From Paramesorhizobium deserti (GTDB taxonomy: Bacteria > Pseudomonadota > Alphaproteobacteria > Rhizobiales > Rhizobiaceae), in assembly GCF_001558695.1 (NCBI RefSeq), contig NZ_LNTU01000041.1:62001-126000 (forward strand): 64,000 bases of DNA, written 5' to 3'. Below, piece after piece: positions 1 to 64,000 of the stretch. Positions within the stretch are counted from its first letter, which is position 1, and each line of letters opens with the position of its first letter. The notes beneath the pieces are model-generated. The model made no database searches and was not told the origin of the DNA. It was given only the letters and a program-made list of their open reading frames with translations. Position numbers and translations under genes: made by a program.

Positions 1-1
1 A

Positions 2-3000
2 TTTTCGGCGCTCATCGTGGCTGCCATATCCCGACAGCATCAACTGGCGGTGCTCACATTGCACCAAGGCGTGGACGCATTGCGTGAGCGTGAGCGGGAA
101 CTGTCACAGCTCGTAAACATGGTTCCGAGCCATGTCTGGCGTCTGACACCCGATGGCGAACCGACTTTCTTCAATAAGCGCATGGTCGAGTTCATTGGCC
201 TGGACGTACCGGAGATGGACAAACCGGGGATGACCCGGCTGGCGGCGATGATAGAGGCTTCCATTCATCCGGACGATGCGGCGGGGTTTAGGGACGCAAT
301 CGGCCGCAGCCTCGTGACCGGCGAGCCTTTTTCAATGCGTTATCGCCTGCGCCGCGCCGACGGCGTCTATCACTGGATGTCAAGTCAGGCGGAGCCGATG
401 CGCGATCAAGACGGCCGCATCGTCCAATGGTACGGCTTGTGTCATGATATTGACGATGAGGTGTACGCTCAGCAGGCGTTGCACGATCGGGAACGGGAAC
501 TTCGGCAGCTTGTCGACACCTTGCCGGTCCACATCTGGAGCTGGACGCCGGCTGGCAAGCTGGCCTACGTCAACAAGCGATCTTCGGAGGATCTCGGCCT
601 CCCCGGGGCTAACTTCGAAGATATGACGAGGGTGGCGCAAGAGCTGATTCATCCCGAAGATGCTCCTGAGGTGCTGCGTGCATCAGCCAACAGCCTCAAA
701 ACGGGCAACACCTTCATTAAGCGATATCGTCGGCGCTGGAAAGATGGCAGTTATCGCTGGATAGAGGCGCGCGCACAGCCCTTGCGCGATCAAGATGGAA
801 CAATCGTGCACTGGTACCAGGTTTCCATCGATGTCGACGAAGAGGTGCGCGCGCAGCAGGCGTTGCGCGACCGGGAACGGGAGCTCCAGCAGCTTGTGGA
901 CATGGTTCCCGTCCAGATCAGGCGTCTGACGCCGGAAGGCAAGCCGACATTCTTCAACAAGCGCCTGCTCGATTTCTTCGGCTTGAGGGACGTATCGCAG
1001 TTGGACAAGCCCGGCATGACCAGGCTCGCGGCGGCCTTGCAGACCCTCGTCCATCCCGAAGACGCAGCTAGCCTGCTGCAGACGGTCCGCCACTCCCTTG
1101 CTACCGGCGAGCCCTATTTTATGAAATACCGCATGCGCCGCGCGGACGGCGAATATCGCTGGGTCGATGGTCGCGGTGAGGCGGTGCGGGACCAGGATGG
1201 AGCTATTCTTCAATGGTATGCCATTTCCATCGATATCGACGATGAGATGCGTGCCCAGGAAGCATTGCGCGCCCGGGAGCGCGAGCTCCGGCAACTGATC
1301 GACGCCGTGCCCGCCTTGATCTGGGCCACAACGCCGGATGGAACGCCGTCCTACGTCAACAAGCGCTTCAGGGATGTAACGGGGGCCACCCTCGAGGATA
1401 TCACCGCACCTGATGGATCGCCGTCCCTGAGCGTGATCCATCCCGACGACAGAGATGTGGCCCGCCAGGCCGTCAACCATTCATTCAAGACAGGCGTCCC
1501 CTATGTTCAGAGATATCGTCAGCTCCGATCCGGCGGCAATTATCGCTGGACCGAGACCCGCGCGGAGCCGTTGAGAGATGATAACGGCGCCATCCTCCAG
1601 TGGTACGGCGTTAGCGTGGATATCCACGATCTGGTGATCGCGCAGGAAGCCCTGCAGCAAAGCGAGCGGCAGCTGGAGCAAATGATCGATGCCTTGCCAA
1701 TCAACATCCTGAGCTTCGCTCCTTCAGGCAAGATCACCTATACCAGCAAGCGGTATCTGGAGAATGTCGGTTCGCCGATGGCACATATTCGGGATTTCGA
1801 TGCGCTCGCCCGGGACCTCGCTCATCCTGAAGATTTCTCGTCAATGCACCGGAGGGCGTCGGATGGCTTTGCGACCGGCCAGCCTTTCGTGAACCGGTTC
1901 CGCCGGCGCGACAAGCAAGGCGTCTATCGCTGGATAGAGGCTCGCGCACAACCATTGCGCGACGCGAATGGCGCGGTCGTGCAGTGGTATATCATTTCAA
2001 TCGACCTCGAAGACGAGATGCGCGCGCAGCAGGCGTTGCGCGAAAGAGAGCGCACACTCCGCCAGCTTGTCGAAACGCTACCGGCAATGCTCGATTGTGT
2101 CGGGCCGAATTGCGAGCCGATATATCGCAGCCAGCAACTTCGCGAATTCCTGGGATACGAGCTTGAAGAATTGGGCGGAACGGAAAAGTCCCGATTGACC
2201 GGCACCCTGGAGACAAGCGTCCATCCCGACGACCTGGCTGGTGTCAAAGAGAAATACGCGCATTCGCTGGTCACCGGCGAGCCCTATGCGCGGAGACATC
2301 GCCTGCGCCGCTTCGATGGCGAATATCGCTGGGTCGAGATGCGCGCCGCACCGATGCGCAACGCCGAAGGCGCCATTGTGCAGTGGAATGTCATCTGCCT
2401 GGACATTGATAGCGAGGTTCGGACGCAGGAACAGCTGCGTCTGGCGCAAGAGAGCCTCGCACGTGCCAGCCAGGCGGCAAGCCTTGCTGAACTTTCGGCA
2501 TCAATCGCCCATGAGGTCAATCAGCCATTGGCGGCAGTCGTTGCCAACTCGCATGCCTGCCAGCGCTGGCTCACGGCCGAGCCGCCAAATCTGGAACGTG
2601 CTCAGAAGACGGTGGAGCGTATTATTCGTGACGCAAATGCCGCCGCCGATGTGGTGAGCCGCATTCGTGCCTTGTTCAAGCAATCCGTGGAGACAAGGAC
2701 GAACGCGACGCTCGACAGCGTTATTGCCGAGGCGCTTGAGCTCATGGCCGAGGAGGCGTTGCGGTATCGTGTTCGCATGGACGTCGATATCGAAAGCGAC
2801 CTTCCGCTTGTCGCGCTCGATCGCGTCCAGATTCAGCAGGTTCTGATCAATCTCATCCGTAATGGGATGGAGGCGATGGATTCCACTGCGGGCGACAGGG
2901 TTCTCGGGATACGTGTGCGCAGGGTGGAGGATGCGATCCAGACGGAGATCAGCGATCGCGGCGGCGGCATCGAGTTTCCGGAGAAAATATTCGAGCCGTT

Positions 3001-3154
3001 CTTCACGACGAAGCGGAATGGAATGGGCATGGGGTTGGCGATCTGCCGATCCATCATCGAGTCTCACGACGGCCGGTTGTGGATGGAGAAGAACGAGCCG
3101 CACGGAGCAAGATTCATCTTCACGTTGCCCGTTGAAGCGAAGGCGGCGGCATGA
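2..3154 (+). CDS. Multi-PAS sensor histidine kinase (5' end may lie outside window)
   Basis: Sensor kinase of a two-component system, expected to autophosphorylate and pass phosphate to the regulators encoded downstream. Six PAS modules follow one another at about residues 30-145, 160-275, 290-410, 425-540, 550-665 and 680-800. Each is preceded by a near-identical linker of the type RERELRQLVD, giving a period of about 380-405 bases. The HisKA H-box (SIAHEVNQPLAA) has its phospho-acceptor His near residue 832. The ATPase domain shows an N-box (NLIRNGMEAM), a G1 box (DRGGGI) and a G2 box (GMGMGLAICRS). The first start codon is GTG at 17, but the frame is open to the window edge with hydrophobic residues, so a membrane segment or more PAS units may lie upstream. 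PAS ligands are unknown. Confidence 0.9.
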   Translation, partial: FSALIVAAISRQHQLAVLTLHQGVDALRERERELSQLVNMVPSHVWRLTPDGEPTFFNKRMVEFIGLDVPEMDKPGMTRLAAMIEASIHPDDAAGFRDAIGRSLVTGEPFSMRYRLRRADGVYHWMSSQAEPMRDQDGRIVQWYGLCHDIDDEVYAQQALHDRERELRQLVDTLPVHIWSWTPAGKLAYVNKRSSEDLGLPGANFEDMTRVAQELIHPEDAPEVLRASANSLKTGNTFIKRYRRRWKDGSYRWIEARAQPLRDQDGTIVHWYQVSIDVDEEVRAQQALRDRERELQQLVDMVPVQIRRLTPEGKPTFFNKRLLDFFGLRDVSQLDKPGMTRLAAALQTLVHPEDAASLLQTVRHSLATGEPYFMKYRMRRADGEYRWVDGRGEAVRDQDGAILQWYAISIDIDDEMRAQEALRARERELRQLIDAVPALIWATTPDGTPSYVNKRFRDVTGATLEDITAPDGSPSLSVIHPDDRDVARQAVNHSFKTGVPYVQRYRQLRSGGNYRWTETRAEPLRDDNGAILQWYGVSVDIHDLVIAQEALQQSERQLEQMIDALPINILSFAPSGKITYTSKRYLENVGSPMAHIRDFDALARDLAHPEDFSSMHRRASDGFATGQPFVNRFRRRDKQGVYRWIEARAQPLRDANGAVVQWYIISIDLEDEMRAQQALRERERTLRQLVETLPAMLDCVGPNCEPIYRSQQLREFLGYELEELGGTEKSRLTGTLETSVHPDDLAGVKEKYAHSLVTGEPYARRHRLRRFDGEYRWVEMRAAPMRNAEGAIVQWNVICLDIDSEVRTQEQLRLAQESLARASQAASLAELSASIAHEVNQPLAAVVANSHACQRWLTAEPPNLERAQKTVERIIRDANAAADVVSRIRALFKQSVETRTNATLDSVIAEALELMAEEALRYRVRMDVDIESDLPLVALDRVQIQQVLINLIRNGMEAMDSTAGDRVLGIRVRRVEDAIQTEISDRGGGIEFPEKIFEPFFTTKRNGMGMGLAICRSIIESHDGRLWMEKNEPHGARFIFTLPVEAKAAA

Positions 3155-3399
3155 CGGCTAAGAATAACGGACTTTCGTCGTCCATAACGGGTGCGCTTTC
3201 AAGAAATATCGGGCGATCTCGTCATATCTCCAGGCGATGCATGGATTTCCATAAGGTGCGCATGGGGTATGGCGGGGTTAGGGTATGCCGTGAGCTCGCG
3301 ATAACCGCGTCTCATGGGAGGTTCTGGGCGGAGGAGAGAGAACTGCGTGGGACGATATTCATCTTCACGTTGCCGGTCGAGGCGAAAGCGGCGTCATGA
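3155..3399 (+). pseudogene. Duplicated C-terminal tail of the upstream histidine kinase
   Basis: This stretch between the kinase and its regulator translates to a degraded copy of the kinase end. The last residues (IFTLPVEAKAA) repeat exactly, and upstream of them GRFWAEE parallels GRLWMEK and VCRELAITASHG parallels AICRSIIESHDG of the intact gene. The conserved glycine box is damaged. An 82-residue frame starting at 3151 could be translated, but it holds no complete domain. It looks like the residue of a tandem duplication of the kinase tail plus the start of the regulator gene. Confidence 0.75.
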
Positions 3400-4043
3400 C
3401 GACGGATAACCAAATTGTCTTCATCGTGGACGATGATGAACGCATTCGGGAGGCGCTTGGTGAACTGCTTGCCTCGCACGGCATGCGTGCTATCGCGTTC
3501 GAATCGGCCAGCCGCTACATCGGCGCGGAAAAGCCTGATATCCCAGCCTGCCTTATCCTCGATGTCGAGTTGCCCGATATCAATGGCCTGGATCTGCAGA
3601 GGCAGATCGCGGAGGGGGATCATCCGCCGATCGTTTTCATAACGGGACATGGCGACATCCCGTCTTCGGTGCGTGCGATCAAGCACGGCGCGGTGGATTT
3701 CCTGACCAAGCCGTTCTGCGATGCGGATCTCATAGCCGCGATCCACGCGGCGATCGCCCAGGATCGGGAGAAGAGATCGGAACGCGCCGAACTCGGCGTG
3801 CTGAGGCAACGCTATCTCGACCTGACGCCTCGGGAGCGTGAAGTGCTGCCACTGGTGGTGAGCGGTCTTCTCAACAAGCAGGCGGCTGCTGAACTGGGGA
3901 TCAGCGAGGTCACGCTGCAAATTCATAGAAGGAACGTCATGCAGAAAATGGGAGCGGCATCGCTCGCAGATCTCGTGCGTATCGCTGAGCGGTTGGAAAT
4001 ACCGATCACTCATTCGCGCCGGGCGGGAGGGGGCGGCACATGA
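3396..4043 (+). CDS. FixJ/NarL-type response regulator
   Basis: A two-domain DNA-binding response regulator of 215 residues. The receiver domain carries the acidic pocket DDD near residue 12, phospho-acceptor Asp56 (LILDVELPD), Thr83 (FITGHGD) and Lys105 (FLTKPF). The C-terminal LuxR-type helix-turn-helix starts at LTPREREVLP near residue 142. The start overlaps the stop of the kinase-tail remnant, and its own stop overlaps the next gene by ATGA, so the set is probably one transcript. Its likely partner is the six-PAS kinase. The target genes are unknown. Confidence 0.92.
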   Translation: MTTDNQIVFIVDDDERIREALGELLASHGMRAIAFESASRYIGAEKPDIPACLILDVELPDINGLDLQRQIAEGDHPPIVFITGHGDIPSSVRAIKHGAVDFLTKPFCDADLIAAIHAAIAQDREKRSERAELGVLRQRYLDLTPREREVLPLVVSGLLNKQAAAELGISEVTLQIHRRNVMQKMGAASLADLVRIAERLEIPITHSRRAGGGGT

Positions 4044-4417
4044 GTAAGCGAAGACCGGTTATCGCGGTTGTCGATGACGATCCAAGGCTGCTTGAATCAC
4101 TGCAGGATCTTCTGGAGTCGGCGGGCTATGCCGCGCACGGCTTCCCGTCAGCGGGATCGCTGCTCGCCAGCGGGCTATCGGGCATGGACGTGCTCATCAC
4201 GGATATCGGCATGCCTGGCATGGACGGCTTTGAACTTCGTGATCTGGTGAAGAAGGCACGTCCAGAACTCCCGGTGTTTTTGATCACCGGCCGCCACGAG
4301 ATAGCGGACCAGGACCGCGCCCTGGGCATCCGCGGTTTCTTCCGCAAGCCTTTCGATGCCCAGGCCCTGCTTGCGGCCGTCGGAGATGCCTTAAACGATC
4401 GAGAAAATGGAGGGTGA
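4040..4417 (+). CDS. Single-domain response regulator (CheY-like)
   Basis: A stand-alone receiver domain of 125 residues with no output domain. Visible are the acidic pocket VDDDP, phospho-acceptor Asp55 (ITDIGMPGMDG), Thr83 (LITGRHE) and Lys103 (FRKPFD). It overlaps the stop of the FixJ-like gene before it and the start of the one after it, which suggests translational coupling. Stand-alone receivers often act as phosphate sinks or phosphorelay intermediates; which role applies here cannot be read from sequence. Confidence 0.9.
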   Translation: MSKRRPVIAVVDDDPRLLESLQDLLESAGYAAHGFPSAGSLLASGLSGMDVLITDIGMPGMDGFELRDLVKKARPELPVFLITGRHEIADQDRALGIRGFFRKPFDAQALLAAVGDALNDRENGG

Positions 4418-5124
4418 GCATGAGAATTGAACAGCCGCTCCCGCGGAGATCGGCACCGTTATCGCAGCAGCGAAGAAGTGAAGCGGAGCCGCCGCTCGTC
4501 ATTATTGTCGATGACGATGCATCCGTTCGGGAGGCACTGGCGGAGTTGATCCTGTCGGTGGGTTTCCAGCCGGTTTGCTTCGCCTCGACGCGCGAATTGC
4601 TTGAAGCCGACGTATTGGATAGCCTTGGCTGCCTGATCCTCGATATTCGCATGCCGGGAGCAAGCGGTCTCGATTTGCAGCAGCATCTGGCCCAGAACGG
4701 CAATCCCAAGCCAATCATCTTCTTGACCGGGCACGGCGACATTCCGATGACCGTCCAGGCGATGAAAGCCGGCGCTGTCGATTTTCTCACCAAGCCGGTG
4801 CGGGACCAGACATTGCTTGATGCTGTATTTGCGGGCATTGCGACGGATGCCGCACGGCGGGCGGAAGCAGCGATCGTCAAACGCAACATCGAGCGGCTTG
4901 GGACGCTAACACCGCGCGAGCGCGAGGTGCTGCATCAGGTGGCGCGCGGACGCCTCAACAAGCAGATCGCCTTCGACCTTGGTATCAGCGAAGTGACTGT
5001 TAAACTGCATCGCGGCAATGTCATGCGCAAGATGGAAGCTGCTTCCATCGGGGAGCTGATCCGTGCATGGGAAACATTACCCGCGCCGATGCGCGAGGCA
5101 GGCACGACCAAGACCTTGGCTTGA
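4414..5124 (+). CDS. FixJ/NarL-type response regulator, second paralogue
   Basis: A second receiver plus LuxR-type helix-turn-helix protein, 236 residues from the GTG that overlaps the preceding stop; an ATG two codons later is an alternative start. Key residues are Asp77 (LILDIRMPG), Thr105 (FLTGHGD) and Lys127 (FLTKPV), and the HTH begins at LTPREREVLH. It is a clear paralogue of the regulator two genes upstream but has a basic, proline-containing N-terminal extension of about 25 residues. One kinase with three co-transcribed receivers suggests a branched phosphorelay. No obvious terminator was found in the short gap to the convergent SDR gene. Confidence 0.9.
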   Translation: MSMRIEQPLPRRSAPLSQQRRSEAEPPLVIIVDDDASVREALAELILSVGFQPVCFASTRELLEADVLDSLGCLILDIRMPGASGLDLQQHLAQNGNPKPIIFLTGHGDIPMTVQAMKAGAVDFLTKPVRDQTLLDAVFAGIATDAARRAEAAIVKRNIERLGTLTPREREVLHQVARGRLNKQIAFDLGISEVTVKLHRGNVMRKMEAASIGELIRAWETLPAPMREAGTTKTLA

Positions 5125-5252
5125 ACCCGGCGACCGGATTGCCAGGCGCCGGAAGAACGGTTGCGGATGGGAGGTTTCCTTCAGTGTCCCTGCAATGCGC
5201 GGCCTTCAACGGTGGGAGGTCTACTACTCCTGACCGCCGTGTCTGAGCGTGA

Positions 5253-6005
5253 TCAGGTAAGTGCCAGGCCTCCATCGACGGCGATCACCTGCCCGGTCAC
5301 CCACTCCGATCCCGGATCGGCCAGATGGATAATCCATCTTGCGACGTCGTCCGGAGTGCCGCGTCGTTGGAGCGGTATCTGCTCGCGTTCCGCTTCCTCG
5401 ATAACCGCTGCATGCTCAGGAGAGAGCCCCATCATGCCCGTCAGCGCTCCCGATTCGGTCGGGCCGGCAGCGACGGCGTTGACACGCACGCCCTGTGGCG
5501 CGAGTTCGAGCGCCCAACAGCGGGTCAGGTGTTCCAGCGCCGCCTTGCTGGCGGCATAGTGGGAGAGACCAGCCCCCGGCTTGTGGCCGAATGTGCTCGA
5601 GATATTGATGATGGCTCCCCTCGCCGTCGCCAGATGCGGAAGTGCCGCCGCAGCCAGCAGGCTTGGACCGACGACATTCACGGCAAAGATGTTCGTGATC
5701 TTCTCAGCGGTAACGTCGCCCAGAGGCATGAGAGCGCCAGCGCCGGCATTGTTGACGAGAATGTCGAGACGGCCCCATGTGTCGATTGCCTTCGCAATGG
5801 TGCGCGGGGCATCCTCGGGCTCCGCGGCATCGGCGACGAAGCCGGTTATGTCTGGGTGCTCGGCGACCGTCTTCTCCAGCATCACCGAGCGACGTCCCGT
5901 GACGATGACCTTCGCACCTTGGCTGGCAAAGCGCAGCGCTGCCGCGCGGCCGATACCGGAGCTTCCACCGGTGACGATGACGACTTTGTTATCTAGTGCA
6001 GACAT
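5253..6005 (-). CDS. Short-chain dehydrogenase/reductase
   Basis: A classical SDR oxidoreductase of 250 residues, the usual length. The N-terminal cofactor motif TGGSSGIG is present, followed by NNAGAG, the catalytic Ser (ISST), and the YxxxK pair (YAASKAALE). The Arg in the nucleotide-binding region (VTGRRS) points weakly to NADP. It ends with the common VIAVDGGLALT tail. The substrate cannot be inferred. It lies at the end of a run of minus-strand genes but is separated from the metallo-hydrolase gene by about 180 bases containing a strong hairpin. Confidence 0.9.
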   Translation of the reverse strand: MSALDNKVVIVTGGSSGIGRAAALRFASQGAKVIVTGRRSVMLEKTVAEHPDITGFVADAAEPEDAPRTIAKAIDTWGRLDILVNNAGAGALMPLGDVTAEKITNIFAVNVVGPSLLAAAALPHLATARGAIINISSTFGHKPGAGLSHYAASKAALEHLTRCWALELAPQGVRVNAVAAGPTESGALTGMMGLSPEHAAVIEEAEREQIPLQRRGTPDDVARWIIHLADPGSEWVTGQVIAVDGGLALT

Positions 6006-6131
6006 GAACTCGATCCTGGTTAGCTTCCTGGCTGGGTAGATTGTCGGGGTGGCGGGCTTCCGGCGAACGTTCAGGAAAAAACACCGTGATCGGATCGCTC
6101 GCCGGGAAGGTCAGTTGCAACAACTACGACA

Positions 6132-6160
6132 CGCGGACTCATTAACCCAATGAGTCCGCG
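6132..6160. terminator. Perfect 12-bp hairpin between SDR and metallo-hydrolase genes
   Basis: Two arms, CGCGGACTCATT and AATGAGTCCGCG, pair perfectly around a 5-base loop. The hairpin lies just after the stop of the minus-strand metallo-hydrolase gene and before the SDR gene. No T-run follows on either strand, so an intrinsic terminator is only one reading; an mRNA-stabilising or protein-binding hairpin is the other. Confidence 0.5.
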
Positions 6161-6188
6161 CCTTGGTTCGCCCTTACTCAACTAGCGA

Positions 6189-7106
6189 TCAGTAGTCCCA
6201 GAAGACCGGCACCCAACGAAAGGCGTCGCCGTCAACCGCCACCCGTCCAACGGACGGGAACGGCAGGTGAGTGGCCACCAGCTGTTCGCCGGTCGCCGCC
6301 AGCTCCGTCAGAAGACGGACACGAACGCGAGCCGCCTCTTCGGGGTCGTGCTCGAAGCCGTTGTACCAGTCGGGATGATCGAACCCGACCGCAAAAATGG
6401 CATCACCGGCAAATGTCAGGCCTTCGCCGCCAGATGCCAGACGGACGATACTGTGTCCGGGAGTGTGGCCGCCAGTGCGATGGACGACCACTCCTGGCGC
6501 CACCTCATATCGATCATCGAATTGCCGCAGATGGCTCCGATATTCTTCTATGAACCGCTTGGCGGTTGCCCTGAGTGCGTCCGGAAAACCCTGCGGCATG
6601 TGGACATGGGTGAAGTCGGGCGACTCCCAAAATTTGACCTCGGCGGCCGCCACGTGGATCCGCAGGTCCGGCCGCAGCCGGTCTTTCACGCCTTCGACGA
6701 GGAGACCGCCGATGTGGTCCATGTGCAAGTGCGTAAGCACCAAGTCGGTCACGGACGCAAGATCGATACCGGCTGAGTCCAGCCGCTTGACCAACTGTCC
6801 GGCCCGCGGCAAGTTCAAATTCGGGTCCAGTCCCAGCCCGGCGTCGATCAGTATCGTCTGATCACCGCTACGCACGAGGGCCACGTTCAGCGACCAGTCG
6901 AAAGCATCCGCCGGCAAGAACATGTCGCCCAGCCAGGCGGCCCGGGCGGCGGGGTCTGCGTTATGTCCCAGCATTTCTGTTGGGAGCGGCAGTACTCCGT
7001 CGCTGATCACCAGCACTTCAATTTCGCCGACCTGCACCGCGTAGCGCGACGGCACCAACTCTTCGGTCCCAGGCTTGCTAGGGTGTAAGGTGTTATTCAG
7101 GTTCAT
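6189..7106 (-). CDS. MBL-fold metallo-hydrolase
   Basis: Metallo-beta-lactamase fold hydrolase of 305 residues. The dinuclear-metal motif THLHMDHIGG is intact near residue 128. Further ligands are visible as GGHTPGHS, FAGDAIF and ATHLPFP in the usual order. This arrangement occurs in N-acyl-homoserine-lactone lactonase-like and related hydrolases, but the substrate is not determined by the sequence. There is no signal peptide. It lies downstream of the cupin gene on the same strand. Confidence 0.88.
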   Translation of the reverse strand: MNLNNTLHPSKPGTEELVPSRYAVQVGEIEVLVISDGVLPLPTEMLGHNADPAARAAWLGDMFLPADAFDWSLNVALVRSGDQTILIDAGLGLDPNLNLPRAGQLVKRLDSAGIDLASVTDLVLTHLHMDHIGGLLVEGVKDRLRPDLRIHVAAAEVKFWESPDFTHVHMPQGFPDALRATAKRFIEEYRSHLRQFDDRYEVAPGVVVHRTGGHTPGHSIVRLASGGEGLTFAGDAIFAVGFDHPDWYNGFEHDPEEAARVRVRLLTELAATGEQLVATHLPFPSVGRVAVDGDAFRWVPVFWDY

Positions 7107-7180
7107 GTTTCTCTCCTGTTGATCCGCCGCCTACACGGGGCATCTTTGCGTGTTCAAATCTGTTTCAGAAATCCTAGACT

Positions 7181-7594
7181 TCATTCGTCGTAGGGTGTCG
7201 TCAGTTCCGTTTCGTCGGTGTCAACGACGAATACCGCCAGCAGGCGGGCGGGCTCGGTTGTGCTGGCATTTTCGCTGACGCCGTGGCGGTCACCCGGAAG
7301 CTCGGCAAAGCTTTCGCCGGCGCGATAGGTGGTTATCGGACCATCATTGACCTTGCTGCGGATCGCGCCCTCGAGAACCGTCGCGTAAATGAAGGCCGAA
7401 TTCGGATGCGTATGAGCCGGAGACATGCCGCCGGGCTCATACTCGACCAATACGGCGCGCATGCTCTTGCCCGGCACGTTGGGCAGCTTGTGATCGAAGA
7501 CCAGCATGACTTTGTCGCCATGCGAGCCGCCGGCCAGGGCCCCGGTCGCGAAGGTGGCGAAGAGGGCTGTGGCAAAGAGAAATGTCCTGTTCAT
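7181..7594 (-). CDS. Exported cupin-domain protein
   Basis: A small single-domain cupin of 137 residues. The N-terminus (MNRTFLFATALFATFATGALAG) is a Sec-type signal peptide, so the protein is probably periplasmic. The cupin core shows the PAHTHPNSAFIYATVLEG motif with two metal-binding histidines and the second motif PGDRHGVSENAS. Such proteins bind a metal and may be small enzymes or sensors; the ligand is unknown. It sits between the metallo-hydrolase and the exported hydrolase genes. Confidence 0.85.
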   Translation of the reverse strand: MNRTFLFATALFATFATGALAGGSHGDKVMLVFDHKLPNVPGKSMRAVLVEYEPGGMSPAHTHPNSAFIYATVLEGAIRSKVNDGPITTYRAGESFAELPGDRHGVSENASTTEPARLLAVFVVDTDETELTTPYDE

Positions 7595-7688
7595 TGTCTT
7601 GGCTCCAGTTGGTGGTTGAGGATGGGGGATCGCCGGCGCGGGAGGGGAACGGCCGGCGACCGGGCTCTCGCCAGAAATGGGCGCGAGC

Positions 7689-8681
7689 CTATGACCTGAT
7701 GAACGCGAGCAGGTCGGGATTCACCACATCGGCATGCGTGGCGCACATGCCATGCGAGAAGTCCTCGTAAACCTTGAGCACGCTGTTTTTCAGGAGCTTT
7801 GCCGATAGCGGTGCGGAATCGGCAAACGGCACGATCTGGTCGTCCTTGCTGTGCATGACAAGCGTCGGCACGTCGATGGCCTTGAGATCCTCGGTAAAAT
7901 CGGTCTCCGAGAACGCCTTGATGCCATCGTAATGTGCCTTCGCACCGCCCATCATGCCCTGCCGCCACCAGTTCTGGATGACGCTCGCAATGGGTTCTGC
8001 GCCCGGCCTGTTGAAGCCGTAGAACGGACCCGAAGGGAAATCGACGTAGAACTGCGTCCGGTTCTCGGCCAGTGACTTGCGCAATTCGTCGAACACCTCG
8101 ATCGGCAATCCGCCTGGATTGGCCGGCGTCTTCACCATGATCGGCGGCACCGCGCCGATGAGGACTAGCTTTGCCGCGCGTTCCTTGCCATGGCGGGCCA
8201 CATAGCGGGCCGCTTCGCCGCCGCCGGTGGAATGGCCGATATGGATGGTGTTCCTGAGGTTGAGATGCTCGATCACGGCCGCCACGTCAGCGGCATAATG
8301 GTCCATGTCGTGGCCGTCGCTCACCTGCGACGAGCGACCGTGGCCGCGCCGGTCATGGGCGATAACGCGACATCCTTTATCGAGGAAATAGAGCATCTGC
8401 GTATCCCAGTCGTCGCCGCTCAGCGGCCATCCGTGGTGGAAGACGATCGGCTGGGCATCCTTCGGTCCCCAATCCTTGTAGAAGATTTCGGTACCGTCCT
8501 TGGTGGTGATCGTGCTCATTGTCATTGTTCCTTTGTCTGAATGGTCAGAGGGAAGGTTTTGCGCCCGTTGTGCCTGCGCGGGCGCAGTCATTGGCAGACC
8601 AGCCGCAACCGTGGCGGCCAGCGCACCCAGCAAGACATCACGGCGTGATGCTCCTGATGGGGAAAGAAAGCTGTCTTTCAA
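7689..8681 (-). CDS. Tat-exported alpha/beta hydrolase, haloperoxidase-like
   Basis: An alpha/beta hydrolase of the non-heme chloroperoxidase group. The core begins at [18 protein letters not shown], shows [12 protein letters not shown], the nucleophile elbow GHSTGGGE and the terminal His in DFSHGM. The TTG start at 8681 is chosen because GAAGGAG precedes it at good spacing and the leader contains [17 protein letters not shown], a twin-arginine-type signal. An internal ATG at 8519 would give the usual cytoplasmic form. Family members catalyse perhydrolysis or ester cleavage; the true substrate is unknown. Confidence 0.85.
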
Positions 8682-8729
8682 GGTTTCGCTCCTTCACTTT
8701 GAGCACGCGGCCCGCGCATGTCTGGTGGA

Positions 8730-9488
8730 TCAGTGCCGCTGGAGCGAAGCCTGGCTGAACCAATCTTCGAAGCGCTTCGCGCCGATACGCGGATTGTCGC
8801 CAGGGACGAGCGACCGGTCGTCCAGTTCCGTGCCGAAATAGCGGGCGTGAGGATCCGCGATTACCTTGCGGGGATCGTTTGTTGCCTTCAGATAACGCGC
8901 GACAAGGTCGCTCATGCGGACCGGTTCGGGCCCGGCGATCTCGATCATGCCGTTGATCGGCGCGGAGAGCGCCACATCGGCCATGACGTCGGCGACGTCG
9001 TCGGACGCGATCGGCTGGAAATAGGCGGAGGGGAGGGGAACAGTATCCCCGACCGTCGCGGACTGAGCGATGCCGCCCAGGAACTCGAAGAACTGCGTCG
9101 AGCGAACGATGGTGTAGGGTATTCCGGATTGCTTGATCAGTTTTTCCTGGGCCATCTTGGCACGCAGATATCCGCTATTAGGCAGACGTTCGGTCCCAAC
9201 GATCGAGAGCGCGATGTGGTGCTTCACACCAGCCTTCGCTTCCGCGGCGAGCAGGTTTCGACCGGAGGTCTCGAAGAACTCAAGGACGGCCTTGTCCTCA
9301 AACGAGGGGGAATTCGCCAGATCGAGGACAACCTGCGCTCCTGCCAGAGCCTCGGCCAATCCTTCGCCCGTAATGGTGTTCACGCCGCTATTGGGCGATG
9401 CGGCGATCACTTCATGGCCCTTCTTGCGCAGCCTCTCGACCGTCTTCGACCCGATGAGCCCGGTGCCGCCAATAATCACGATCTTCAT
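8730..9488 (-). CDS. NmrA-like NAD(P)-binding oxidoreductase
   Basis: An atypical extended SDR of 252 residues with the N-terminal Rossmann motif IIGGTGLIGSKTVE. The ATG at 9488 is preceded by AGGAGG and fits the family start better than the upstream in-frame codon. The family lacks a classical YxxxK pair and commonly acts as a redox sensor or quinone/flavonoid reductase. The sequence does not show which. It is the first intact gene of the minus-strand run. Confidence 0.87.
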   Translation of the reverse strand: MKIVIIGGTGLIGSKTVERLRKKGHEVIAASPNSGVNTITGEGLAEALAGAQVVLDLANSPSFEDKAVLEFFETSGRNLLAAEAKAGVKHHIALSIVGTERLPNSGYLRAKMAQEKLIKQSGIPYTIVRSTQFFEFLGGIAQSATVGDTVPLPSAYFQPIASDDVADVMADVALSAPINGMIEIAGPEPVRMSDLVARYLKATNDPRKVIADPHARYFGTELDDRSLVPGDNPRIGAKRFEDWFSQASLQRH

Positions 9489-9557
9489 ATCGAACCTCCT
9501 TGTTCGCATTCCATGGGTTGAGTTATCTGCCTGGATCGGCCAATCGGGCGGCTCGCA

Positions 9558-9680
9558 TCACGGCGCCTTTGCGGCGTCTTCGATGAGCGAGGTGACCTCG
9601 CCGGGATGCGAAACCATGAGCGCGGGATGTGCCCGCGATGACCACGGGTTTTCTCCTGTTGCGGTCGTCTGACATGCAGG
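9558..9680 (-). pseudogene. C-terminal relic of an alpha/beta hydrolase
   Basis: The minus strand reads HPALMVSHPGEVTSLIEDA followed by Ala, Lys, Ala, Pro and a stop. This resembles the C-terminal His-containing end (xHxxMVSHPxEVxxLIE) of a common alpha/beta hydrolase family. Nothing upstream matches the rest of such a protein, so only about 30-40 residues survive. This is recognition by motif only. Confidence 0.5.
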
Positions 9681-9865
9681 AGAATGCGCCGACTCGATGC
9701 GCGAGCCTATCCAACAGACGGATCGGTCATATGATGCGAAGGTCTAGGACCGATGCTTCCAGAGAAGGGGGAGTTTGGGGCGGGAGGGGGGTATCAATCT
9801 GGTCGAAATGGCATGAGGCAGCGGCCAGCATTCACAAAACCGGGGCTCCCGGGGAGGCGCAATAA

Positions 9866-10072
9866 GTTTTCCCCTTCGGTGAATGGCCGACGGTGTTCGA
9901 TGATGCCAAGATGACCACGGCGCTCCTCAGTCGCTTGAGCCATCATTGCGATATTGTTGAAGCCGGAAAAATCCTGGCGCTTCAGCGTCAGGGGCCACCA
10001 TGGGGGCGGCGATGGAGAGGTGGTAGCCGGCCTCATATGTCCCGTTGACACCCATGTGAGGCCGGTTTCCGT
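9866..10072 (+). mobile_element. IS21-family istB 3' relic with palindromic tail
   Basis: The plus strand reads [20 protein letters not shown], then a segment ending HHCDIVE, which matches the C-terminal part of the IstB helper ATPase of IS21-type elements. After that the frame is broken by an indel before a WRF motif. The last 60 bases contain an inverted repeat (GCCGGCCTCATATG with CATGTGAGGCCGGT), and a second copy of this tail lies at 39592. No istA or complete terminal repeats are present, so this is a dead fragment. Confidence 0.62.
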
Positions 10073-10387
10073 TTACAGACCGACGGCCTTGCGCAAGGCA
10101 TCGTTCATGCGGCCCTGCCAGCCTCGTCCAGTGGCTTTGAACCGATCGACAACATCCTGATCCAGTCGGATGGTCACGGGCGTCTTTGGCTTCTCAAGGC
10201 GCGGACGGCCTCGAACAGCCTTCTCCATCTGCTCTGCCAGACGCGGGAAAGCTTCCTTGAATGGCTTCGCCTCGGCGATTTGCTCGTCGGTCAGTTCCGG
10301 GTTATCCGGATCAGCTTCGATCATCTTTTGGATTTCTGCCTCCTCTTTCTTTGTGAGGGGGCGCTTAGAGGAAAACTTGATGCTCAT
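10073..10387 (-). CDS. brnA: BrnA-family antitoxin
   Basis: A 104-residue antitoxin of the BrnT/BrnA type II system. The C-terminal half has the ribbon-helix-helix-like region VTIRLDQDVVDRFKATGRGW and the typical ending MNDALRKAVGL; the N-terminal half is charged and probably wraps the toxin. Its start overlaps the stop of the toxin reading frame, the usual toxin-first order. BrnA proteins repress their own operon, and two identical palindromic cores lie around the predicted promoter. The partner toxin gene has a premature stop, so this may be an orphan antitoxin. Confidence 0.88.
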   Translation of the reverse strand: MSIKFSSKRPLTKKEEAEIQKMIEADPDNPELTDEQIAEAKPFKEAFPRLAEQMEKAVRGRPRLEKPKTPVTIRLDQDVVDRFKATGRGWQGRMNDALRKAVGL

Positions 10388-10632
10388 AGGAGCCTCCTTT
10401 CCTTCTGGCTTGCGGGGCGCATGGAGATCACCGAAAGGGCTTCGGAGCCGAGAGGGCGAAACACCACGGCAATGATGATTTGGCCGTTGAATTCGCCAAT
10501 GGCAACAAAGCGGCCTTCCTTCGCAGGGGCAACCTTGGCCGACAGGAAGAACTCGAAGTTCAGATCAGCGAAGTCCAAGCCATGCTTGTCAATGTTGGTC
10601 AGTCGCTTAGGTTCGTCTCATGTGATCTTCAT
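10384..10632 (-). pseudogene. brnT: BrnT-family toxin with nonsense codon 5
   Basis: The frame encodes a BrnT/DUF497 ribonuclease toxin. Reading from the ATG at 10632 gives MKIT, a TGA stop, then DEPKRLTNIDKHGLDFADLN, continuing without a break to SVISMRPASQKERRLL. Family members normally have Trp at the position of the TGA (MKIxWDE), so one G-to-A change explains it. The downstream ATG within HGLDFADL would give a 64-residue product lacking the N-terminal strand and basic patch. The toxin is probably inactive or expressed only by readthrough. Confidence 0.8.
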
Positions 10633-10634
10633 AA

Positions 10635-10708
10635 AATGTACGTACATTAATTCGTGCTGTTACGCAAGAATAATCGTATATACAATTAATGATTTTTTGT
10701 ACGTACAA
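10635..10708. promoter_or_regulatory. Two TGTACGTACA palindromes upstream of brnT
   Basis: The ten-base palindrome TGTACGTACA occurs twice, centred near 10641 and 10702, 61 bases apart. Both sites extend symmetrically (AATGTACGTACATT and TTGTACGTACAA). The AT-rich DNA between them is suited to a promoter for the minus-strand brnT-brnA unit. The first site lies immediately upstream of the brnT ATG. The simplest reading is operators for BrnA autorepression; no experiment is implied. Confidence 0.55.
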
Positions 10709-10724
10709 GCTGGAGAACCCATTC

Positions 10725-10894
10725 CTAGCTAGACGCGATCTGGTCGAGTTCGGCGAACGACATACCAAGCTCCGCTTCAAGCCGCACAAGCCGTCGGCTG
10801 ACCATCGGCTTGGAGATGCCAGGCACAGCGCGGCCGAAGCGGCGCCTCCCGCATCAGCAACTTTGATGAGTGTCCGGAGATCTTCGATATCCAC
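10725..10894 (-). pseudogene. N-terminal relic of a LysR-type regulator
   Basis: From the GTG at 10894 the minus strand reads VDIEDLRTLIKVADAGGAAS, the LysR N-terminus. After a one-base loss a shifted frame continues GISKPMVSRRLVRLEAELG, the recognition helix region, then diverges to a stop. It is closely related to the start of the intact LysR gene at 12948. Only the helix-turn-helix survives. Its position, divergent from the isochorismatase gene, suggests it once regulated that gene. Confidence 0.72.
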
Positions 10895-10996
10895 TCAGCG
10901 TTCCTCATTCTGCGACACAGCTTGGCACAGACAAGGACTACCGTACCACAAACAGGAATGACAGGGTTCATCCCGCGACAACGTCTCGGAGGGCCC

Positions 10997-11707
10997 ATGT
11001 CTTTTGAGCAAACGCGCTTCAACAAACCGCCAACACAGGATGAACCCATGACCTTTCGTAACGGTCTCGACTCACTTCTCCGCCCCGAAGACTCCGTCCT
11101 CGTTCTGATCGATCATCAGCCTTACCAGCTGGCGAACCTGAACAGCCACGATCCGCAAGCTGTGGTCAACCAGACGACCGCGCTGGCGAAGCTGGCAAAA
11201 GCCTTCAATGTTCCGACCATTCTCACCAGCGTTATCGCGGCGCGCGGCGGACTTCTCTTTAAGCAGATCACCGACGTATTTCCGGACCAGGAAGTCATCG
11301 ATCGCACCTGGGTGAACACCTGGCAGGACGAGAATGTGGTGAACGTCGTCAAGGCGACCGGCCGCAAGCAACTGATCATCGCCGGCCTGTGGACCGAGGT
11401 CTGCGTCGCAATGCCTGTCATCCAGGCCGCCGGCGAAGGCTGGGATGTGACCGTGATCACTGACGCGTCGGGCGGGATTTCGAAGGAGTCTCACGAAGTT
11501 GCCATCCAGCGAATGATTGCGGCCGGCGCGAACGTGATGACCGTGATGGCGCTTGCTGGCGAATGGCAACGCGATTGGGCGCGCACCGGGCATGTCGAGG
11601 AGCTGACCCAGATTCTCATCCAGCACTTCAGCGGCAGCGGCATCGCCTATCTTTGGGAGCAGCAGTTGCTCAACACGCCGGTGCCGACCACCAAAGGCGG
11701 GCACTAG
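10997..11707 (+). CDS. Isochorismatase-family hydrolase
   Basis: A cysteine hydrolase of the isochorismatase superfamily, about 236 residues from the ATG at 10997, which is preceded by GGAGGG. An ATG at 11048 (MTFRNGLDSLL) would give a more typical length. The catalytic Asp lies in VLVLIDHQPYQ and the nucleophilic Cys in GLWTEVCVAMPV; the intervening Lys is probable but not pinned. YcaC-like proteins share this pattern; the substrate is unknown. A decayed LysR gene lies divergently upstream. Confidence 0.85.
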   Translation: MSFEQTRFNKPPTQDEPMTFRNGLDSLLRPEDSVLVLIDHQPYQLANLNSHDPQAVVNQTTALAKLAKAFNVPTILTSVIAARGGLLFKQITDVFPDQEVIDRTWVNTWQDENVVNVVKATGRKQLIIAGLWTEVCVAMPVIQAAGEGWDVTVITDASGGISKESHEVAIQRMIAAGANVMTVMALAGEWQRDWARTGHVEELTQILIQHFSGSGIAYLWEQQLLNTPVPTTKGGH

Positions 11708-11884
11708 AACCTAACGGGGATGACGGGGTTCTCGATGAACGTATCGCACGAGCCCGGACGGTGGGGTGTATCTCGTCGTCCCTTTTCATGACAGGTCGAA
11801 GTCCGAAGCACCGGCTTGATTGTACGCATGATGAATTTCCAGCGTCAGTCGCCGGCGTAGACTGACAATATCCAGGGGCTAAAA

Positions 11885-12913
11885 ATGGAAATCGGTATCG
11901 ACAGTTTTGCAGCCATCCTGCCGGATCCGATCTCCGGCAAGCTTCCTTCGGCGACCGAGCGTATGGCCGAACTCATCGAGGAGGTCGTCGTCGCGGACCG
12001 CGTCGGGCTCGATGTCTTCGGCATAGGCGAGCATCATCGCGAGGAGTTTCTCGATTCTGCACCGACTGTCATTCTGGCCGCGGCAGCGGCGCGAACCAGC
12101 CGGATCAGATTGACGAGTGCAGTGACGGTTCTGAGCGCTGCCGACCCGGTGCGGGTCTTTCAGGAGTTCGCAACCCTCGATCTGATTTCCGCAGGCCGTG
12201 CGGAAGTCGTTGCCGGCCGAGGTTCCTTCGTGGAAGCCTATCCGCTGTTCGGTCTGGACACACGCGACTATGACGACCTTTTTGCGGAAAAGCTCGATCT
12301 GTTTCTCCAGCTTGGCGAGACGACCAATGTGACATGGGAAGGTCGCTTCCGTCCGGCCCTCAAGGGGCAAGGCGTTTTTCCGCGTCCGCATCAACCGCGG
12401 CTCCCAATATGGATCGGCGTAGGTGGCACACCGCAATCCTTCGTTCGTGCCGGTGCGCTTGGCCTTCCGCTGATGATCGCGATCATCGGCGGGAGCTTCG
12501 AGCGCTTCCGTCCGCTTGTCGACCTTTATCGCGAGGCAGGCGCTCGCGCGGGGCATAGCCCCGAGGTGCTCAAGGTCGGTGTTCACGCAATGGGATTCGT
12601 CGGCGAGACCGATATCGGAGCCAGGGATGCATTCTTTCCCGGCTGGGCACATCTCACCTCGAAGATCGGTCGTGAGCGCGGCTGGTCGCCCCCGTCGCGC
12701 CAGCAATTTGACGTCATGGCAGGCCCGGATGGCGCATTCCTGGTCGGTAACCCGAAGACGGTCGCTGCCAAGATGCTGCGGGCCAGCGAAACGCTTGGCG
12801 GCGTCTCGCGCATCACCTTTCAGATGAGCACGGCCTCCCTCGACACGGCAGCGATGAAGCAATCCATCGAGCTTCTGGGCAACGAGGTGGCGCCGATCGT
12901 TCGGCAGGCATAG
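11885..12913 (+). CDS. LLM-class flavin-dependent oxidoreductase
   Basis: A luciferase-like monooxygenase-fold protein of 342 residues. Recognisable family blocks are FGIGEHHREEF, the RIRLTSAVTVLS strand, the EVVAGRGSF segment and PIWIGVGGTPQS. These enzymes use FMNH2 or F420; rhizobial members are normally FMN-dependent. The substrate cannot be told from sequence. The LysR gene begins 34 bases after its stop on the same strand and may regulate it. Confidence 0.9.
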   Translation: MEIGIDSFAAILPDPISGKLPSATERMAELIEEVVVADRVGLDVFGIGEHHREEFLDSAPTVILAAAAARTSRIRLTSAVTVLSAADPVRVFQEFATLDLISAGRAEVVAGRGSFVEAYPLFGLDTRDYDDLFAEKLDLFLQLGETTNVTWEGRFRPALKGQGVFPRPHQPRLPIWIGVGGTPQSFVRAGALGLPLMIAIIGGSFERFRPLVDLYREAGARAGHSPEVLKVGVHAMGFVGETDIGARDAFFPGWAHLTSKIGRERGWSPPSRQQFDVMAGPDGAFLVGNPKTVAAKMLRASETLGGVSRITFQMSTASLDTAAMKQSIELLGNEVAPIVRQA

Positions 12914-12947
12914 GTGCCAGGTCGTATCGCAAAGCGGGGAACGCCGA

Positions 12948-13823
12948 ATGGATATCGAAGAGCTGCGGACATTCGTCGAAGTTGCCGATGCCGGGGGCGT
13001 TTCTCCCGCAGCACGTCGTTTGGGTATCTCCAAGTCAATGGTCAGCCGGCGCCTCATCCGGATTGAGGAAGCGCTTGGCATTCAGCTCCTTGCACGAACG
13101 ACCCGTGGCGCCGGTCTCACGGAAGCCGGGACTACGTTTCGAGAACATGCCGCCAGAATTTGTGCTGAGATCGACCTTGCGCGGGAAACGATCTCGCCTG
13201 CTGGTGACCTTCGCGGGCGCTTGCGGGTGGCCGTCCCGCTGACATCGGGCCCGATACACTTTGCACCCGTGCTCGCGGAGATGGCACGCCACCATCCGCA
13301 GCTTCAGATCCATGCCGAGTATAGCGATCGGTTCGTCGACCTCATCGCCGATGGGTTCGACTGTGCAATCCGGGTCGGTGCCCTGCGTGACTCGAACCTA
13401 ATCGCAAGACGCGTCGGTCAGATTTACGGCAAGCTGGTAGCGAGCCCGGATTATATCAGGATGCATGGTTCACCTGAAAAGCCGGACGAAATCGCCGCTC
13501 ATCAAGCCCTGGTCGGTGCTGAGGCGTGGCGATTTATGGATGGCGACAAGGTCGTCACTGTGCAGCCGCAGGGTCGCTTCAGTTCCGACAACGGCGCGGC
13601 GCTCGCCAGCGCGGCCGTAGCTGGGCTTGGTATAGCGTGGCTTCCCGATTGTGTTACCCATGAATACCTTGCGTCCGGCGCGCTCGTTCCGGTCATGACC
13701 CGTTTTCCGCTACCGGTCGGTGGGGTCTACGTCGTTCGGCCACCCAGCCCGCACCCGGCGCGAAAAGTGCGCATCCTCTCGGAGTTCCTGATCGAATCAT
13801 TCGAAAGAAATCCGCATTTGTAA
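12948..13823 (+). CDS. LysR-type transcriptional regulator
   Basis: A full-length LysR regulator of 291 residues. The N-terminal winged helix-turn-helix reads ADAGGVSPAARRLGISKSMV with SRRLIRIEEALG following, and the effector domain starts near residue 90 (GRLRVAVPLTSGPIHFAPVL). A charged end (SFERNPHL) closes the protein. It probably controls the flavin monooxygenase gene just upstream or a divergent target. Its N-terminus is strikingly similar to the LysR relic at 10725-10894, which suggests paralogous regulators within 2 kb. Confidence 0.92.
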   Translation: MDIEELRTFVEVADAGGVSPAARRLGISKSMVSRRLIRIEEALGIQLLARTTRGAGLTEAGTTFREHAARICAEIDLARETISPAGDLRGRLRVAVPLTSGPIHFAPVLAEMARHHPQLQIHAEYSDRFVDLIADGFDCAIRVGALRDSNLIARRVGQIYGKLVASPDYIRMHGSPEKPDEIAAHQALVGAEAWRFMDGDKVVTVQPQGRFSSDNGAALASAAVAGLGIAWLPDCVTHEYLASGALVPVMTRFPLPVGGVYVVRPPSPHPARKVRILSEFLIESFERNPHL

Positions 13824-13889
13824 GATCTGCGTGTTGACGCATCGGCTGCGCATTCCGCTTTTTGCGACACAGCTCTCCTGGATTGCCGA

Positions 13890-14126
13890 ATGGAAGGAGC
13901 GGTTGGACGAGGCGGGCCGGGCAAGAAAGTCGGCGCGGGGTTGTTGCGCGATGCCATTCTGCGGACGCCGCAAGTGGCCGACATTGCCGGGGTCCGCGCA
14001 CTCGTGGTTCACGCCAAGAACGACGCGGCGCGTCCGCTCTATGAGCGGTTCGACTTACAGCCGTCTCCCACCGATCCGCTGCATCTGTTCGCGCTTGATG
14101 GGCGGCCAGATCGATCTCGGCCTTAA
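13890..14126 (+). pseudogene. GNAT acetyltransferase C-terminal relic
   Basis: The plus strand encodes GLLRDAILRTPQVADIAGVR, then ALVVHAKNDAARPLYERFDL and QPSPTDPLHLFAL. This is the C-terminal half of a GNAT-fold N-acetyltransferase of the type found in toxin-antitoxin (TacT-like) modules. The N-terminal strands and most of the acetyl-CoA loop are missing, and the end departs from the family. No DUF1778-type antitoxin is visible next to it. It is a non-functional remnant. Confidence 0.7.
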
Positions 14127-14598
14127 CGCGGATATCGGCGGCGGGATCGCTGGCGAAATAGTTTCCCCATGTCGCCCTGCCACCAGACGGTGATGGTGGC
14201 ATCTTCGTCCGGCAGATAGACCTTCGCGTGCGGAAAGCTAACCGTAGGGTATCGTCGCAGCAGACTTAGCTGCCGCTCTCCGTTAGCGTGTCGACCGCGG
14301 AAGCGGCACTGATGCTCCCTATAAAAGCGTTCGGCAACCCAACCGTCCAGCCTTCGCCGTCCAACCCCATGATACGGATAGTCGGGTTGAATGATTTGAA
14401 TAGCGCGCGTCTATGACGCTCCTTGCGGTTATCCAAGTGCTTTGGCGGGGCTTTCCAACGACCGATTGGTGCAGCGACATCATGCACTGTACTTCGTTGG
14501 GGCCTCAGAGCGTACCAGTTTTTCTGTTCCCGTGATTAGTCAGAAGGTTTACTCCTTTCCCGGCTCTCTTCTCATTAGAAAATCAACAGGCTGTTGGC
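14127..14598. other. Intergenic region with no recognised gene
   Basis: Short frames exist here but none has a known family. A minus-strand run around 14120-14250 reads VYLPDEDATITVWWQGDMG and then continues in another frame, which looks like a decayed gene I cannot identify. The rest shows no convincing coding pattern. Confidence 0.4.
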
Positions 14599-15210
14599 CT
14601 AACGTATCCGGGAAAAGGCAAGCCATAAGCCACCGCAGACCAGGAAACCTCCACCGAGGCGCCCGATCCGACGCATGGCCTGGGTGCTCAGTCTCCGCCC
14701 GATGCCGCCGGCCGCCATCGCATACGAGCCGTCGGAGACGAGAGAGAAGAGGAGTGCCGTGCCACCCAGAACGGCAATCTGTAATGGTTGGTTCCCCGCG
14801 GGGTCGATGAATTGCGGCAGGAGGGCGCCGAAGAAGAGAAGCTGTTTCGGGTTGCCGAGTGAAACGAGCAGACCCTGCAGGAAGAAGCCGCCGCGTGCGC
14901 TTTCTGTGCGCATGTCGCTTCTCTCACCGCTTGACCGGATCATCTTCCAGCCGATCCAGCAGAGATAGGCCGCGCCCAGGAGTTTGATCCAGGCGAACCA
15001 GTTGCCGGCAAGCTGGATTAGCCAGGTCAGGCCGACGCAGGCCACCGCGACCATGATCGAGAGGCCCACGAGCGTGCCGGCGACATTCAAGAGCCCGGCT
15101 CGCACGCCATGTCGGACACCATTTGCGACGATCAGCATGTTGGTCGGACCGGGCACGACAGTTGCTACGGCAAGCACAATTACATAGGCGGTATAGGTTT
15201 CAGGCATCAT
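14599..15210 (-). CDS. LysE/RhtB-family exporter
   Basis: A small inner-membrane amino-acid exporter of 203 residues with six predicted membrane segments. The family signature PGPTNMLIVANGVRHG lies near residue 20, followed by AYLCWIGWKMIR. The ATG at 15210 is chosen because GGAGGAG precedes it and the sequence MMPETYTAYVIVLAVATVVP starts the first helix; the longer frame upstream has no homology. Substrates of this family are amino acids or their derivatives; the one here is unknown. Confidence 0.9.
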   Translation of the reverse strand: MMPETYTAYVIVLAVATVVPGPTNMLIVANGVRHGVRAGLLNVAGTLVGLSIMVAVACVGLTWLIQLAGNWFAWIKLLGAAYLCWIGWKMIRSSGERSDMRTESARGGFFLQGLLVSLGNPKQLLFFGALLPQFIDPAGNQPLQIAVLGGTALLFSLVSDGSYAMAAGGIGRRLSTQAMRRIGRLGGGFLVCGGLWLAFSRIR

Positions 15211-15370
15211 GGCGAAGCTCCTCCGGGGGGCGAGGATGCATGACGAGAGAAACTTGTCCAGTGCAGAGCACGTTGGCCTGGCTTGAATGTTCCGCTCAGC
15301 TTCCTTGGCCAGTCGCCCCGCCCGACCGTCCACGTTACCACGGACGCTGCGCATATTTTTTTAAGGACCA

Positions 15371-16009
15371 TCACCAACGAGCGAGGCGACTGGCGGCAAG
15401 GGCTCCGATGACTGCAAGTATGGAGACAGCAATCGTATACCAGGTCGCCACGAAAAGCGGGGAATCATCGGTGCAGTGCGCGGCGTAGAATGTCGCGGCG
15501 ATACCTCCCGCGAGCAAACCCGCGACCGCTCCGGCAAGCGCGGGTGAGGTCGGTGCGCCATGGCGCAAGACCATGAGAAAGATGGCGAGCGGGCCGATAC
15601 CGATCAGTGGGATAAAGGTGAGGCATACCATGCTGTTCGTCCCGATCAGACGGGCTGACCATGTCGCGGGCGGCAGGGCGAAGAGCTCCAGGATTATTGC
15701 CAGCACTAACAGAACGGGCGCTGCCGCAAGATAAGGCAATGCCCGGCGCCATGCGCTGCCCGGCCGCGACAAAGCCTGGGCGGCAATGAAGGCGCTTGCC
15801 GCGAGCACGACCGTAACGACGAATTTGAACAGGAAGCGGATCGTCTCGGCGGCGGCGGCGATATCAAGCCGGGGACCCAGCGTCACGAAAAACACGATGG
15901 CGGCAGCGGCAATGGCGATGGCCACAGCACTCCGCCAGGTGGTCGAAAGCGACGGCTTGCGCGGCTGTGTATCCGCCGCCAAGGCTTTGATCAGTTCGTT
16001 GGTATCCAT
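15371..16009 (-). CDS. nrsF: NrsF-family membrane anti-sigma factor (DUF1109)
   Basis: A six-helix inner-membrane protein of about 212 residues, the anti-sigma partner of SigF-type ECF factors. The short cytoplasmic N-terminus (MDTNELIKALAADTQP) leads into helices such as AVAIAIAAAAIVFFVTLGP. The C-terminal helix pair holds AAHCTDDSPLFVATWY with the Cys typical of DUF1109. The ATG at 16009 follows the sigma-factor stop; an in-frame start at 16024 would overlap it. In Caulobacter NrsF holds SigF at the membrane and releases it under heavy-metal stress. The same role is likely here. Confidence 0.9.
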   Translation of the reverse strand: MDTNELIKALAADTQPRKPSLSTTWRSAVAIAIAAAAIVFFVTLGPRLDIAAAAETIRFLFKFVVTVVLAASAFIAAQALSRPGSAWRRALPYLAAAPVLLVLAIILELFALPPATWSARLIGTNSMVCLTFIPLIGIGPLAIFLMVLRHGAPTSPALAGAVAGLLAGGIAATFYAAHCTDDSPLFVATWYTIAVSILAVIGALAASRLARW

Positions 16010-16010
16010 C

Positions 16011-16547
16011 TCAGTTCCGCCCAAACCGCTTGGCGATCGCCGCCAGCCCGCGATGCAGCGCCACCCGCACTGCCGTTTCAGTCATATTGAGGCTCCTCGC
16101 CGTCTCGCCGATCGAGCGCCCATCGACGGAGATCGCCGCAACCACCGAGCGCTGGCCGGGCGCCAGCATCTCGAGCGCGCGTCCGATCTCACGGTCGCTG
16201 ACGGTCTCCGGCTCCGGGGTGGCAAAAACATCCGCGATTTCGCCGATCTCCACCTCCACGCGACGACCGCGGCGGCGGAATGCGTCGATCAGCTTGTAGC
16301 GAGCGATGGCGTAGAGCCACGGCGTGATCGGCTTGTCCGTGCGCCATGTGTGGCGCTTCGTATGGACCGCAAGCAGCGTTTCCTGCACGATATCCTCCGG
16401 GTCGATCCCGCCTTGGCCGGCTTTTCGTCGAGCCAGACCACGTACAAGGCGGGATGCCCGCTGCAGGAACTCGCCATAGGCGCGTTCATCTCCCGCAATC
16501 GCGGTTCGCATCAACTGGGCAAGTTCTTCTTCGTCCTTGCCGTTCAA
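16011..16547 (-). CDS. sigF: SigF-type ECF sigma factor
   Basis: An ECF sigma-70 factor of 178 residues. Region 2 shows DPEDIVQETLLAVHTKRHTW and TPWLYAIARYKLIDAFRRRG; region 4 shows LAPGQRSVVAAI and SIGETARSLNMTETAVRVAL. The TTG at 16547 is chosen as start because GGGAGGAG sits at the right distance and because the predicted promoter lies only about 20 bases upstream; the longer frame to 16628 would begin inside that promoter. It is followed directly by the NrsF anti-sigma gene and faces the bufferin operon. Confidence 0.88.
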   Translation of the reverse strand: MNGKDEEELAQLMRTAIAGDERAYGEFLQRASRLVRGLARRKAGQGGIDPEDIVQETLLAVHTKRHTWRTDKPITPWLYAIARYKLIDAFRRRGRRVEVEIGEIADVFATPEPETVSDREIGRALEMLAPGQRSVVAAISVDGRSIGETARSLNMTETAVRVALHRGLAAIAKRFGRN

Positions 16548-16563
16548 GCCTCGCTCCTCCCAA

Positions 16564-16589
16564 TACGCTCGCAAGCGGCCCTTTGTTAC
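16564..16589 (-). promoter_or_regulatory. SigF-type promoter of sigF-nrsF
   Basis: On the minus strand GTAACA is followed after exactly 16 bases by CGTATT. This resembles the Caulobacter SigF consensus (GTAACC with CGAA). The spacer ends in the same eight bases (CTTGCGAG) as the promoter of the bufferin operon. It implies autoregulation and sets the sigF start at the TTG downstream. Confidence 0.7.
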
Positions 16590-16652
16590 AGGGCCGGCAA
16601 AATTCGTGCGCACGGCGGAAAACGCCAATCACGAATTCGTGTACAGCGAAAT

Positions 16653-16678
16653 GTAACACAAGGCGACTTGCGAGCGAA
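16653..16678 (+). promoter_or_regulatory. SigF-type promoter of the bufferin operon
   Basis: GTAACA and CGAATT are separated by 16 bases, 59 bases upstream of the bufA ATG. The element matches the sigF promoter at 16564-16589 almost base for base but points the other way. This ties expression of the bufferin genes to the SigF/NrsF pair. Confidence 0.75.
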
Positions 16679-16736
16679 TTGGTCATGGCGCGCCTGGAAA
16701 GCCGGCGCGCCGAGCAACCAACCCGAGGAGTAAGAT

Positions 16737-17060
16737 ATGTCCATCAGATCAACCGTGAGTTCGGCCTTTCTGGCCAGTGCCGTCGCGACCGCGCTTGCAT
16801 CGGCTGCCGGTGCTGCGCCGCTGTCGCAGGAGCAGGTGAAGGAGGCCATGGATAAGGGTATGGAGAAGTGCTACGGCGTCGCCATGGCCGGCCAGAATGA
16901 CTGTGCCGCCGGTCCGGGCACGACCTGTCAGGGCACCTCCACCGTGGATTATCAGGGCAATGCCTGGAAATTCGTCGATGGCGGCACCTGCGCCACCATG
17001 AAGCTGCCCGGCGATCGCATGGGCTCGCCCGAGCCGCTGACGCGCGACGTTCCATCATAA
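16737..17060 (+). CDS. bufA1: BufA1-family bufferin precursor (DUF2282)
   Basis: Precursor of a ribosomally made, post-translationally modified peptide of 107 residues. A cleavable signal peptide ([18 protein letters not shown]) directs it to the periplasm. The mature part contains four cysteines, in KCYGVA, NDCAAG, TTCQGT and GTCATM, the pattern of bufferins, in which the MNIO enzyme converts Cys to thiol-containing heterocycles that bind copper. It is the first gene after a SigF-type promoter and is followed by bufB, bufC and a DoxX gene. A metal-buffering role is inferred from family knowledge. Confidence 0.9.
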
Positions 17061-17101
17061 GTTCAGAGTTCCAGATCATTCGCCGGAAAGGGGAGGTCAC
17101 G

Positions 17102-18028
17102 ATGAACGATTTGACGGCACATCCTGCAAGGGGCGCGTCGGAAGCCTCCTGCTTTCCGGCGCATGCCACGGAAGGGCTCGCCGGCACGAGTTTCAAACAC
17201 GAGCACCTGCCAGCGATCCTTGCCGCCGGCAGGCAGCATTGTTTCTTCGAGGTTCATGCGGAAAATTACATGGGTGCCGGAGGCCCGCCGCATGATGCGC
17301 TAACCCGCATCCGCCGCGATCATCCCGTCTCGCTGCATGGGGTATGCATGTCGATCGGCGGGCCGCAGCCGCTCGACAAGGCGCATCTCGGACGGTTCAA
17401 ATCGCTCATCGGGCGCTATGAGCCGGCGCTTGTCTCGGAGCATCTCGCATGGTCGACCCATGAGACGACTTTCTATAACGACCTGCTACCGTTGCCTTAT
17501 ACGCCGGCGACGCTGACACGCGTCGCCGATCACGTCGACGAGGTGCAGGAGGCGATCGGCCGGCCGATCCTGATGGAAAACCCGTCGACTTATGTTCTCT
17601 TCGCGGAATCGACGATGAGCGAGACGGCATTCCTGCGCGAACTGGTGAGGCGCACGGGATGCGGATTGCTGCTCGATATCAACAATGTCTTCGTTTCAGC
17701 CACCAACCAAGGCTATTCCGCGCTCGATTACCTCGCGGATTTCCCGCTGGAGCATGTGGGCGAAATTCACTTGGCGGGCCATGCCGAGCAGAGCGATGAC
17801 GAGGGCGAGTTGCTCCTCATCGACAGCCATGATGGCCCGGTCGCCGATGCTGTGTGGAAGCTCTTCGACCGGGTGATCGGCCGGAGCGGCCCGATCCCGA
17901 CGCTTGTCGAATGGGATAGCGCCATTCCTGATTGGCCGGTGCTGAAGGCGGAGGCCGAAGCGGCCCAGGCGATCCTTGATCGCCATGCAGGCAGCACCAC
18001 GAGGGAAAAAGTCCATGCGGTCGGCTGA
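17102..18028 (+). CDS. bufB: BufB, DUF692 multinuclear iron oxidase (MNIO)
   Basis: A TIM-barrel MNIO enzyme of 308 residues that modifies cysteines of the bufferin precursor. Family blocks are visible: [78 protein letters not shown] and [10 protein letters not shown]. These supply the His, Glu, Asp and Asn ligands of the iron cluster. The next gene overlaps its 3' end, indicating translational coupling with the partner protein BufC. Confidence 0.93.
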
Positions 18029-18824
18029 ACAGCACGGGCGGGGTATTACCCCGTTTTCTTATGCGGATGATTTCACGCCGGCCCTGCTCGACCCGGAACG
18101 GGCGGCGCCTGCGGCTGTCCGCGGGCCAAACGGCAAGGCCGCGAAGAAGCGCTATGATGTTTATCGCAACAATGTGACGGTCAGCCTGATCGATGCGCTG
18201 GCGGCGGTGTTTCCGGCAACGCAGCGCATTACCGGCACGGATTTCTTCCGGGCGATGGCGCGGTTCCACGTGCGCGCCACGCCGCCGACGTCGCCGCTTC
18301 TGTTCGAGTACGGCCGTGATTTTCCGGATTTCATCGAAAACTACGAATATGCGCGTCAAATGCCTTGGCTGATGGATGTGGCGCGGATCGAACGGGCATG
18401 GCTCGACGCCTATCATGCCGCGGATGCCGAGCCGTTGCCGCCGGAATCGCTGGCAGCGGTTCCGGCGCCGCGTCTGGCCGATGCGGTTCTGACGCCGCAT
18501 CCCTCGACGCGGATCCTGCGCTCGCGATTTCCGGCGGTCAGCATTTTCGCGGCGAACCGGGGCGATGGTCCGGTCGGTCCCATTGACGCGGTGGAACCGG
18601 AGGATGCACTGGTCACTAGGCCTCATCTCGAGGTGATCATTAGGCGGCTGCCACCCGGTGGCGCGATCTTTCTGATGCATCTCATCGAGGGCGGATCGCT
18701 CGGCATGGCCGCCGCCGCCGCGCTCGAGGAGAGCCCGCAATTCGACCTCACTGCCAATATCGCCGGGATGGTTGGGGCAGGCGCATTCACAGCAATTGGA
18801 GGAGACGAAAATGATGGCCACTGA
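18015..18824 (+). CDS. bufC: BufC, DUF2063 partner of the MNIO enzyme
   Basis: The recognition partner of BufB, about 269 residues. The DUF2063 N-terminal domain starts near residue 15 ([29 protein letters not shown]) and is thought to bind the precursor peptide. The ATG at 18015 overlaps the end of bufB. The C-terminal end overlaps the DoxX gene by 14 bases. Tight overlaps along bufB-bufC-doxX point to a single operon. Confidence 0.9.
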
Positions 18825-19305
18825 AGGGCAGTCTGCCGGCAACCGTGGCTGGCCCGGGCTTCTGGGACAGGCCGACGCCATTGTGCGTGCGATTGCCCCA
18901 CCGTCTCTGACACAGCTCGTCTTGCGCCTGGCGCTCGCCGTTCCCTTCTGGCGCTCCGGCATCAACAAATGGGACGGGTTTCTGCAACTGAACGATGTCG
19001 CGGTGCTTCTCTTCAGCAGCGAGTTCAAGCTGCATCTGCCGGGTGGTCCCTACGCCTTTCCTGCACCCGTCGCCATGGCATTCGCAGCAGGATCGGCGGA
19101 AATCCTGCTGCCCATTCTCCTCGTCTTCGGTCTCATGACACGATTTGCCGCACTGGGACTTCTGATCATGACCATCGTCGTTCAACTGACGGTGCCTTCC
19201 GGTTGGCCGCTTCACCTGACCTGGGCGGCAATGGCACTCGCCGTCATGGCGAGGGGTCCGGGCCGGATTTCGCTCGATCATCTGATCGGCAACCATGAAA
19301 AGTAG
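18811..19305 (+). CDS. DoxX-family membrane protein
   Basis: A four-helix inner-membrane protein of 164 residues. The family start is seen at LRLALAVPFWRSGINKWDGF and the helix-rich body at AGSAEILLPILLVFGLMTRF. The ATG at 18811 has GGAGGAGACGAAA before it. DoxX proteins are frequent last genes of bufferin operons; a redox or thiol-related role has been proposed for the family, but the function here is inferred from position only. Confidence 0.88.
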   Translation: MMATEGQSAGNRGWPGLLGQADAIVRAIAPPSLTQLVLRLALAVPFWRSGINKWDGFLQLNDVAVLLFSSEFKLHLPGGPYAFPAPVAMAFAAGSAEILLPILLVFGLMTRFAALGLLIMTIVVQLTVPSGWPLHLTWAAMALAVMARGPGRISLDHLIGNHEK

Positions 19306-19364
19306 TCGTGAACATCTGACGTTTGGTACCCGAGCCGAAATTCCGGTTTCGCCCAACCCGATCA

Positions 19365-19588
19365 TTTGCTGATGGCACCTGCAATTTTCCAGTGCTGATC
19401 GCTGCTCATGCCAAACCGGATGGACTGACGCTGGGGATCAATACGATGACGCACTTTATGAGCATGCTGACCAATCTGAAGGGGACGTTTGCCGCAGATG
19501 ATTTTTCGTGGATTGCGGCAACGCAGGAAGATCCCATTCTGTATTTCACACGTGCCGATTCCGACATCAAGACACTTGGCGTCCTCCT
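19365..19588 (+). pseudogene. Fragment of a TctC/Bug-type solute-binding protein
   Basis: The plus strand reads FPVLIAAHAKPDGLTLGINT, then MLTNLKG, DDFSWIAATQEDPILYFTR and SDIKTL. These are consecutive blocks of the tripartite tricarboxylate transporter receptor family. Neither the signal peptide nor the second lobe is present. The fragment stops abruptly at about 19588, where a truncated rsbQ copy begins on the opposite strand. Confidence 0.65.
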
Positions 19589-19589
19589 G

Positions 19590-20221
19590 CACTGTAGCAC
19601 GAGCGCCCGCGCCTCCAGGCCCGCCAGATCCTCCCGGTTGTCTGATATGAAGGTTGTGCGGACAAAATGTTTGGCGATCTCGGGATCGGTTCGGCAGAAG
19701 CTGTTGGTCAGCTCCTCGCCAAGCTCGGGCCTGTCAGGGTTGCCCATGATCGCCGGCGCCATCGCCGCGGACCAGCCCATATGATTGCTGTCGAGAAAAT
19801 CGAGCAATTCCTCGATCTGATCCGCGCTGAACCCGCCAATATAGCCGTCGTCGTCAATATAGCGCGGCGACGGGCCGATCAGTACGAGGTTTTCGAAAAG
19901 CTCCCGAGCTTTCTTGGCGGCCAGAATGCCGACCATGGCGCTGACCGAATGTCCCACGAAAACCCCGCCATTGATGTACAGCGCCTGCCCTAGCTCGACG
20001 ATATCGTCGGCATAGCCCGGCAGGTGGTTGTACCTGGCGGGAGAGAAAGCGGACAAATCCGATCCACCCGCACCGACGTTGTCAAACAGGACCGTCCGGA
20101 AGCTGTCCTCGAACGCAGGCGCGATGAAGCGTCACATATTCTGGTCGCAGCTGAAGCCATGGGCGAACATCATCGAGTGCGTGCCCGGGCCCGCGATCTT
20201 CACGTTATTGTGGATGAGCAC
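19590..20221 (-). pseudogene. RsbQ-like alpha/beta hydrolase, truncated with internal stop
   Basis: A paralogue of the intact RsbQ-like gene at 34047. It contains MMFAHGFSCDQNM, VGAGGSDLSAF, the nucleophile elbow VGHSVSAM and IGPSPRYIDDDGYIGGFSAD. Two lesions are visible: a TGA at 20132-20134 replaces the Trp codon in QNMWRF, and the protein is cut after RALVLQC, losing the catalytic His end. The cut coincides with the TctC fragment. The start is uncertain (GTG at 20221). It lies divergently from the HWE kinase gene. Confidence 0.75.
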
Positions 20222-20330
20222 CGACAGCAAGCATCCTCTGGACCTGACGATCCCCGATCGTTTTCATCCACTTAAGGCATCTGATGCGCATTGACGATGC
20301 CAGAGCTGACAACAAAGACGAGTCGATCAC

Positions 20331-20355
20331 GGAACAATTGGCTTGCGCGCGCGTT
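20331..20355 (+). promoter_or_regulatory. EcfG-type general-stress promoter upstream of the HWE kinase gene
   Basis: GGAAC and CGTT are separated by exactly 16 bases, a full match to the alphaproteobacterial EcfG consensus. The site lies about 100 bases upstream of the kinase ATG. The spacer end is very GC-rich, so chance cannot be excluded. Confidence 0.5.
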
Positions 20356-20458
20356 GCGTTGTTCATAATCGAAGATTCATCGGAATTTTTCGGTCGCCAG
20401 CGTTTCGTTATGCCTAGCCTCGCCGAAGAAGAAGCATCAGTTTGAACCAGGTGGGCAA

Positions 20459-22993
20459 ATGTCGAACGTCGAGGAATTTCCAAACGCCTCACGCAGGCTG
20501 ACTGAGTACGATGCCTTCGTCGCTGCCGCACCTACGTTGCTCGAAGCTATACCAGGTGCTGTCTACGTGTGCGATCACGACGGATGGCTTGTGCGTTTCA
20601 ATAAGGAAGCCTCGAAGCTATGGGGAAGGGTCCCGGCAGTTGACGGAGCGAAGGACCGCTTTTGCGGATCCCACCGCTTGTTCCGCCTGGACGGTACCCC
20701 GCTTTCCCCCGACGAATGCCCGATGGCCGAGGCCGTAAGGGCCGGCGTGGCGACACACAATGCTGAAGTCGTGATGGAACGGCCGGACGGCTCTCGAATC
20801 ATTGCCCTTGTGAACATCCGCCCCTTGCGGGACCATCGCGGCCAGATTCAGGGAGCCGTCAACTGCTTCCAGGACATTTCCGAGCGCAAGGCACTGGAAG
20901 GTGAAGTGCGAAGTAAAGCCGCGGACCTCGAAGATTTCTTCGAGAACAGCGCTATAGGTCTTCACATCGTGAGCGGTGAAGGCATTATCCTGCGGGCCAA
21001 CAAGGCAGAGCTCTCCTTGCTTGGCTATGACGCGGACGACTATGTCGGACGCCACATCGCGGAGTTCCACGCCGACGCCCCGGTTATCGGCGATATCCTG
21101 CACCGGCTCTCTTGCGGAGAGAGGCTTGATCGTTATCCCGCGCGATTGCGGGCTCGGGACGGTTCGATCAAGCATGTCTTGATTACCTCGAACAGCCGAT
21201 TCAGCGACGGAAAATTCGTTAATACGCGCTGCTTCACCACCGATGTTACAAGCGTTCATGAGGCTGAGACTGCGCGGCGCGAGAGCGAGGAGCGCTTGGC
21301 GGCTACCTATGAGGCCGCAACCATCGGGATCGCCGAAGCAGACGCGGAGGGCCGGCTGCTTCGCGTTAATGACGCCGTCTGCAAGATGTTGGGACGCTCT
21401 CGCGAAGAGCTCCTGAACATGACGTTCTTCGACTACACGCACGTGGATGACCGTCAGCACGATTCCGCGCTCTACGCGCAGCAGATCCGCGGTGAAATCA
21501 GCCATTACTCCATGCGCAAGCGCGCGGTGCGACCGGATGGAACACTTCGATACCTCGATGTTTCTGGGTCCTGCGTACGGGATGCCTCCGGCCAATTTCG
21601 CTATGGGGTCCGCGTGATCCAGGACGTGACAGAAGCCAAACGCATGGAGGATAAAATCCTTCGGAGCGAACGCCAGATGCGCGAGTTGCTCGAGGCACTG
21701 CCGGCGGCCGTCTACACGACCGACGCCGAGGGAAGGATCACCTTTTTCAACCAGGCTGCGGTCGACATGGCGGGACGGACACCGCGACCAGGAGACAAGT
21801 GGTGCGTCACTTGGCGCCTCTATAATGCGGACGGGACGCCGCTCCCCCACGACCAGTGCCCCATGGCTGTCGCGCTCAAGGAAAATCGACCTGTCCGAGG
21901 GATAGAGGCGGTCGCGGAGCGTCCGGATGGCACACGTGTCCCATTCATCCCCTATCCAACGCCGTTGCGCGATGCCGACGGCAGGCTAGTGGGCGCGATC
22001 AACATGCTGGTCGACGTGACAGAACAGAAAAAGGCCGAAGAGTATGCCGGGCGCCTTGCGGCGATCGTCGAGTTCTCCGACGACGCGATCGTCAGCAAGG
22101 ATGCGCAAGGCGTTATTCAGACCTGGAACGCAGGCGCGGAACGTCTGTTCGGATACGAAGCGGCGGAGGTCATAGGCAAGCCCGTCAACATTCTGATTCC
22201 GCCGGATCGCCAGGAGGAGGAGCCAGAGATCCTCGACCGCATCCGCCGGGGCGACCGTGTCGTTCCCTATGAGACCGTCCGCATGCGCAAGGACGGGAGC
22301 CTCATCGACGTCTCGCTGACGGTCTCGCCTCTCAAGGACGGCCGCGGCAAGGTGATCGGCGCCTCCAAGATTGCAAGGGATATTACCGCCAAGCGCCGCC
22401 ACGAGGAGCGTCGGCAGTTACTGGTCAACGAGCTGAACCATCGGGTGAAGAACACCCTGGCCATGGTTCAGTCTCTGGCCTCACAGTCTTTTCGCGGTGA
22501 GGCGCACAGCCCCGCGTTCCAACAGTTTGAAAGCAGGCTGATTGCTTTGTCGCGCGCCCACGACGTCCTGACCCGCGAGGATTGGGAAGGCATCCAGCTC
22601 GACGAACTGATCGTCCACACGATCGCGCCAATTTGTGTCCGACCTGAGGAGCGCGTTCGGGTTTCGGGGCCTGTCTTGCGTCTCAGGCCGAAACTCGCGC
22701 TCTCACTGTCGATGGCATTTCACGAACTTTGTACAAACGCGGCCAAATACGGCGCCCTGTCAAACGACACCGGCTGCATCGAGATTGATTGGCAAGCCGT
22801 CGGGGCTGACGGGACGCGTCGTCTCCAATTGCGCTGGGAGGAATTTGGTGGGCCGGAAGTCCAGTTGCCGACGCGGAAAGGTTTCGGCAGCCGCCTTCTC
22901 GAGCGTGCGCTTCATCGTGAGTTCGATGCGCAGGTGGCGCTCTCATTCGCGCCCAGCGGGGTGGTGTGTGAAATCGCGATGCCGTTGACATGA
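20459..22993 (+). CDS. Multi-PAS HWE-family sensor histidine kinase
   Basis: A soluble sensor kinase of 844 residues. About five PAS/PAC modules occupy residues 25-645 (for example LEAIPGAVYVCDHDGWLVRF and AAIVEFSDDAIVSKDAQGVI). The kinase core is of the HWE/HisKA_2 type: the H-box ELNHRVKNTLAMVQSLASQS has its His near residue 661, followed by FHELCTNAAKYGALS and the WEE motif (LRWEEFGG). No membrane segment is seen. The next gene is a lone receiver, its likely target. HWE kinases often feed the general stress response, which fits the EcfG-like promoter upstream. Confidence 0.92.
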   Translation: MSNVEEFPNASRRLTEYDAFVAAAPTLLEAIPGAVYVCDHDGWLVRFNKEASKLWGRVPAVDGAKDRFCGSHRLFRLDGTPLSPDECPMAEAVRAGVATHNAEVVMERPDGSRIIALVNIRPLRDHRGQIQGAVNCFQDISERKALEGEVRSKAADLEDFFENSAIGLHIVSGEGIILRANKAELSLLGYDADDYVGRHIAEFHADAPVIGDILHRLSCGERLDRYPARLRARDGSIKHVLITSNSRFSDGKFVNTRCFTTDVTSVHEAETARRESEERLAATYEAATIGIAEADAEGRLLRVNDAVCKMLGRSREELLNMTFFDYTHVDDRQHDSALYAQQIRGEISHYSMRKRAVRPDGTLRYLDVSGSCVRDASGQFRYGVRVIQDVTEAKRMEDKILRSERQMRELLEALPAAVYTTDAEGRITFFNQAAVDMAGRTPRPGDKWCVTWRLYNADGTPLPHDQCPMAVALKENRPVRGIEAVAERPDGTRVPFIPYPTPLRDADGRLVGAINMLVDVTEQKKAEEYAGRLAAIVEFSDDAIVSKDAQGVIQTWNAGAERLFGYEAAEVIGKPVNILIPPDRQEEEPEILDRIRRGDRVVPYETVRMRKDGSLIDVSLTVSPLKDGRGKVIGASKIARDITAKRRHEERRQLLVNELNHRVKNTLAMVQSLASQSFRGEAHSPAFQQFESRLIALSRAHDVLTREDWEGIQLDELIVHTIAPICVRPEERVRVSGPVLRLRPKLALSLSMAFHELCTNAAKYGALSNDTGCIEIDWQAVGADGTRRLQLRWEEFGGPEVQLPTRKGFGSRLLERALHREFDAQVALSFAPSGVVCEIAMPLT

Positions 22994-23032
22994 TTGCTTT
23001 TGCCATATCGTTTGCTTGAAGGGGTCGAAGGG

Positions 23033-23398
23033 ATGAGCCATTCGGAAAAGAAACTTCGCGTGCTTGTGGTCGAGGATGAGGCGCTCGTCGCCATGTTCGT
23101 CGAAGACATGCTGATGGACATCGGCCATGAGGTTGGCGCTGTCGTATCACGGATGCAGGAGGCGCTTGACGCTGCAAGGACGGGCACATTCGACCTGGCG
23201 ATTATCGACGTCAATCTGGACGGAAAGCCGAGTTATCCGGTTGCAGAATTACTGAAGGAGCGTGGCATTCCGTTCGTGTTCGCGACGGGCTATGGCGCCA
23301 GCGGTCTGGATTCAAAGTTTGCTGGCACCCCCGTTCTCGCCAAACCATTTGCAATGGTGGATCTACAGAAGTTGTTGCGGCAGATCATCAGAAGATGA
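23033..23398 (+). CDS. Single-domain response regulator
   Basis: A stand-alone receiver of 121 residues. The acidic pair EDE near residue 14, phospho-acceptor Asp59 (LAIIDVNLDG), Thr85 (FATGYG) and Lys104 (VLAKPF) are intact. The ATG at 23033 is preceded by GAAGGGG-type sequence. It lies about 40 bases after the HWE kinase gene on the same strand and is the presumed phosphate acceptor. FATGYG-type receivers often pair with HWE kinases. Confidence 0.88.
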   Translation: MSHSEKKLRVLVVEDEALVAMFVEDMLMDIGHEVGAVVSRMQEALDAARTGTFDLAIIDVNLDGKPSYPVAELLKERGIPFVFATGYGASGLDSKFAGTPVLAKPFAMVDLQKLLRQIIRR

Positions 23399-23461
23399 AC
23401 CGTTCATCGACGCGAGTACGTGATGATTTTCACTGCAGGTTGGCTTTGAACCGCGCCGGGT

Positions 23462-24233
23462 TTGCCGGAGGCTATTTCGTTTAAGTTATGCGGCCATGGC
23501 TGGTTCATCCAGCATGGCGTAGTACTGCTCTTCGGCTTCCCCGCCGCTCCCGTTGTTGACGGCCGGCTACGCCACGGCGGCCGTGTCGACATGACACGAA
23601 CAGCCTTGGAGGGTCTTGGCAGGAGCCTCTCGGTAACGGACGAAGTGGTGATCGAGGCGGCGGGCAACTGCATGGCGGTGTCTCGTGTCCTGTCGCCTTT
23701 TGTGCGCAGAGTGGCGATTGCCAATCCGCTGCAGGTCAAGGCGATCGCACAGGCCCATGTAAAGACCGACAAGATCGATGCGGGCACTTTGCCGAGCTTG
23801 CATGCCGCGGGTTATTTGCGGGAGATCTGGACGCCGGACGCAGCTACCGAGCGGATGCGGGCCTCGTGGCGCGGCGCTACCAGGTTGTTCGGCATCTGAC
23901 ACGGATCAAGAGGTCCATTCCATCCTGCATGCCCATTTGATCCCGACGTGCCCGCATGCCGATCTGTTCAACAACCGGGGGCGGGACTGGCTCAAGCGCC
24001 AGCCTCTGCACGCGGATGAGCAGATTGCAATCGAGAGGCATATACGTGAACTCGACCGGCTTGGCGAAGACCTTGCAATCCTCGACCGACAGATCGCCGA
24101 AGGGACGACGGATGATCCGGCGGTCAGGCGTCTGCTCACGATCCCCGGGATCAACCTTACCGTAGCGACCGGGCTGATGGCTGCCATCGGTGACATTGGC
24201 TTCGTTCAATCCCCACAGGCTCAGTCCCAATGA
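23462..24233 (+). mobile_element. IS110-family transposase relic
   Basis: The translation follows an IS110-type DEDD transposase through three frames. The first part is VVLLFGFPAAPVVDGRLRHG to VKTDKIDAG; a shifted frame gives GLVARRYQVVRHLTRIK; a third gives VHSILHAHLIP to AVRRLLTIPGINLTVATGLM. The C-terminal Transposase_20 domain is lost after GDIG. At least two frameshifts and the truncation make it inactive. Its 3' end lies in a 22-bp sequence that recurs at 27407. Confidence 0.82.
24198..24219. repeat. 22-bp direct repeat, left copy
   Basis: This 22-base sequence (GGCTTCGTTCAATC then CCCACAGG) is repeated exactly and in the same orientation at 27407-27428. The flanking bases differ on both sides. 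The two copies bracket the DUF892-catalase block and an integrase fragment, as expected for recombination or attachment sites, although the left copy is also part of the IS110 relic. Confidence 0.6.
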
Positions 24234-24248
24234 TTTTTTCGAAGCCGT

Positions 24249-24273
24249 GGAACGATCATGCCTTTCGAAGGTT
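24249..24273 (+). promoter_or_regulatory. Possible EcfG-type promoter of the DUF892 gene
   Basis: GGAAC is followed after 16 bases by GGTT, one mismatch from CGTT. It lies about 40 bases upstream of the DUF892 ATG, a sensible distance. Weak evidence on its own; supported by similar sites before other stress genes in the window. Confidence 0.35.
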
Positions 24274-24312
24274 TTCTGTCCATCCCTCTCGAAATTCTGA
24301 TCGGAGTCACAA

Positions 24313-24819
24313 ATGCCCGCTGAAAAGACACTCAACGACCTTTTCTTCGATACGCTCAAGGACATCTACTTCGCCGAAAAGCAGGTTCTGAAAGCTCTGC
24401 CGAAGATGGCGCGTGCTGCCCAGTCGGAAGAGGGTAAAGCCGGCTTCCTGCAGCACCGCGAAGAGACTCAGGGCCAAATCGAGCGTCTGGAACAAGTGTT
24501 CGAACTGCTTGGCAAGCCGGCCCGCGGCAAGACCTGCGAAGCCATTCAGGGGATCATCGCCGAGGGCGAGGAAATTATGGAGGACTACAAGGGCACGGCC
24601 GCACTCGATGCTGGCCTGATCTCATCGGCGCAGGCGGTCGAACACTATGAGATCGCCCGTTATGGTACGCTCAAGGCCTGGGCCAAACAGCTTGGCCTGA
24701 AGGACGCTATCCCGCTTCTCGATGCCAATCTCCAGGAGGAGATCGCCACAGATCAGAAGTTGACGGCACTCGGCGAAGCCTTGGCAAATGCAAAGGGAAC
24801 CCAGAAGAAAGCCAGCTAA
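24313..24819 (+). CDS. DUF892 (YciE/YciF) ferritin-like protein
   Basis: A four-helix ferritin-like protein of 168 residues. It begins LNDLFFDTLKDIYFAEKQVL and contains the carboxylate/His positions EETQGQIERL, AQAVEHYEIARYG and LDANLQEEIATDQKL expected of the family. Members are induced by stress and are often encoded beside catalases, as here. A metal centre is inferred from the conserved Glu/His pattern; the biochemical role is not established. A strong terminator follows the gene. Confidence 0.92.
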   Translation: MPAEKTLNDLFFDTLKDIYFAEKQVLKALPKMARAAQSEEGKAGFLQHREETQGQIERLEQVFELLGKPARGKTCEAIQGIIAEGEEIMEDYKGTAALDAGLISSAQAVEHYEIARYGTLKAWAKQLGLKDAIPLLDANLQEEIATDQKLTALGEALANAKGTQKKAS

Positions 24820-24831
24820 CGGGTCAAGCCA

Positions 24832-24866
24832 AATCAGGCCGCCTTCCAGGGCGGCCTGATTGTCTT
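24832..24866 (+). terminator. Intrinsic terminator after the DUF892 gene
   Basis: The arms AATCAGGCCGCC and GGCGGCCTGATT form a perfect 12-bp stem around a 6-base loop, followed by GTCTTT. It separates the DUF892 gene from the catalase gene, which then needs its own promoter or readthrough. Confidence 0.8.
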
Positions 24867-24912
24867 TGAACGCATTGGCGCCTTCCGGACAGCCCGACCG
24901 AGGAACATCATC

Positions 24913-26703
24913 ATGACCAAGATAGCCCCCGCCAAGTCACAGGACGGCAAAAACGTCAGCGCCACCATCCACGACATGAAACTGCGACGGGGGGCCGGCG
25001 GCGAACTTCACCAGATTGCTGAAGGCGATGCGCCTGTGCTGACGACCGCCCAAGGCGGACCGGTCGCGGACGATCAGAACTCGCTACGGATCGGCTTGCG
25101 CGGGCCGCTCGTCATGGACGACTTCCACTTCCGTGAGAAGATCTTTCACTTCGACCACGAGCGCATTCCCGAACGGGTAGTTCATGCGCGCGGGTATGCC
25201 GCCCACGGCTTCTTTGAAACCTATGAATCGCTCGCCGCTTATACCAAGGCCGACCTTTTCCAGCGCCCTGGCGAACGCACGCCGGCCTTCGTGCGGTTCT
25301 CGACCGTCGCTGGCAACAAGGGGTCGGCAGACCTTGCCCGCGACGTGCGAGGCTTTGCGGTCAAGCTCTACACGCAGGAGGGGAACTGGGATCTCGTCGG
25401 CAATAATATCCCAGTCTTCTTCATCCAGGACGCCATCAAGTTTCCCGATCTGATCCATGCCGCGAAACAGGAGCCCGACCGGGCCTTTCCGCAGGCGCAG
25501 ACCGCCCACGACACTTTCTGGGATTTCATCAGCCTGACGCCCGAAAGCATGAACATGGTCATGTGGATCATGTCCGACCGGACCATCCCTCGTTCGTTCC
25601 GTTTCATGGAGGGGTTCGGCGTTCACACGTTCCGGTTCGTCAACGCCAAGGACGAGTCCACCTTTGTGAAGTTCCACTGGAAGCCGAAGCTCGGTCTCCA
25701 GTCCGTCGCCTGGAACGAGGCCGTTAAGATCAATGGTGCCGACCCGGATTTCCATCGCCGCGATCTGTGGCAGGCGATCCAGTCCGGCAACTTCCCGGAA
25801 TGGGAGTTGCAGGTGCAGCTTTTCGACCAGGATTTTGCTGACAGTTTCGATTTCGACGTGCTCGACCCCACGAAGATCATTCCCGAGGAAATCCTGACGC
25901 CCGAACCGGTCGGGCGCCTCGTGCTCGACCGGATGCCGGACAATTTTTTCGCCGAGACCGAGCAGGTCGCCTTCATGACGCAGAACGTGCCGCCGGGCAT
26001 CGACTTCAGCAACGACCCGCTGCTGCAGGGCCGCAACTTCTCCTATCTCGACACCCAATTGAAACGTCTCGGCGGACCGAACTTCACGCACCTTCCGATC
26101 AATGCGCCGAAGTGTCCTTTCGCGCATTTCCAGCAGGACGGCCACATGTCGATGCGCAATCCCGTCGGCCGGGTCAATTACCAGCCGAATTCCTTCGGTG
26201 AAGGCCCGCGTGAATCGCCAACCCGCGGCTATCGCCATTTCCCCGCCGAAGAGCAGGGAACCAAGGCGCGCTTGCGGCCGGAGAGCTTTGCCGACCACTA
26301 CAGCCAAGCCCGGCAGTTCTACGTCAGCCAGACGCCGCCAGAGCAGCGCCACATTCAGGCTGCGCTGACCTTCGAGCTCAGCAAGGTTGAGACGCCAGCG
26401 ATTCGCGAGCGAATGGTATCCCACCTCCGCAACATCGACGAGACGCTGGCAACCACGGTCGCCCACAAGCTCGGTCTCCAGTCGATGCCCAATCCGGCCC
26501 CTGCCGCCGTGCCACCGCGTCAGGATATGGAGCCCTCGCCGGCACTCAGCATCGTCGAGCGCGGTCCGAAACGTTTTGAGGGCCGAAAGCTTGACCGATG
26601 GCGTAGACGCCAAGTTGCTGAAGGGTCTTATGACCGCTATCGAGAAGGAAAAAGCAGTCTGCGAGTTGATCGCGCCCAAGGTTGGCGGCGTCACCGCCTC
26701 TGA
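24913..26703 (+). CDS. katE: Large-subunit catalase (KatE type), C-terminal domain frameshifted
   Basis: Heme catalase of the large-subunit clade; it degrades hydrogen peroxide. The core is intact: active-site His in [13 protein letters not shown], Asn in [20 protein letters not shown], and the heme-ligand Tyr in [16 protein letters not shown]. After [14 protein letters not shown], near nucleotide 26588, the frame shifts and ends with an arginine-rich tail that has no homology. The true C-terminal flavodoxin-like domain continues in another frame to 27037. Comparison with the expected GRKVxVLLTDGVDA suggests loss of about 11 bases. Small-subunit catalases work without this domain, so activity is possible. 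There is no signal peptide. Confidence 0.9.
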
Positions 26704-27037
26704 TAGAACGTGGATCGCGGCGCAATATATGATCGACGGTGGACCGTCCGTACTGTTCGACGCCGTCGCGCTACTGACTTCCGCCGATGCAATCGACGAC
26801 CTGGTGAAGGAAGCGATGGCGCGCGACTTTGTGGCGGACGCCTTCCAGCACTGCAAGTTCATCGGCTACGACAATTCGTCAACGCCATTGCTGGAGAAGG
26901 CAGGCATCGCCGACGCTCTCGACGAAGGCGTCCTCGCTCTAGCTGGCGAAGGCGGCCTTTCCGGTTTCATAGCAGAGCTCGGCAAGTTGCGTGTCTGGGG
27001 GCGCGAACCATCGGTGAAGTTCGGCACGGCTTCGTAG
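26589..27037 (+). pseudogene. Detached C-terminal flavodoxin-like domain of the catalase
   Basis: In the shifted frame the sequence resumes [45 protein letters not shown] and MARDFVADAFQHCKFIGYD, the GATase1-like C-terminal domain of large-subunit catalases. It ends at a normal stop. It has no start codon context of its own, so it is the severed 3' part of the katE gene. Confidence 0.85.
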
Positions 27038-27040
27038 CCT

Positions 27041-27310
27041 TTAGTACGGTTTTAGTAAGAGGACGTGTCCGCACTGAAGAAGAACCGCAGCCCACACCGT
27101 CTGGTTCAGCGCCGGCCACGATATCCCGATCGAGACCAGATGCACCTGAAAGGCGCGAACGTCTTTCAGCCCAAGCCGGTCCAGGGACCGGCCAAAGTAG
27201 CGCGAAAACTTCGCCACGGCGTGCACATAGGATCGTTGCGTGGCCGGCGACAGATTACGGATCGTCATGTCCTCGATCATGCGCCGGCGAAGTGGGCTCA
27301 TCTCGGCCAT
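27041..27310 (-). pseudogene. N-terminal fragment of a tyrosine recombinase
   Basis: From the ATG at 27310 the minus strand reads MAEMSPLRRRMIEDMTIRNL, then LSPATQRSYVHAVAKFSRYF and VRAFQVHLVSIGISWPALNQ. This is the SAM-like core-binding domain of site-specific integrases carried by many mobile elements. The catalytic domain with Arg, His and Tyr is absent; the frame runs out after about 90 residues. It lies just inside the right 22-bp repeat. Confidence 0.8.
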
Positions 27311-27406
27311 CTCATTGCTCCTGTTCTCAAGATTGCGCTTCAACAGCCGCAATCCTTCAAAACAGAAGCGTCGCCCGCAAACCGGGCCGCCAAATGCCGC
27401 GTTAGC

Positions 27407-27428
27407 GGCTTCGTTCAATCCCCACAGG
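27407..27428. repeat. 22-bp direct repeat, right copy
   Basis: Identical in sequence and orientation to 24198-24219. It lies beside the integrase fragment and before the decayed methyltransferase gene. The distance between the two copies is about 3.2 kb. Confidence 0.6.
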
Positions 27429-27583
27429 TCCGCGCAGGTCTTGCGGGCAGGGTTGCCACGAAATGCGGCGGTGCTCGCGCTGGGTCCTGGCTTCGCCGCA
27501 AGCTGCGTAACCCTTGCGAGAGCGACGTGACCGCCTCCAGCCTGATCCTCGCTTTCATAACAGCGTAGCGGCTGATCGAGCTG

Positions 27584-27990
27584 TGGCTTTCTCGCCGCAA
27601 CACGGCCCGGCTGTTAGCGCTGGGTGGATACGAACACGCACCTGCACATTACCCGTTCCTAGTGCTGGTCCATGCCTCGTAGATTGCGGGGCTATGGCTG
27701 CTTGCCTGGAACCGGCCAATCAACCCTTGGTGGCTTGGATGTTTCGGCGTGTTGCAGATTATGAGACTCTGGGTGCTCGTAACGCTAGGCCGCCGATGGA
27801 CGACCCGCATCATCGTTCTGCCGGGCGCACCGCTCGTGAGAAGCGGTCCGTATTGGTTTTTCTCACACCCGAGATAGCCGTCCTGCCGCTGGTCTTGCCG
27901 TATTATGCATTTTTGTTCACGATCGTGAACGCCATCCTCCCCTTCGTCCGCATCAGAGCCGAAACTGCAGCACTCTCAGCCTTGTGCTCG
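27584..27990 (+). pseudogene. Isoprenylcysteine carboxyl methyltransferase-like pseudogene
   Basis: The plus strand reads TARLLALGGYEHAPAHYPFL, a TAG stop, then AGLWLLAWNRPINPWWLGCF, MRLWVLVTLGRRWTTRIIVL and PGAPLVRSGPYWFFSHP. A frameshift with loss of the NYxVVxG block follows, then EIAVLPLV and RIRAETAAL. This is the ICMT-like membrane methyltransferase usually encoded beside type III polyketide synthases. No such synthase is nearby. One nonsense codon and one deletion/frameshift make it inactive. Confidence 0.75.
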
Positions 27991-29149
27991 ACGGCAAACA
28001 AGACGTCCCCGGGTCCCACTTCTTCAAGAATCGCATAGAGACGAGCCAGGTGAGACCATCAAGCGATATCCGCCCTAGTCCACCTGCGACAAGTCGTCTT
28101 GGGATAAACAATTTCTTTGACAGGTTAGATGTGCCGAGATTATTTGATTGTCGCGCTCCGAAGTGCACTTAATTTCCACTAATGTAGAGATTAAGAGTAG
28201 TAAAACGCTGCTTCACGCTGGTATGGTTACTTTACTTTATGGTTTCTGCAGGCGTTCTAAACTTCTGCATCTCAATTTACTTTTGCTATCAGCGCCATGG
28301 CGGCGATCTATTCCACTCGCATCAAGGAAAACAGGGCCGCCTGACTTCGCCGATGGATTCGTGACGGTTCGATATCAGTCGAGTAGCCACCGTAGAGGAA
28401 CCGAACCGCACCGAATTCGTTTTGGCCAAGCTGCGGGCCGCGTCAACCGGGCACGGCGGTATGGTGAACAGGTGGATTTTCCCGGTTTCTTCACCTGGCC
28501 AACGCATCGGCAGACGAGCACCTGTCCCGCCCGGCCCGCAGCGCCCGTTTGTAACGCGGCAAACCTCCTCCTCAGAGGATCCCCAACAGTGCCAGGATAC
28601 AAGCGTTGCGATGAACCAAACCAGAAAGGATCCGAGATATCCAAGGCGATTTAAGAGTATAGGAACAAGCTGCTCAATGCGCTCAGCGACTGACTGTTCC
28701 ACAATAGCTATCGATGGCGAAATCGAACCGGTGACGACCCGTATCGTCTTCGAACGGCTGATAAATACGCTTTTGGTCATCCTGCAGAAGGCGAAGACAG
28801 AGTTGCGTCGACCTTCGCGGTCGATCAAGCGAAACCGGCCCCACATGGTGTAGCGGAACATGTGAAGCCGGCCGCCACCTGTTCAACGGCAATCGTGGTG
28901 GCGGGAGAAAATAACAGAACGCCCCTAACGATTGCAAGGCGATGATCGGAACGGGGCGACGCTATCCTGGTCGTCAATGCGCCTCACACGCTTACGCGGA
29001 GGTGTTCGCGGAACGCTATGACTGATCGCGCCGCCATTTTTGATATGAGTATTTGGTCGGGGACGCCGAGTGGCCGCTCAAACAAGGTCGCACCTGACGT
29101 TATCAAACCGCACGCGACTGAGACCGCACCACTTATTTCGGCCTGGCTA
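27991..29149. other. Gene-poor region
   Basis: About 1.1 kb without a recognisable gene. Several frames of 60-180 codons exist on both strands, but their composition is arginine- or serine-rich in the manner of non-coding frames, and none carries a family motif. Base composition is less GC-rich around 28120-28290. I see no tRNA or repeat here. Confidence 0.5.
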
Positions 29150-30949
29150 CTACTCGTCCTGTGAAAAAATCAGGGCGCTGTAGGGCCCGACCGAGACCTC
29201 GCCTGAACATGTCATTCCGTCGTATTCGCCGAGTTCAGCAATGGCATCCTGGCTGGAGAAATTGCCGAAATCGGCGCTGTAGCCAACCCAATCAGTATTC
29301 AGGCGCAGTTTCCACAAGCCATGGCGGGGAAAGCCGATACGATGGGCCTCTTGCGGCGCGTGGCTGAAACTCGCGACGACGATCACGTCGTCCCGCGGGC
29401 CACTTTCCGCCGATCGGTGGAAGGCGAGGAGTTTCCGATTCTCATCGACATGATGGATTGTGATGTTGCGTGCCAGCAGACCGCGGGTGAGGGCAGAGCG
29501 GTTCAGGCGAAGGCGAATGAGGTCGCGATAGAGCCGGACGATGCCGCTGAATTCGTTGCTCTGATCCCAGTCGAGCGGCACGGTGTCCTGAAACCACTCG
29601 CCTTGCAGGAACTCTTGACCCTGAAAAAGCATTGGAATGCCCGGCGCGGTGAACATAAGTGCCGCCCCCAGAGTGGAGCGCTTCTGTGCCGCCCAATGGG
29701 ATGAATCGCCGGGGGCGATCTCATGCGGGACGCGTGCCCGCCCATTGGCCACCTCATCATGAGATTCGGTGTAGATGATCCGCTGGAACGGATCCTCGTT
29801 ATAGGAATGTGCGAGCGCGTGAGCGACTGTCGCCATGTGGCGCGCCTCGTCGTCAGCAGCGATCAGCACCTGGCGGATGGGATGGACAAACTCTGCGTCC
29901 CACTGGGCACCGAAACCGGCTCCGCCGTAATCGACCGCTCCCGTGATTTCCGCCTTGTTCCGCAGGTCCTCGGCAATCGCGATGCGGCCCGGGAACCGTT
30001 CCCGGATCTCGCCATTGATCCACTGCAGCAGGCTCCACCCTTCGGGAAGGGCGTCGCCTTCCTCTGCCTCGTTTCCACGCACGTTGCGGATATAGAGCGT
30101 CATGTCGAAGCGTAGCCCGTCGAGGTGGTATTCGTCGAGCCAGAACAGTGTATTGTCCCGGATGAACTGGCGGACTTCGCCACGTCCGTAATCGGGACGG
30201 GTCTCCCCCCAGGGCGTTTCGCTGCGCCAGTCGTTGTAAAAATAGATCCCGCCCTTGTCGTTTTCGCTCCAGCCGTCGAACTGCCAGAGATCAAGGTCGC
30301 TCGGGCCAAAATGGTTGTACACGACGTCCAGGATCACGGCGATTCCGTGCTGGTGCGCCGCCTTGATGAAGGCCTTGAACCCGTCAGGCCCGCCATAGGC
30401 ACTCTCGACGGCATAGATATGGGCAGGATTATAGCCCCACGAGACGTCGCCCGCGAATTCCATCGCCGGCATGATCTGCACCGCGTTAACGCCCAGTCGC
30501 TTCAAATGGGCGAGTTTTTCGCTCGCGTCTTCGAACGTTCCCCGCTTTTCTTCACTCGGGCGATGGAACGTACCTATATGCATTTCATAGATGACCAACT
30601 CATTCCAAGGCGGTGTCTGGAAGTCGACCTCGTGCCAGCTGTCACCTGGCGCCACGACAATTCCGTTGCCCACGGAACTCGTTACTGCCCGGGCATATGG
30701 ATCGATGCGCGACAGGACCTGCTCACCATTGCGGATCAGGAAACGATATTCGTCGCCGGGTTTGGCTCCGTGCACATCGGCATACCAGATCCCACCCCCC
30801 TCATCCGCCATCGGGACCTCGTCGTCCGACCAGCCATTGAACGAGCCCACAATACCGACCGCGTCGGCATGTGGCGCCCAGACCCGAAATGCGACGCCAT
30901 CCTCGTGAACGATGGCGCCCATCCCGTCTCGGATTGTTAGCTTGGGCAT
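29150..30949 (-). CDS. GH13 glucan-branching-enzyme-like protein
   Basis: A GlgB/TreZ-like alpha-amylase-family protein of 599 residues. An N-terminal E-set domain (FRVWAPHADAVGIVGSFNGW) precedes the barrel. Catalytic blocks are DVVYNHFGP, DGLRFDMT (nucleophile Asp), IAIAEDLR (acid/base Glu) and YTESHDEV (Asp). The ATG at 30949 follows GGAGG. It is shorter than classical GlgB and may act in glycogen or trehalose metabolism; the exact reaction is unresolved. An EcfG consensus promoter lies directly upstream, so stress induction is likely. Confidence 0.88.
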   Translation of the reverse strand: MPKLTIRDGMGAIVHEDGVAFRVWAPHADAVGIVGSFNGWSDDEVPMADEGGGIWYADVHGAKPGDEYRFLIRNGEQVLSRIDPYARAVTSSVGNGIVVAPGDSWHEVDFQTPPWNELVIYEMHIGTFHRPSEEKRGTFEDASEKLAHLKRLGVNAVQIMPAMEFAGDVSWGYNPAHIYAVESAYGGPDGFKAFIKAAHQHGIAVILDVVYNHFGPSDLDLWQFDGWSENDKGGIYFYNDWRSETPWGETRPDYGRGEVRQFIRDNTLFWLDEYHLDGLRFDMTLYIRNVRGNEAEEGDALPEGWSLLQWINGEIRERFPGRIAIAEDLRNKAEITGAVDYGGAGFGAQWDAEFVHPIRQVLIAADDEARHMATVAHALAHSYNEDPFQRIIYTESHDEVANGRARVPHEIAPGDSSHWAAQKRSTLGAALMFTAPGIPMLFQGQEFLQGEWFQDTVPLDWDQSNEFSGIVRLYRDLIRLRLNRSALTRGLLARNITIHHVDENRKLLAFHRSAESGPRDDVIVVASFSHAPQEAHRIGFPRHGLWKLRLNTDWVGYSADFGNFSSQDAIAELGEYDGMTCSGEVSVGPYSALIFSQDE

Positions 30950-31009
30950 GGAAAACCTCCGTGGCGCCGACATGATGTCGGAGAATCCTGGCCGGAAAGG
31001 GCGTATTCA

Positions 31010-31034
31010 AACGGCCGGTGAGCCCTTTGGTTCC
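31010..31034 (-). promoter_or_regulatory. EcfG-type promoter of the GH13 gene
   Basis: On the minus strand GGAAC and CGTT are separated by exactly 16 bases, and the -10 box lies about 60 bases before the ATG. This is a complete match to the general-stress sigma factor consensus of alphaproteobacteria. Confidence 0.7.
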
Positions 31035-31074
31035 GGTGCATTTTGGCCGCTACTGTTCAAAAGCCGCAAATCGC

Positions 31075-32130
31075 CTACTCTGCAGATTTGCCCTCGGCGA
31101 TCTTTTCTTGAGCTTCCGCTTGGTCGCGCAGGTCGGGGGCCGGTGCTTCCTGCCCCCCGACCGCGCTAGGACTGTAATTCAGCTCTGCCAGGACCGGGAA
31201 GTGGTCTGAGCCGATGTCGCGCAGGCGCTGCAGGCGGACCAGCGTGTAAGGAGCATGGTGGAAAATATGATCAAGAGGCCATCTAAACAGCGGATATCGG
31301 GCGTGGAAGGTGCTGAACATGCCGCGCCCGCGTCGCGGATCCAGAGTGCCACTGATGCGCTGGAAAAGACGAGTCGTGTGTGACCACGCGACATCATTGA
31401 GATCGCCCGCAACGATTGCTGGTTGGCTCTGCGCCTTTACTTGTCTGCCGACGATCAGGATTTCGGCGTCCCGCTCCTCTGTGTCGGTTCGCGGCTCCGG
31501 CGGTCGCGGGTGCACGCCGAAGAATGCGATCCACTGGCCGGATCGCAAGCGGACCGAAGCGCGGACGGAGGGCACGTCCTCTTCCACTAGAAAGCGCACC
31601 TCGGGCGATGCCAGTTCTAGCTTGGAAAAGAGGTGCATGCCGTAGTGATTTTCTTGCGGTTGCCTGATCGAGTGCGGATAGTCGCGGTCCAAGTCGCACA
31701 AACGCTTATCCCACCAGGCATCAGTCTCCACAGCCAGGATGATATCTGGTCGAGTTTCCTGCACAAGAGCCAGAAATCTGTTGGCTTCCCGGTTCTCCAT
31801 CAAAACATTTGCGATCAACAGGCGGATCGAGTTTGCAGGGTCTGCAGTGCCAGCGGCCTTCAGAACCTCCCGAGGCGCCATGATCGTGTAAGGAAATATT
31901 CGGAAACACTGCCATCCGAGCGCGCTTGCGAGTGTGATCAGGAAAATGGCGTCCCATGTGCCCTCCGCTCCATGGAGGAACGGGTAGGCGCCTATCACAA
32001 CTGCCATCGCGGCAGCGATCTGGAGGCGCGGAAAATCCGCTGCGCGAATCCACCATCTCGCACTTTTCACGAACGACAGCAACGTCAGGACGATGAGCAG
32101 GCATCCGCAAGCAACGAGAATGGATTTCAT
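31075..32130 (-). CDS. Membrane-anchored endonuclease/exonuclease/phosphatase family protein
   Basis: A protein of 351 residues with two or three N-terminal membrane helices (SILVACGCLLIVLTLLSFV and AAMAVVIGAYPFL) and a C-terminal EEP domain. The EEP motifs are NVLMENRE, AVETDAWW, FGVHPRPP, VAGDLNDVAWS and GSDHFPVLAEL. Members hydrolyse phosphodiesters of nucleic acids, lipids or inositol phosphates; the substrate is not evident. An acidic and glutamine-rich tail ends the protein. It is 125 bases upstream of the GH13 gene on the same strand. Confidence 0.88.
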   Translation of the reverse strand: MKSILVACGCLLIVLTLLSFVKSARWWIRAADFPRLQIAAAMAVVIGAYPFLHGAEGTWDAIFLITLASALGWQCFRIFPYTIMAPREVLKAAGTADPANSIRLLIANVLMENREANRFLALVQETRPDIILAVETDAWWDKRLCDLDRDYPHSIRQPQENHYGMHLFSKLELASPEVRFLVEEDVPSVRASVRLRSGQWIAFFGVHPRPPEPRTDTEERDAEILIVGRQVKAQSQPAIVAGDLNDVAWSHTTRLFQRISGTLDPRRGRGMFSTFHARYPLFRWPLDHIFHHAPYTLVRLQRLRDIGSDHFPVLAELNYSPSAVGGQEAPAPDLRDQAEAQEKIAEGKSAE

Positions 32131-32205
32131 TTCTCTCGAAAACCCTTTCGAAGGGCGCTTTGGATTAAGCGGATCGCAAGCGTAGCACCGCCTGGCCGCG
32201 GGAAC

Positions 32206-33369
32206 CTAGGAGGATTCGGGTGAGTCGCTTTCCTCGTCTTCCTGCGCCTGTGGCACATCGCGCCCAGCCAAAAATTCTGCCACCCCCCCGAGGCCTTCAA
32301 CATGATCGGCGAACACCTTGAGGATGACAAGAAGCGGAACAGCGATCAGCGCGCCGACTATCCCCCATAGCCAACCCCAGAATGCGATCGCCAGAAAGAT
32401 CACGACAGGGTTCATCTCAAGCCGGCGGCCGATGATCAGCGGTGTGACCAACTGTCCCTCGAGGGTGGTGCAGGCAAGATAGATGAGCGGCGCAAGCAGT
32501 GCTGCTCCGATCGCATCGAAGGAGACCAGCGAGACCAGACCGACAAGCACGATGCCGAGCAAGGCCCCGAGATAAGGGATGAAGTTTAGTAGCGCGGCTA
32601 GCACGCCCCAGAGCACGGGATTGGGCATGTCGATCGCAAACATGCCCGCCGCGATAGCGGCACCAAGGCCGACATTGATTAGCGAGATGGTGAAAAGATA
32701 GCGGGAAACCTCCCGCTCGACCGTTCGGGCAATTCGCAATCCACGCTTCTTGTCCGAGAGCGTGGGTAGAGATTTCACCAGTTTTTCATAGAACATGTCC
32801 CCCGAGGAAAGCAGGAAAAGCAGAAGAATAAGAGTCACCCCGATCTGCGCGGCGACCTCAGGCACCCCGCTGGCAGCGCGGCTGATGAGGCCCGGCTCGC
32901 TTAAGACGACACGCTGCGTTTCTTGATCCTCGGATTCGGCGAGTTGCTCGACTTGCTTGGACGCATCCACCACCGCATCAACCGGGCGGCGCAGCATCGC
33001 AATCCGGTCCTGCACTTCGCGGCCGATTCGCGGGGCATCCTCGATCCATCGGGAAACCGGACCGCTCAAGGAGTAAAGAGCGGATGCGATGACGGCAGAG
33101 AGTACGACTACGAGCAGTATCGCGGTAGCCCATTCAGGCGCACCTCGCCGGGCGAGAGATCGAACCACGGGGCCGAGAACGAGAGCGAGGAGGAAGGCAA
33201 GCACGACGGGCAAAAGGAAATCACGCCCGAAATACAGCGCCACGACCAGAATGATCAGGAAGGTGCCAATTCCTAGCGTCTTCAGGCTGCTATCAACGAC
33301 AATGACCTGCGGGGGCTCGATTGAACGTCCATGGAACGCCGCCGCTTCGTCGCGCTCTGCTTCTTGCAT
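32206..33369 (-). CDS. AI-2E-family transporter
   Basis: A polytopic inner-membrane protein of about 387 residues. Membrane segments include FLIILVVALYFGRDFLLPVV and AFLLALVLGPVV near the start and GWLWGIVGALIAVPLLVILK near the end, with the family region LLNFIPYLGALLGIVLVGLV. The family includes exporters of autoinducer-2 and Na+/H+ antiporters. The ATG at 33369 is preferred over an upstream TTG at 33411. The C-terminus is very acidic (QEDEESDSPESS). Confidence 0.9.
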   Translation of the reverse strand: MQEAERDEAAAFHGRSIEPPQVIVVDSSLKTLGIGTFLIILVVALYFGRDFLLPVVLAFLLALVLGPVVRSLARRGAPEWATAILLVVVLSAVIASALYSLSGPVSRWIEDAPRIGREVQDRIAMLRRPVDAVVDASKQVEQLAESEDQETQRVVLSEPGLISRAASGVPEVAAQIGVTLILLLFLLSSGDMFYEKLVKSLPTLSDKKRGLRIARTVEREVSRYLFTISLINVGLGAAIAAGMFAIDMPNPVLWGVLAALLNFIPYLGALLGIVLVGLVSLVSFDAIGAALLAPLIYLACTTLEGQLVTPLIIGRRLEMNPVVIFLAIAFWGWLWGIVGALIAVPLLVILKVFADHVEGLGGVAEFLAGRDVPQAQEDEESDSPESS

Positions 33370-34046
33370 GAGTGTACCTGTTTGCTGAAGATCTAACTCG
33401 CGGATCGGCAAAGCGTTGCGCCAGATGGCGAAGAATGTCTGACTTGAGGGGATGTGCGAACGACACCGATGAATGAGAGCTTAGCAAAGCACCTGCCCCA
33501 TCCGGCTACGTCCGATGGCCACAATATGGAGGAAAACAGCGGGGCCAGTTTGCCCGCTATCGGAGCAGGGGGCTGTCGCGTTCTCTGCAAGTTCGCCATT
33601 CACAGAGCACGGCAATTTCCCGCGGGTAATAGATAAAGGTCGTGGACAGGAGTACCTTGCGGGAACGACCAGCATCATGCAAAAGGCGTCGATTGGGCAG
33701 AGTTGGTGTTCGCTTGAACCTGCTTCCAACAATCTATGCTGCTTCATAGGTCGCCGGCGGTCGCTCTCACGATGCGCCCTCGACCTGTAAAGAACGGGCA
33801 TATCGGTGGACGCTGCGCGGATTCCCCCGTCGATGCGGCAGGACTTAATCTTCAACTGCAAATCGGTACTACATGGGCAAGCAGGCCAGCCCATGCCTTC
33901 CTGTTGCTTCGGATGCGCATTTCCACCGAGCTAGACGCTAACGCGATGAGGCATCGATTCGACGCCGTGTGCATTCTCCCTATATCTGTTGCCAACGAGA
34001 CCATGTCCAGCAGCTGGTCTCTCGCACACGAAGCGGAGTTTGCGTT
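33370..34046. other. Intergenic region between divergent genes
   Basis: About 680 bases between the AI-2E transporter gene and the rsbQ gene. Frames of up to 137 codons occur but match no family and overlap on opposite strands. No clear promoter consensus of the EcfG type was found here. Confidence 0.45.
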
Positions 34047-34871
34047 TTGAATGTATTGAGGCGAAACAATGTAAGGGTAGTAGGCTCCGGGGGCAGGGCG
34101 ATGGTTTTCGCCCATGGCTTCGGTTGCGATCAGAACATGTGGCGCTTTGTCTGGCCTGCCTTTGCCGAAGAGTACCGCATTGTCTTGTTCGACCACGTCG
34201 GTTGCGGCGGTTCCGATCTGAGAGCCTACGATATCGGCAAGTATGCCTCGCTCGAGGGCTATGCTGACGACGTGATCGCGATCTGCCGCGAACTTGACCT
34301 TACCCATAGCATTTTCGTCGGCCATTCAGTCAGCGCAATGATCGGAGCGATTGCTTCCATTCAGGTACCTGAGCTCTTCGACGAGCTCATCATGATTGGC
34401 CCATCACCTCGCTATATCGACGACGACGACTATACCGGTGGATTTAGCGAAGCGCAGGTCCATGAACTCCTCGAGTTCCTCGACGACAACCATATGGGAT
34501 GGTCGCAGGCAATGGCCCCCGTGATCATGGGCAATCCCGACCGGCCGGAACTCGGCCAGGAGCTTGCCAACTCTTTCTGCATGACGGACCCGGAAATTGC
34601 CAAGCGCTTCGCCCGGGTTACCTTCCTTTCCGACAACCGCGCCGACCTTGATCGCGTTACCGCCCGCGCTCTCGTGCTGCAGTGCCACGAGGATGTGATC
34701 GCCCCACCGGCCGTGGGCGCCTATGTTCACCAGCGTGTTTCCAACAGCGCGTTCGTTCTCCTCAACGCCACTGGTCATTGTCCCAATCTCAGCGCGCCCG
34801 AGGAAACAATCTTGGCGATGAAGATCTTTCTCGCAGGAGAGAGGTCGGCCGCGCAGAATGTAGGGCCATGA
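34047..34871 (+). CDS. RsbQ-like alpha/beta hydrolase
   Basis: An alpha/beta hydrolase of the RsbQ/KAI2 group, 274 residues. It begins LRRNNVRVVGSGGRAMVFAH, has the oxyanion region HGFGCDQNMWRF, nucleophile Ser in VGHSVSAM, the acid in HEDVIAPP and the His in ATGHCPNLS. No ATG exists at the expected position; TTG at 34047 with a GGAG upstream is the best start. Its stop overlaps the ATG of a PAS-domain kinase (ATGA). In Bacillus RsbQ works with the PAS protein RsbP, probably by providing or processing its ligand. The same partnership is inferred here. Confidence 0.88.
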   Translation: MNVLRRNNVRVVGSGGRAMVFAHGFGCDQNMWRFVWPAFAEEYRIVLFDHVGCGGSDLRAYDIGKYASLEGYADDVIAICRELDLTHSIFVGHSVSAMIGAIASIQVPELFDELIMIGPSPRYIDDDDYTGGFSEAQVHELLEFLDDNHMGWSQAMAPVIMGNPDRPELGQELANSFCMTDPEIAKRFARVTFLSDNRADLDRVTARALVLQCHEDVIAPPAVGAYVHQRVSNSAFVLLNATGHCPNLSAPEETILAMKIFLAGERSAAQNVGP

Positions 34872-36499
34872 ACCAGCTGATCGAGGACCTTGAGGATCTA
34901 TTCGACAACGCTCCGTGCGGCTATGTCTCAACGGGACCAGGCGGACATATCATAATGGCCAATCGCATCTTCGCCGATTGGCTCGGCCGCGCGCGATCCG
35001 ACATCATCGGGCGGCGCTTTCAGGACTTCCTGAACATCGCCGGAAAAATGTATTATGAAACTCATTTCGCACCCCTCATGCGCATGCAGGGTTTTTTCCA
35101 TGAGGTGGCCCTTGACCTAGTGCGTGCCGACGGCAGTAAGCTTCCGGTACTCGTCAATGCCGTTGAACGCCGCGACGAAAAGGGCGCGCTGAGCTTCGTC
35201 CGCATCACAATCTTCAACGCGTCCGACCGACGTCGATACGAGCGCGAACTGCTTGAAGCCCGTCGTTGCGCCGAGAAGGCCAATGCCGAGCTTCAGAACC
35301 TCAACCGCACGCTGGAGGAGCGCATCGCGGAGGCTGTCGAGGCCCGGATGAAATCGGAAGCGGCGTTGCGGCAGGCCCAGAAGATGGAAGCCGTCGGTCA
35401 GCTAACAGGTGGCATAGCCCATGACTTCAACAATATGCTTGCGGTTGTCTTTTCGGCGCTCAATCTTCTTGAACGCCGTCTCGCGAAGGGCGAGGACGTT
35501 TCCCATTTCATCGCCGCGGCCAAGGACGGAGCCGGTCGTGCAGCGGCGCTGACCCAACGTTTGCTTGCGTTCTCTCGCCAGCAGGCGCTCGCTCCCGAGC
35601 CCATTTGCGCCAACCAGATGGTGGCCGGTATGTCTGACCTGCTGCACCACACGCTGGGCGAAATGGTTCGGCTGGAGACGGTGCTTGCCGAGGATCTTTG
35701 GCAGGTTTTGGCGGACAAGAATGTGCTGGAAAATGTCGTCCTCAACTTGGCAATCAACGCGCGTGACGCCATGCCTCACGGCGGCCGGCTCGTGATCGAG
35801 ACCGCCAATTCCCACCTGGACGAGGCCTACGGCGCAGAGCACGACGTAAAGCCGGGGCAATATGTGATGGTCGCCGTCACCGACACGGGTGTCGGCATGT
35901 CACCTGAGGTCATGGCCAAGGCGTTCGATCCGTTCTTCACCACCAAAGAACCCGGAAGGGGCACCGGGCTGGGACTTAGCCAGGTTTTCGGCTTCGTGAA
36001 GCAGTCTGAAGGCCACATAACAGTCAATTCCGCGCTCGGTCGAGGCACGTCCATAACAATCTATCTGCCTCGATATTCCGGTGCACCCGAGGCGCGAAAC
36101 CATTCGGAAGCACAAATGCCCGTCTGTGGGAACGGCTCAGAAACGGTGCTAGTCGTGGAGGATGACGAGCAGGTGTTGACGCTTACGGCCCAGATGCTGC
36201 GCGACCTCGGCTACCACGTGGTCGAGGCGCGATGTGGAGAAGAGGCACTGGGTGCTCTCTCCGCTGTACCCGCAATCGGCCTCCTTTTTACGGATGTGGT
36301 GATGCCGGATATTAACGGCCTCCGTCTTGCCGAGGCGGCGCTTGAGCGAAGGCCAGACTTGAAAATCCTATTCACGACCGGCTATTCACGGGATGCTGTT
36401 GTGCACAATCGTTTGCTCGACCCTGGCGTCAACCTGCTGCAAAAGCCCGCCTCGCTGGAGCAACTTGCTGCAAAGGTCAGAACATTACTGGATGGTTAG
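34868..36499 (+). CDS. PAS hybrid sensor histidine kinase with receiver domain
   Basis: A soluble hybrid kinase of 543 residues starting at the ATG that overlaps the rsbQ stop. Order of domains: PAS at about 5-125 (LFDNAPCGYVSTGPGGHIIM), a coiled coil at about 125-165, HisKA with QLTGGIAHDFNNMLAVV near 180, HATPase (NLAINARDAMP, DTGVGMSPEV, GRGTGLGLSQVFG) and a C-terminal receiver near 420-540 with ELLFTDVVMPD-like Asp (LLFTDVVMPDINGL), TTGYS and LQKPASL. No output domain is present, so a further phosphotransfer partner is expected. The RsbQ-like hydrolase encoded first probably supplies the PAS ligand. Confidence 0.92.
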   Translation: MNQLIEDLEDLFDNAPCGYVSTGPGGHIIMANRIFADWLGRARSDIIGRRFQDFLNIAGKMYYETHFAPLMRMQGFFHEVALDLVRADGSKLPVLVNAVERRDEKGALSFVRITIFNASDRRRYERELLEARRCAEKANAELQNLNRTLEERIAEAVEARMKSEAALRQAQKMEAVGQLTGGIAHDFNNMLAVVFSALNLLERRLAKGEDVSHFIAAAKDGAGRAAALTQRLLAFSRQQALAPEPICANQMVAGMSDLLHHTLGEMVRLETVLAEDLWQVLADKNVLENVVLNLAINARDAMPHGGRLVIETANSHLDEAYGAEHDVKPGQYVMVAVTDTGVGMSPEVMAKAFDPFFTTKEPGRGTGLGLSQVFGFVKQSEGHITVNSALGRGTSITIYLPRYSGAPEARNHSEAQMPVCGNGSETVLVVEDDEQVLTLTAQMLRDLGYHVVEARCGEEALGALSAVPAIGLLFTDVVMPDINGLRLAEAALERRPDLKILFTTGYSRDAVVHNRLLDPGVNLLQKPASLEQLAAKVRTLLDG

Positions 36500-36577
36500 G
36501 GGCTGCGGCGGTTTCTTCGAATGAAATCCGTCCCCATCGCGGTGCGGATGGATAAAATCTGCCGCGTACGACCGCGC

Positions 36578-36602
36578 GGAACAATTCACATCATTAGCAG
36601 TT
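36578..36602 (+). promoter_or_regulatory. Possible EcfG-type promoter of the DUF378 gene
   Basis: GGAAC is followed after 16 bases by AGTT, one mismatch from the consensus, about 35 bases before the ATG of the DUF378 gene. Suggestive only. Confidence 0.3.
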
Positions 36603-36637
36603 ACGCGCACGCATATCTTGTGAGAAAGGACCAAACC

Positions 36638-36868
36638 ATGCGCGCGCTCAATATCATTACCCTGTTTCTCGTCATTATTGGCGGCCTCAATTGGGGACTA
36701 GTTGGGCTCTTTCAATTCGACTTGGTTGCAGCAATCTTTGGGGGGCAGCAGTCTGCGCTTGCTCGGGTCGTCTATATCCTTGTCGGGCTCTCAGCCGTCT
36801 GGCAGCTTATTCCGCTCGCTCAAAGCTTCTCAGATAGAGAATCGGCTGCCCAGCGGGGTGTCCGGTGA
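36638..36868 (+). CDS. DUF378 small membrane protein
   Basis: A 76-residue inner-membrane protein. Two helices are clear: ALNIITLFLVIIGGLNWGLV and SALARVVYILVGLSAVWQLI, with the family motif GGLNWGLVGLFQFDLVAAIF. The ATG at 36638 has GAAAGGA before it. The function of the family is unknown; members are common in stress-related regions. Confidence 0.9.
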   Translation: MRALNIITLFLVIIGGLNWGLVGLFQFDLVAAIFGGQQSALARVVYILVGLSAVWQLIPLAQSFSDRESAAQRGVR

Positions 36869-36998
36869 TCAGAGAAAACGGCGGGCCAGCATTTGCCTGG
36901 ACCGCCTCCACTTGGAATGTTTAGGCTCATAACAGGTTTGACTCGGCGCATCATGTGCCTTTCCGCATCGCGCCGGTCATGCAGTTTACCTTGGCCTC

Positions 36999-37517
36999 CT
37001 ATCTGACTGGTGCATCGCACCAGACTCTTGCCTGTCGCAGATCATCGACAAAACGCGTATATTCGGCCAAAGCCCGTTCCTTGTCGGGTAGTCGCAGAAG
37101 ATAGGACGGATGCACGGTTACGAGAATGGACAGGTCGTCAGCCGCCTCCACGCTCCCTCGAATTTTCGTTACGGGAACTTTGCGACCGGTAATCCCTAGC
37201 ATCGCGGTGGCGCCCAGTGCCACGATGAGCTTCGGCTTGATGATGGCGATCTCTCGGCTCAGCCGGAAACGGCACTTTGTCACCTCTCCACTGCTCGGCG
37301 TCATATGGACCCGCCGTTTGCCCCGCGGTTCAAATTTGAAGTGCTTGACGGCGTTGGTGACAAATGTCTTTTGCCGCTCGATACCTGCATCCGCGAGCGC
37401 CCGCTGGAACATCACTCCCGCCGGTCCCACGAACGGTTTGCCGGTCAGATCCTCCTGATCACCCGGCTGCTCGCCGACGAACATGATCTCGGCGCCGGGC
37501 ATCCCCTCGCCAGGCAC
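36999..37517 (-). CDS. udgX: UdgX-type uracil-DNA glycosylase, start unclear
   Basis: A uracil-DNA glycosylase-fold protein of the UdgX group, which binds uracil in DNA covalently. Motifs are GEQPGDQEDLTGKPFVGPAG, the UdgX loop RGKRRVHMTPSSGEVTKC with its reactive His, and VTVHPSYLLRL. The first usual start codon is GTG at 37517, but coding similarity continues upstream as EEIQACRLCPLHEPATQAVP, which holds iron-sulfur cysteines. That part runs back without any ATG, GTG or TTG to the TGA of the radical-SAM gene. Either a non-standard start is used or the gene has lost its 5' end, perhaps a DUF4130 domain. Activity is uncertain. Confidence 0.72.
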   Translation of the reverse strand: MPGEGMPGAEIMFVGEQPGDQEDLTGKPFVGPAGVMFQRALADAGIERQKTFVTNAVKHFKFEPRGKRRVHMTPSSGEVTKCRFRLSREIAIIKPKLIVALGATAMLGITGRKVPVTKIRGSVEAADDLSILVTVHPSYLLRLPDKERALAEYTRFVDDLRQARVWCDAPVR

Positions 37518-37625
37518 GGCCTGAGTCGCCGGCTCGTGCAGTGGACATAGCCTGCACGCTTGGATCTCCTCACGTAGAGCATCCAGTGAGAAAGGCTGCG
37601 ATACTCGCCTCTGATCGACAGCATC

Positions 37626-38856
37626 TCACAGCGGCAAAGAAAGCTGCTGCGGCGGGACAAGCCGCTGCCTCAGCCGATCGTCATCAAGCATGGCGCCCGG
37701 TTGCCAGTCGGGCGCGAGCACGAAGGGACGCACGCGCTTCAAGGACTCGGCGAGCCGCGCCAGTTCCGCAAGTCGCAGGTTGCCATGCCGGCGCGCGGCG
37801 ATTATGCGATCCACCGCCTTCGTGCCCAGCCCCGGAACGCGCAGCAGCAGTTCTCGACTGGCTCGATTGATGTCCACAGGAAAGAGACCCCGATGGGCAA
37901 GCGCCCAGGCCAGCTTCGGATCGATCGACAGATCAAGCATGCCGCCCGTCAGCGCCCCTTCGATCTCCGGCAGCGAGAAGCCATAGAAGCGCATCAGCCA
38001 ATCGGTCTGATAAAGCCGGTGCTCGCGGATGAGCGGAGTCGGCCGCGTCGAGAGCACAGCCGAGGGGTGGCCCGTTGGGCTGAAGGCGGAATAGTAGACG
38101 CGCTCAAGCGCGTAAGATGCGTAAAGCTGGGCGCTCGAGCGCAGAATGTCGAGATCGGTGGATGAGTCGGCGCCCACAACCATCTGCGTGCTCTGCCCCG
38201 CGGGGGCAAAGCGCCGCGGATGCGCTCTGCCGGCGCTTGACGGTTCACCGCACTCCTCGATGCGCGAGCGCGTGCGCGCCAAGCCTTGCTTGATCTCCGG
38301 TCACTGACTTTTCTGGCGCCAATTGTTCAAGTGCTGCCTCCGCCGGCATTTCGACATTCATTGACAGCCGGTCAGCATAAAGCCCAGCTCGTCCAGAAGC
38401 TCCGCACTGGTTCCGGGGATCATCTTCAGATGGACATAGCCCCTGAATCCGTGATCCAGCCGCAACGTTTTTGCTACTCGCACCAGATCGGCCGTGGTTT
38501 CGTCGGCCGACTGAACTATCCCGGAGGAGAGGAAAAGGCCTTCAATGCAATTGCGGCGGTAAAGGTCAAGTGTGAGCCGGACCACTTCATCGACGCTGAA
38601 ACGCGCACGCCGCACGTTGCTTGACCGACGACTCACGCAGTACGCGCAGTCGTAGATACAGAAATTCGTGAGCAGGATTTTGAGCAGCGAGACACAACGC
38701 CCGTCTGGAGTGAAGGCGTGACAGATGCCTTGACCCGTAACCGAGCCTATGCCCTTTCCGGCCGTCCGTTTTTTCCCCACCGGAGGAAACACATGACGCA
38801 TCGTATTTGGCAGCATCGGCCAGGATCTCCAACTTCTGCAATACGCTGAGGGGCAT
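37626..38856 (-). pseudogene. Radical-SAM DNA modification/repair protein, multiply frameshifted
   Basis: The family usually encoded next to udgX. From the ATG at 38856 the sequence reads MPLSVLQKLEILADAAKYDA, then after a frameshift GQGICHAFTPDGRCVSLLKI with the cluster motif CIYDCAYC and SSNVRRARFSVDEVVRLTLD. Near 38390 the frame shifts again (RLSMNVEMPAEAALEQLAPE), and a third shift near 38285 joins the C-terminal part VVGADSSTDLDILRSSAQLY to VPGLGTKAVDRIIAAR. All parts remain collinear. At least three indels make a functional product very unlikely. Confidence 0.87.
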
Positions 38857-39591
38857 GGATCGGCTCCATTGTTCTTATTTTGTTCTAAAATAGGACTGCA
38901 GCCGTGGCGGATCAAGCGCGAAAATACGCCAAGTCGGCGCATGCGCGTGGGGTGAACTCACGCGCCGCACCTGCGAGGACCTGTCGACCCGGCTTCCGTG
39001 ATCCTGCGCAACGACGTCAGCATGAGGGACGATCTTGCCGAGGTCGCTGCGATGGCTTCCCGCTTCGTCGTCCAGCAGAGAAAAATGCAAACCAGACGCC
39101 TTAACGGCAGGAAGGCCGTGGTGGCATGAATACTCGCGCCATTTCTCTCGACGTCATTGAACCTTGAGGTGAGAAAGCAAACATGTCTATCGGTGAGGAG
39201 CGGGAAGATAATCGAGAACAGAGGGGACAACTTTCCTCGATTGAGTGTGAGACGTGGGCCGCTTCGAAAAGCAAGGCTGGTAAGGCATCTGCAGAGGCCA
39301 AGAGCGAGCATTTGTGTTAAGGCTTAATTCCCCGAAACCACTGATCTCGCTTCGGTCCCCGCCTGCGCAGTACTGCCCCACACGTCCGGGCAGCGAGAGG
39401 CGCAGGTGCTCACCGGTTAAAACGGCTGCGAGTGAAACAGCCCAAGCGAGATCATTTATGCAAGACCGTCGCGAGGCTCCCGATCGGAAGCGAATGCTGA
39501 AGCCGGAAGTAGCGCCCTGGCCCGTTATCATCCCTTGTTGTTGCAGCCTTCATGGGCATTCTGTAGCTTGCTAAGCGCCACCTCGGGTAGC
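38857..39591. other. Intergenic region with no recognised gene
   Basis: About 730 bases without a supported gene. A plus-strand run near 39000-39130 (RNDVSMRDDLAEVAAMASRF) looks like a real protein fragment but I do not recognise the family. Other frames lack motifs. Confidence 0.4.
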
Positions 39592-39649
39592 CGATGGAAA
39601 GGTGGTCGCCGGCTTCACATTTCCGCCAAATCAATGTGAGGCCGGTTTC
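39592..39649 (+). repeat. Second copy of the palindromic IS21 tail
   Basis: This 58-base segment matches 10010-10069: both start CGATGGAnAGGTGGTnGCCG, continue with a short variable loop and end ATGTGAGGCCGGTTTC. Its arms pair as a hairpin. No istB coding sequence is recognisable before it, so only the terminal part of the element seems to remain. Confidence 0.6.
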
Positions 39650-39834
39650 ATTCTGCTGTGCTTTTAGTCGCTCGACCGTGAGGTCTGCGGGAGCGCCTTC
39701 GCCCCTCTGTCAGAAGCCTACGATTGTAGACAACAATGTGTTCCTCGACAATAGAGTTCGCTCTGAGGACGATCGGTGGATCGGTACTTACCATACCCAG
39801 TGTCTTGTTGACACGGCCCGCAATCTAGAATGAC

Positions 39835-39877
39835 GAGGCCCGGCCGAGTGGATGCAGCGGGTCAGGGGCCGGGCCTC
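39835..39877. repeat. Inverted repeat GAGGCCCGGCC
   Basis: The 11-base arms GAGGCCCGGCC and GGCCGGGCCTC pair perfectly around a 21-base loop. No T-run follows. It could be a terminator for an unseen transcript or a REP-like element. Confidence 0.5.
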
Positions 39878-39906
39878 TGCGCTGATGGAACGTCAGCGTA
39901 CCCAGT

Positions 39907-39935
39907 GTGATGCGGAATGAGCTATTCCGCATCAC
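39907..39935. repeat. Perfect 12-bp hairpin
   Basis: GTGATGCGGAAT and ATTCCGCATCAC flank the loop GAGCT. It lies 30 bases after the previous inverted repeat, in a gene-free stretch about 250 bases before the small membrane-protein gene. A structured RNA or operator is possible. Confidence 0.5.
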
Positions 39936-40180
39936 AACAAAATGTAATACTCCAAGTATTGTTCAGTTTTGTCTGCGCTGGATTGTCGCATATATTACTG
40001 GAGTTATTTTGTTTCTTAAGGGTGCGCAATAAATCGGAGAATGCGGATTATCGCTGTCGCTCAACCGGCGGATCGCAATTCTCGATATTCAGCGCGCTTG
40101 ATTGAGGCTTTGTCTATCGAGCGCAGGAGGCCAGAGACTGGCAAACCGATGCTCTGGCTTTCCTGATTCAAGCGTTATGT

Positions 40181-40378
40181 ATGAGAGAAACCGTCGCGGC
40201 ATATCTTCCGTGGTTACTGAGCGCCATCACCATTTCCCATTCCCATCCCGGCAACGACAAATTCCGCCATGTGTGGCTCCTCGGCGTCGGCGATCAGGCT
40301 CTCTGGCTCATCTGGATCGTCTATGCGCCGGTGCTAGGTCGGTACCCGGTTCTTCTTAAGATGGCTCATTTAGCGTAG
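40181..40378 (+). CDS. Small hydrophobic protein
   Basis: A 65-residue protein with two likely membrane stretches (YLPWLLSAITIS and ALWLIWIVYAPVLGRYPVLL) separated by a basic, His-rich loop. Small membrane proteins with this WLLxAxTI...LWxxWxxxA pattern occur in phage-like and plasmid regions. The stop lies only a few bases before a strong intrinsic terminator, which supports real transcription. No function is assigned. Confidence 0.5.
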   Translation: MRETVAAYLPWLLSAITISHSHPGNDKFRHVWLLGVGDQALWLIWIVYAPVLGRYPVLLKMAHLA

Positions 40379-40380
40379 AA

Positions 40381-40416
40381 GCGCGGCTCCCAAAAGGAGC
40401 ACCGCGCGAATTTTTT
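40381..40416 (+). terminator. Intrinsic terminator
   Basis: GCGCGGCTCC and GGAGCACCGCGC pair around CAAAA and are followed by GAATTTTTT. It directly follows the small hydrophobic protein gene and could also end transcription arriving from the convergent HIRAN gene side. Confidence 0.8.
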
Positions 40417-40444
40417 GTCCAGTCGGATCATAAATAGCGACCGA

Positions 40445-40882
40445 TCATGTTTCGCGATACTGGACAGCGGCTTCCATCGCGATCGCAATTTCGATTTCGA
40501 TTTCGATTTCGATCGCTCGGCGCGGAGCATTGCGCGTTCCAATGACGTGTGCCTTCAGATCCAATCCTGCCTTCAGCATCGGTGCGAGAACTCGTCCGAT
40601 GTTGGTCGGCACATAACCAAGGCGCACGCCCTTTGTCGTCTCCACCGCTATGCTGTGCGGGTCATAGCTCCGGTCCGGAACCCTATGAAGCCTGACCGGA
40701 TCTGGAGGGACCACAGGGAAAGACCTATGACCGAGAACGGTGTCCACATTTGTGACATAGGTCGAGAACAAGGCCCGCTTTGATAGCTCCCGCTGGTCCG
40801 GTGGTCGGTGTCCCATCGCTGTACTCGGCACTCCCGTGGCAGCGGCGCCGCAGAGCCCGATCATAAAACTGCGTCGTTTCAT
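40445..40882 (-). CDS. Exported HIRAN-domain protein
   Basis: A 145-residue protein. The N-terminus MKRRSFMIGLCGAAATGVPS is a signal sequence, possibly a lipoprotein-like or Tat-like leader. The rest is a HIRAN domain: STYVTNVDTVLGH, DPVRLHRVPDRSYDPHSIAV and RLGYVPTNIGRVLAPMLKAG. HIRAN domains normally bind DNA ends inside helicases, so an exported single-domain form is unusual. The tail contains four exact hexamer repeats coding for Glu-Ile. The gene starts 11 bases after the Mn-catalase stop, so the two form an operon. Confidence 0.8.
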   Translation of the reverse strand: MKRRSFMIGLCGAAATGVPSTAMGHRPPDQRELSKRALFSTYVTNVDTVLGHRSFPVVPPDPVRLHRVPDRSYDPHSIAVETTKGVRLGYVPTNIGRVLAPMLKAGLDLKAHVIGTRNAPRRAIEIEIEIEIAIAMEAAVQYRET

Positions 40883-40893
40883 CGTGCGCTCTC

Positions 40894-41718
40894 CTAAAGC
40901 TGCTCGGCCTGAGCCCCGGAATTCGGCCTGGCGCGCCCTAGGGAGGGCTCTTCTCCGAGCGGCTGCATCGGCCGCGAAGCGAAGGTTCCATTTCCGTCGA
41001 TCGATTGTCCATCGGACCAGCGACCCTGTGGCGGTTCGCTGCCGTCCTGTTGGAAACCGAGGAAGGCATAGCTGAACTCGCGGTTCTCTTCTGACTGAGG
41101 ATGGCTGTTGGGGATCGGGTACACATTCTCGTTGCCCCCCAATTCCTCGATGGCTGCGAGCCACTGGTTCTGGTGCATGGTATCTCGGGCGATAAGAAAC
41201 TGCAGCATTTCCTTCATACCGGGGTCATTCGTCATGTTATGGAGACGCACTGCAAGAATCCGCCCGGTCGCCTCCGCCGTGACGTTCGCTCCCATGTCGG
41301 CCGCAATGTTGCCGCTGGCGTAGATATGAGACATGTCGAAAGGCACCCCATCGGAATCGACGGGCATTGCTGAAAGCCCGGCCGAAAGAAGGTTCTTTAA
41401 ATTGATACCCCCAAGCACCGCGCCGGCGACGGGATCGGCGGCTGCATCTTCCTGCATGGAAAGCGGTGCGTTCTCCAGGTTGAGTGCTACAGCTGTCGCT
41501 AGCATCTCGATGTGTCCAAGCTCCTCGGCGGCGGTATTCAGCAGAAGATCGCGGAACTTGGGATCGCCACGTGCGCCCATGGCTTGGAAGAAGTACTGCA
41601 TCGCCACCCGTATTTCGCCCTCCACACCTCCGATTGCCTGTTGTAAGGCGCGAGCGAAGAGAGGATTCGGATTTTCGACGCGGACTGGAAACTGCAGTTT
41701 GTTGTCGGTGTAAAACAT
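40894..41718 (-). CDS. Manganese catalase
   Basis: A non-heme dimanganese catalase of 274 residues that degrades hydrogen peroxide. Metal-binding blocks are GGVEGEIRVAMQYFFQAMGA, AAEELGHIEMLATAV, TAEATGRILAVRL and ARDTMHQNQWLAAIEELGG. The ATG at 41718 follows AAGGAGGAAAGA at good spacing. The C-terminal part (SYAFLGFQQDGSEPPQGRW) is typical. A near-consensus EcfG promoter lies just upstream, and an exported HIRAN gene follows in the same operon. Confidence 0.93.
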   Translation of the reverse strand: MFYTDNKLQFPVRVENPNPLFARALQQAIGGVEGEIRVAMQYFFQAMGARGDPKFRDLLLNTAAEELGHIEMLATAVALNLENAPLSMQEDAAADPVAGAVLGGINLKNLLSAGLSAMPVDSDGVPFDMSHIYASGNIAADMGANVTAEATGRILAVRLHNMTNDPGMKEMLQFLIARDTMHQNQWLAAIEELGGNENVYPIPNSHPQSEENREFSYAFLGFQQDGSEPPQGRWSDGQSIDGNGTFASRPMQPLGEEPSLGRARPNSGAQAEQL

Positions 41719-41746
41719 GGGTCTTTCCTCCTTGGGAACGAAATCA

Positions 41747-41771
41747 AACAAGCCCGCATGAGGAATGTTCC
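41747..41771 (-). promoter_or_regulatory. EcfG-type promoter of the Mn-catalase operon
   Basis: On the minus strand GGAAC is followed after 16 bases by TGTT, one mismatch from the consensus. It ends about 30 bases before the catalase ATG, which leaves room for a short leader with the ribosome-binding site. Confidence 0.55.
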
Positions 41772-42465
41772 GGGCCGGGAGGAACTTTTCGCTATTTCCA
41801 GATCCAGCCCAGACAGGACGTCAAAAAGAAAATGGCGGCGCCATTGCCCTCGTGCTGCAGGGTGACAGTACCGCCGGATCCGAACGCTCTTGTCGTTGAC
41901 GGTGAGGCTTCCGGAATTGCCGGCGTGACAGTCCGCAAGTTGCCGCGTTACCCGGTGACCGGCGATCTTGCTGGGCCGCCTCGCAGACTGGCAGTGCTAC
42001 GAGGCGAGAGATTACGGTCGGCGTCTCCTCGCGGGGGCTACCGCCGCGTGCAGCAAAATTGCCCATTGCCGTGATCGTGGACACCAAGGACGAGAATGCG
42101 AAGCAGTTCGACGCGCGCGAGAGCTTTTGTCGTTTCAGATCAGCCGTTGAAGTTGTTCCAGCCGATGTCGGGTATTGACGCGCTGTTCAATTCGGACAAA
42201 TTTCGACGGCTAAGCACCATGGATGCGAATGCGCACCGAACACTAAGCCCAGGCGCCGGAACGCGAACAGATGCCCGATCGGGCTGCCCCTTCGGATTTT
42301 TGGGGTTGTTACAGTAGGCGTCTTGTAACACCCCCTTGACCATTGCTCGTTTGAGCGGTGGAACCAGTCTATGCCGGTCGACTGGCGCATCACTGTTCGG
42401 TGGGTGTTCACAGCGGCCGCGGGCTGAGGTGCACAGCCCGGTATTATCCTCACTAAACCCTGAGG
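41772..42465. other. Intergenic region with no recognised gene
   Basis: About 700 bases. Frames on both strands are short and without family motifs. Nothing recognisable as tRNA, repeat or promoter consensus was found. Confidence 0.45.
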
Positions 42466-43140
42466 CTAAGACTGTTTCCATTCCGCCAGAATCCTCTCGC
42501 GCTCCTTGCGCGTACGGGAAAAACGATCCTTGGCAGTCGCTAAGACCTGCGGCGAGGCCTCCTGCACCGTTCCAGAGCTATAAGGTGGTGCAGGCGCATA
42601 TTCGAGTGAGAGTTGGACCGTCTCTGCTTCCTCCTTGCCCAGGAGTTCTCCGATCAGTGCCAGCCCGAAATCAATACCGGACGTGACACCCCCCGCTGTG
42701 ACGATATTTCCATCCCAGACAATGCGGTCCTCGACCGCGGTTGCGCCGAACCGGTCAAGAAAATCCATGGAGTACCAATGCGTCGTGGCGCGCCTGTTCT
42801 TCAAAAGACCGGCCGCGCCTAGAACGAGAGCGCCCGTACAGACTGACGTGAGGTAGCGGACCGCTGGGGCTTGCTCGCGCACGAACTCAAGAACCGTTTC
42901 GTCCAGCAGCAGCGCATTCACGCCCCCGCCGCCCGGAATGCAGAGGATATCGAGTGGCGGGTGGTCATCGAACGTGGCCGTCGGCGTCAATGGCAAGCCC
43001 GTCGAGGACATGACTGGGTTGCGGTCCTTCCAGACGAGATGAACCTCGGCTCCGTTTGCCGATGCGAATACCTCATATGGTCCCGTCAAGTCCAATTGCT
43101 GGATGTTGGGAAAAACAAGAATGCCGAAACGTAAGCTCAT
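42466..43140 (-). CDS. DJ-1/PfpI-family protein
   Basis: A class-I glutamine-amidotransferase-like protein of 224 residues, in the isonitrile-hydratase-like branch. It starts MSLRFGILVFPNIQQLDLTG, with the nucleophile-elbow Cys in YLTSVCTGALVLGAAGLL and the acidic residue in NIQQLDLTGPYEVFA. The ATG at 43140 fits the family start. The gene is divergent from a GlxA-type regulator that shares the same fold in its N-terminal half; the pair probably forms one functional unit. The substrate is unknown. Confidence 0.9.
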   Translation of the reverse strand: MSLRFGILVFPNIQQLDLTGPYEVFASANGAEVHLVWKDRNPVMSSTGLPLTPTATFDDHPPLDILCIPGGGGVNALLLDETVLEFVREQAPAVRYLTSVCTGALVLGAAGLLKNRRATTHWYSMDFLDRFGATAVEDRIVWDGNIVTAGGVTSGIDFGLALIGELLGKEEAETVQLSLEYAPAPPYSSGTVQEASPQVLATAKDRFSRTRKERERILAEWKQS

Positions 43141-43217
43141 TGAGGCGTCTCCAGATATTGACACTGCTAAACGTATCAGGTCCAATCTTGGCCGGATTGC
43201 CAATCATCCCTCGGATC

Positions 43218-44186
43218 ATGCCAAACGAACTTACCCGCATCGAAATACTTGCCTTTCCCGGCGTCCAGTTGCTCGACGTAGCGGGTCCGTTGCAGGTCTT
43301 CAGCACCGCCAATGAAATTCTCAACGCCCAGGGAATGCAGGCACACTACGAGATCACTGTGGTTGGAAAGCACGCCGACACCCTGACAAGTTCAGGTCTG
43401 GCAATCGCGACGCACCAACTGCCGTCGAGTGATGATCCGATTGATACGCTGGTCGTTGCGGGAGGAAGAGGCGTTAACGCAGCAATCGACGATGACGCGT
43501 TGCTAAGCTGGATTCGCCAACGTTCGCAGGAAGCCAGACGCACCGCGTCGGTCTGCAGTGGCGCCTTTCTGCTCGCTGAGGCGGGTCTTCTGGAGGGCCG
43601 CCGTGCGGTGACCCACTGGGGGCGTTGCGCCGAATTTGCGGCGCGCTATCCATCTGTGCGTCTCGAACAGGATCCGATCTTTGTCTGCGACGGCACTGTC
43701 TGGACCTCTGCCGGCATAACGGCCGGCATTGACCTCACGCTCAACCTGGTTGAAGCCGACCTTGGAAGGAGCATCGCAACTGCCGTGGCCCGGCATCTGG
43801 TTGTCTATCTGAGGCGCCCAGGTGGTCAGGCCCAATTCAGCACCGCCTTGTCCCTTCAAGGAGGCGAGAGCGGATTTGACCGCCTTCACGCCTGGATTTT
43901 AGAGAATTTGCGCGGAGATCTTTCACTTTCACGGCTAGCGGAGCAGGCGCACATGAGCACTCGCAGCTTTTCGCGCCATTACCACCAGGCAACGGGGATT
44001 ACTCCCGCCCGCGCAATCGAAAAACTGCGTGTTGAGGCAGCTCGCCAAATGCTTGGACAATCCATGCCGGTATCGCGTGTGTCGAGGCAATGCGGCTTTG
44101 GCTCCGAAGAAACCATGCGCCGGGCATTCTTACGGAACCTTGGTGTTACACCGCGGGAATACCGGGAGCGCTTCGGGGCCACATAG
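43218..44186 (+). CDS. GlxA-family AraC-type regulator
   Basis: A 322-residue regulator with an N-terminal DJ-1/PfpI-like domain (ILAFPGVQLLDVAGPLQVFS, with Cys in RTASVCSGAFLLAEAGLL) and a C-terminal AraC helix-turn-helix (LSLSRLAEQAHMSTRSFSRH and VSRVSRQCGFGSEETMRRAF). The ATG at 43218 is chosen; the longer frame upstream overlaps the divergent gene. It probably controls the divergent DJ-1/PfpI gene. Confidence 0.9.
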   Translation: MPNELTRIEILAFPGVQLLDVAGPLQVFSTANEILNAQGMQAHYEITVVGKHADTLTSSGLAIATHQLPSSDDPIDTLVVAGGRGVNAAIDDDALLSWIRQRSQEARRTASVCSGAFLLAEAGLLEGRRAVTHWGRCAEFAARYPSVRLEQDPIFVCDGTVWTSAGITAGIDLTLNLVEADLGRSIATAVARHLVVYLRRPGGQAQFSTALSLQGGESGFDRLHAWILENLRGDLSLSRLAEQAHMSTRSFSRHYHQATGITPARAIEKLRVEAARQMLGQSMPVSRVSRQCGFGSEETMRRAFLRNLGVTPREYRERFGAT

Positions 44187-44282
44187 GCAGACCGAAGCAG
44201 CGCTACGCTGATCTCGATTCCGGATTTTAGCGACCAATTGGACGCTATAGAACCGGCGGTCTGCAGTTCCGCCGGCATCAGG

Positions 44283-44500
44283 TTATCGCGCAGCCAGCTT
44301 CTTTCGCTTTTTGGAAGGAGTAGGGGAGACAAAGCCGGTTCCCTCGCGAGGCGTGCTTGGCGCAGCCGTCTGGTCTTCTCTTCGCGAAGCTGTAGTTCCG
44401 CTTCTATGATGGCTCGGGCGGAATTGTTCGTCTTTTTGAACGTGTCATCTCGTTTCACAAACGCTGACCGCTGAGAGGTGGACCCGCTGTTCTCTTCCAT
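44283..44500 (-). pseudogene. Small basic protein with one-base frameshift
   Basis: From the ATG at 44500 (GGGAGGA upstream) the protein reads FVKRDDTFKKTNNSARAIIE, then EEKTRRLRQARLA. A one-base loss follows; the other frame gives EGTGFVSPTPSKKRKKLAAR and a stop, the Lys-rich end expected of this small rhizobial family. Without correction the frame runs on for about 170 codons into the GlxA-type gene, which is implausible. Function of the family is unknown. Confidence 0.6.
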
Positions 44501-44761
44501 GGTTGGTCCTCCCGTTCGTGATGCCGACTTGGCAGCAATTGATGCGCTCGCGGACAACGGAACTTTTGCGGTTTAGTTCCCGATAAAAGAGCGATGCTGC
44601 TTGACGTGGTGTGTCTAGCCTGTGCCACACTGATGTAGCACATAGACAAGATCAACACTGTCCCCATGATCCACGTGAAGTAACGCAAAATGACACCAGC
44701 AATTTTTTCCAAATATGCCCCTCCTAAAAAACGGCGGAGTTCAAAAGAACTGCCGCCGGGT

Positions 44762-45118
44762 CTAGGCGAAAGACCGAAGAATCCGGGCATCCAGGGCTCT
44801 CGTGGCTGGACTTGCTGGATGCTCCGAGCCCACAAACATTTGACCCGCATTTTTGTTCCCGTTCGCGGGCATCACAGCCGGAATAATATCCAGCGGTAGC
44901 ATGACGGCCGGCATGACAGCGAGACAGTCAATAGGGCTGCTGCTCGATAGGGTGTATATCCTGACAGCCGGCCGCCGGCGCGCGGCAAGTCCTCGTAAGC
45001 AGAATTTACTATGGATAGAACCGTGCCTCCCGGTGCGGCGCTCCTGCTCGATCACAGTCGGCACGACTGCCACCAAGGGCGCAAGCGTGACCATCACGAG
45101 AAATGATCTGCGCATCAT
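44762..45118 (-). CDS. Hypothetical protein with signal-like N-terminus
   Basis: A possible 118-residue product whose N-terminus (MMRRSFLVMVTLAPLVAVVP) resembles a signal peptide. The rest matches nothing I know. The IS630 element lies about 70 bases upstream and may have removed its promoter. It could easily be a chance frame. Confidence 0.25.
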   Translation of the reverse strand: MMRRSFLVMVTLAPLVAVVPTVIEQERRTGRHGSIHSKFCLRGLAARRRPAVRIYTLSSSSPIDCLAVMPAVMLPLDIIPAVMPANGNKNAGQMFVGSEHPASPATRALDARILRSFA

Positions 45119-45187
45119 GATTTATCCCGTTCTGAAACACCGGGAAGAATCGAAGGTAAGGCGTCAGGATCAAAGGAACTATTGTCT

Positions 45188-46233
45188 TAGAGTCTGTCAG
45201 GGTTATGTTGAAACATATCCTGCATGCCTGAGATAGGCGGCGCATTCGTGCGGGCTGAAGGCTTTGAGGACTTCGCCGAGGCGTCTCCATATCGCGTCGA
45301 CGCTGCGCTCGTCGGATTTGCGCAGCAGGGTCTTCAGTTTGGCGAACATCATCTCGATCGGATTGAGGTCGGGGCTGGCGGCAGGAAGAACAGATGGGCG
45401 CCGGCATGCGGATGGCGTTGCGCGCAGGCTTGCCCTTATGGCTGCCGAGATTGTCGAGGATGACGATATCGCCGGGATTGAGGGTTGGTGCCAAGCATTG
45501 CTCGACCCAGGCGGTGAAGGCAATGCCGTTGATCGGGCCATCGAGCACGAAGGGCGCGACGATGCGGTCGTGGCGCAGCCCGGCGAGGAAGGTCAGCGTC
45601 TTCCAATGGCAATGCGGTATTCTGGCGAAAAGCGGCTGGCCGCGCTGACACCAGCCGCGGGTGCGCGTCATGTTGGTTTTGTCCCAGGTTTCGTCGACGA
45701 ACACCAGACGGCGCGGATCAAGTCGATGTTGATGGGTCTTCCAGCGGCTTCGGAACCGCGCCGCCTTCGGCCTGTCCTGTTCGCTGGCGATCAGCGTTTT
45801 TTTATGTCTTGCCTTCGCGGCGCAGGAAACGCCAAACGGTGTCGTGAGAGACATCGATCCCGGCCGCCTTCAGATCGGCGGCAAGCGCCCGCACCGCCCA
45901 ATCGGGCTTGGCCGCCAGCCGACGGTGAACCTCATCGGCCGCCGCGTCCCGCAGCATGGGTTTGACATGGCCACCCATCTTGGCCGCCGCCAAACCGCGG
46001 CCGGAGCGGTCGAGTTGACCGATCCGCACCGCCGTCGCCGCTGATATTCCAAAGCGCAACGCTGCCGCCCGCACCATCATGCCTCCTGCCAAGGCGTCGG
46101 CGACGCGCTGGCGTAAATCAAGAGAAAGAGGTCGCGCCATCATTGCTGGCCTCCTCACCAGCAATGATCTTGAATCACAATCGCAGCAAAAAGGGTATCC
46201 CGGTTCGATTCAGCTTAAGGCTGACCGACTCTA
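45188..46233 (-). mobile_element. IS630-family insertion sequence, defective
   Basis: The ends carry imperfect inverted repeats: CTTAGAGTCTGTCAGGGTTA on the left and CTTAGAGTCGGTCAGCCTTA, read inward, on the right, each containing the TA target used by this family. The first frame (45802-46164) encodes the helix-turn-helix part (MARPLSLDLRQRVADALAGG to HDTVWRFLRREGK). The second encodes the DDE core (RLVFVDETWDKTNMTRTRGW, GDIVILDNLGSHKG, SPDLNPIEMMFAKLKTLLRK). A change of frame between them may be programmed, but the DDE part also contains two further frameshifts near 45400, so the copy is inactive. Confidence 0.85.
45203..46164 (-). pseudogene. IS630 transposase gene
   Basis: Transposase of the element above. 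The three DDE acidic residues are recognisable as FVDET, ILDNLGSHK and NPIE, but they sit in two reading frames because of indels around the segment HAGAHLFFLPP. The C-terminal end (FSPHECAAYLRHAGY) is intact. Confidence 0.8.
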
Positions 46234-46254
46234 AGGTCGGCAAAAAAATCTTCC

Positions 46255-46840
46255 ATTCGAGGTCGTTTACCTTCGGGTCGCTACAACGATTGACAGACAG
46301 GCGGATAAAAAGTGGACCGGGATCACCGATCCGCAAAAGCTGATCATCATCGACGAGGCGGGTCTTTCAACGAAGATGACACGTCTGCGTGGGCTTGCAA
46401 TTCGAGGTGAGTGCTGTCGCGCTGGCGTGCCGCATGGCCATTGGAAAACAACGACATTCACGGGAGCTCTGCACCTGACTGGCACGACCGCGATGTTTGT
46501 CTACGACGGAGCGATGAACGGCAACGTTTTCCTGGCCTACGTCGAGCAAGTCTTGCTACCCACCCTCGAGCCTGGGGATATTGTCGTCATGGACAATCTG
46601 CCCGCACACAAAACAGCAGGGGTGCGCGATGCCATCGCGCGCATGGGTGCCAAGCTGAGGTTCTTGCCGCCATACAGCCCCGACTCCATCCCATTGAGAA
46701 CGCCTTCTCAAAGTTGAAGGCCATGTTACGGGCGCGATTGGCGCCGTCGACGCACTGGCGCCCCGCTTCACGCCAGCGGAATGCGAAAGCTACTTCAGGG
46801 CTGCTGGATATGACCCGAATTGAAATTGATCTGCTCTAGA
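46255..46840 (+). mobile_element. Second IS630-type transposase fragment
   Basis: A different IS630 transposase on the plus strand, lacking its N-terminal part. It reads [57 protein letters not shown] and [11 protein letters not shown]; a frameshift then leads to [16 protein letters not shown]. It lies about 20 bases from the right end of the first IS630, which may have inserted in or beside it. Confidence 0.8.
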
Positions 46841-47053
46841 TATTCGAAAAAGACAATAGTCTGCCTCTATGCACAGCAATCGTAAAGTACATGATGGGAT
46901 CGTAAAAGCAACAGAAAATCAAAGATCGACATTGGGAATAATTTTGATCCTAATTTTTACTTTTGCTTAAATCGTACGTCGTAGTATAGCTCCGATGAAA
47001 TCCCGTCTCACGATGAATTGCGGGGTAGGGGTGCTAGTATAAGGGTGCCGAAC

Positions 47054-47347
47054 ATGAACATCGGGCGTAGAGACTTCGTCAAGGGATGCGCAGCGTCTTC
47101 TGTCCTATTGCTGGTGGGCATTGACAGCGCCGCGAAAGGGGAGGCGAAGACGCTCAGCGCACCGGCCTTCGGCGCCGCTTCATCCATCGAGAAGTCGATC
47201 AAGGCGAGCTTCGGCGGTGGCTTCTCGCTACAGGCCCATGCCCAATCAGATGGACTAACTTACGCCAACATCGAACATTCTGGAAACCGGTACGCAGTCG
47301 CCTCTGCAGACTTGCTGGACTGGAAGATCGTTCGGTCCTCTCTATAA
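47054..47347 (+). CDS. Small Tat-signal protein upstream of lodA
   Basis: A 97-residue protein beginning MNIGRRDFVKGCAASSVLLL, a twin-arginine signal. The mature part (SIEKSIKASFGGGFSLQAHA, ANIEHSGNRYAVASADLLDW) matches no family known to me. It lies 130 bases before the lodA-like gene on the same strand, with a long AT-rich region upstream that could hold the promoter. An accessory role for the quinoprotein is guessed from position only. Confidence 0.6.
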   Translation: MNIGRRDFVKGCAASSVLLLVGIDSAAKGEAKTLSAPAFGAASSIEKSIKASFGGGFSLQAHAQSDGLTYANIEHSGNRYAVASADLLDWKIVRSSL

Positions 47348-47477
47348 GCAACCTGAGCTTCGCATCTACTTCCCTTAGAAGATTGTCGTTTTCTATGGTT
47401 TCAGACTACTTGGGTATCGATGGCTGAGGCGCCCTTTCAGAGCCGAATTAATAGCAGCAGTTTTTGGAGGTTGAGCG

Positions 47478-49478
47478 GTGGCCGATAAGATCAACAGCAT
47501 TCGCATCCATCCCGGTATAGGCATTGCTCGCCTGGGGGACAGTGACGAGTTTTACATTGGTCCCGAAGCGCCGGGAATTGTGGTCGATCCGGGTGGTAGC
47601 AATGGCCCCGGGCCAGACGGCGGAACCTACCGCGATAGCGGAGCGCGATTGAAGCGCCAGGCGCAGCGATATCGGGTCTATGCCTATGATGCCGACGGCA
47701 ACGTCGTCGATGAACTCTCCTCCGAGTCAGACCTCGTGCAATCCATTCGCTGGCGGGTTCATGTCCGGAACATGAAGTCGGCGAATTATGCCTTTCAAGG
47801 GGCGTATCTGTTCGATCCGGACAAGTTGCGGAACCCATCCATCCAGCCGGGTATGAAGCCGGTCGAACGTGACAAGCTCATCATCGATCCCGGTGTGCAT
47901 ACGATCGCCTCTGGGCAGGTCGGCCCGGTCGTGATGAAAGGCGATGTTTTCACGGGCATTGAAAAAGGCACGTTGCCTGGTCAATTGCGTTTTGAGGGTT
48001 TCACCCCGAAGGACCCGTCGAAAGAGGTTGAGGTCACTTACAAGGCTGCCAACGATATCGAGCTGGGGCAGCTTCGCCTCGACTCCAAGAACCGCCTTTT
48101 GTTCGTTCCGGCGCCCGGGAAGAGCGAATGCGTCACGACACCCAAGGTGGAATTGTCGAATCCGAGTATGACGGTCAACCCTCCGAACGGTCCGGAAGAC
48201 GGTAAAAACCCACTGACGAACCAGTTTGCATATTTCAACATTCCGGGATGGTGGGACGACACATGCGAAGGTGAAATCGATGTTACGGTCACGCTCAAGG
48301 ATGGCACTGTCTTGAGCACGCGCGACAACGTGAAGTCGGCGACCGACGAAGGCACGAGGAACGCGCGCGCCGGAGCGTGGATCGTCACTGCGCCACCGAA
48401 ATTTGCACCCCACATGTATCACGTGGTGTCGATACTGGATCGCGTCTACGAGGCCTTCCCTGAAGCATACCCCTACGCCAAACAGAAGACGAATTTCTAC
48501 CGCGATATTTATCCCATCTTCGCCAAGGCGGTTAATTATGGCTGGGTGAGCGCCGAGGCTGCGGGCGTTACACCGGAAACCAAGGACGCCGCTCATGGTC
48601 CGAAGCAGCCGGGTAACTTGCTCAACAGCGATTACATGACTGCTTTCATCGACCCGAGCGAGAACAGCCAGCCGACAAGGCAGATGGTCTATAGCCTGAT
48701 GCGGCAAGCGGCCGGAAAGAACGGGCGGCTGGTCGATTCACTGATGCCGCCGCCGCCAGAGCGCCCAACCAGCTGGAAGAACGACGAATTCAAGCGCGAC
48801 GAGGAAGACTACAAGATGCCCAAGCTTTGGGGCACAGCGGGCAAGCCGTTGCAGAACAAGCAATTGGGCAACAGCTTTCCCAACCAGTTCCTGAGCCTGA
48901 CCGAGATACAACTCAATCACATGAAAGAGTGGGCCGACGGAAACTTCGAGGTCGGCGTTCCGCCAAAGCCGGTGCCTCTTGAGTCCTTGCCGCTCGCCGA
49001 GCAGCCACACGCGCTGGACAGTTCGGCGCTGGAGCCCACCATCGGCGGCGGATTCCATCCCGGCATCGAATTCCCGTATCTGATCATCTATCGGGAAAAT
49101 TTCGCCGAGGCGTTCCGCGTCAATCAAGGTATCGAGCCCGGTTCGCTCGCTGCCTATATGTCGTGCCCGTGGCAGGGCGATTTCTGGTCCTGCAATCAGG
49201 CGTGGTGGCCAGTTCAGCGGCCGGATATAGTGTTCACATACGACAAGAAGAACCAGACCCGTACCTACAAGGAATGGTTCCGCGGATATGATGAACAGGG
49301 CGAACCGCTGTCATCCACTGATGGCTACAACCAGATGGCCTATGCCTGGTCGAAACTGGGGATGGTGCTGCCGATCAGGAATGAGGACGGCAGCTATCTG
49401 AAGGACAACGGCCAGATCGTCTTCGTCGAACAAGAGCGCGATCCGGCACTGAACCAGCCGCCGGCCAAGAAAACATAA
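47478..49478 (+). CDS. lodA: LodA/GoxA-type quinoprotein amino-acid oxidase
   Basis: A 666-residue protein of the LodA family, oxidases that use a cysteine tryptophylquinone cofactor to oxidise amino acids such as lysine or glycine, releasing ammonia and hydrogen peroxide. Family blocks: IRIHPGIGIARLGDS, YFNIPGWWDDTCEGEIDVTV, IGGGFHPGIEF, CPWQGDFWSC and WWPVQRPD. The cofactor Trp is probably one of Trp576-577. The partner Cys is not obvious: the position before IGGG holds Thr, and the nearest cysteines are 563 and 572. The GTG start has GGAGG upstream. lodB follows after 3 bases. Confidence 0.9.
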   Translation: MADKINSIRIHPGIGIARLGDSDEFYIGPEAPGIVVDPGGSNGPGPDGGTYRDSGARLKRQAQRYRVYAYDADGNVVDELSSESDLVQSIRWRVHVRNMKSANYAFQGAYLFDPDKLRNPSIQPGMKPVERDKLIIDPGVHTIASGQVGPVVMKGDVFTGIEKGTLPGQLRFEGFTPKDPSKEVEVTYKAANDIELGQLRLDSKNRLLFVPAPGKSECVTTPKVELSNPSMTVNPPNGPEDGKNPLTNQFAYFNIPGWWDDTCEGEIDVTVTLKDGTVLSTRDNVKSATDEGTRNARAGAWIVTAPPKFAPHMYHVVSILDRVYEAFPEAYPYAKQKTNFYRDIYPIFAKAVNYGWVSAEAAGVTPETKDAAHGPKQPGNLLNSDYMTAFIDPSENSQPTRQMVYSLMRQAAGKNGRLVDSLMPPPPERPTSWKNDEFKRDEEDYKMPKLWGTAGKPLQNKQLGNSFPNQFLSLTEIQLNHMKEWADGNFEVGVPPKPVPLESLPLAEQPHALDSSALEPTIGGGFHPGIEFPYLIIYRENFAEAFRVNQGIEPGSLAAYMSCPWQGDFWSCNQAWWPVQRPDIVFTYDKKNQTRTYKEWFRGYDEQGEPLSSTDGYNQMAYAWSKLGMVLPIRNEDGSYLKDNGQIVFVEQERDPALNQPPAKKT

Positions 49479-49481
49479 TTC

Positions 49482-50675
49482 GTGCCTCTGATGTCGCAGT
49501 CCGAGCGGACCGGTGCAACATGGGACGTGGTCATTGTCGGCTCCGGACCTGCAGGATCCGCAACCGCTATTACGCTGGCCAAGTACGGCCGGCGTGTACT
49601 GTTGGTGGAGAGACGGGAATCCTCCAGCTTCAAGCTCGGCGAGTCCTTGCCGCCGGCATCGATCGGTCTGATCAAACACTTCCTGGGCGACCCTGAAGGT
49701 CCGGAACAGCAACTTCCCGGCCTGTTCAGCACGGCCGGCAACGTCTCGCTATGGGCGAGCGAGCAGGCCGATATCGCCGACTTTTTCTTTACGCCGTCCG
49801 GCCACGGCCTGTGCATCGATCGATTGGCTTTCGATGAAGCCCTGCGCGCGAATGCGGTTCGCGCCGGCGCAACCTTGCTCAAGGGTATCGGTTTGCGCTC
49901 TTGCGCGCGTATCGCTGATGGCTCCTACAATTGGCAGTTCACATTCATCTCGGATGCAGGTATCCGGCAGGATCGCGCCCGTTATCTCGTCGATTGTTCC
50001 GGTCGGCAGGCGGTTGTAGCCCGGATGCTCGGTGTCCCGATCACCCCTGATGACGATCAGTTGTTCGCCTATGCGCAGTGGTTTTCCTGCACCGGCGACG
50101 ATGATGACCGCTATACAAGGATCGAGGCCGCGCCAGCCGGCTGGTGGTATAGCAACCGCTTGCCAGGCGCTGATGGTGGCGAAACAGGGCGGTTGGTGGT
50201 CTTTCATTCCGACAGAGATTTGCCGACAGCGAGACTGGCTGCGTCACGGCAAGGCTTCGATCAACTGCTGAATGGCTCGACACATATCGCACCATTGCTC
50301 AAAGCCGGCGGCTATCATCCCTGCCGGACCATCCGGGGCGCGCCGGCGAACAGCCAGCGACTGCGAGACTTCGGCGGTGACGCCTGGATCGCGGTGGGCG
50401 ACGCGGCACAAGCCTATGATCCACTATCATCGCAAGGCATCGACAAAGCGCTCAGGACGGCCAGCCATGCCGGACACATGATCCATTATGCGTTGACAGA
50501 TCGCCCGCAGAGCGCCGCGGGATTGGGCATGGGCAATATCTACATCCACCAATACGTCGAGCAACAGCGCCAACTCTGGCAAACATATTTGTCGCGACGA
50601 GATTTTTACTATGGCATCCAGCCCCGCTGGTCTGATCAACCGTTCTGGCAACGCCGGCGGCAGTTGGCGAATTAG
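49482..50675 (+). CDS. lodB: LodB-type FAD-dependent maturation protein
   Basis: A 397-residue flavoprotein resembling tryptophan halogenases and geranylgeranyl reductases. The FAD motif is DVVIVGSGPAGSATAITLAK; later VGDAAQAYDPLSSQGIDKAL binds the second part of FAD. In characterised systems LodB makes the quinone cofactor inside LodA, and the adjacent gene order here agrees. GTG at 49482 or ATG at 49491 may be the start. Confidence 0.9.
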   Translation: MPLMSQSERTGATWDVVIVGSGPAGSATAITLAKYGRRVLLVERRESSSFKLGESLPPASIGLIKHFLGDPEGPEQQLPGLFSTAGNVSLWASEQADIADFFFTPSGHGLCIDRLAFDEALRANAVRAGATLLKGIGLRSCARIADGSYNWQFTFISDAGIRQDRARYLVDCSGRQAVVARMLGVPITPDDDQLFAYAQWFSCTGDDDDRYTRIEAAPAGWWYSNRLPGADGGETGRLVVFHSDRDLPTARLAASRQGFDQLLNGSTHIAPLLKAGGYHPCRTIRGAPANSQRLRDFGGDAWIAVGDAAQAYDPLSSQGIDKALRTASHAGHMIHYALTDRPQSAAGLGMGNIYIHQYVEQQRQLWQTYLSRRDFYYGIQPRWSDQPFWQRRRQLAN

Positions 50676-51421
50676 ATTAATTCCGGGGCAGCAACGTGTG
50701 GCCGATTTTCGTTTGCCTCATGCGGCATGATCAGCGGCCGACGCTGCCGTCAAAGCGACAGCCATTCACCGGCTGTCGTCAATCGTGGTCAGTTTATCGG
50801 GTGGGGACCAGCGACGACAGGCCGGCTGGTCGCCGGAAGCGGACACGCCGCCTGACGGCGCCGTGGTCCCTCTCTCTGCTGACGGCCCATCTTACACCCG
50901 CCACTCGTCACGCTCGGGTTCGAAGGAACAATTTCAGTCTGAGAAGCTTAGGCCGCCGAATTGCTCCGTATGAAGCCGACGACGCTTGCATCGAGAATGA
51001 AGGCGCTGGGCACAACATAATGCCGCGCAAGATAGATGTGCCTCCAAGGCGAAGGCTATATTCGGCGCTGAAAATCTCAATCTTCTGCTTTTGCTGGAAC
51101 GCGGTCATGTTACCGCGATACGCGAATGGCTGACAGGCAACTCGCAGATCGCGCGCTCGGCCAGCGCGATGATTGATATTCCAGCGAATTGACCGCCATT
51201 CGCCTGACCCCGGCCCATTACGGTATCTAGCCAGAATGATGCGACGGCCGTTTCGAGTCCCCTTGGCCGCAGCTTCGTTCGGTGCTGAATGACATCATCC
51301 GCATTGGTGGGATCGATACTCTCACGGTGAAATGCACTGTAATAGGGGAAACGGTGATCGGCGCCCCAAGTCATGATATCAGGACGCCGATCGCCATCTT
51401 GGCAGATTGTAAATCGCTGCC
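50676..51421. other. Intergenic region with no recognised gene
   Basis: About 750 bases between the convergent lodB and symporter genes. Frames of up to 145 codons exist but have no motifs. A short plus-strand run near 51185 (ELTAIRLTPAHYGI) recalls a MarR helix but contains stops. Confidence 0.4.
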
Positions 51422-52918
51422 TCATTCCGCGGGAACGGGCATGCTGTTCATGGTCCTGGAGGACTTGTAGGAAATCGACGCGGCATGGAATTCATCGGCC
51501 AGCTTGGCGTCGATCCTGGTCAACAGGCTCACGCCGACGAAGATCAGTGTCGAGACCGGCAGCGCCAGCACGCCCGCATTGAGACCGAAGAGCTTATTGC
51601 CCGTCAGATACATCCAGATGACGAAAGCAACGCCGCCGAGGATCGAAGCAAGCGCTGCTGCCGCCGTACCGCGCCGCCAGAAGAAGGCGCCCACGATCGC
51701 CGGGACAGTGACCAGCAGCCCCACCGAAGCCGCCACCGACAGGATGGCGATCATCGAGAACTCCATCGCCGCGAAGACCAGCGAGACGATGGAGATCATC
51801 GGTATGATCAACTTTCCGACAAAGAGCTGGCGGCTGTCGTTTCTGTCGCCGGTGATGTTCCCCCAAACGTCACGGGAGAAGACGGATGACAGCGTCAGGA
51901 GGATGGAGTCAATGGTGGATACGGCTGCGGCAAGGATGCCGACCATCACCATGACACCCAAGACCGGCGGTACAAAATCCGACGCGAGCAGCGTCGACGT
52001 CGCCAGATCTCCCTTTTCCAGTTCAGGGAAGGCAACGAATGCCGAGAAACCCCATAGCACCGACACAATAGTGTAGACGAAGCCAAAGCACAGGAAGATG
52101 ATCAGCATGCGCTTCAGGGCCTTGAGCGACGCGGGCATGTAGAGCCGCTGGCTGACCTGCGGGTTGGAAATGGCGAAGAAGAACCACGGAATGGTCAGGC
52201 CCAGGAAGGTGGTGAAGCTGAACAGACCGGGACCCGGTACCTGCAGCAGTTCCGGCTTGGTCTGACTGATCGCGCCAAACAGGCCGGAGAAGCCGCCGAG
52301 CTCGATGATGACAAGGCCGCAGACCAGAACGGAAGCGATGATCATCATCAGGGCCTGCAGGCTGTCCGTCCACATGACTGAGCGGATGCCGGCCACATAG
52401 GAGAAGATGATAGCCAGAACAGCGGCGATGACGACGCCCCAGAGAAATGGAATGCCGCCGCCGGTCATGCCTGACAGGAGATAACCGACGCCGGAGAGTT
52501 GCACGGCTGAATAAGGGATCAGGAAAACGAGGCTCACGAGCCCCGCGGCAACCGCAACCCATCGGCTACCATAGCGGGTGCCCAGCATTTCATATGGCGT
52601 GACGAAGCCATATTTTTTGCCTACGGCCCAGAAACGGGGGCCGAATATGGCGACCAGCGAGACGCCCGCGAAATAGATTATCTCGAAGCCGAGCGCGCCG
52701 ACGCCGCCCTTGAAGGTGAGGCCGGCGAGACCGATCATCATGAAGGCGGAGTAGGTTGTCGCCGAATAGCTCAGGGCGGACAGGATGCCGCCCATGGAGC
52801 GATCGCCGAGGAAGTAGTCGGACATCGTGGCGGATTTGCCGGTTCGCGAGATGTAGGCGACCACGAAGGAAGCGATGACATAGAGGACGAGGCCCCAGAC
52901 GACGAGTGTGACGCTCAT
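51422..52918 (-). CDS. Sodium/solute symporter (SSS family)
   Basis: A 498-residue inner-membrane symporter with about 13 helices, from the ATG that overlaps the stop of the small upstream gene. Family features: ISRTGKSATMSDYFLGDRSM, the long helix 2 region SATTYSAFMMIGLAGLTFKG, and VSTIDSILLTLSSVFSRDVW in the sodium-site region. It is the last gene of the minus-strand nic operon. Its likely substrate is nicotinate or a related pyridine, by position. The characterised Pseudomonas cluster uses other transporter types, so this is a replacement. Confidence 0.88.
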   Translation of the reverse strand: MSVTLVVWGLVLYVIASFVVAYISRTGKSATMSDYFLGDRSMGGILSALSYSATTYSAFMMIGLAGLTFKGGVGALGFEIIYFAGVSLVAIFGPRFWAVGKKYGFVTPYEMLGTRYGSRWVAVAAGLVSLVFLIPYSAVQLSGVGYLLSGMTGGGIPFLWGVVIAAVLAIIFSYVAGIRSVMWTDSLQALMMIIASVLVCGLVIIELGGFSGLFGAISQTKPELLQVPGPGLFSFTTFLGLTIPWFFFAISNPQVSQRLYMPASLKALKRMLIIFLCFGFVYTIVSVLWGFSAFVAFPELEKGDLATSTLLASDFVPPVLGVMVMVGILAAAVSTIDSILLTLSSVFSRDVWGNITGDRNDSRQLFVGKLIIPMISIVSLVFAAMEFSMIAILSVAASVGLLVTVPAIVGAFFWRRGTAAAALASILGGVAFVIWMYLTGNKLFGLNAGVLALPVSTLIFVGVSLLTRIDAKLADEFHAASISYKSSRTMNSMPVPAE

Positions 52919-53097
52919 GCCTCGTCTCCCTCGAAATCGCTGGTGGCGAGGATATTGAGAATGATGATCGCGACGCCGGCCGCGCACCAGAACAGAAAGG
53001 CGCCATACCATGCCGCCACGGTGGACAGCAGGGTATAGGGCACGACGTAACAGGCGAGAACGACCACGCCTATGAGCACTATCGCTGTTTTTGACAT
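52915..53097 (-). CDS. Small membrane subunit of the symporter
   Basis: A 60-residue protein with two helices (AIVLIGVVVLACYVVPYTLL and AFLFWCAAGVAIIILNILAT) and an acidic end. Its stop overlaps the symporter start (ATGA). Small two-helix partners of this type (DUF3311-like) often precede SSS transporters. The role is not known in detail. Confidence 0.82.
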   Translation of the reverse strand: MSKTAIVLIGVVVLACYVVPYTLLSTVAAWYGAFLFWCAAGVAIIILNILATSDFEGDEA

Positions 53098-53187
53098 TTC
53101 TTATGTCCCTCTAGAGATTGACGGGGCTTCCGCCCGCCTTGTGACCTGCGGGCCGGAATGGTGTGAGCGACCTGCCGGCCGAATGGA

Positions 53188-53808
53188 TCAGAGCGAGGCG
53201 AACCAGTGCTCGATATCCGACGCGTCGGTCACGTCGGCATATTTCTGGGCCATGTCGTACAGGTTGGCGTCGTGCGGGACCTGGGCCCGGTCACCGCAGC
53301 AATCCGCAGGTACGAGCACATTGAAGCCGGACTGTACCGCATCCACGACGGTTGCGCGTACGCATCCCGAGGTCGTTGCCCCCGCGACCACCAATGTATC
53401 GACGCCGGCGCCGGTAAGCAGCGCCGCCAGCGCCGTACCATGAAAAGCCGAAGCGCCCTTCTTGGTGATGACCGGATCGCCGGACTGGATGCCCGTGGCC
53501 TGGTCAATTTCGACAAGCCGGCTGCCTTCCACCAGCGCCGCCATCCCCGTGGCCTTGCGCAGCCACGGCAAAAGGGCGATCTCGCCCGGATGGTAGGCGA
53601 TCGTGGTGAAGATGACCGGAAAGCCCCGCTCCCGCGCGATATCGGTCAGCCGGCGTGTCGCGGCGATCTGTTGGGACATGTCCGAGGCGGTCGGATAGAC
53701 AGTGTCGGTGAAGCCGTAGGTGAAGTCGACGACGACGATCGCCGGCCTCTTGCCGCGCGGTACCAACTGACCAAATCCCGCGGCCTTATAGACCTGTTCC
53801 TGTGACAT
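53188..53808 (-). CDS. nicF: Maleamate amidohydrolase
   Basis: An isochorismatase-fold cysteine hydrolase of 206 residues; in the pathway it turns maleamate into maleate and ammonia. The catalytic Asp is in AIVVVDFTYGFTD and the nucleophile Cys in VVAGATTSGCVRATVVDA. The family also contains N-carbamoylsarcosine amidase, but the neighbours (nicX, nicD, nicE) favour maleamate. It follows nicX by about 30 bases. Confidence 0.87.
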   Translation of the reverse strand: MSQEQVYKAAGFGQLVPRGKRPAIVVVDFTYGFTDTVYPTASDMSQQIAATRRLTDIARERGFPVIFTTIAYHPGEIALLPWLRKATGMAALVEGSRLVEIDQATGIQSGDPVITKKGASAFHGTALAALLTGAGVDTLVVAGATTSGCVRATVVDAVQSGFNVLVPADCCGDRAQVPHDANLYDMAQKYADVTDASDIEHWFASL

Positions 53809-53837
53809 ATCGTTCCTTCTCCCAAGGAGCGCCGTGA

Positions 53838-54869
53838 TCAGGCGCGCTCCATCTGGATGTCCTTCACGACAATGTCGCCATCGATAACGATCGGCTCGTC
53901 GTCAAGGAAGAGCGAGCATCCCCGCATCGGAATGTCGAGGTGGCAGGCCGTGTCGTTGGGGCCGCCCAGCTCGTTGTTGGGACCGGTGGAGAACATGACA
54001 TTGCCATAGAAGCTGCGCGGCTCCATGCCCATGCCGCCCGGAAAGGCGCCCGGCACCAGATTATGCCACTTCGCGTTCGGATTCATGCCCCATCCGACAT
54101 GGCTCATGCCTAGGCCGCGCTGGTCGTTGAAGGACGTCATGTAGGACTTGACCAGTTCGGCATCCAGACCCCCCCGGATATCGGTGATCCAGCCCTTCTC
54201 GATGGTATAGATGATCGGCTCGCGTACATAGATGTTCTGCGGCAGGAGAATGTCGCCCGGAGCAACCACGATCTGGCCGTCGACACCGTCGTCGTCACCG
54301 CCCGTGAAGACGAAGCCCGACGGCCAATGATCCCAACGGCCCGGCTCGTCCGTGCAGGCATATTCGGTCATCGTCGGATAGACGTTGAGCTTGTAGGTCA
54401 CGTCGGTACCATGCGGAGAGGTGATCCGCATGACCTTTGCCTTCGACAGCAGCTCGCCGGCGATCTCCACCTTTTCCCGCAATTCCTTTGTCGGCAGCAT
54501 GCGAGCAAGAAGTTCCGGCGGCTCGACCGCGGTGAGGATACGTGTGCCGGCAGCCTGGATTGCCATCTGCTCCGGCGAGAAGAGAAGGAATATGCAGTCG
54601 ATCAGCATGTCGCATGATTTGAGCGCCTCGACGGCATCAGGCATGGCCGCCAGACCAGTCAGGCCCACGTTCCAGCCGCTTGTGGGTAGGGGGGCCGGCA
54701 GGCGCATGTGGTACATCAGGGCGCCCAGGCGCAGCCCGGCGGCCATGAAGGCATCGGCATAGTCGAGGCGCTCGTTGCCCTGGGTGAGAACGATAAGCTT
54801 CTCGCCTTCCCGTACGCCCGACATCTTGAGCTGGTGCAGGCAGATTTCGGTGAAGCTGGTATGGTCCAT
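53838..54869 (-). CDS. nicX: 2,5-dihydroxypyridine 5,6-dioxygenase
   Basis: A 343-residue extradiol-type ring-opening dioxygenase with the NicX fold; it cleaves 2,5-dihydroxypyridine to N-formylmaleamate using iron(II) and oxygen. Likely iron ligands are His257 (GMSHVGWGM), His310 and Asp312 (TACHLDIPM), in the same order and spacing as in the Pseudomonas enzyme. It lies 12 bases after the hydrolase gene and before nicF on the same transcript. Confidence 0.9.
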   Translation of the reverse strand: MDHTSFTEICLHQLKMSGVREGEKLIVLTQGNERLDYADAFMAAGLRLGALMYHMRLPAPLPTSGWNVGLTGLAAMPDAVEALKSCDMLIDCIFLLFSPEQMAIQAAGTRILTAVEPPELLARMLPTKELREKVEIAGELLSKAKVMRITSPHGTDVTYKLNVYPTMTEYACTDEPGRWDHWPSGFVFTGGDDDGVDGQIVVAPGDILLPQNIYVREPIIYTIEKGWITDIRGGLDAELVKSYMTSFNDQRGLGMSHVGWGMNPNAKWHNLVPGAFPGGMGMEPRSFYGNVMFSTGPNNELGGPNDTACHLDIPMRGCSLFLDDEPIVIDGDIVVKDIQMERA

Positions 54870-54881
54870 CTGGCGTTCCTT

Positions 54882-55679
54882 TCAGTTCTTGTCTGTCGGA
54901 GTGCGGAAATCCATGACAGCGGCGAGGAAACCCTCAAGATCGTCCCAGGGGATCATATGCCCCGCCTTTTCCACGATCCGGGTTTCAATCGCCGGTACGA
55001 GCGTCCTGATTTCCTCGATGTCCTCGTTTGCGACAACCGGCGCGCCGCCCGCCACGACGAGGCGCATGGGCAACGGGATATGCGGCAGGTCCGCATGAAT
55101 GTCGTCGGTTTGGAAGCCATCGAAGGCCGTGCGAATGGCGTCGAGCTGGCAGGTGTGGAGCCACTCGGCGCGCAGGGCGTTCTGCTCGTCCGTCCAGGTC
55201 GGGCAAAAGCGCCGCATTTCCTCCTTCGAACATCCCTTTCGGGCCATGAGGATGGAGTCCTCATACCAGGCCCAGGCGGCCGGATAGGGCCGGCGGCCGG
55301 GCCCGGAAACCGGCGGATCCACAAGCACGAGACCGGAGAACGTCGCCTGCGCACGGCGGGCCGCGCGGATTGCAACGCGCGCGCCCATGGAATGACCAAG
55401 GATAATCGGCCTATCCAGGTTGGCTGCCTCCGCCACGGCCACCGCATCGGCGGCCATGGCCTCCAGCGAGTAGTCGAGGTCACCGGACTCGCTCAGGCCC
55501 CGGCCACGCACGTCAAGCACATGCACATCGAATGCCGCGGCAAGTCTTTCGGCAACAAAGCCCCAGGTGATGGCCGGAGACGTTATGCCGGGTATGAGAA
55601 GCATCGTCGGACCCTTGCCCGCGTAGTGCAGCAGATGTTGCCGGATGCCGTTTGCGTGGACGTTGTAACCCTTGGCCAT
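54882..55679 (-). CDS. nicD: N-formylmaleamate deformylase (alpha/beta hydrolase)
   Basis: An alpha/beta hydrolase of 265 residues. The nucleophile Ser lies in ILGHSMGARVAIRAAR, the oxyanion region in LLIPGITSPAITWGF, and the His in EKAGHMIPWDD. In nicotinate degradation NicD hydrolyses N-formylmaleamate to maleamate and formate. Assignment rests on the neighbours nicE, nicX and nicF as well as the fold. Confidence 0.87.
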   Translation of the reverse strand: MAKGYNVHANGIRQHLLHYAGKGPTMLLIPGITSPAITWGFVAERLAAAFDVHVLDVRGRGLSESGDLDYSLEAMAADAVAVAEAANLDRPIILGHSMGARVAIRAARRAQATFSGLVLVDPPVSGPGRRPYPAAWAWYEDSILMARKGCSKEEMRRFCPTWTDEQNALRAEWLHTCQLDAIRTAFDGFQTDDIHADLPHIPLPMRLVVAGGAPVVANEDIEEIRTLVPAIETRIVEKAGHMIPWDDLEGFLAAVMDFRTPTDKN

Positions 55680-55691
55680 ATTCGGCGCTCC

Positions 55692-56441
55692 TTAGTATGC
55701 GCCGGACAGCAGCGTGCCGCCGCCGGGTACGCGCGTATCGAGCTTGAGGGCGTTCAGCATCTGCCAGGTGGTGGCGATGGCGGCCGTCAGGACCGGCTTT
55801 CCCGTCACGGCCTCGGCCATCGGCACCGCCGGCAGCGACGGCATCTGCACGCAGGCCGACAGGACTATTGCATCGACGTCCGAGGTATCCATTTCGCGCA
55901 CGATGCCCGGTAGCTTCATCGGGTCGTGAGCCGCGACGGCCAGGTTGTCCTGGATCTCCAGCGCGCGCCAGGTCGCAACCTCGATGCCTTCGTTGCGGAT
56001 GTAGTCGACGACCATTTCTGTCAGCGGTTTCATATAGGGCGCGACGACGGCGACACGTTTCGCGCCGATCGCCTTGATGCCCTGGATCAAAGCTCCCGCC
56101 GAGGTGACGACAGGCGCGGATGCGCCGTTGTCGCGTGTCACGCCGTGCAGGCGGTCGGCCGAGACACAATGATAGCCATGTCCCATCGACATGATCGCGA
56201 CCAGACAGGCGTAGCCCAGCACATCCACCTTGGCATCCGAGAGTTCGAGCGCACACCGGTCGGAATCGGCATCCATGGCCGCCAGTTCCTCCTTCGTCAC
56301 GTGCTTCATGCGCATGCGTGAGGAGTGGAATGTGAACCGTTCCGGGGCGATGCTTTCACGCGCCCTGAGGAGAGCGGGGATCTCGGTCTCCATCGTGATG
56401 TTGGAACTGGGGACGATTTGCCCGATGCGATAAGTCTTCAT
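55692..56441 (-). CDS. nicE: Maleate cis-trans isomerase
   Basis: An Asp/Glu-racemase-fold protein of 249 residues that converts maleate to fumarate, the last step of the pathway. It begins KTYRIGQIVPSSNITMETEI; the two catalytic cysteines are in GYACLVAIMSMGHG and VLSACVQMPSLPAV. The ATG at 56441 suits the family start. It is the first catabolic gene of the minus-strand operon and has a shared motif about 40 bases upstream. Confidence 0.9.
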   Translation of the reverse strand: MKTYRIGQIVPSSNITMETEIPALLRARESIAPERFTFHSSRMRMKHVTKEELAAMDADSDRCALELSDAKVDVLGYACLVAIMSMGHGYHCVSADRLHGVTRDNGASAPVVTSAGALIQGIKAIGAKRVAVVAPYMKPLTEMVVDYIRNEGIEVATWRALEIQDNLAVAAHDPMKLPGIVREMDTSDVDAIVLSACVQMPSLPAVPMAEAVTGKPVLTAAIATTWQMLNALKLDTRVPGGGTLLSGAY

Positions 56442-56480
56442 GCGAGTGGCTCCGTCGATAGAGTGAAGCCACGATAATTG

Positions 56481-56499
56481 TTCATTTGAATAATAACAA
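56481..56499. promoter_or_regulatory. Putative nic operator upstream of nicE
   Basis: TTCATTTGAATAATAACAA shares TTCATTTGnATA with the sites before nicA and nicC. It lies about 40 bases upstream of the nicE ATG, where a repressor would block the promoter. It is the least palindromic of the three. Confidence 0.45.
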
Positions 56500-56537
56500 G
56501 CCCAAATTTTCATCCTGCCGCCGCAAAGGGCTGCTGC

Positions 56538-57233
56538 TTAGACCGGAGCCCTCATTCCGGCGGCAAGAAATCGTACGAGATGGTCCAGCATTTCGTCCTT
56601 GCCAAAGGACGTCAGATGCCCTTCCGTCAGGTCGCCGATGCGACCCAGATCATTGAGCATGAACAGATAGGTGCCGACGAGAAAGGCCATGCGCACGCTG
56701 ATGATGTCCTTTGGGATGTCGGGAAGGATTTTGGCCAGAACCGCGATGTAGCGTTTCACCGATGCATCATAGACCTCCCGGCGCAGCCGCAGCGCGTGTT
56801 CCTCCGGCTCGGCGTGAAGCCGCGCTTGCATCGCGACGAAGGCGGCGCCGTTCGGCCCCGAATATTTCATGTCCCACTGGGGCTTCAGATATGCGTAGAC
56901 CACATCCTCCACAGTCGGTGTATCATTGAACTCCAGCAATCGGTCGAGGATCACATGCCGATTTCCGGCCAGTACGCTGCCTCGTCGGCGAAAGCATTCC
57001 TCGAACAGATCGCCTTTGGAACCGAAATAGTAGCGAATCAGGGCCTGACTGACGCCTGCCCGCGCAGCGATGTCACGGAGATTGGCACCCTCGAAACCGA
57101 GTTCGGCGAAGGCGAGTTCGGCATGATCGAGAACCTGATTGCGCAAATCCGAGTCGTGCTGTCCCGGCCCAGATCTGGATGGGCGCCCTGGTCCACGTAT
57201 CCTGGATTTCGGTTTCGAACGAGCTTCAGCCAC
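56538..57233 (-). CDS. TetR-family regulator of the nic cluster
   Basis: A 231-residue TetR/AcrR regulator. After a basic leader (RSKPKSRIRGPGRPSRSGPG) the helix-turn-helix reads LRDIAARAGVSQALIRYYFG with SKGDLFEECF. The C-terminal ligand domain has no informative motif. In Pseudomonas a TetR-type protein (NicS) controls nicAB, and this may be its counterpart. A perfect 24-bp palindrome lies 57-80 bases upstream and is its most likely operator. Confidence 0.87.
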   Translation of the reverse strand: MAEARSKPKSRIRGPGRPSRSGPGQHDSDLRNQVLDHAELAFAELGFEGANLRDIAARAGVSQALIRYYFGSKGDLFEECFRRRGSVLAGNRHVILDRLLEFNDTPTVEDVVYAYLKPQWDMKYSGPNGAAFVAMQARLHAEPEEHALRLRREVYDASVKRYIAVLAKILPDIPKDIISVRMAFLVGTYLFMLNDLGRIGDLTEGHLTSFGKDEMLDHLVRFLAAGMRAPV

Positions 57234-57289
57234 GCAATTTTCCTTGTATCGGTTGCCGTTTCTGGACGCTCTAGCACATTTTCGAAGCG

Positions 57290-57313
57290 TTAATTGTGCA
57301 GCTGCACAATTAA
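57290..57313. promoter_or_regulatory. 24-bp perfect palindrome upstream of tetR
   Basis: Two 12-base halves (TTAATTGTGCAG and its exact complement) form an uninterrupted palindrome. It overlaps the marR stop codon and lies before the tetR gene. No T-run follows on the minus strand, so an operator is more likely than a terminator. Confidence 0.7.
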
Positions 57314-57744
57314 TTTAGTCTTTTGAGGAGCTGTACCAGCGTGTCCCGCTCGATGGGGGAAAGCGGCGCGAGCGTCGCCTCCGTGATGCCGCGCACCTGG
57401 GGCATGACCTCGTCGAGCAGCCTGCGGCCCTCCTCGGTCGTGGAGAGGATGTGCCGTCGCCGATCCTCTTCGTCCTTTTCCATGCGAATGAGGCCGCGCG
57501 CGATCAGTCTCGCTACCACTCCCTTGGTCGTTGCCGCGTCCATGCCGACGAGCCTTCCAAGGGCATTCTGGGAGATAGGCCCTTTGGCTTCTCGCAGTCG
57601 ATAGAGGGTGGAGAACTGCGTTGGCGTCAGTCCGCCCGAAATCCGTCCCATGAAAATGGCCATGTGCCTCTGATAGGCAAGCCGAAGAAGAAACCCGACC
57701 TGGTCATCAAGGACGTAGTTTTCATCGTCTCTGGGCATCGTCAT
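57310..57744 (-). CDS. nicR: MarR-family regulator, NicR-like
   Basis: A 144-residue MarR regulator. The winged helix reads ISQNALGRLVGMDAATTKGV and VARLIARGLIRMEKDEEDRR with RRHILSTTEEGRRLL following. The ATG at 57744 (MTMPRDDENYVLDDQVGFLL) is preferred: GAAGGAAGG lies upstream and the longer frame has no homology. It is divergent from nicA, as expected for a NicR-type repressor responding to 6-hydroxynicotinate. Confidence 0.88.
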   Translation of the reverse strand: MTMPRDDENYVLDDQVGFLLRLAYQRHMAIFMGRISGGLTPTQFSTLYRLREAKGPISQNALGRLVGMDAATTKGVVARLIARGLIRMEKDEEDRRRHILSTTEEGRRLLDEVMPQVRGITEATLAPLSPIERDTLVQLLKRLN

Positions 57745-57967
57745 CTGGCAAGCGCCTTCCTTCGGGGGCCTGACCCCAGTCATCCCGAACTGCCCTATCT
57801 GCTGCCATCGCGTCAAGGCTGTCGAGTGCAACCTGCAGGCCTCCCGCCGGATTGGCCCAACCGTTTTTGCCACAACTTCCGGCACTCCACCAAATCCCCT
57901 TGGCAAAACGGCTTTTCGCAATCCAACCATGGTGTGGCGAGCACAAATCGAGGCAAGGGCCATAAAA

Positions 57968-57986
57968 TTCATTTGCATACATACAA
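57968..57986. promoter_or_regulatory. Putative nic operator upstream of nicA
   Basis: TTCATTTGCATACATACAA lies about 57-75 bases before the nicA ATG, within the divergent nicR-nicA region. It shares its first 13 positions, with one variable base, with the nicC site. Likely bound by the MarR-type repressor. Confidence 0.55.
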
Positions 57987-58042
57987 TTTTTCTGCTCACA
58001 TGACGTCAACGCTCCGTTCAGAGGGCGATCCAGAGGGTAAAT

Positions 58043-58531
58043 ATGACCGACCAGCTCCGTTTGACCGTGAACGGCACGCAATATGCGCTGCCATACCCGG
58101 GAAACCGCACACTTCTAGATCTGCTGCGCAGCGACCTCGGGTTGACCGGCGCCAAATATGGCTGTGGCCTGGCCCAGTGTGGCGCCTGTACCGTGCTTAT
58201 GGACGGAGCGCCGGCCCGGACCTGTGTGCTGCGGGCATCGCGGGCAGCGGGACATGACATCACAACGCTGGAGGGGCTCGCCGATCCGGTAACCGGCGCC
58301 CTCTCGCACGTCCAGCAGGGCTTTCTCGAATGCGAAGGCGCCCAGTGCGGTTATTGCCTCAACGGTATGGTCATGACGGCGACCGCGCTTCTGGCGAGCA
58401 ACCCCACCCCCTCGCGAGAGGAGATCAGGTCCGCTTTTCGTCATAACCTTTGTCGGTGTGGCACACATCTCGAAATCATCGCCTCCGTCGAGCGGGCGGC
58501 CGAGCTGATGCGGGCGGCGCGTGATGACTGA
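58043..58531 (+). CDS. nicA: Nicotinate hydroxylase small subunit, [2Fe-2S]
   Basis: A 162-residue iron-sulfur subunit of the molybdenum hydroxylase that turns nicotinate into 6-hydroxynicotinate. The plant-type cluster motif is YGCGLAQCGACTVLMDG with the fourth Cys in ARTCVLRA; the second cluster uses CEGAQCGYC and NLCRCGTH. It starts at the ATG after GAGGGTAAAT. Its stop overlaps the start of nicB. Confidence 0.93.
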   Translation: MTDQLRLTVNGTQYALPYPGNRTLLDLLRSDLGLTGAKYGCGLAQCGACTVLMDGAPARTCVLRASRAAGHDITTLEGLADPVTGALSHVQQGFLECEGAQCGYCLNGMVMTATALLASNPTPSREEIRSAFRHNLCRCGTHLEIIASVERAAELMRAARDD

Positions 58532-61500
58532 CCGGTACCGCGAAGGCGTGCTCTCCATTTACGACGACCGCTCCTCGGGACGGGCCGTGTTTCTCACCCT
58601 CGACGCGGAGGGCATCGCCACCGGCTATAACGGTCATGTGGACCTTGGAACCGGAATCGAGACGGCGCTGGCGCAGATCGTGGCTGAAGAACTGGACCTG
58701 CCTCTATCGGCGGTTCGCATGGTGCTGGGGGATACCGCGCTGACGCCGGATCAGGGCCCCACGATCGCATCGGAAACAATCCAGGTCGCCGCCGTTCCGT
58801 TACGTCTTGCCGCTGCGCAAGCTCGCAGCTTCCTCGTCGCCGAAGCGGCTCGCCGTTTCAACGCCCCGGCCGAAGGCATAAGGGTGGAGGACGGCACGCT
58901 CACCTGGCTCGAAAAGTCATGTACCTATCGTGACCTCGTGGCCGGACAGCAGATTTCACTGCGTCTTGACCAGAACGCGCGCGTCAAGGACCCCGCCGGA
59001 TACCGCATCGTCGGCCAAAGGGCTGGCCGCCGTGACCTGCCGGACAAATTGCGCGGGGCGCATCCCTACATACAGGACGTGAACGTGCCGGACATGGTGC
59101 ACGGTCATGTCGTTCGTCCGCCCTATGCGGGACGCGATTGCGGCGATTTCGTGGGCCAGAGCCTGATCGGATATGACGAGGCGGCCGTCTCGTCCATGCC
59201 TGGCTTCATTGCCGTCGTCCGGCACGGGGATTTCCTCGCGGTGGTCGCGGATCGCGCCGATCAAGCCCGGCAAATCGCGGAGGCACTGCCGGTGCAGTGG
59301 TGCATGCCGCCCGAAATTCCTGACATGAACGATCTTCGGCGGACGCTGAAGGAGCACCCCTCTGTCCCGCGCGGTCTGGACCGGTCCGGTGATTTTGACC
59401 GCGGCCTTGGCGAATGCGAGATCACACGCCAGCGCACCTATGTCTGGCCCTATCACGAGCACGGTTCCATCGGTCCTTCCTGTGCCATCGCCGACTGGAA
59501 CGACGGTTCACCCATCATCTGGTCGGGAACACAAAATCCACACATGCTGCGCGGCGATCTCGCGGTGCTGGTGGATCTGCCGGCCGATCGGATCGAGATC
59601 CGGCGCTATCAGGCCGCCGGTTGCTACGGTCGCAACTGCGCCGACGACGTCTGCGGCGACGCGCTGCTTTTGGCACGGGCTATTGGGCGCCCGGTTCGCG
59701 TTCAGCTTACGCGCGCCCAGGAGCATCTATGGGAACCGAAGGGTGCTGCCCAGCTCATGGAAGTAGAGGGAGGTCTTCGCTCCGGCTCGCTTCATGCCTA
59801 TGCCATCGACACCTGGTATCCGTCCAATCGCGGCCCGAATCTGTCGCTGCTCCTGACCGGCCGTATCAGCCCGGAGCCACGCCCCTCCGACATGGGCGAC
59901 CGGACGATCATTCCGCCGTACCGGGTGCCGAACAAGCGCATTACGGTTCATGACATGGCGCCTATCGTCCGGGCGGCGTGGATGCGTGGCGTATCGGCCC
60001 TGCCGAACACTTTTGCCCACGAAAGCTTCGTCGACGAAATGGCCTTCGAAGCCGGAGAAGATCCCGTCGCTTTCCGGCTTCGGCATCTGGACGATCCACG
60101 TCAGGTCGAACTGGTCCGTCGCACGGCCGAAACGGCCGGCTGGAGCGAACGCACGGGCCCGCGTTTCCGCCGCGAGGGTCGCATGGCCTTTGGGCAGGGC
60201 TTCGCCTTCGCAACCTATGTGCACGGCACATTTCCCGGCACCGCTGCCGCCTCCGCGGCCTGGGTCGTGGACGTGACCATTGACACCGAGACGGGCGAGG
60301 TGACCCTCGACCGCGTCTTCATCGGTCAGGATCAGGGCCTGATCGTCAATCCGGACGGGGTTCGCCAACAGATTCACGGGAATGCCATACAGACGGCCAG
60401 CCGTGTGCTCGTCGAACAGGTCACCTTTGACGAAATCTCGCCCACGCCGCAAAGCTGGGCCGCTTATCCGATCCAGACCTTTCCCGCCGTGCCGGAAATC
60501 GACACCATGCTTATCGCTCGGCCAGGGGATCCGCCCCTTGGCGTCGGCGAAAGTGCCGCTGTGCCGAGTGCCGCGGCGATCGCCAACGCCATCTTCGATG
60601 CCACGGGTGTACGCATGCGCGAGGCTCCGTTCACCCCGGAAAAGATGCGCGCCGCTCTCGCTGCGTCCGGCTCGTCTCCCACTGTGGGCGCGCTTGCGAA
60701 ATCATCCGCCGGTTCCCGCAGCCCACGGCTTAGGAAGCTTCTGGGGCTTGGCACCGCGCTCGGCGGCCTGCTGACGCTCGGTGCCGTAGCCATGCCGTTC
60801 AACCGGCCCATCCCGCCCTCAAGCCCGCCGTCACCCGAGACCTTTTCCCAGGCCACGCTGGAGCGGGGGCGTCAGGTTTTCGCGCTTGGCAACTGCGCCA
60901 CATGCCATACGGCGGAAGGTGGCAAGCCCAATGCTGGCGGCCGTCCGGTGTCCACGCCCTTTGGCACCGTCTGGTCCACCAATATTACCCCTGATCCAGA
61001 AACCGGGCTTGGCCGCTGGAGCTACGAGGCCTTCGAACGCGCGATGCGTCACGGGATCAGCAGGGACGGGCACAATCTCTATCCCGCGTTCCCTTATACC
61101 TCGTTCGCCAGGATCAACAGCGACGACATGCTGGCGCTCTACGCCTACTTGCAGACGCTCACCCCAGTGTATCTCGAAACCCCGCCGGCCCGGATGATCG
61201 CGCCTGCAAACATTCGGCCGGGGCTTATGGTCTGGAATACGCTTTATCACGACGCCGCGCCCTTCGCGCCCGATCCGGCCAGGAACGTGATGTGGAATCG
61301 CGGCAGATATCTGGTCGATGCCGCCGGTCACTGTTCCGCCTGCCACGCGCCCCGCAACGCGGCCGGCGCCGAAATGCCTCATCTCACGGGCACCATGATC
61401 AAGGGCTGGTACGCCCCTGCGCTGGAGGGGCCGGAGGCCGGCGCCCGCGGCTGGAACGAAGCCACCTTCTTCTCCTATCTGCGTCACGGTCACTCGCAGG

Positions 61501-61940
61501 TCGCCACCGCTTCCGGCCCGATGGCGGAAGTCGCCGCCAGCCTGCAAGCGCTTCCGGACGAGGACATCAAGGCCATGTCCGTCTACCTGGCGTCGCTGGT
61601 GGAAGTGCCGCTCGCGGGTATCGCGAACCCGCCGCTTGCCGAACCACGCGTGGCCCCATCCAGGGCAAGCCAGATCTATGAAAGCGCATGTGCGGTCTGC
61701 CACGAACCGGCAATCGCCGGGACGATCACCGCGGCGCGTGCGGGGCTTAGCCAATCCGCCGCCCTGCGCGCACCCGTGCCGGACGCGCTCCATACCGTGC
61801 TGGACGAGGGGCTGACGGCGCCCGACGGGCTCCACCTCAACGACATGCCCTCATTCCGCAACGAACTCACACCCGCCGACCGGGAAGCACTGGCCTCCTA
61901 TCTCCGGCGGCGTTTCGCGCCCGACCTTCCTCCCTGGTGA
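58524..61940 (+). CDS. nicB: Nicotinate hydroxylase large subunit, molybdopterin and tri-heme
   Basis: A 1138-residue fusion. Residues 1-720 are the molybdenum-cofactor domain of the aldehyde oxidase/xanthine dehydrogenase type (HVDLGTGIETALAQIVAEEL, QAAGCYGRNCADDVCGDALL, WMRGVSALPNTFAHESFVDE, GVGESAAVPSAAAIANAI). A membrane helix near residues 735-755 (LLGLGTALGGLLTLGAVAM) anchors it. The C-terminal part carries three c-type heme sites: CATCH, CSACH and CAVCH. Electrons therefore pass from the Mo centre through the NicA clusters to cytochrome and the respiratory chain. The Pseudomonas NicB has the same plan. Confidence 0.93.
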   Translation: MTDRYREGVLSIYDDRSSGRAVFLTLDAEGIATGYNGHVDLGTGIETALAQIVAEELDLPLSAVRMVLGDTALTPDQGPTIASETIQVAAVPLRLAAAQARSFLVAEAARRFNAPAEGIRVEDGTLTWLEKSCTYRDLVAGQQISLRLDQNARVKDPAGYRIVGQRAGRRDLPDKLRGAHPYIQDVNVPDMVHGHVVRPPYAGRDCGDFVGQSLIGYDEAAVSSMPGFIAVVRHGDFLAVVADRADQARQIAEALPVQWCMPPEIPDMNDLRRTLKEHPSVPRGLDRSGDFDRGLGECEITRQRTYVWPYHEHGSIGPSCAIADWNDGSPIIWSGTQNPHMLRGDLAVLVDLPADRIEIRRYQAAGCYGRNCADDVCGDALLLARAIGRPVRVQLTRAQEHLWEPKGAAQLMEVEGGLRSGSLHAYAIDTWYPSNRGPNLSLLLTGRISPEPRPSDMGDRTIIPPYRVPNKRITVHDMAPIVRAAWMRGVSALPNTFAHESFVDEMAFEAGEDPVAFRLRHLDDPRQVELVRRTAETAGWSERTGPRFRREGRMAFGQGFAFATYVHGTFPGTAAASAAWVVDVTIDTETGEVTLDRVFIGQDQGLIVNPDGVRQQIHGNAIQTASRVLVEQVTFDEISPTPQSWAAYPIQTFPAVPEIDTMLIARPGDPPLGVGESAAVPSAAAIANAIFDATGVRMREAPFTPEKMRAALAASGSSPTVGALAKSSAGSRSPRLRKLLGLGTALGGLLTLGAVAMPFNRPIPPSSPPSPETFSQATLERGRQVFALGNCATCHTAEGGKPNAGGRPVSTPFGTVWSTNITPDPETGLGRWSYEAFERAMRHGISRDGHNLYPAFPYTSFARINSDDMLALYAYLQTLTPVYLETPPARMIAPANIRPGLMVWNTLYHDAAPFAPDPARNVMWNRGRYLVDAAGHCSACHAPRNAAGAEMPHLTGTMIKGWYAPALEGPEAGARGWNEATFFSYLRHGHSQVATASGPMAEVAASLQALPDEDIKAMSVYLASLVEVPLAGIANPPLAEPRVAPSRASQIYESACAVCHEPAIAGTITAARAGLSQSAALRAPVPDALHTVLDEGLTAPDGLHLNDMPSFRNELTPADREALASYLRRRFAPDLPPW

Positions 61941-63188
<1,248 letters not shown>

Positions 63189-63294
63189 GGGAAGTGATGC
63201 CCCGATGGATTTTGTCCATTGGGAGCCATCCCCTTGCGTTTGGGAGGAGGCAGCTTACGTTTGATCGGATGACCGCCGGAGGTTAGGAGGACGC

Positions 63295-63645
63295 ATGGTG
63301 AAGCATCGCATCTATTCTGTCAGCGTGGCGAGCGTCTATCCCCACTATGTCGCGAAAGCCGAAAAAAAGGGACGCACGAAAGCAGAGGTCGATGAAATCA
63401 TCTGTTGGCTGACGGGGTACAGCCAACAGACGCTTGACGATCAGCTGGCGAAGAACACAAGCTTTGAGGATTTCTTTGCGCAAGCGCCTCGGATGAATCC
63501 CTCACGTTCGCTGATTACAGGAGTGATCTGCGGCGTCCGCGTGGAGGACATTCAGGAATCCATTATGCGGGAAATTCGCTACCTGGACAAACTGATCGAC
63601 GAACTCGCCAAGGGGAAAGAGATGGAGAAAATCCTGCTAAAATAA
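63295..63645 (+). CDS. DUF2200-family protein
   Basis: A 116-residue protein beginning [20 protein letters not shown] with the conserved [20 protein letters not shown] and [20 protein letters not shown]. The family is widespread and has no known function. It is not obviously part of the nicotinate pathway. A GAGGA sequence precedes the ATG. Confidence 0.9.
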
Positions 63646-63807
63646 CCAGGTGAATTGCTGAGATCAGTCCGTCTGAACACAGGTACACATTTGTGTTCAT
63701 GGGATTCTCCCGTCTGCATTGACCACGGAAATGATCTATGCAGCCGCAGTCCGAAATGTCATTATTCCCCCGTTTCAGGTTACGCGGAGTCATCCGAGGT
63801 TCCTGCC

Positions 63808-64000
63808 ATGTCACGATCCATCGGCGTGTTGATCTATCCGGGTTTTGAGCTTCTGGATGCTGCAGGTCCGATATCCGCATTCGGCAACGCCAACCTGTTC
63901 GCACCCGAAGCCTACTCAATATCAGTGTTCGCGCTGAAGCCAGGTCCGGTCGTGAGCGACTCGGGTGCCGCGATGTACGCGCCACCATTGCCTATGGCCT
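63808..64000 (+). CDS. GlxA/DJ-1-type protein, 3' end outside window
   Basis: The first 64 residues of a DJ-1/PfpI-like domain: MSRSIGVLIYPGFELLDAAG, PISAFGNANLFAPEAYSISV. This is the N-terminal half of either a GlxA-type AraC regulator or a plain DJ-1 protein; the end is outside the window. It resembles the regulator gene at 43218 in its start. Confidence 0.75.
   Translation, partial: MSRSIGVLIYPGFELLDAAGPISAFGNANLFAPEAYSISVFALKPGPVVSDSGAAMYAPPLPMA

Follow-up and report, generated by a model that had tools for sequence, protein, structure and literature searches.

The 64,000-nucleotide stretch of Paramesorhizobium deserti DNA analysed here (the window; contig C41 of the 5.48 Mb source genome, G000) carries an intact and typical RsbQ-PAS module of the hybrid kinase class, wherein a gene for an α/β hydrolase directly precedes, and overlaps, a gene for a histidine kinase with an RsbP-type PAS domain at its N terminus and a receiver domain at its C terminus. 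The idea of pairing RsbQ with a PAS kinase is not new, and modules of this kind were already published in 2011. In the sections covered of that paper (Nadezhdin, Brody and Price, 2011; PMC3183031), 45 RsbP-type PAS domains are encoded downstream of rsbQ, and the outputs of these pairs are phosphatases, kinases (three of them with a receiver, and hence hybrid) and diguanylate cyclases. To this published kind, the present analysis adds scale, a test of correlated divergence, one natural fusion and a separate receiver in sphingomonads.

Anatomy of the module in the window

The rsbQ gene (positions 34047..34871, + strand) encodes a predicted hydrolase of 274 amino acids that belongs to the RsbQ/KAI2/D14 family. 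Its reading frame opens with a GTG at 33969, homology sets in at a TTG at 34047, which is the putative start, and the stop is the TGA at 34869-34871. A preliminary description of this DNA had called the product an RsbQ-type hydrolase, an assignment borne out by intact catalytic residues and by the top structure match, Bacillus subtilis RsbQ (PDB 1wom; E 6.9e-94, residues 2-259), which ranks ahead of Olei00960 (3qvm), followed by the plant KAI2 and D14 proteins. Residues S94, D216 and H244 are all present, and they are invariant in 95 of 95 aligned relatives that are linked and dereplicated; from the 1wom alignment, we take them to be the equivalents of the RsbQ triad S96/D219/H247. Both sequence kinship and this Ser-Asp-His triad place the predicted hydrolase in the RsbQ family. 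Of the named matches, at least 584 in number, the best 80 were kept, and the nearest of these is the rsbQ of Mesorhizobium sp. RMAD-H1 (97%). The DNA of this strain matches the window at 96% identity over 27.4-42.1 kb, as two separate pieces.

The stop codon of rsbQ and the start codon of the kinase gene overlap by ATGA, as had been described: the kinase ATG lies at 34868, and the bases shared are 34868..34871 (+ strand). The kinase gene (34868..36499, + strand) encodes 543 amino acids comprising an RsbP-type PAS domain, a long helix, a CckA-like DHp/CA core and a receiver. Its Pfam domains are PAS_9, HisKA (26.1 bits against a cut-off of 26.9), HATPase_c and Response_reg. The earlier reading of the protein as a histidine kinase with a receiver and no output domain agrees with this domain search, because everything else at E <= 0.01 is either an overlapping PAS model or a single HPTransfase match (E 0.0037), which falls under its cut-off and lies inside the HATPase region. 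The motifs HDFNN, NARDAMP, DTGVGM, GTGLGL, VVEDDE, TDVVMPD and QKP are all present, as would be expected of a functional kinase and receiver. The H-box HDFNN (35420..35434, + strand) holds the predicted phospho-acceptor His185, and the C-terminal receiver (36146..36481, + strand) holds the predicted phospho-acceptor Asp476 within TDVVMPD.

The PAS domain (residues 1-118; 34868..35221, + strand) carries an APCG motif (C17) and is itself followed by ASDRRRYERE, and a predicted helix at residues 57-74 (35036..35089, + strand) with a conserved YETHFAP stretch is the F-alpha helix by position. Positions C17, N32, P69 and E79 are conserved at 90-100% across 96 rows. The domain carries the residues named for RsbP-PAS domains (the hPCG cysteine, the F-alpha stretch, and the conserved Pro and Glu) and no DIT motif, when it is mapped to B. 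subtilis numbering by a constant offset of 7 inferred from the residues named in the covered text of PMC3183031. A search of its sequence against the PDB yielded no convincing match (best E 0.085). In a monomer AlphaFold2 model built from 42 sequences (mean pLDDT 80.2, pTM 0.42), the PAS blocks reach pLDDT 89-94, with the first block at 72. A long helix (residues 118-205; 35219..35482, + strand) runs from the PAS domain to the phospho-acceptor region, with pLDDT 86-93 to approximately residue 160 and 60-70 beyond, and the DHp part is of low confidence. The features of the published module are found together in the window: an RsbQ homologue encoded directly upstream, the RsbP-type PAS residues, a helical linker to the output (modelled with high confidence to residue 160 only) and the RsbQ triad, with direct RsbQ-PAS contact established for B. 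subtilis only.

The window also holds a second, dead rsbQ (19490..20224, - strand), as had been noted before. It is 56% identical to the live gene and has one internal TGA, and an RsbP-type PAS was not found alongside it. Its 3' part is lost, so that homology stops at approximately residue 213 and the Asp and His of the triad are missing. In the preliminary description, this gene and an adjoining multi-PAS kinase were offered as a second example of a recurring theme, and this proposal fails. The neighbour is a divergently oriented HWE kinase gene (20459..22993, + strand) whose five PAS matches reach only 17-47 bits against a model of the module PAS versus 183 bits for the true partner, and by PAS type it is not an RsbQ partner. 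Across the whole genome, the next best match to the module PAS after the true partner has 26.4 bits. We reject the pair as a module also because the PAS lies downstream of rsbQ in the 95 linked groups described below and in the pairs of PMC3183031, as far as that paper was covered. On a tree of RsbQ sequences, the rows nearest to the dead gene are other hybrid-type rsbQs (top identity 75%, locus L087) rather than the live copy, with no starred placement, so that recent duplication does not seem to be its origin. A broader association of HWE/PAS kinases with rsbQ came down to a single BLAST cluster, present in 13 loci, with mixed sizes and strands, for which we make no claim.

Linkage and correlated divergence of RsbQ and its PAS partner

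Our survey covers 134 rsbQ loci (80 named ones, the top-ranking of at least 584, and 54 from genome searches) that were chosen by RsbQ alone and joined at 88% identity into 111 groups. The genome matches G295, G376, G112, G466, G923 and G951 were taken as loci L102, L100, L120, L105, L128 and L130, respectively; the counts leave aside matches G270, G1150 and G1191, the second contig end of G015, and matches first met in a 59-genome family search around genome G1175. The gene has a patchy distribution. Of the genomes drawn, 26 of 397 from the order, 11 of 385 from the class, 16 of 199 from the family and 20 of 398 from the phylum carry it at E <= 1e-40; these draws overlap and include the window's own genome.

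A locus was considered linked if the region directly downstream encodes a PAS domain that scores more than 50 bits with the module model, and four loci without room for one were excluded. An RsbP-type PAS occupies this position in 80 of the 81 groups whose RsbQ is >= 60% identical, in all 15 at 45-60%, in 3 of the 6 at 39-45% and in none of the 6 below 39%. The neighbourhood survey that the preliminary description had proposed thus finds conserved linkage, in 95 of 96 groups at >= 45% RsbQ identity. In the lone exception (L195), a PAS of 171 bits is found at +1406, beyond a 299-residue open reading frame with rve and HTH_21 transposase domains; the partner set apart in this way is a PAS kinase, and the rsbQ of this locus is shortened. 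No RsbP-type PAS partner was found downstream at L204, L206 and L178 (approximately 40% RsbQ identity), the first two of which are rsbQ relatives from genomes of the same phylum as the window. The PAS model is tuned to the surveyed partners, because it was built iteratively from the window PAS on the very downstream proteins surveyed. The groups below 39% serve as one control for it; in another, the window's other PAS domains score 17-47 and 1-13 bits versus 183.

Several further observations concern individual loci. The commonest neighbour cluster (22 loci, on the opposite strand and overlapping rsbQ by position) was set aside as an antisense-frame artefact. The partners at L134 and L186 look broken, because their kinase part is scattered across different frames, and at L111 the partner PAS lies in a frame other than the one scanned.

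The coupling of the rsbQ and PAS genes is beyond chance, because in all 95 linked groups the distance from the rsbQ stop to the onset of PAS homology is between -5 and +109 nucleotides (median 41), a measure that is free of start-codon choice. The genes themselves overlap in 47 of 95 pairs, a count that is biased high because the start chosen was the ATG nearest to a 4-nucleotide overlap.

Across 81 kinase-type loci, with distances not corrected for common descent, the correlation of RsbQ distance is r = 0.84 with PAS distance and 0.47 with kinase core distance; the former value is reached by 0 of 2000 permutations, and the partial correlations are 0.81 and 0.27. Within the window's hybrid subtype (n = 21), the values are 0.79 for PAS and 0.36 for the kinase core (bootstrap difference 0.10 to 0.68), whereas HDLRNP non-hybrids (n = 49) exhibit no clear difference (0.78 versus 0.67; -0.06 to 0.31). 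By these sequence distances, PAS divergence tracks that of RsbQ more closely than kinase core divergence, and clearly so only within the window's hybrid type.

One locus goes further and joins the partners in a single chain. In genome G1175, from the same phylum, an RsbQ-PAS-GGDEF fusion (L205/L215) occupies one 585-residue frame with no stop. This genome carries two rsbQ copies, of which the second (L222) is not fused. When more fusions were sought in 59 genomes of its family, L216 and L222 proved full-length with two open reading frames each, and in the partial match L220 rsbQ is a separate frame; the fusion is therefore a single case from one genome. No fusion is mentioned in the portions of the 2011 paper covered here (PMC3183031). 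Taken together, the anatomy, the linkage, the PAS type, the correlated divergence and one natural fusion are shown for the module.

Output domains and receivers

Partner proteins differ in their outputs. A Pfam tally of 100 proteins (99 of 103 partner references, with L074, L077, L107 and L151 omitted, plus the window protein) gives HATPase_c 80, HisKA 80, Response_reg 27, GGDEF 9, SpoIIE 4 and EAL 3; the set includes a few non-partners, namely the wrong frame of L111, the L195 transposase and the low-identity loci. A quick-method tree of 97 RsbQ rows, in which 38 of 94 inner branches are weak, served to place the output types, which were labelled by motif search and in some cases by eye. The window's type, a kinase with an HDFNN H-box and a receiver, accounts for 23 rows. 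Because the output types need at least 16 changes on this tree versus a mean of 42.2 when shuffled, outputs are passed on within clades, and yet have been swapped several times.

A different, non-hybrid kinase occurs in five sphingomonad rows, which make up a starred branch (97) within the hybrid part of the tree, although support for the forks around it is weak (85-90). Four of the five (L106, L123, L132 and L146) have a stand-alone receiver gene that follows the rsbQ-PAS-kinase genes on the same strand. Tardiphaga (L133), which lies elsewhere on the tree, likewise has a stand-alone receiver gene of the same family, on the same strand, after a non-hybrid pair. These separate receiver genes behind non-hybrid pairs suggest that the receiver is part of the pathway. 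In 45 of 49 HDLRNP rows, however, a same-strand receiver of that family was not found directly behind the kinase, which counts against this reading.

Possible mechanisms and related systems

By analogy with B. subtilis, from which both points are inferred, RsbQ of the window pair probably acts by direct contact with the PAS domain, in a manner for which its active site matters. In B. subtilis, the F-alpha helix of RsbP is required for contact with RsbQ, the F55A change blocks both contact and signalling, and the RsbQ triad is required according to earlier work cited there (PMC3183031, in the sections covered). RsbQ would perceive or convert a small molecule through its intact active site and dock on the PAS domain at the F-alpha helix, and the resulting change would travel along helix 118-205 to the CckA-like kinase core. 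Phosphorylation of His185 would be altered and, judging from the domain order, that of Asp476 in the fused receiver as well, from which the phosphate may pass to some phosphotransferase or regulator. The general proposal of the preliminary description, that RsbQ and PAS form a two-part sensor feeding the kinase, is supported, and it was already in print in the covered text of PMC3183031.

How the hydrolase would contribute can be read in two ways, and both models, ligand delivery and ligand sensing by the hydrolase, were kept in the 2011 paper in the parts covered (PMC3183031). In the first, which the preliminary description had also adopted, RsbQ turns over a metabolite and the product reaches the PAS pocket as a signal or cofactor. 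The triad that is invariant in 95 of 95 linked RsbQ proteins and required in B. subtilis fits this possibility, whereas no ligand or cofactor had been found on RsbP-PAS as of 2011 (PMC3183031, as covered), and we place its chances somewhat short of even.

KAI2 and D14 are receptors with the same catalytic triad as RsbQ. The invariant triad therefore does not choose between the models, and in the second the active site of RsbQ binds the signal and the PAS contact changes, as in KAI2 and D14, with hydrolysis serving only as a reset. Kinship with these receptors, the correlated divergence of RsbQ and PAS, and their fusion in one chain are all consistent with a receptor. However, these data equally fit delivery of a ligand by contact, and no bacterial ligand was found in the literature covered; this model is likewise quite conceivable without being probable. 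A more specific conjecture extends it: kinase-type RsbQ modules may be KAI2/D14-like receptors, perhaps for a butenolide-like or plant-derived signal, that can drive any output paired with the PAS domain, while the receiver stays fixed, fused in the hybrids and separate in the kinase-swapped sphingomonads. We offer this only as speculation that is rather unlikely to hold in full.

The module might instead govern EcfG/PhyR, the general stress response of alphaproteobacteria, in the way that RsbQP controls sigma-B in Bacillus. The window looks like a general-stress gene island. It contains nine GGAAC-N17-GTT sites, presumably EcfG-like promoters by their consensus, at 20331(+), 22125(+), 24249(+), 28397(+), 31010(-), 36578(+), 41747(-), 44556(-) and 44835(-), versus a single one over 100 kb of the contig; with spacings of 14-19 pooled, there are 16 matches versus 8.8 expected, and 3 of 100 shuffles reach 16. 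Five sites lie just 5' of genes for an HWE kinase, a DUF892 protein, an alpha-amylase family protein, a DUF378 protein and a Mn-catalase, and one lies inside the HWE kinase gene. Resemblance to the window's own genes also identifies DUF892-like genes within 8 kb of rsbQ at L115, L124, L128, L134, L143, L164 and L186 (raw count 7) and catalase-like genes at L106, L115, L124 and L195 (raw count 4). The dense sites, some of them before stress-type genes, and the recurrence of DUF892 and catalase genes in 7 and 4 other loci speak for stress control. Against it, no such site precedes the window's rsbQ, and an EcfG-like promoter is found in 1 of 110 rsbQ upstream regions from all phyla versus 3 of 110 when the reverse strand is read. 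The window kinase is also HisKA/CckA-like and not of the HWE type, which is the kinase type associated with PhyR. We consider control of this response improbable.

Finally, RsbQ could be a metabolic esterase that is merely co-transcribed with a kinase that senses alone, a reading left room by the fact that open-access titles and abstract openings yielded no experiment on kinase-type modules, yet made very improbable by linkage across several phyla with swapped outputs, by a PAS type specific to rsbQ neighbours (here and in the covered sections of PMC3183031) and by the natural RsbQ-PAS-GGDEF fusion.

Which signal RsbQ reads is a standing question, as is the endogenous ligand of KAI2, its relative in plants, which is called undiscovered in the abstract of PMC10504578. 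A soluble hybrid kinase that carries a receiver and is encoded together with its hydrolase would be a handy phosphorylation-assay system for finding such a signal, and the RsbQ-PAS-GGDEF fusion offers a single chain for solving the RsbQ-PAS contact. Both the linkage and the correlated divergence lend weight to the 2011 proposal (PMC3183031, as covered).

Among known systems, CckA resembles the kinase core: its solved DHp-CA region (5idj) is 44% identical to the window kinase over 239 alignment columns. Core and receiver together match the NCBIfam CckA model at 399.6 bits, far under the full-protein cut-off of 1000 and too low for assignment to CckA itself, and the window kinase differs in its input, an RsbP-type PAS domain. 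The plant hormone receptors KAI2 and D14 share the hydrolase family of the window RsbQ according to the structure matches, and the partner in the window differs in being a PAS kinase. RsbQ-RsbP of B. subtilis has a like RsbQ (1wom, E 6.9e-94) and, by the features named in the covered text of PMC3183031, a like PAS type; there the output is a PPM phosphatase with a link to sigma-B, whereas the window has a hybrid kinase and no sigma-B link. The closest likeness is with the published RsbQ-PAS hybrid kinase class, which has the same order of rsbQ, N-terminal RsbP-type PAS without a DIT motif, helical linker, histidine kinase and C-terminal receiver. Unlike the Mesorhizobium sp. member (Q11AY1), whose PAS is split from its own kinase by a frameshift (PMC3183031, as covered), the copy in the window is intact.
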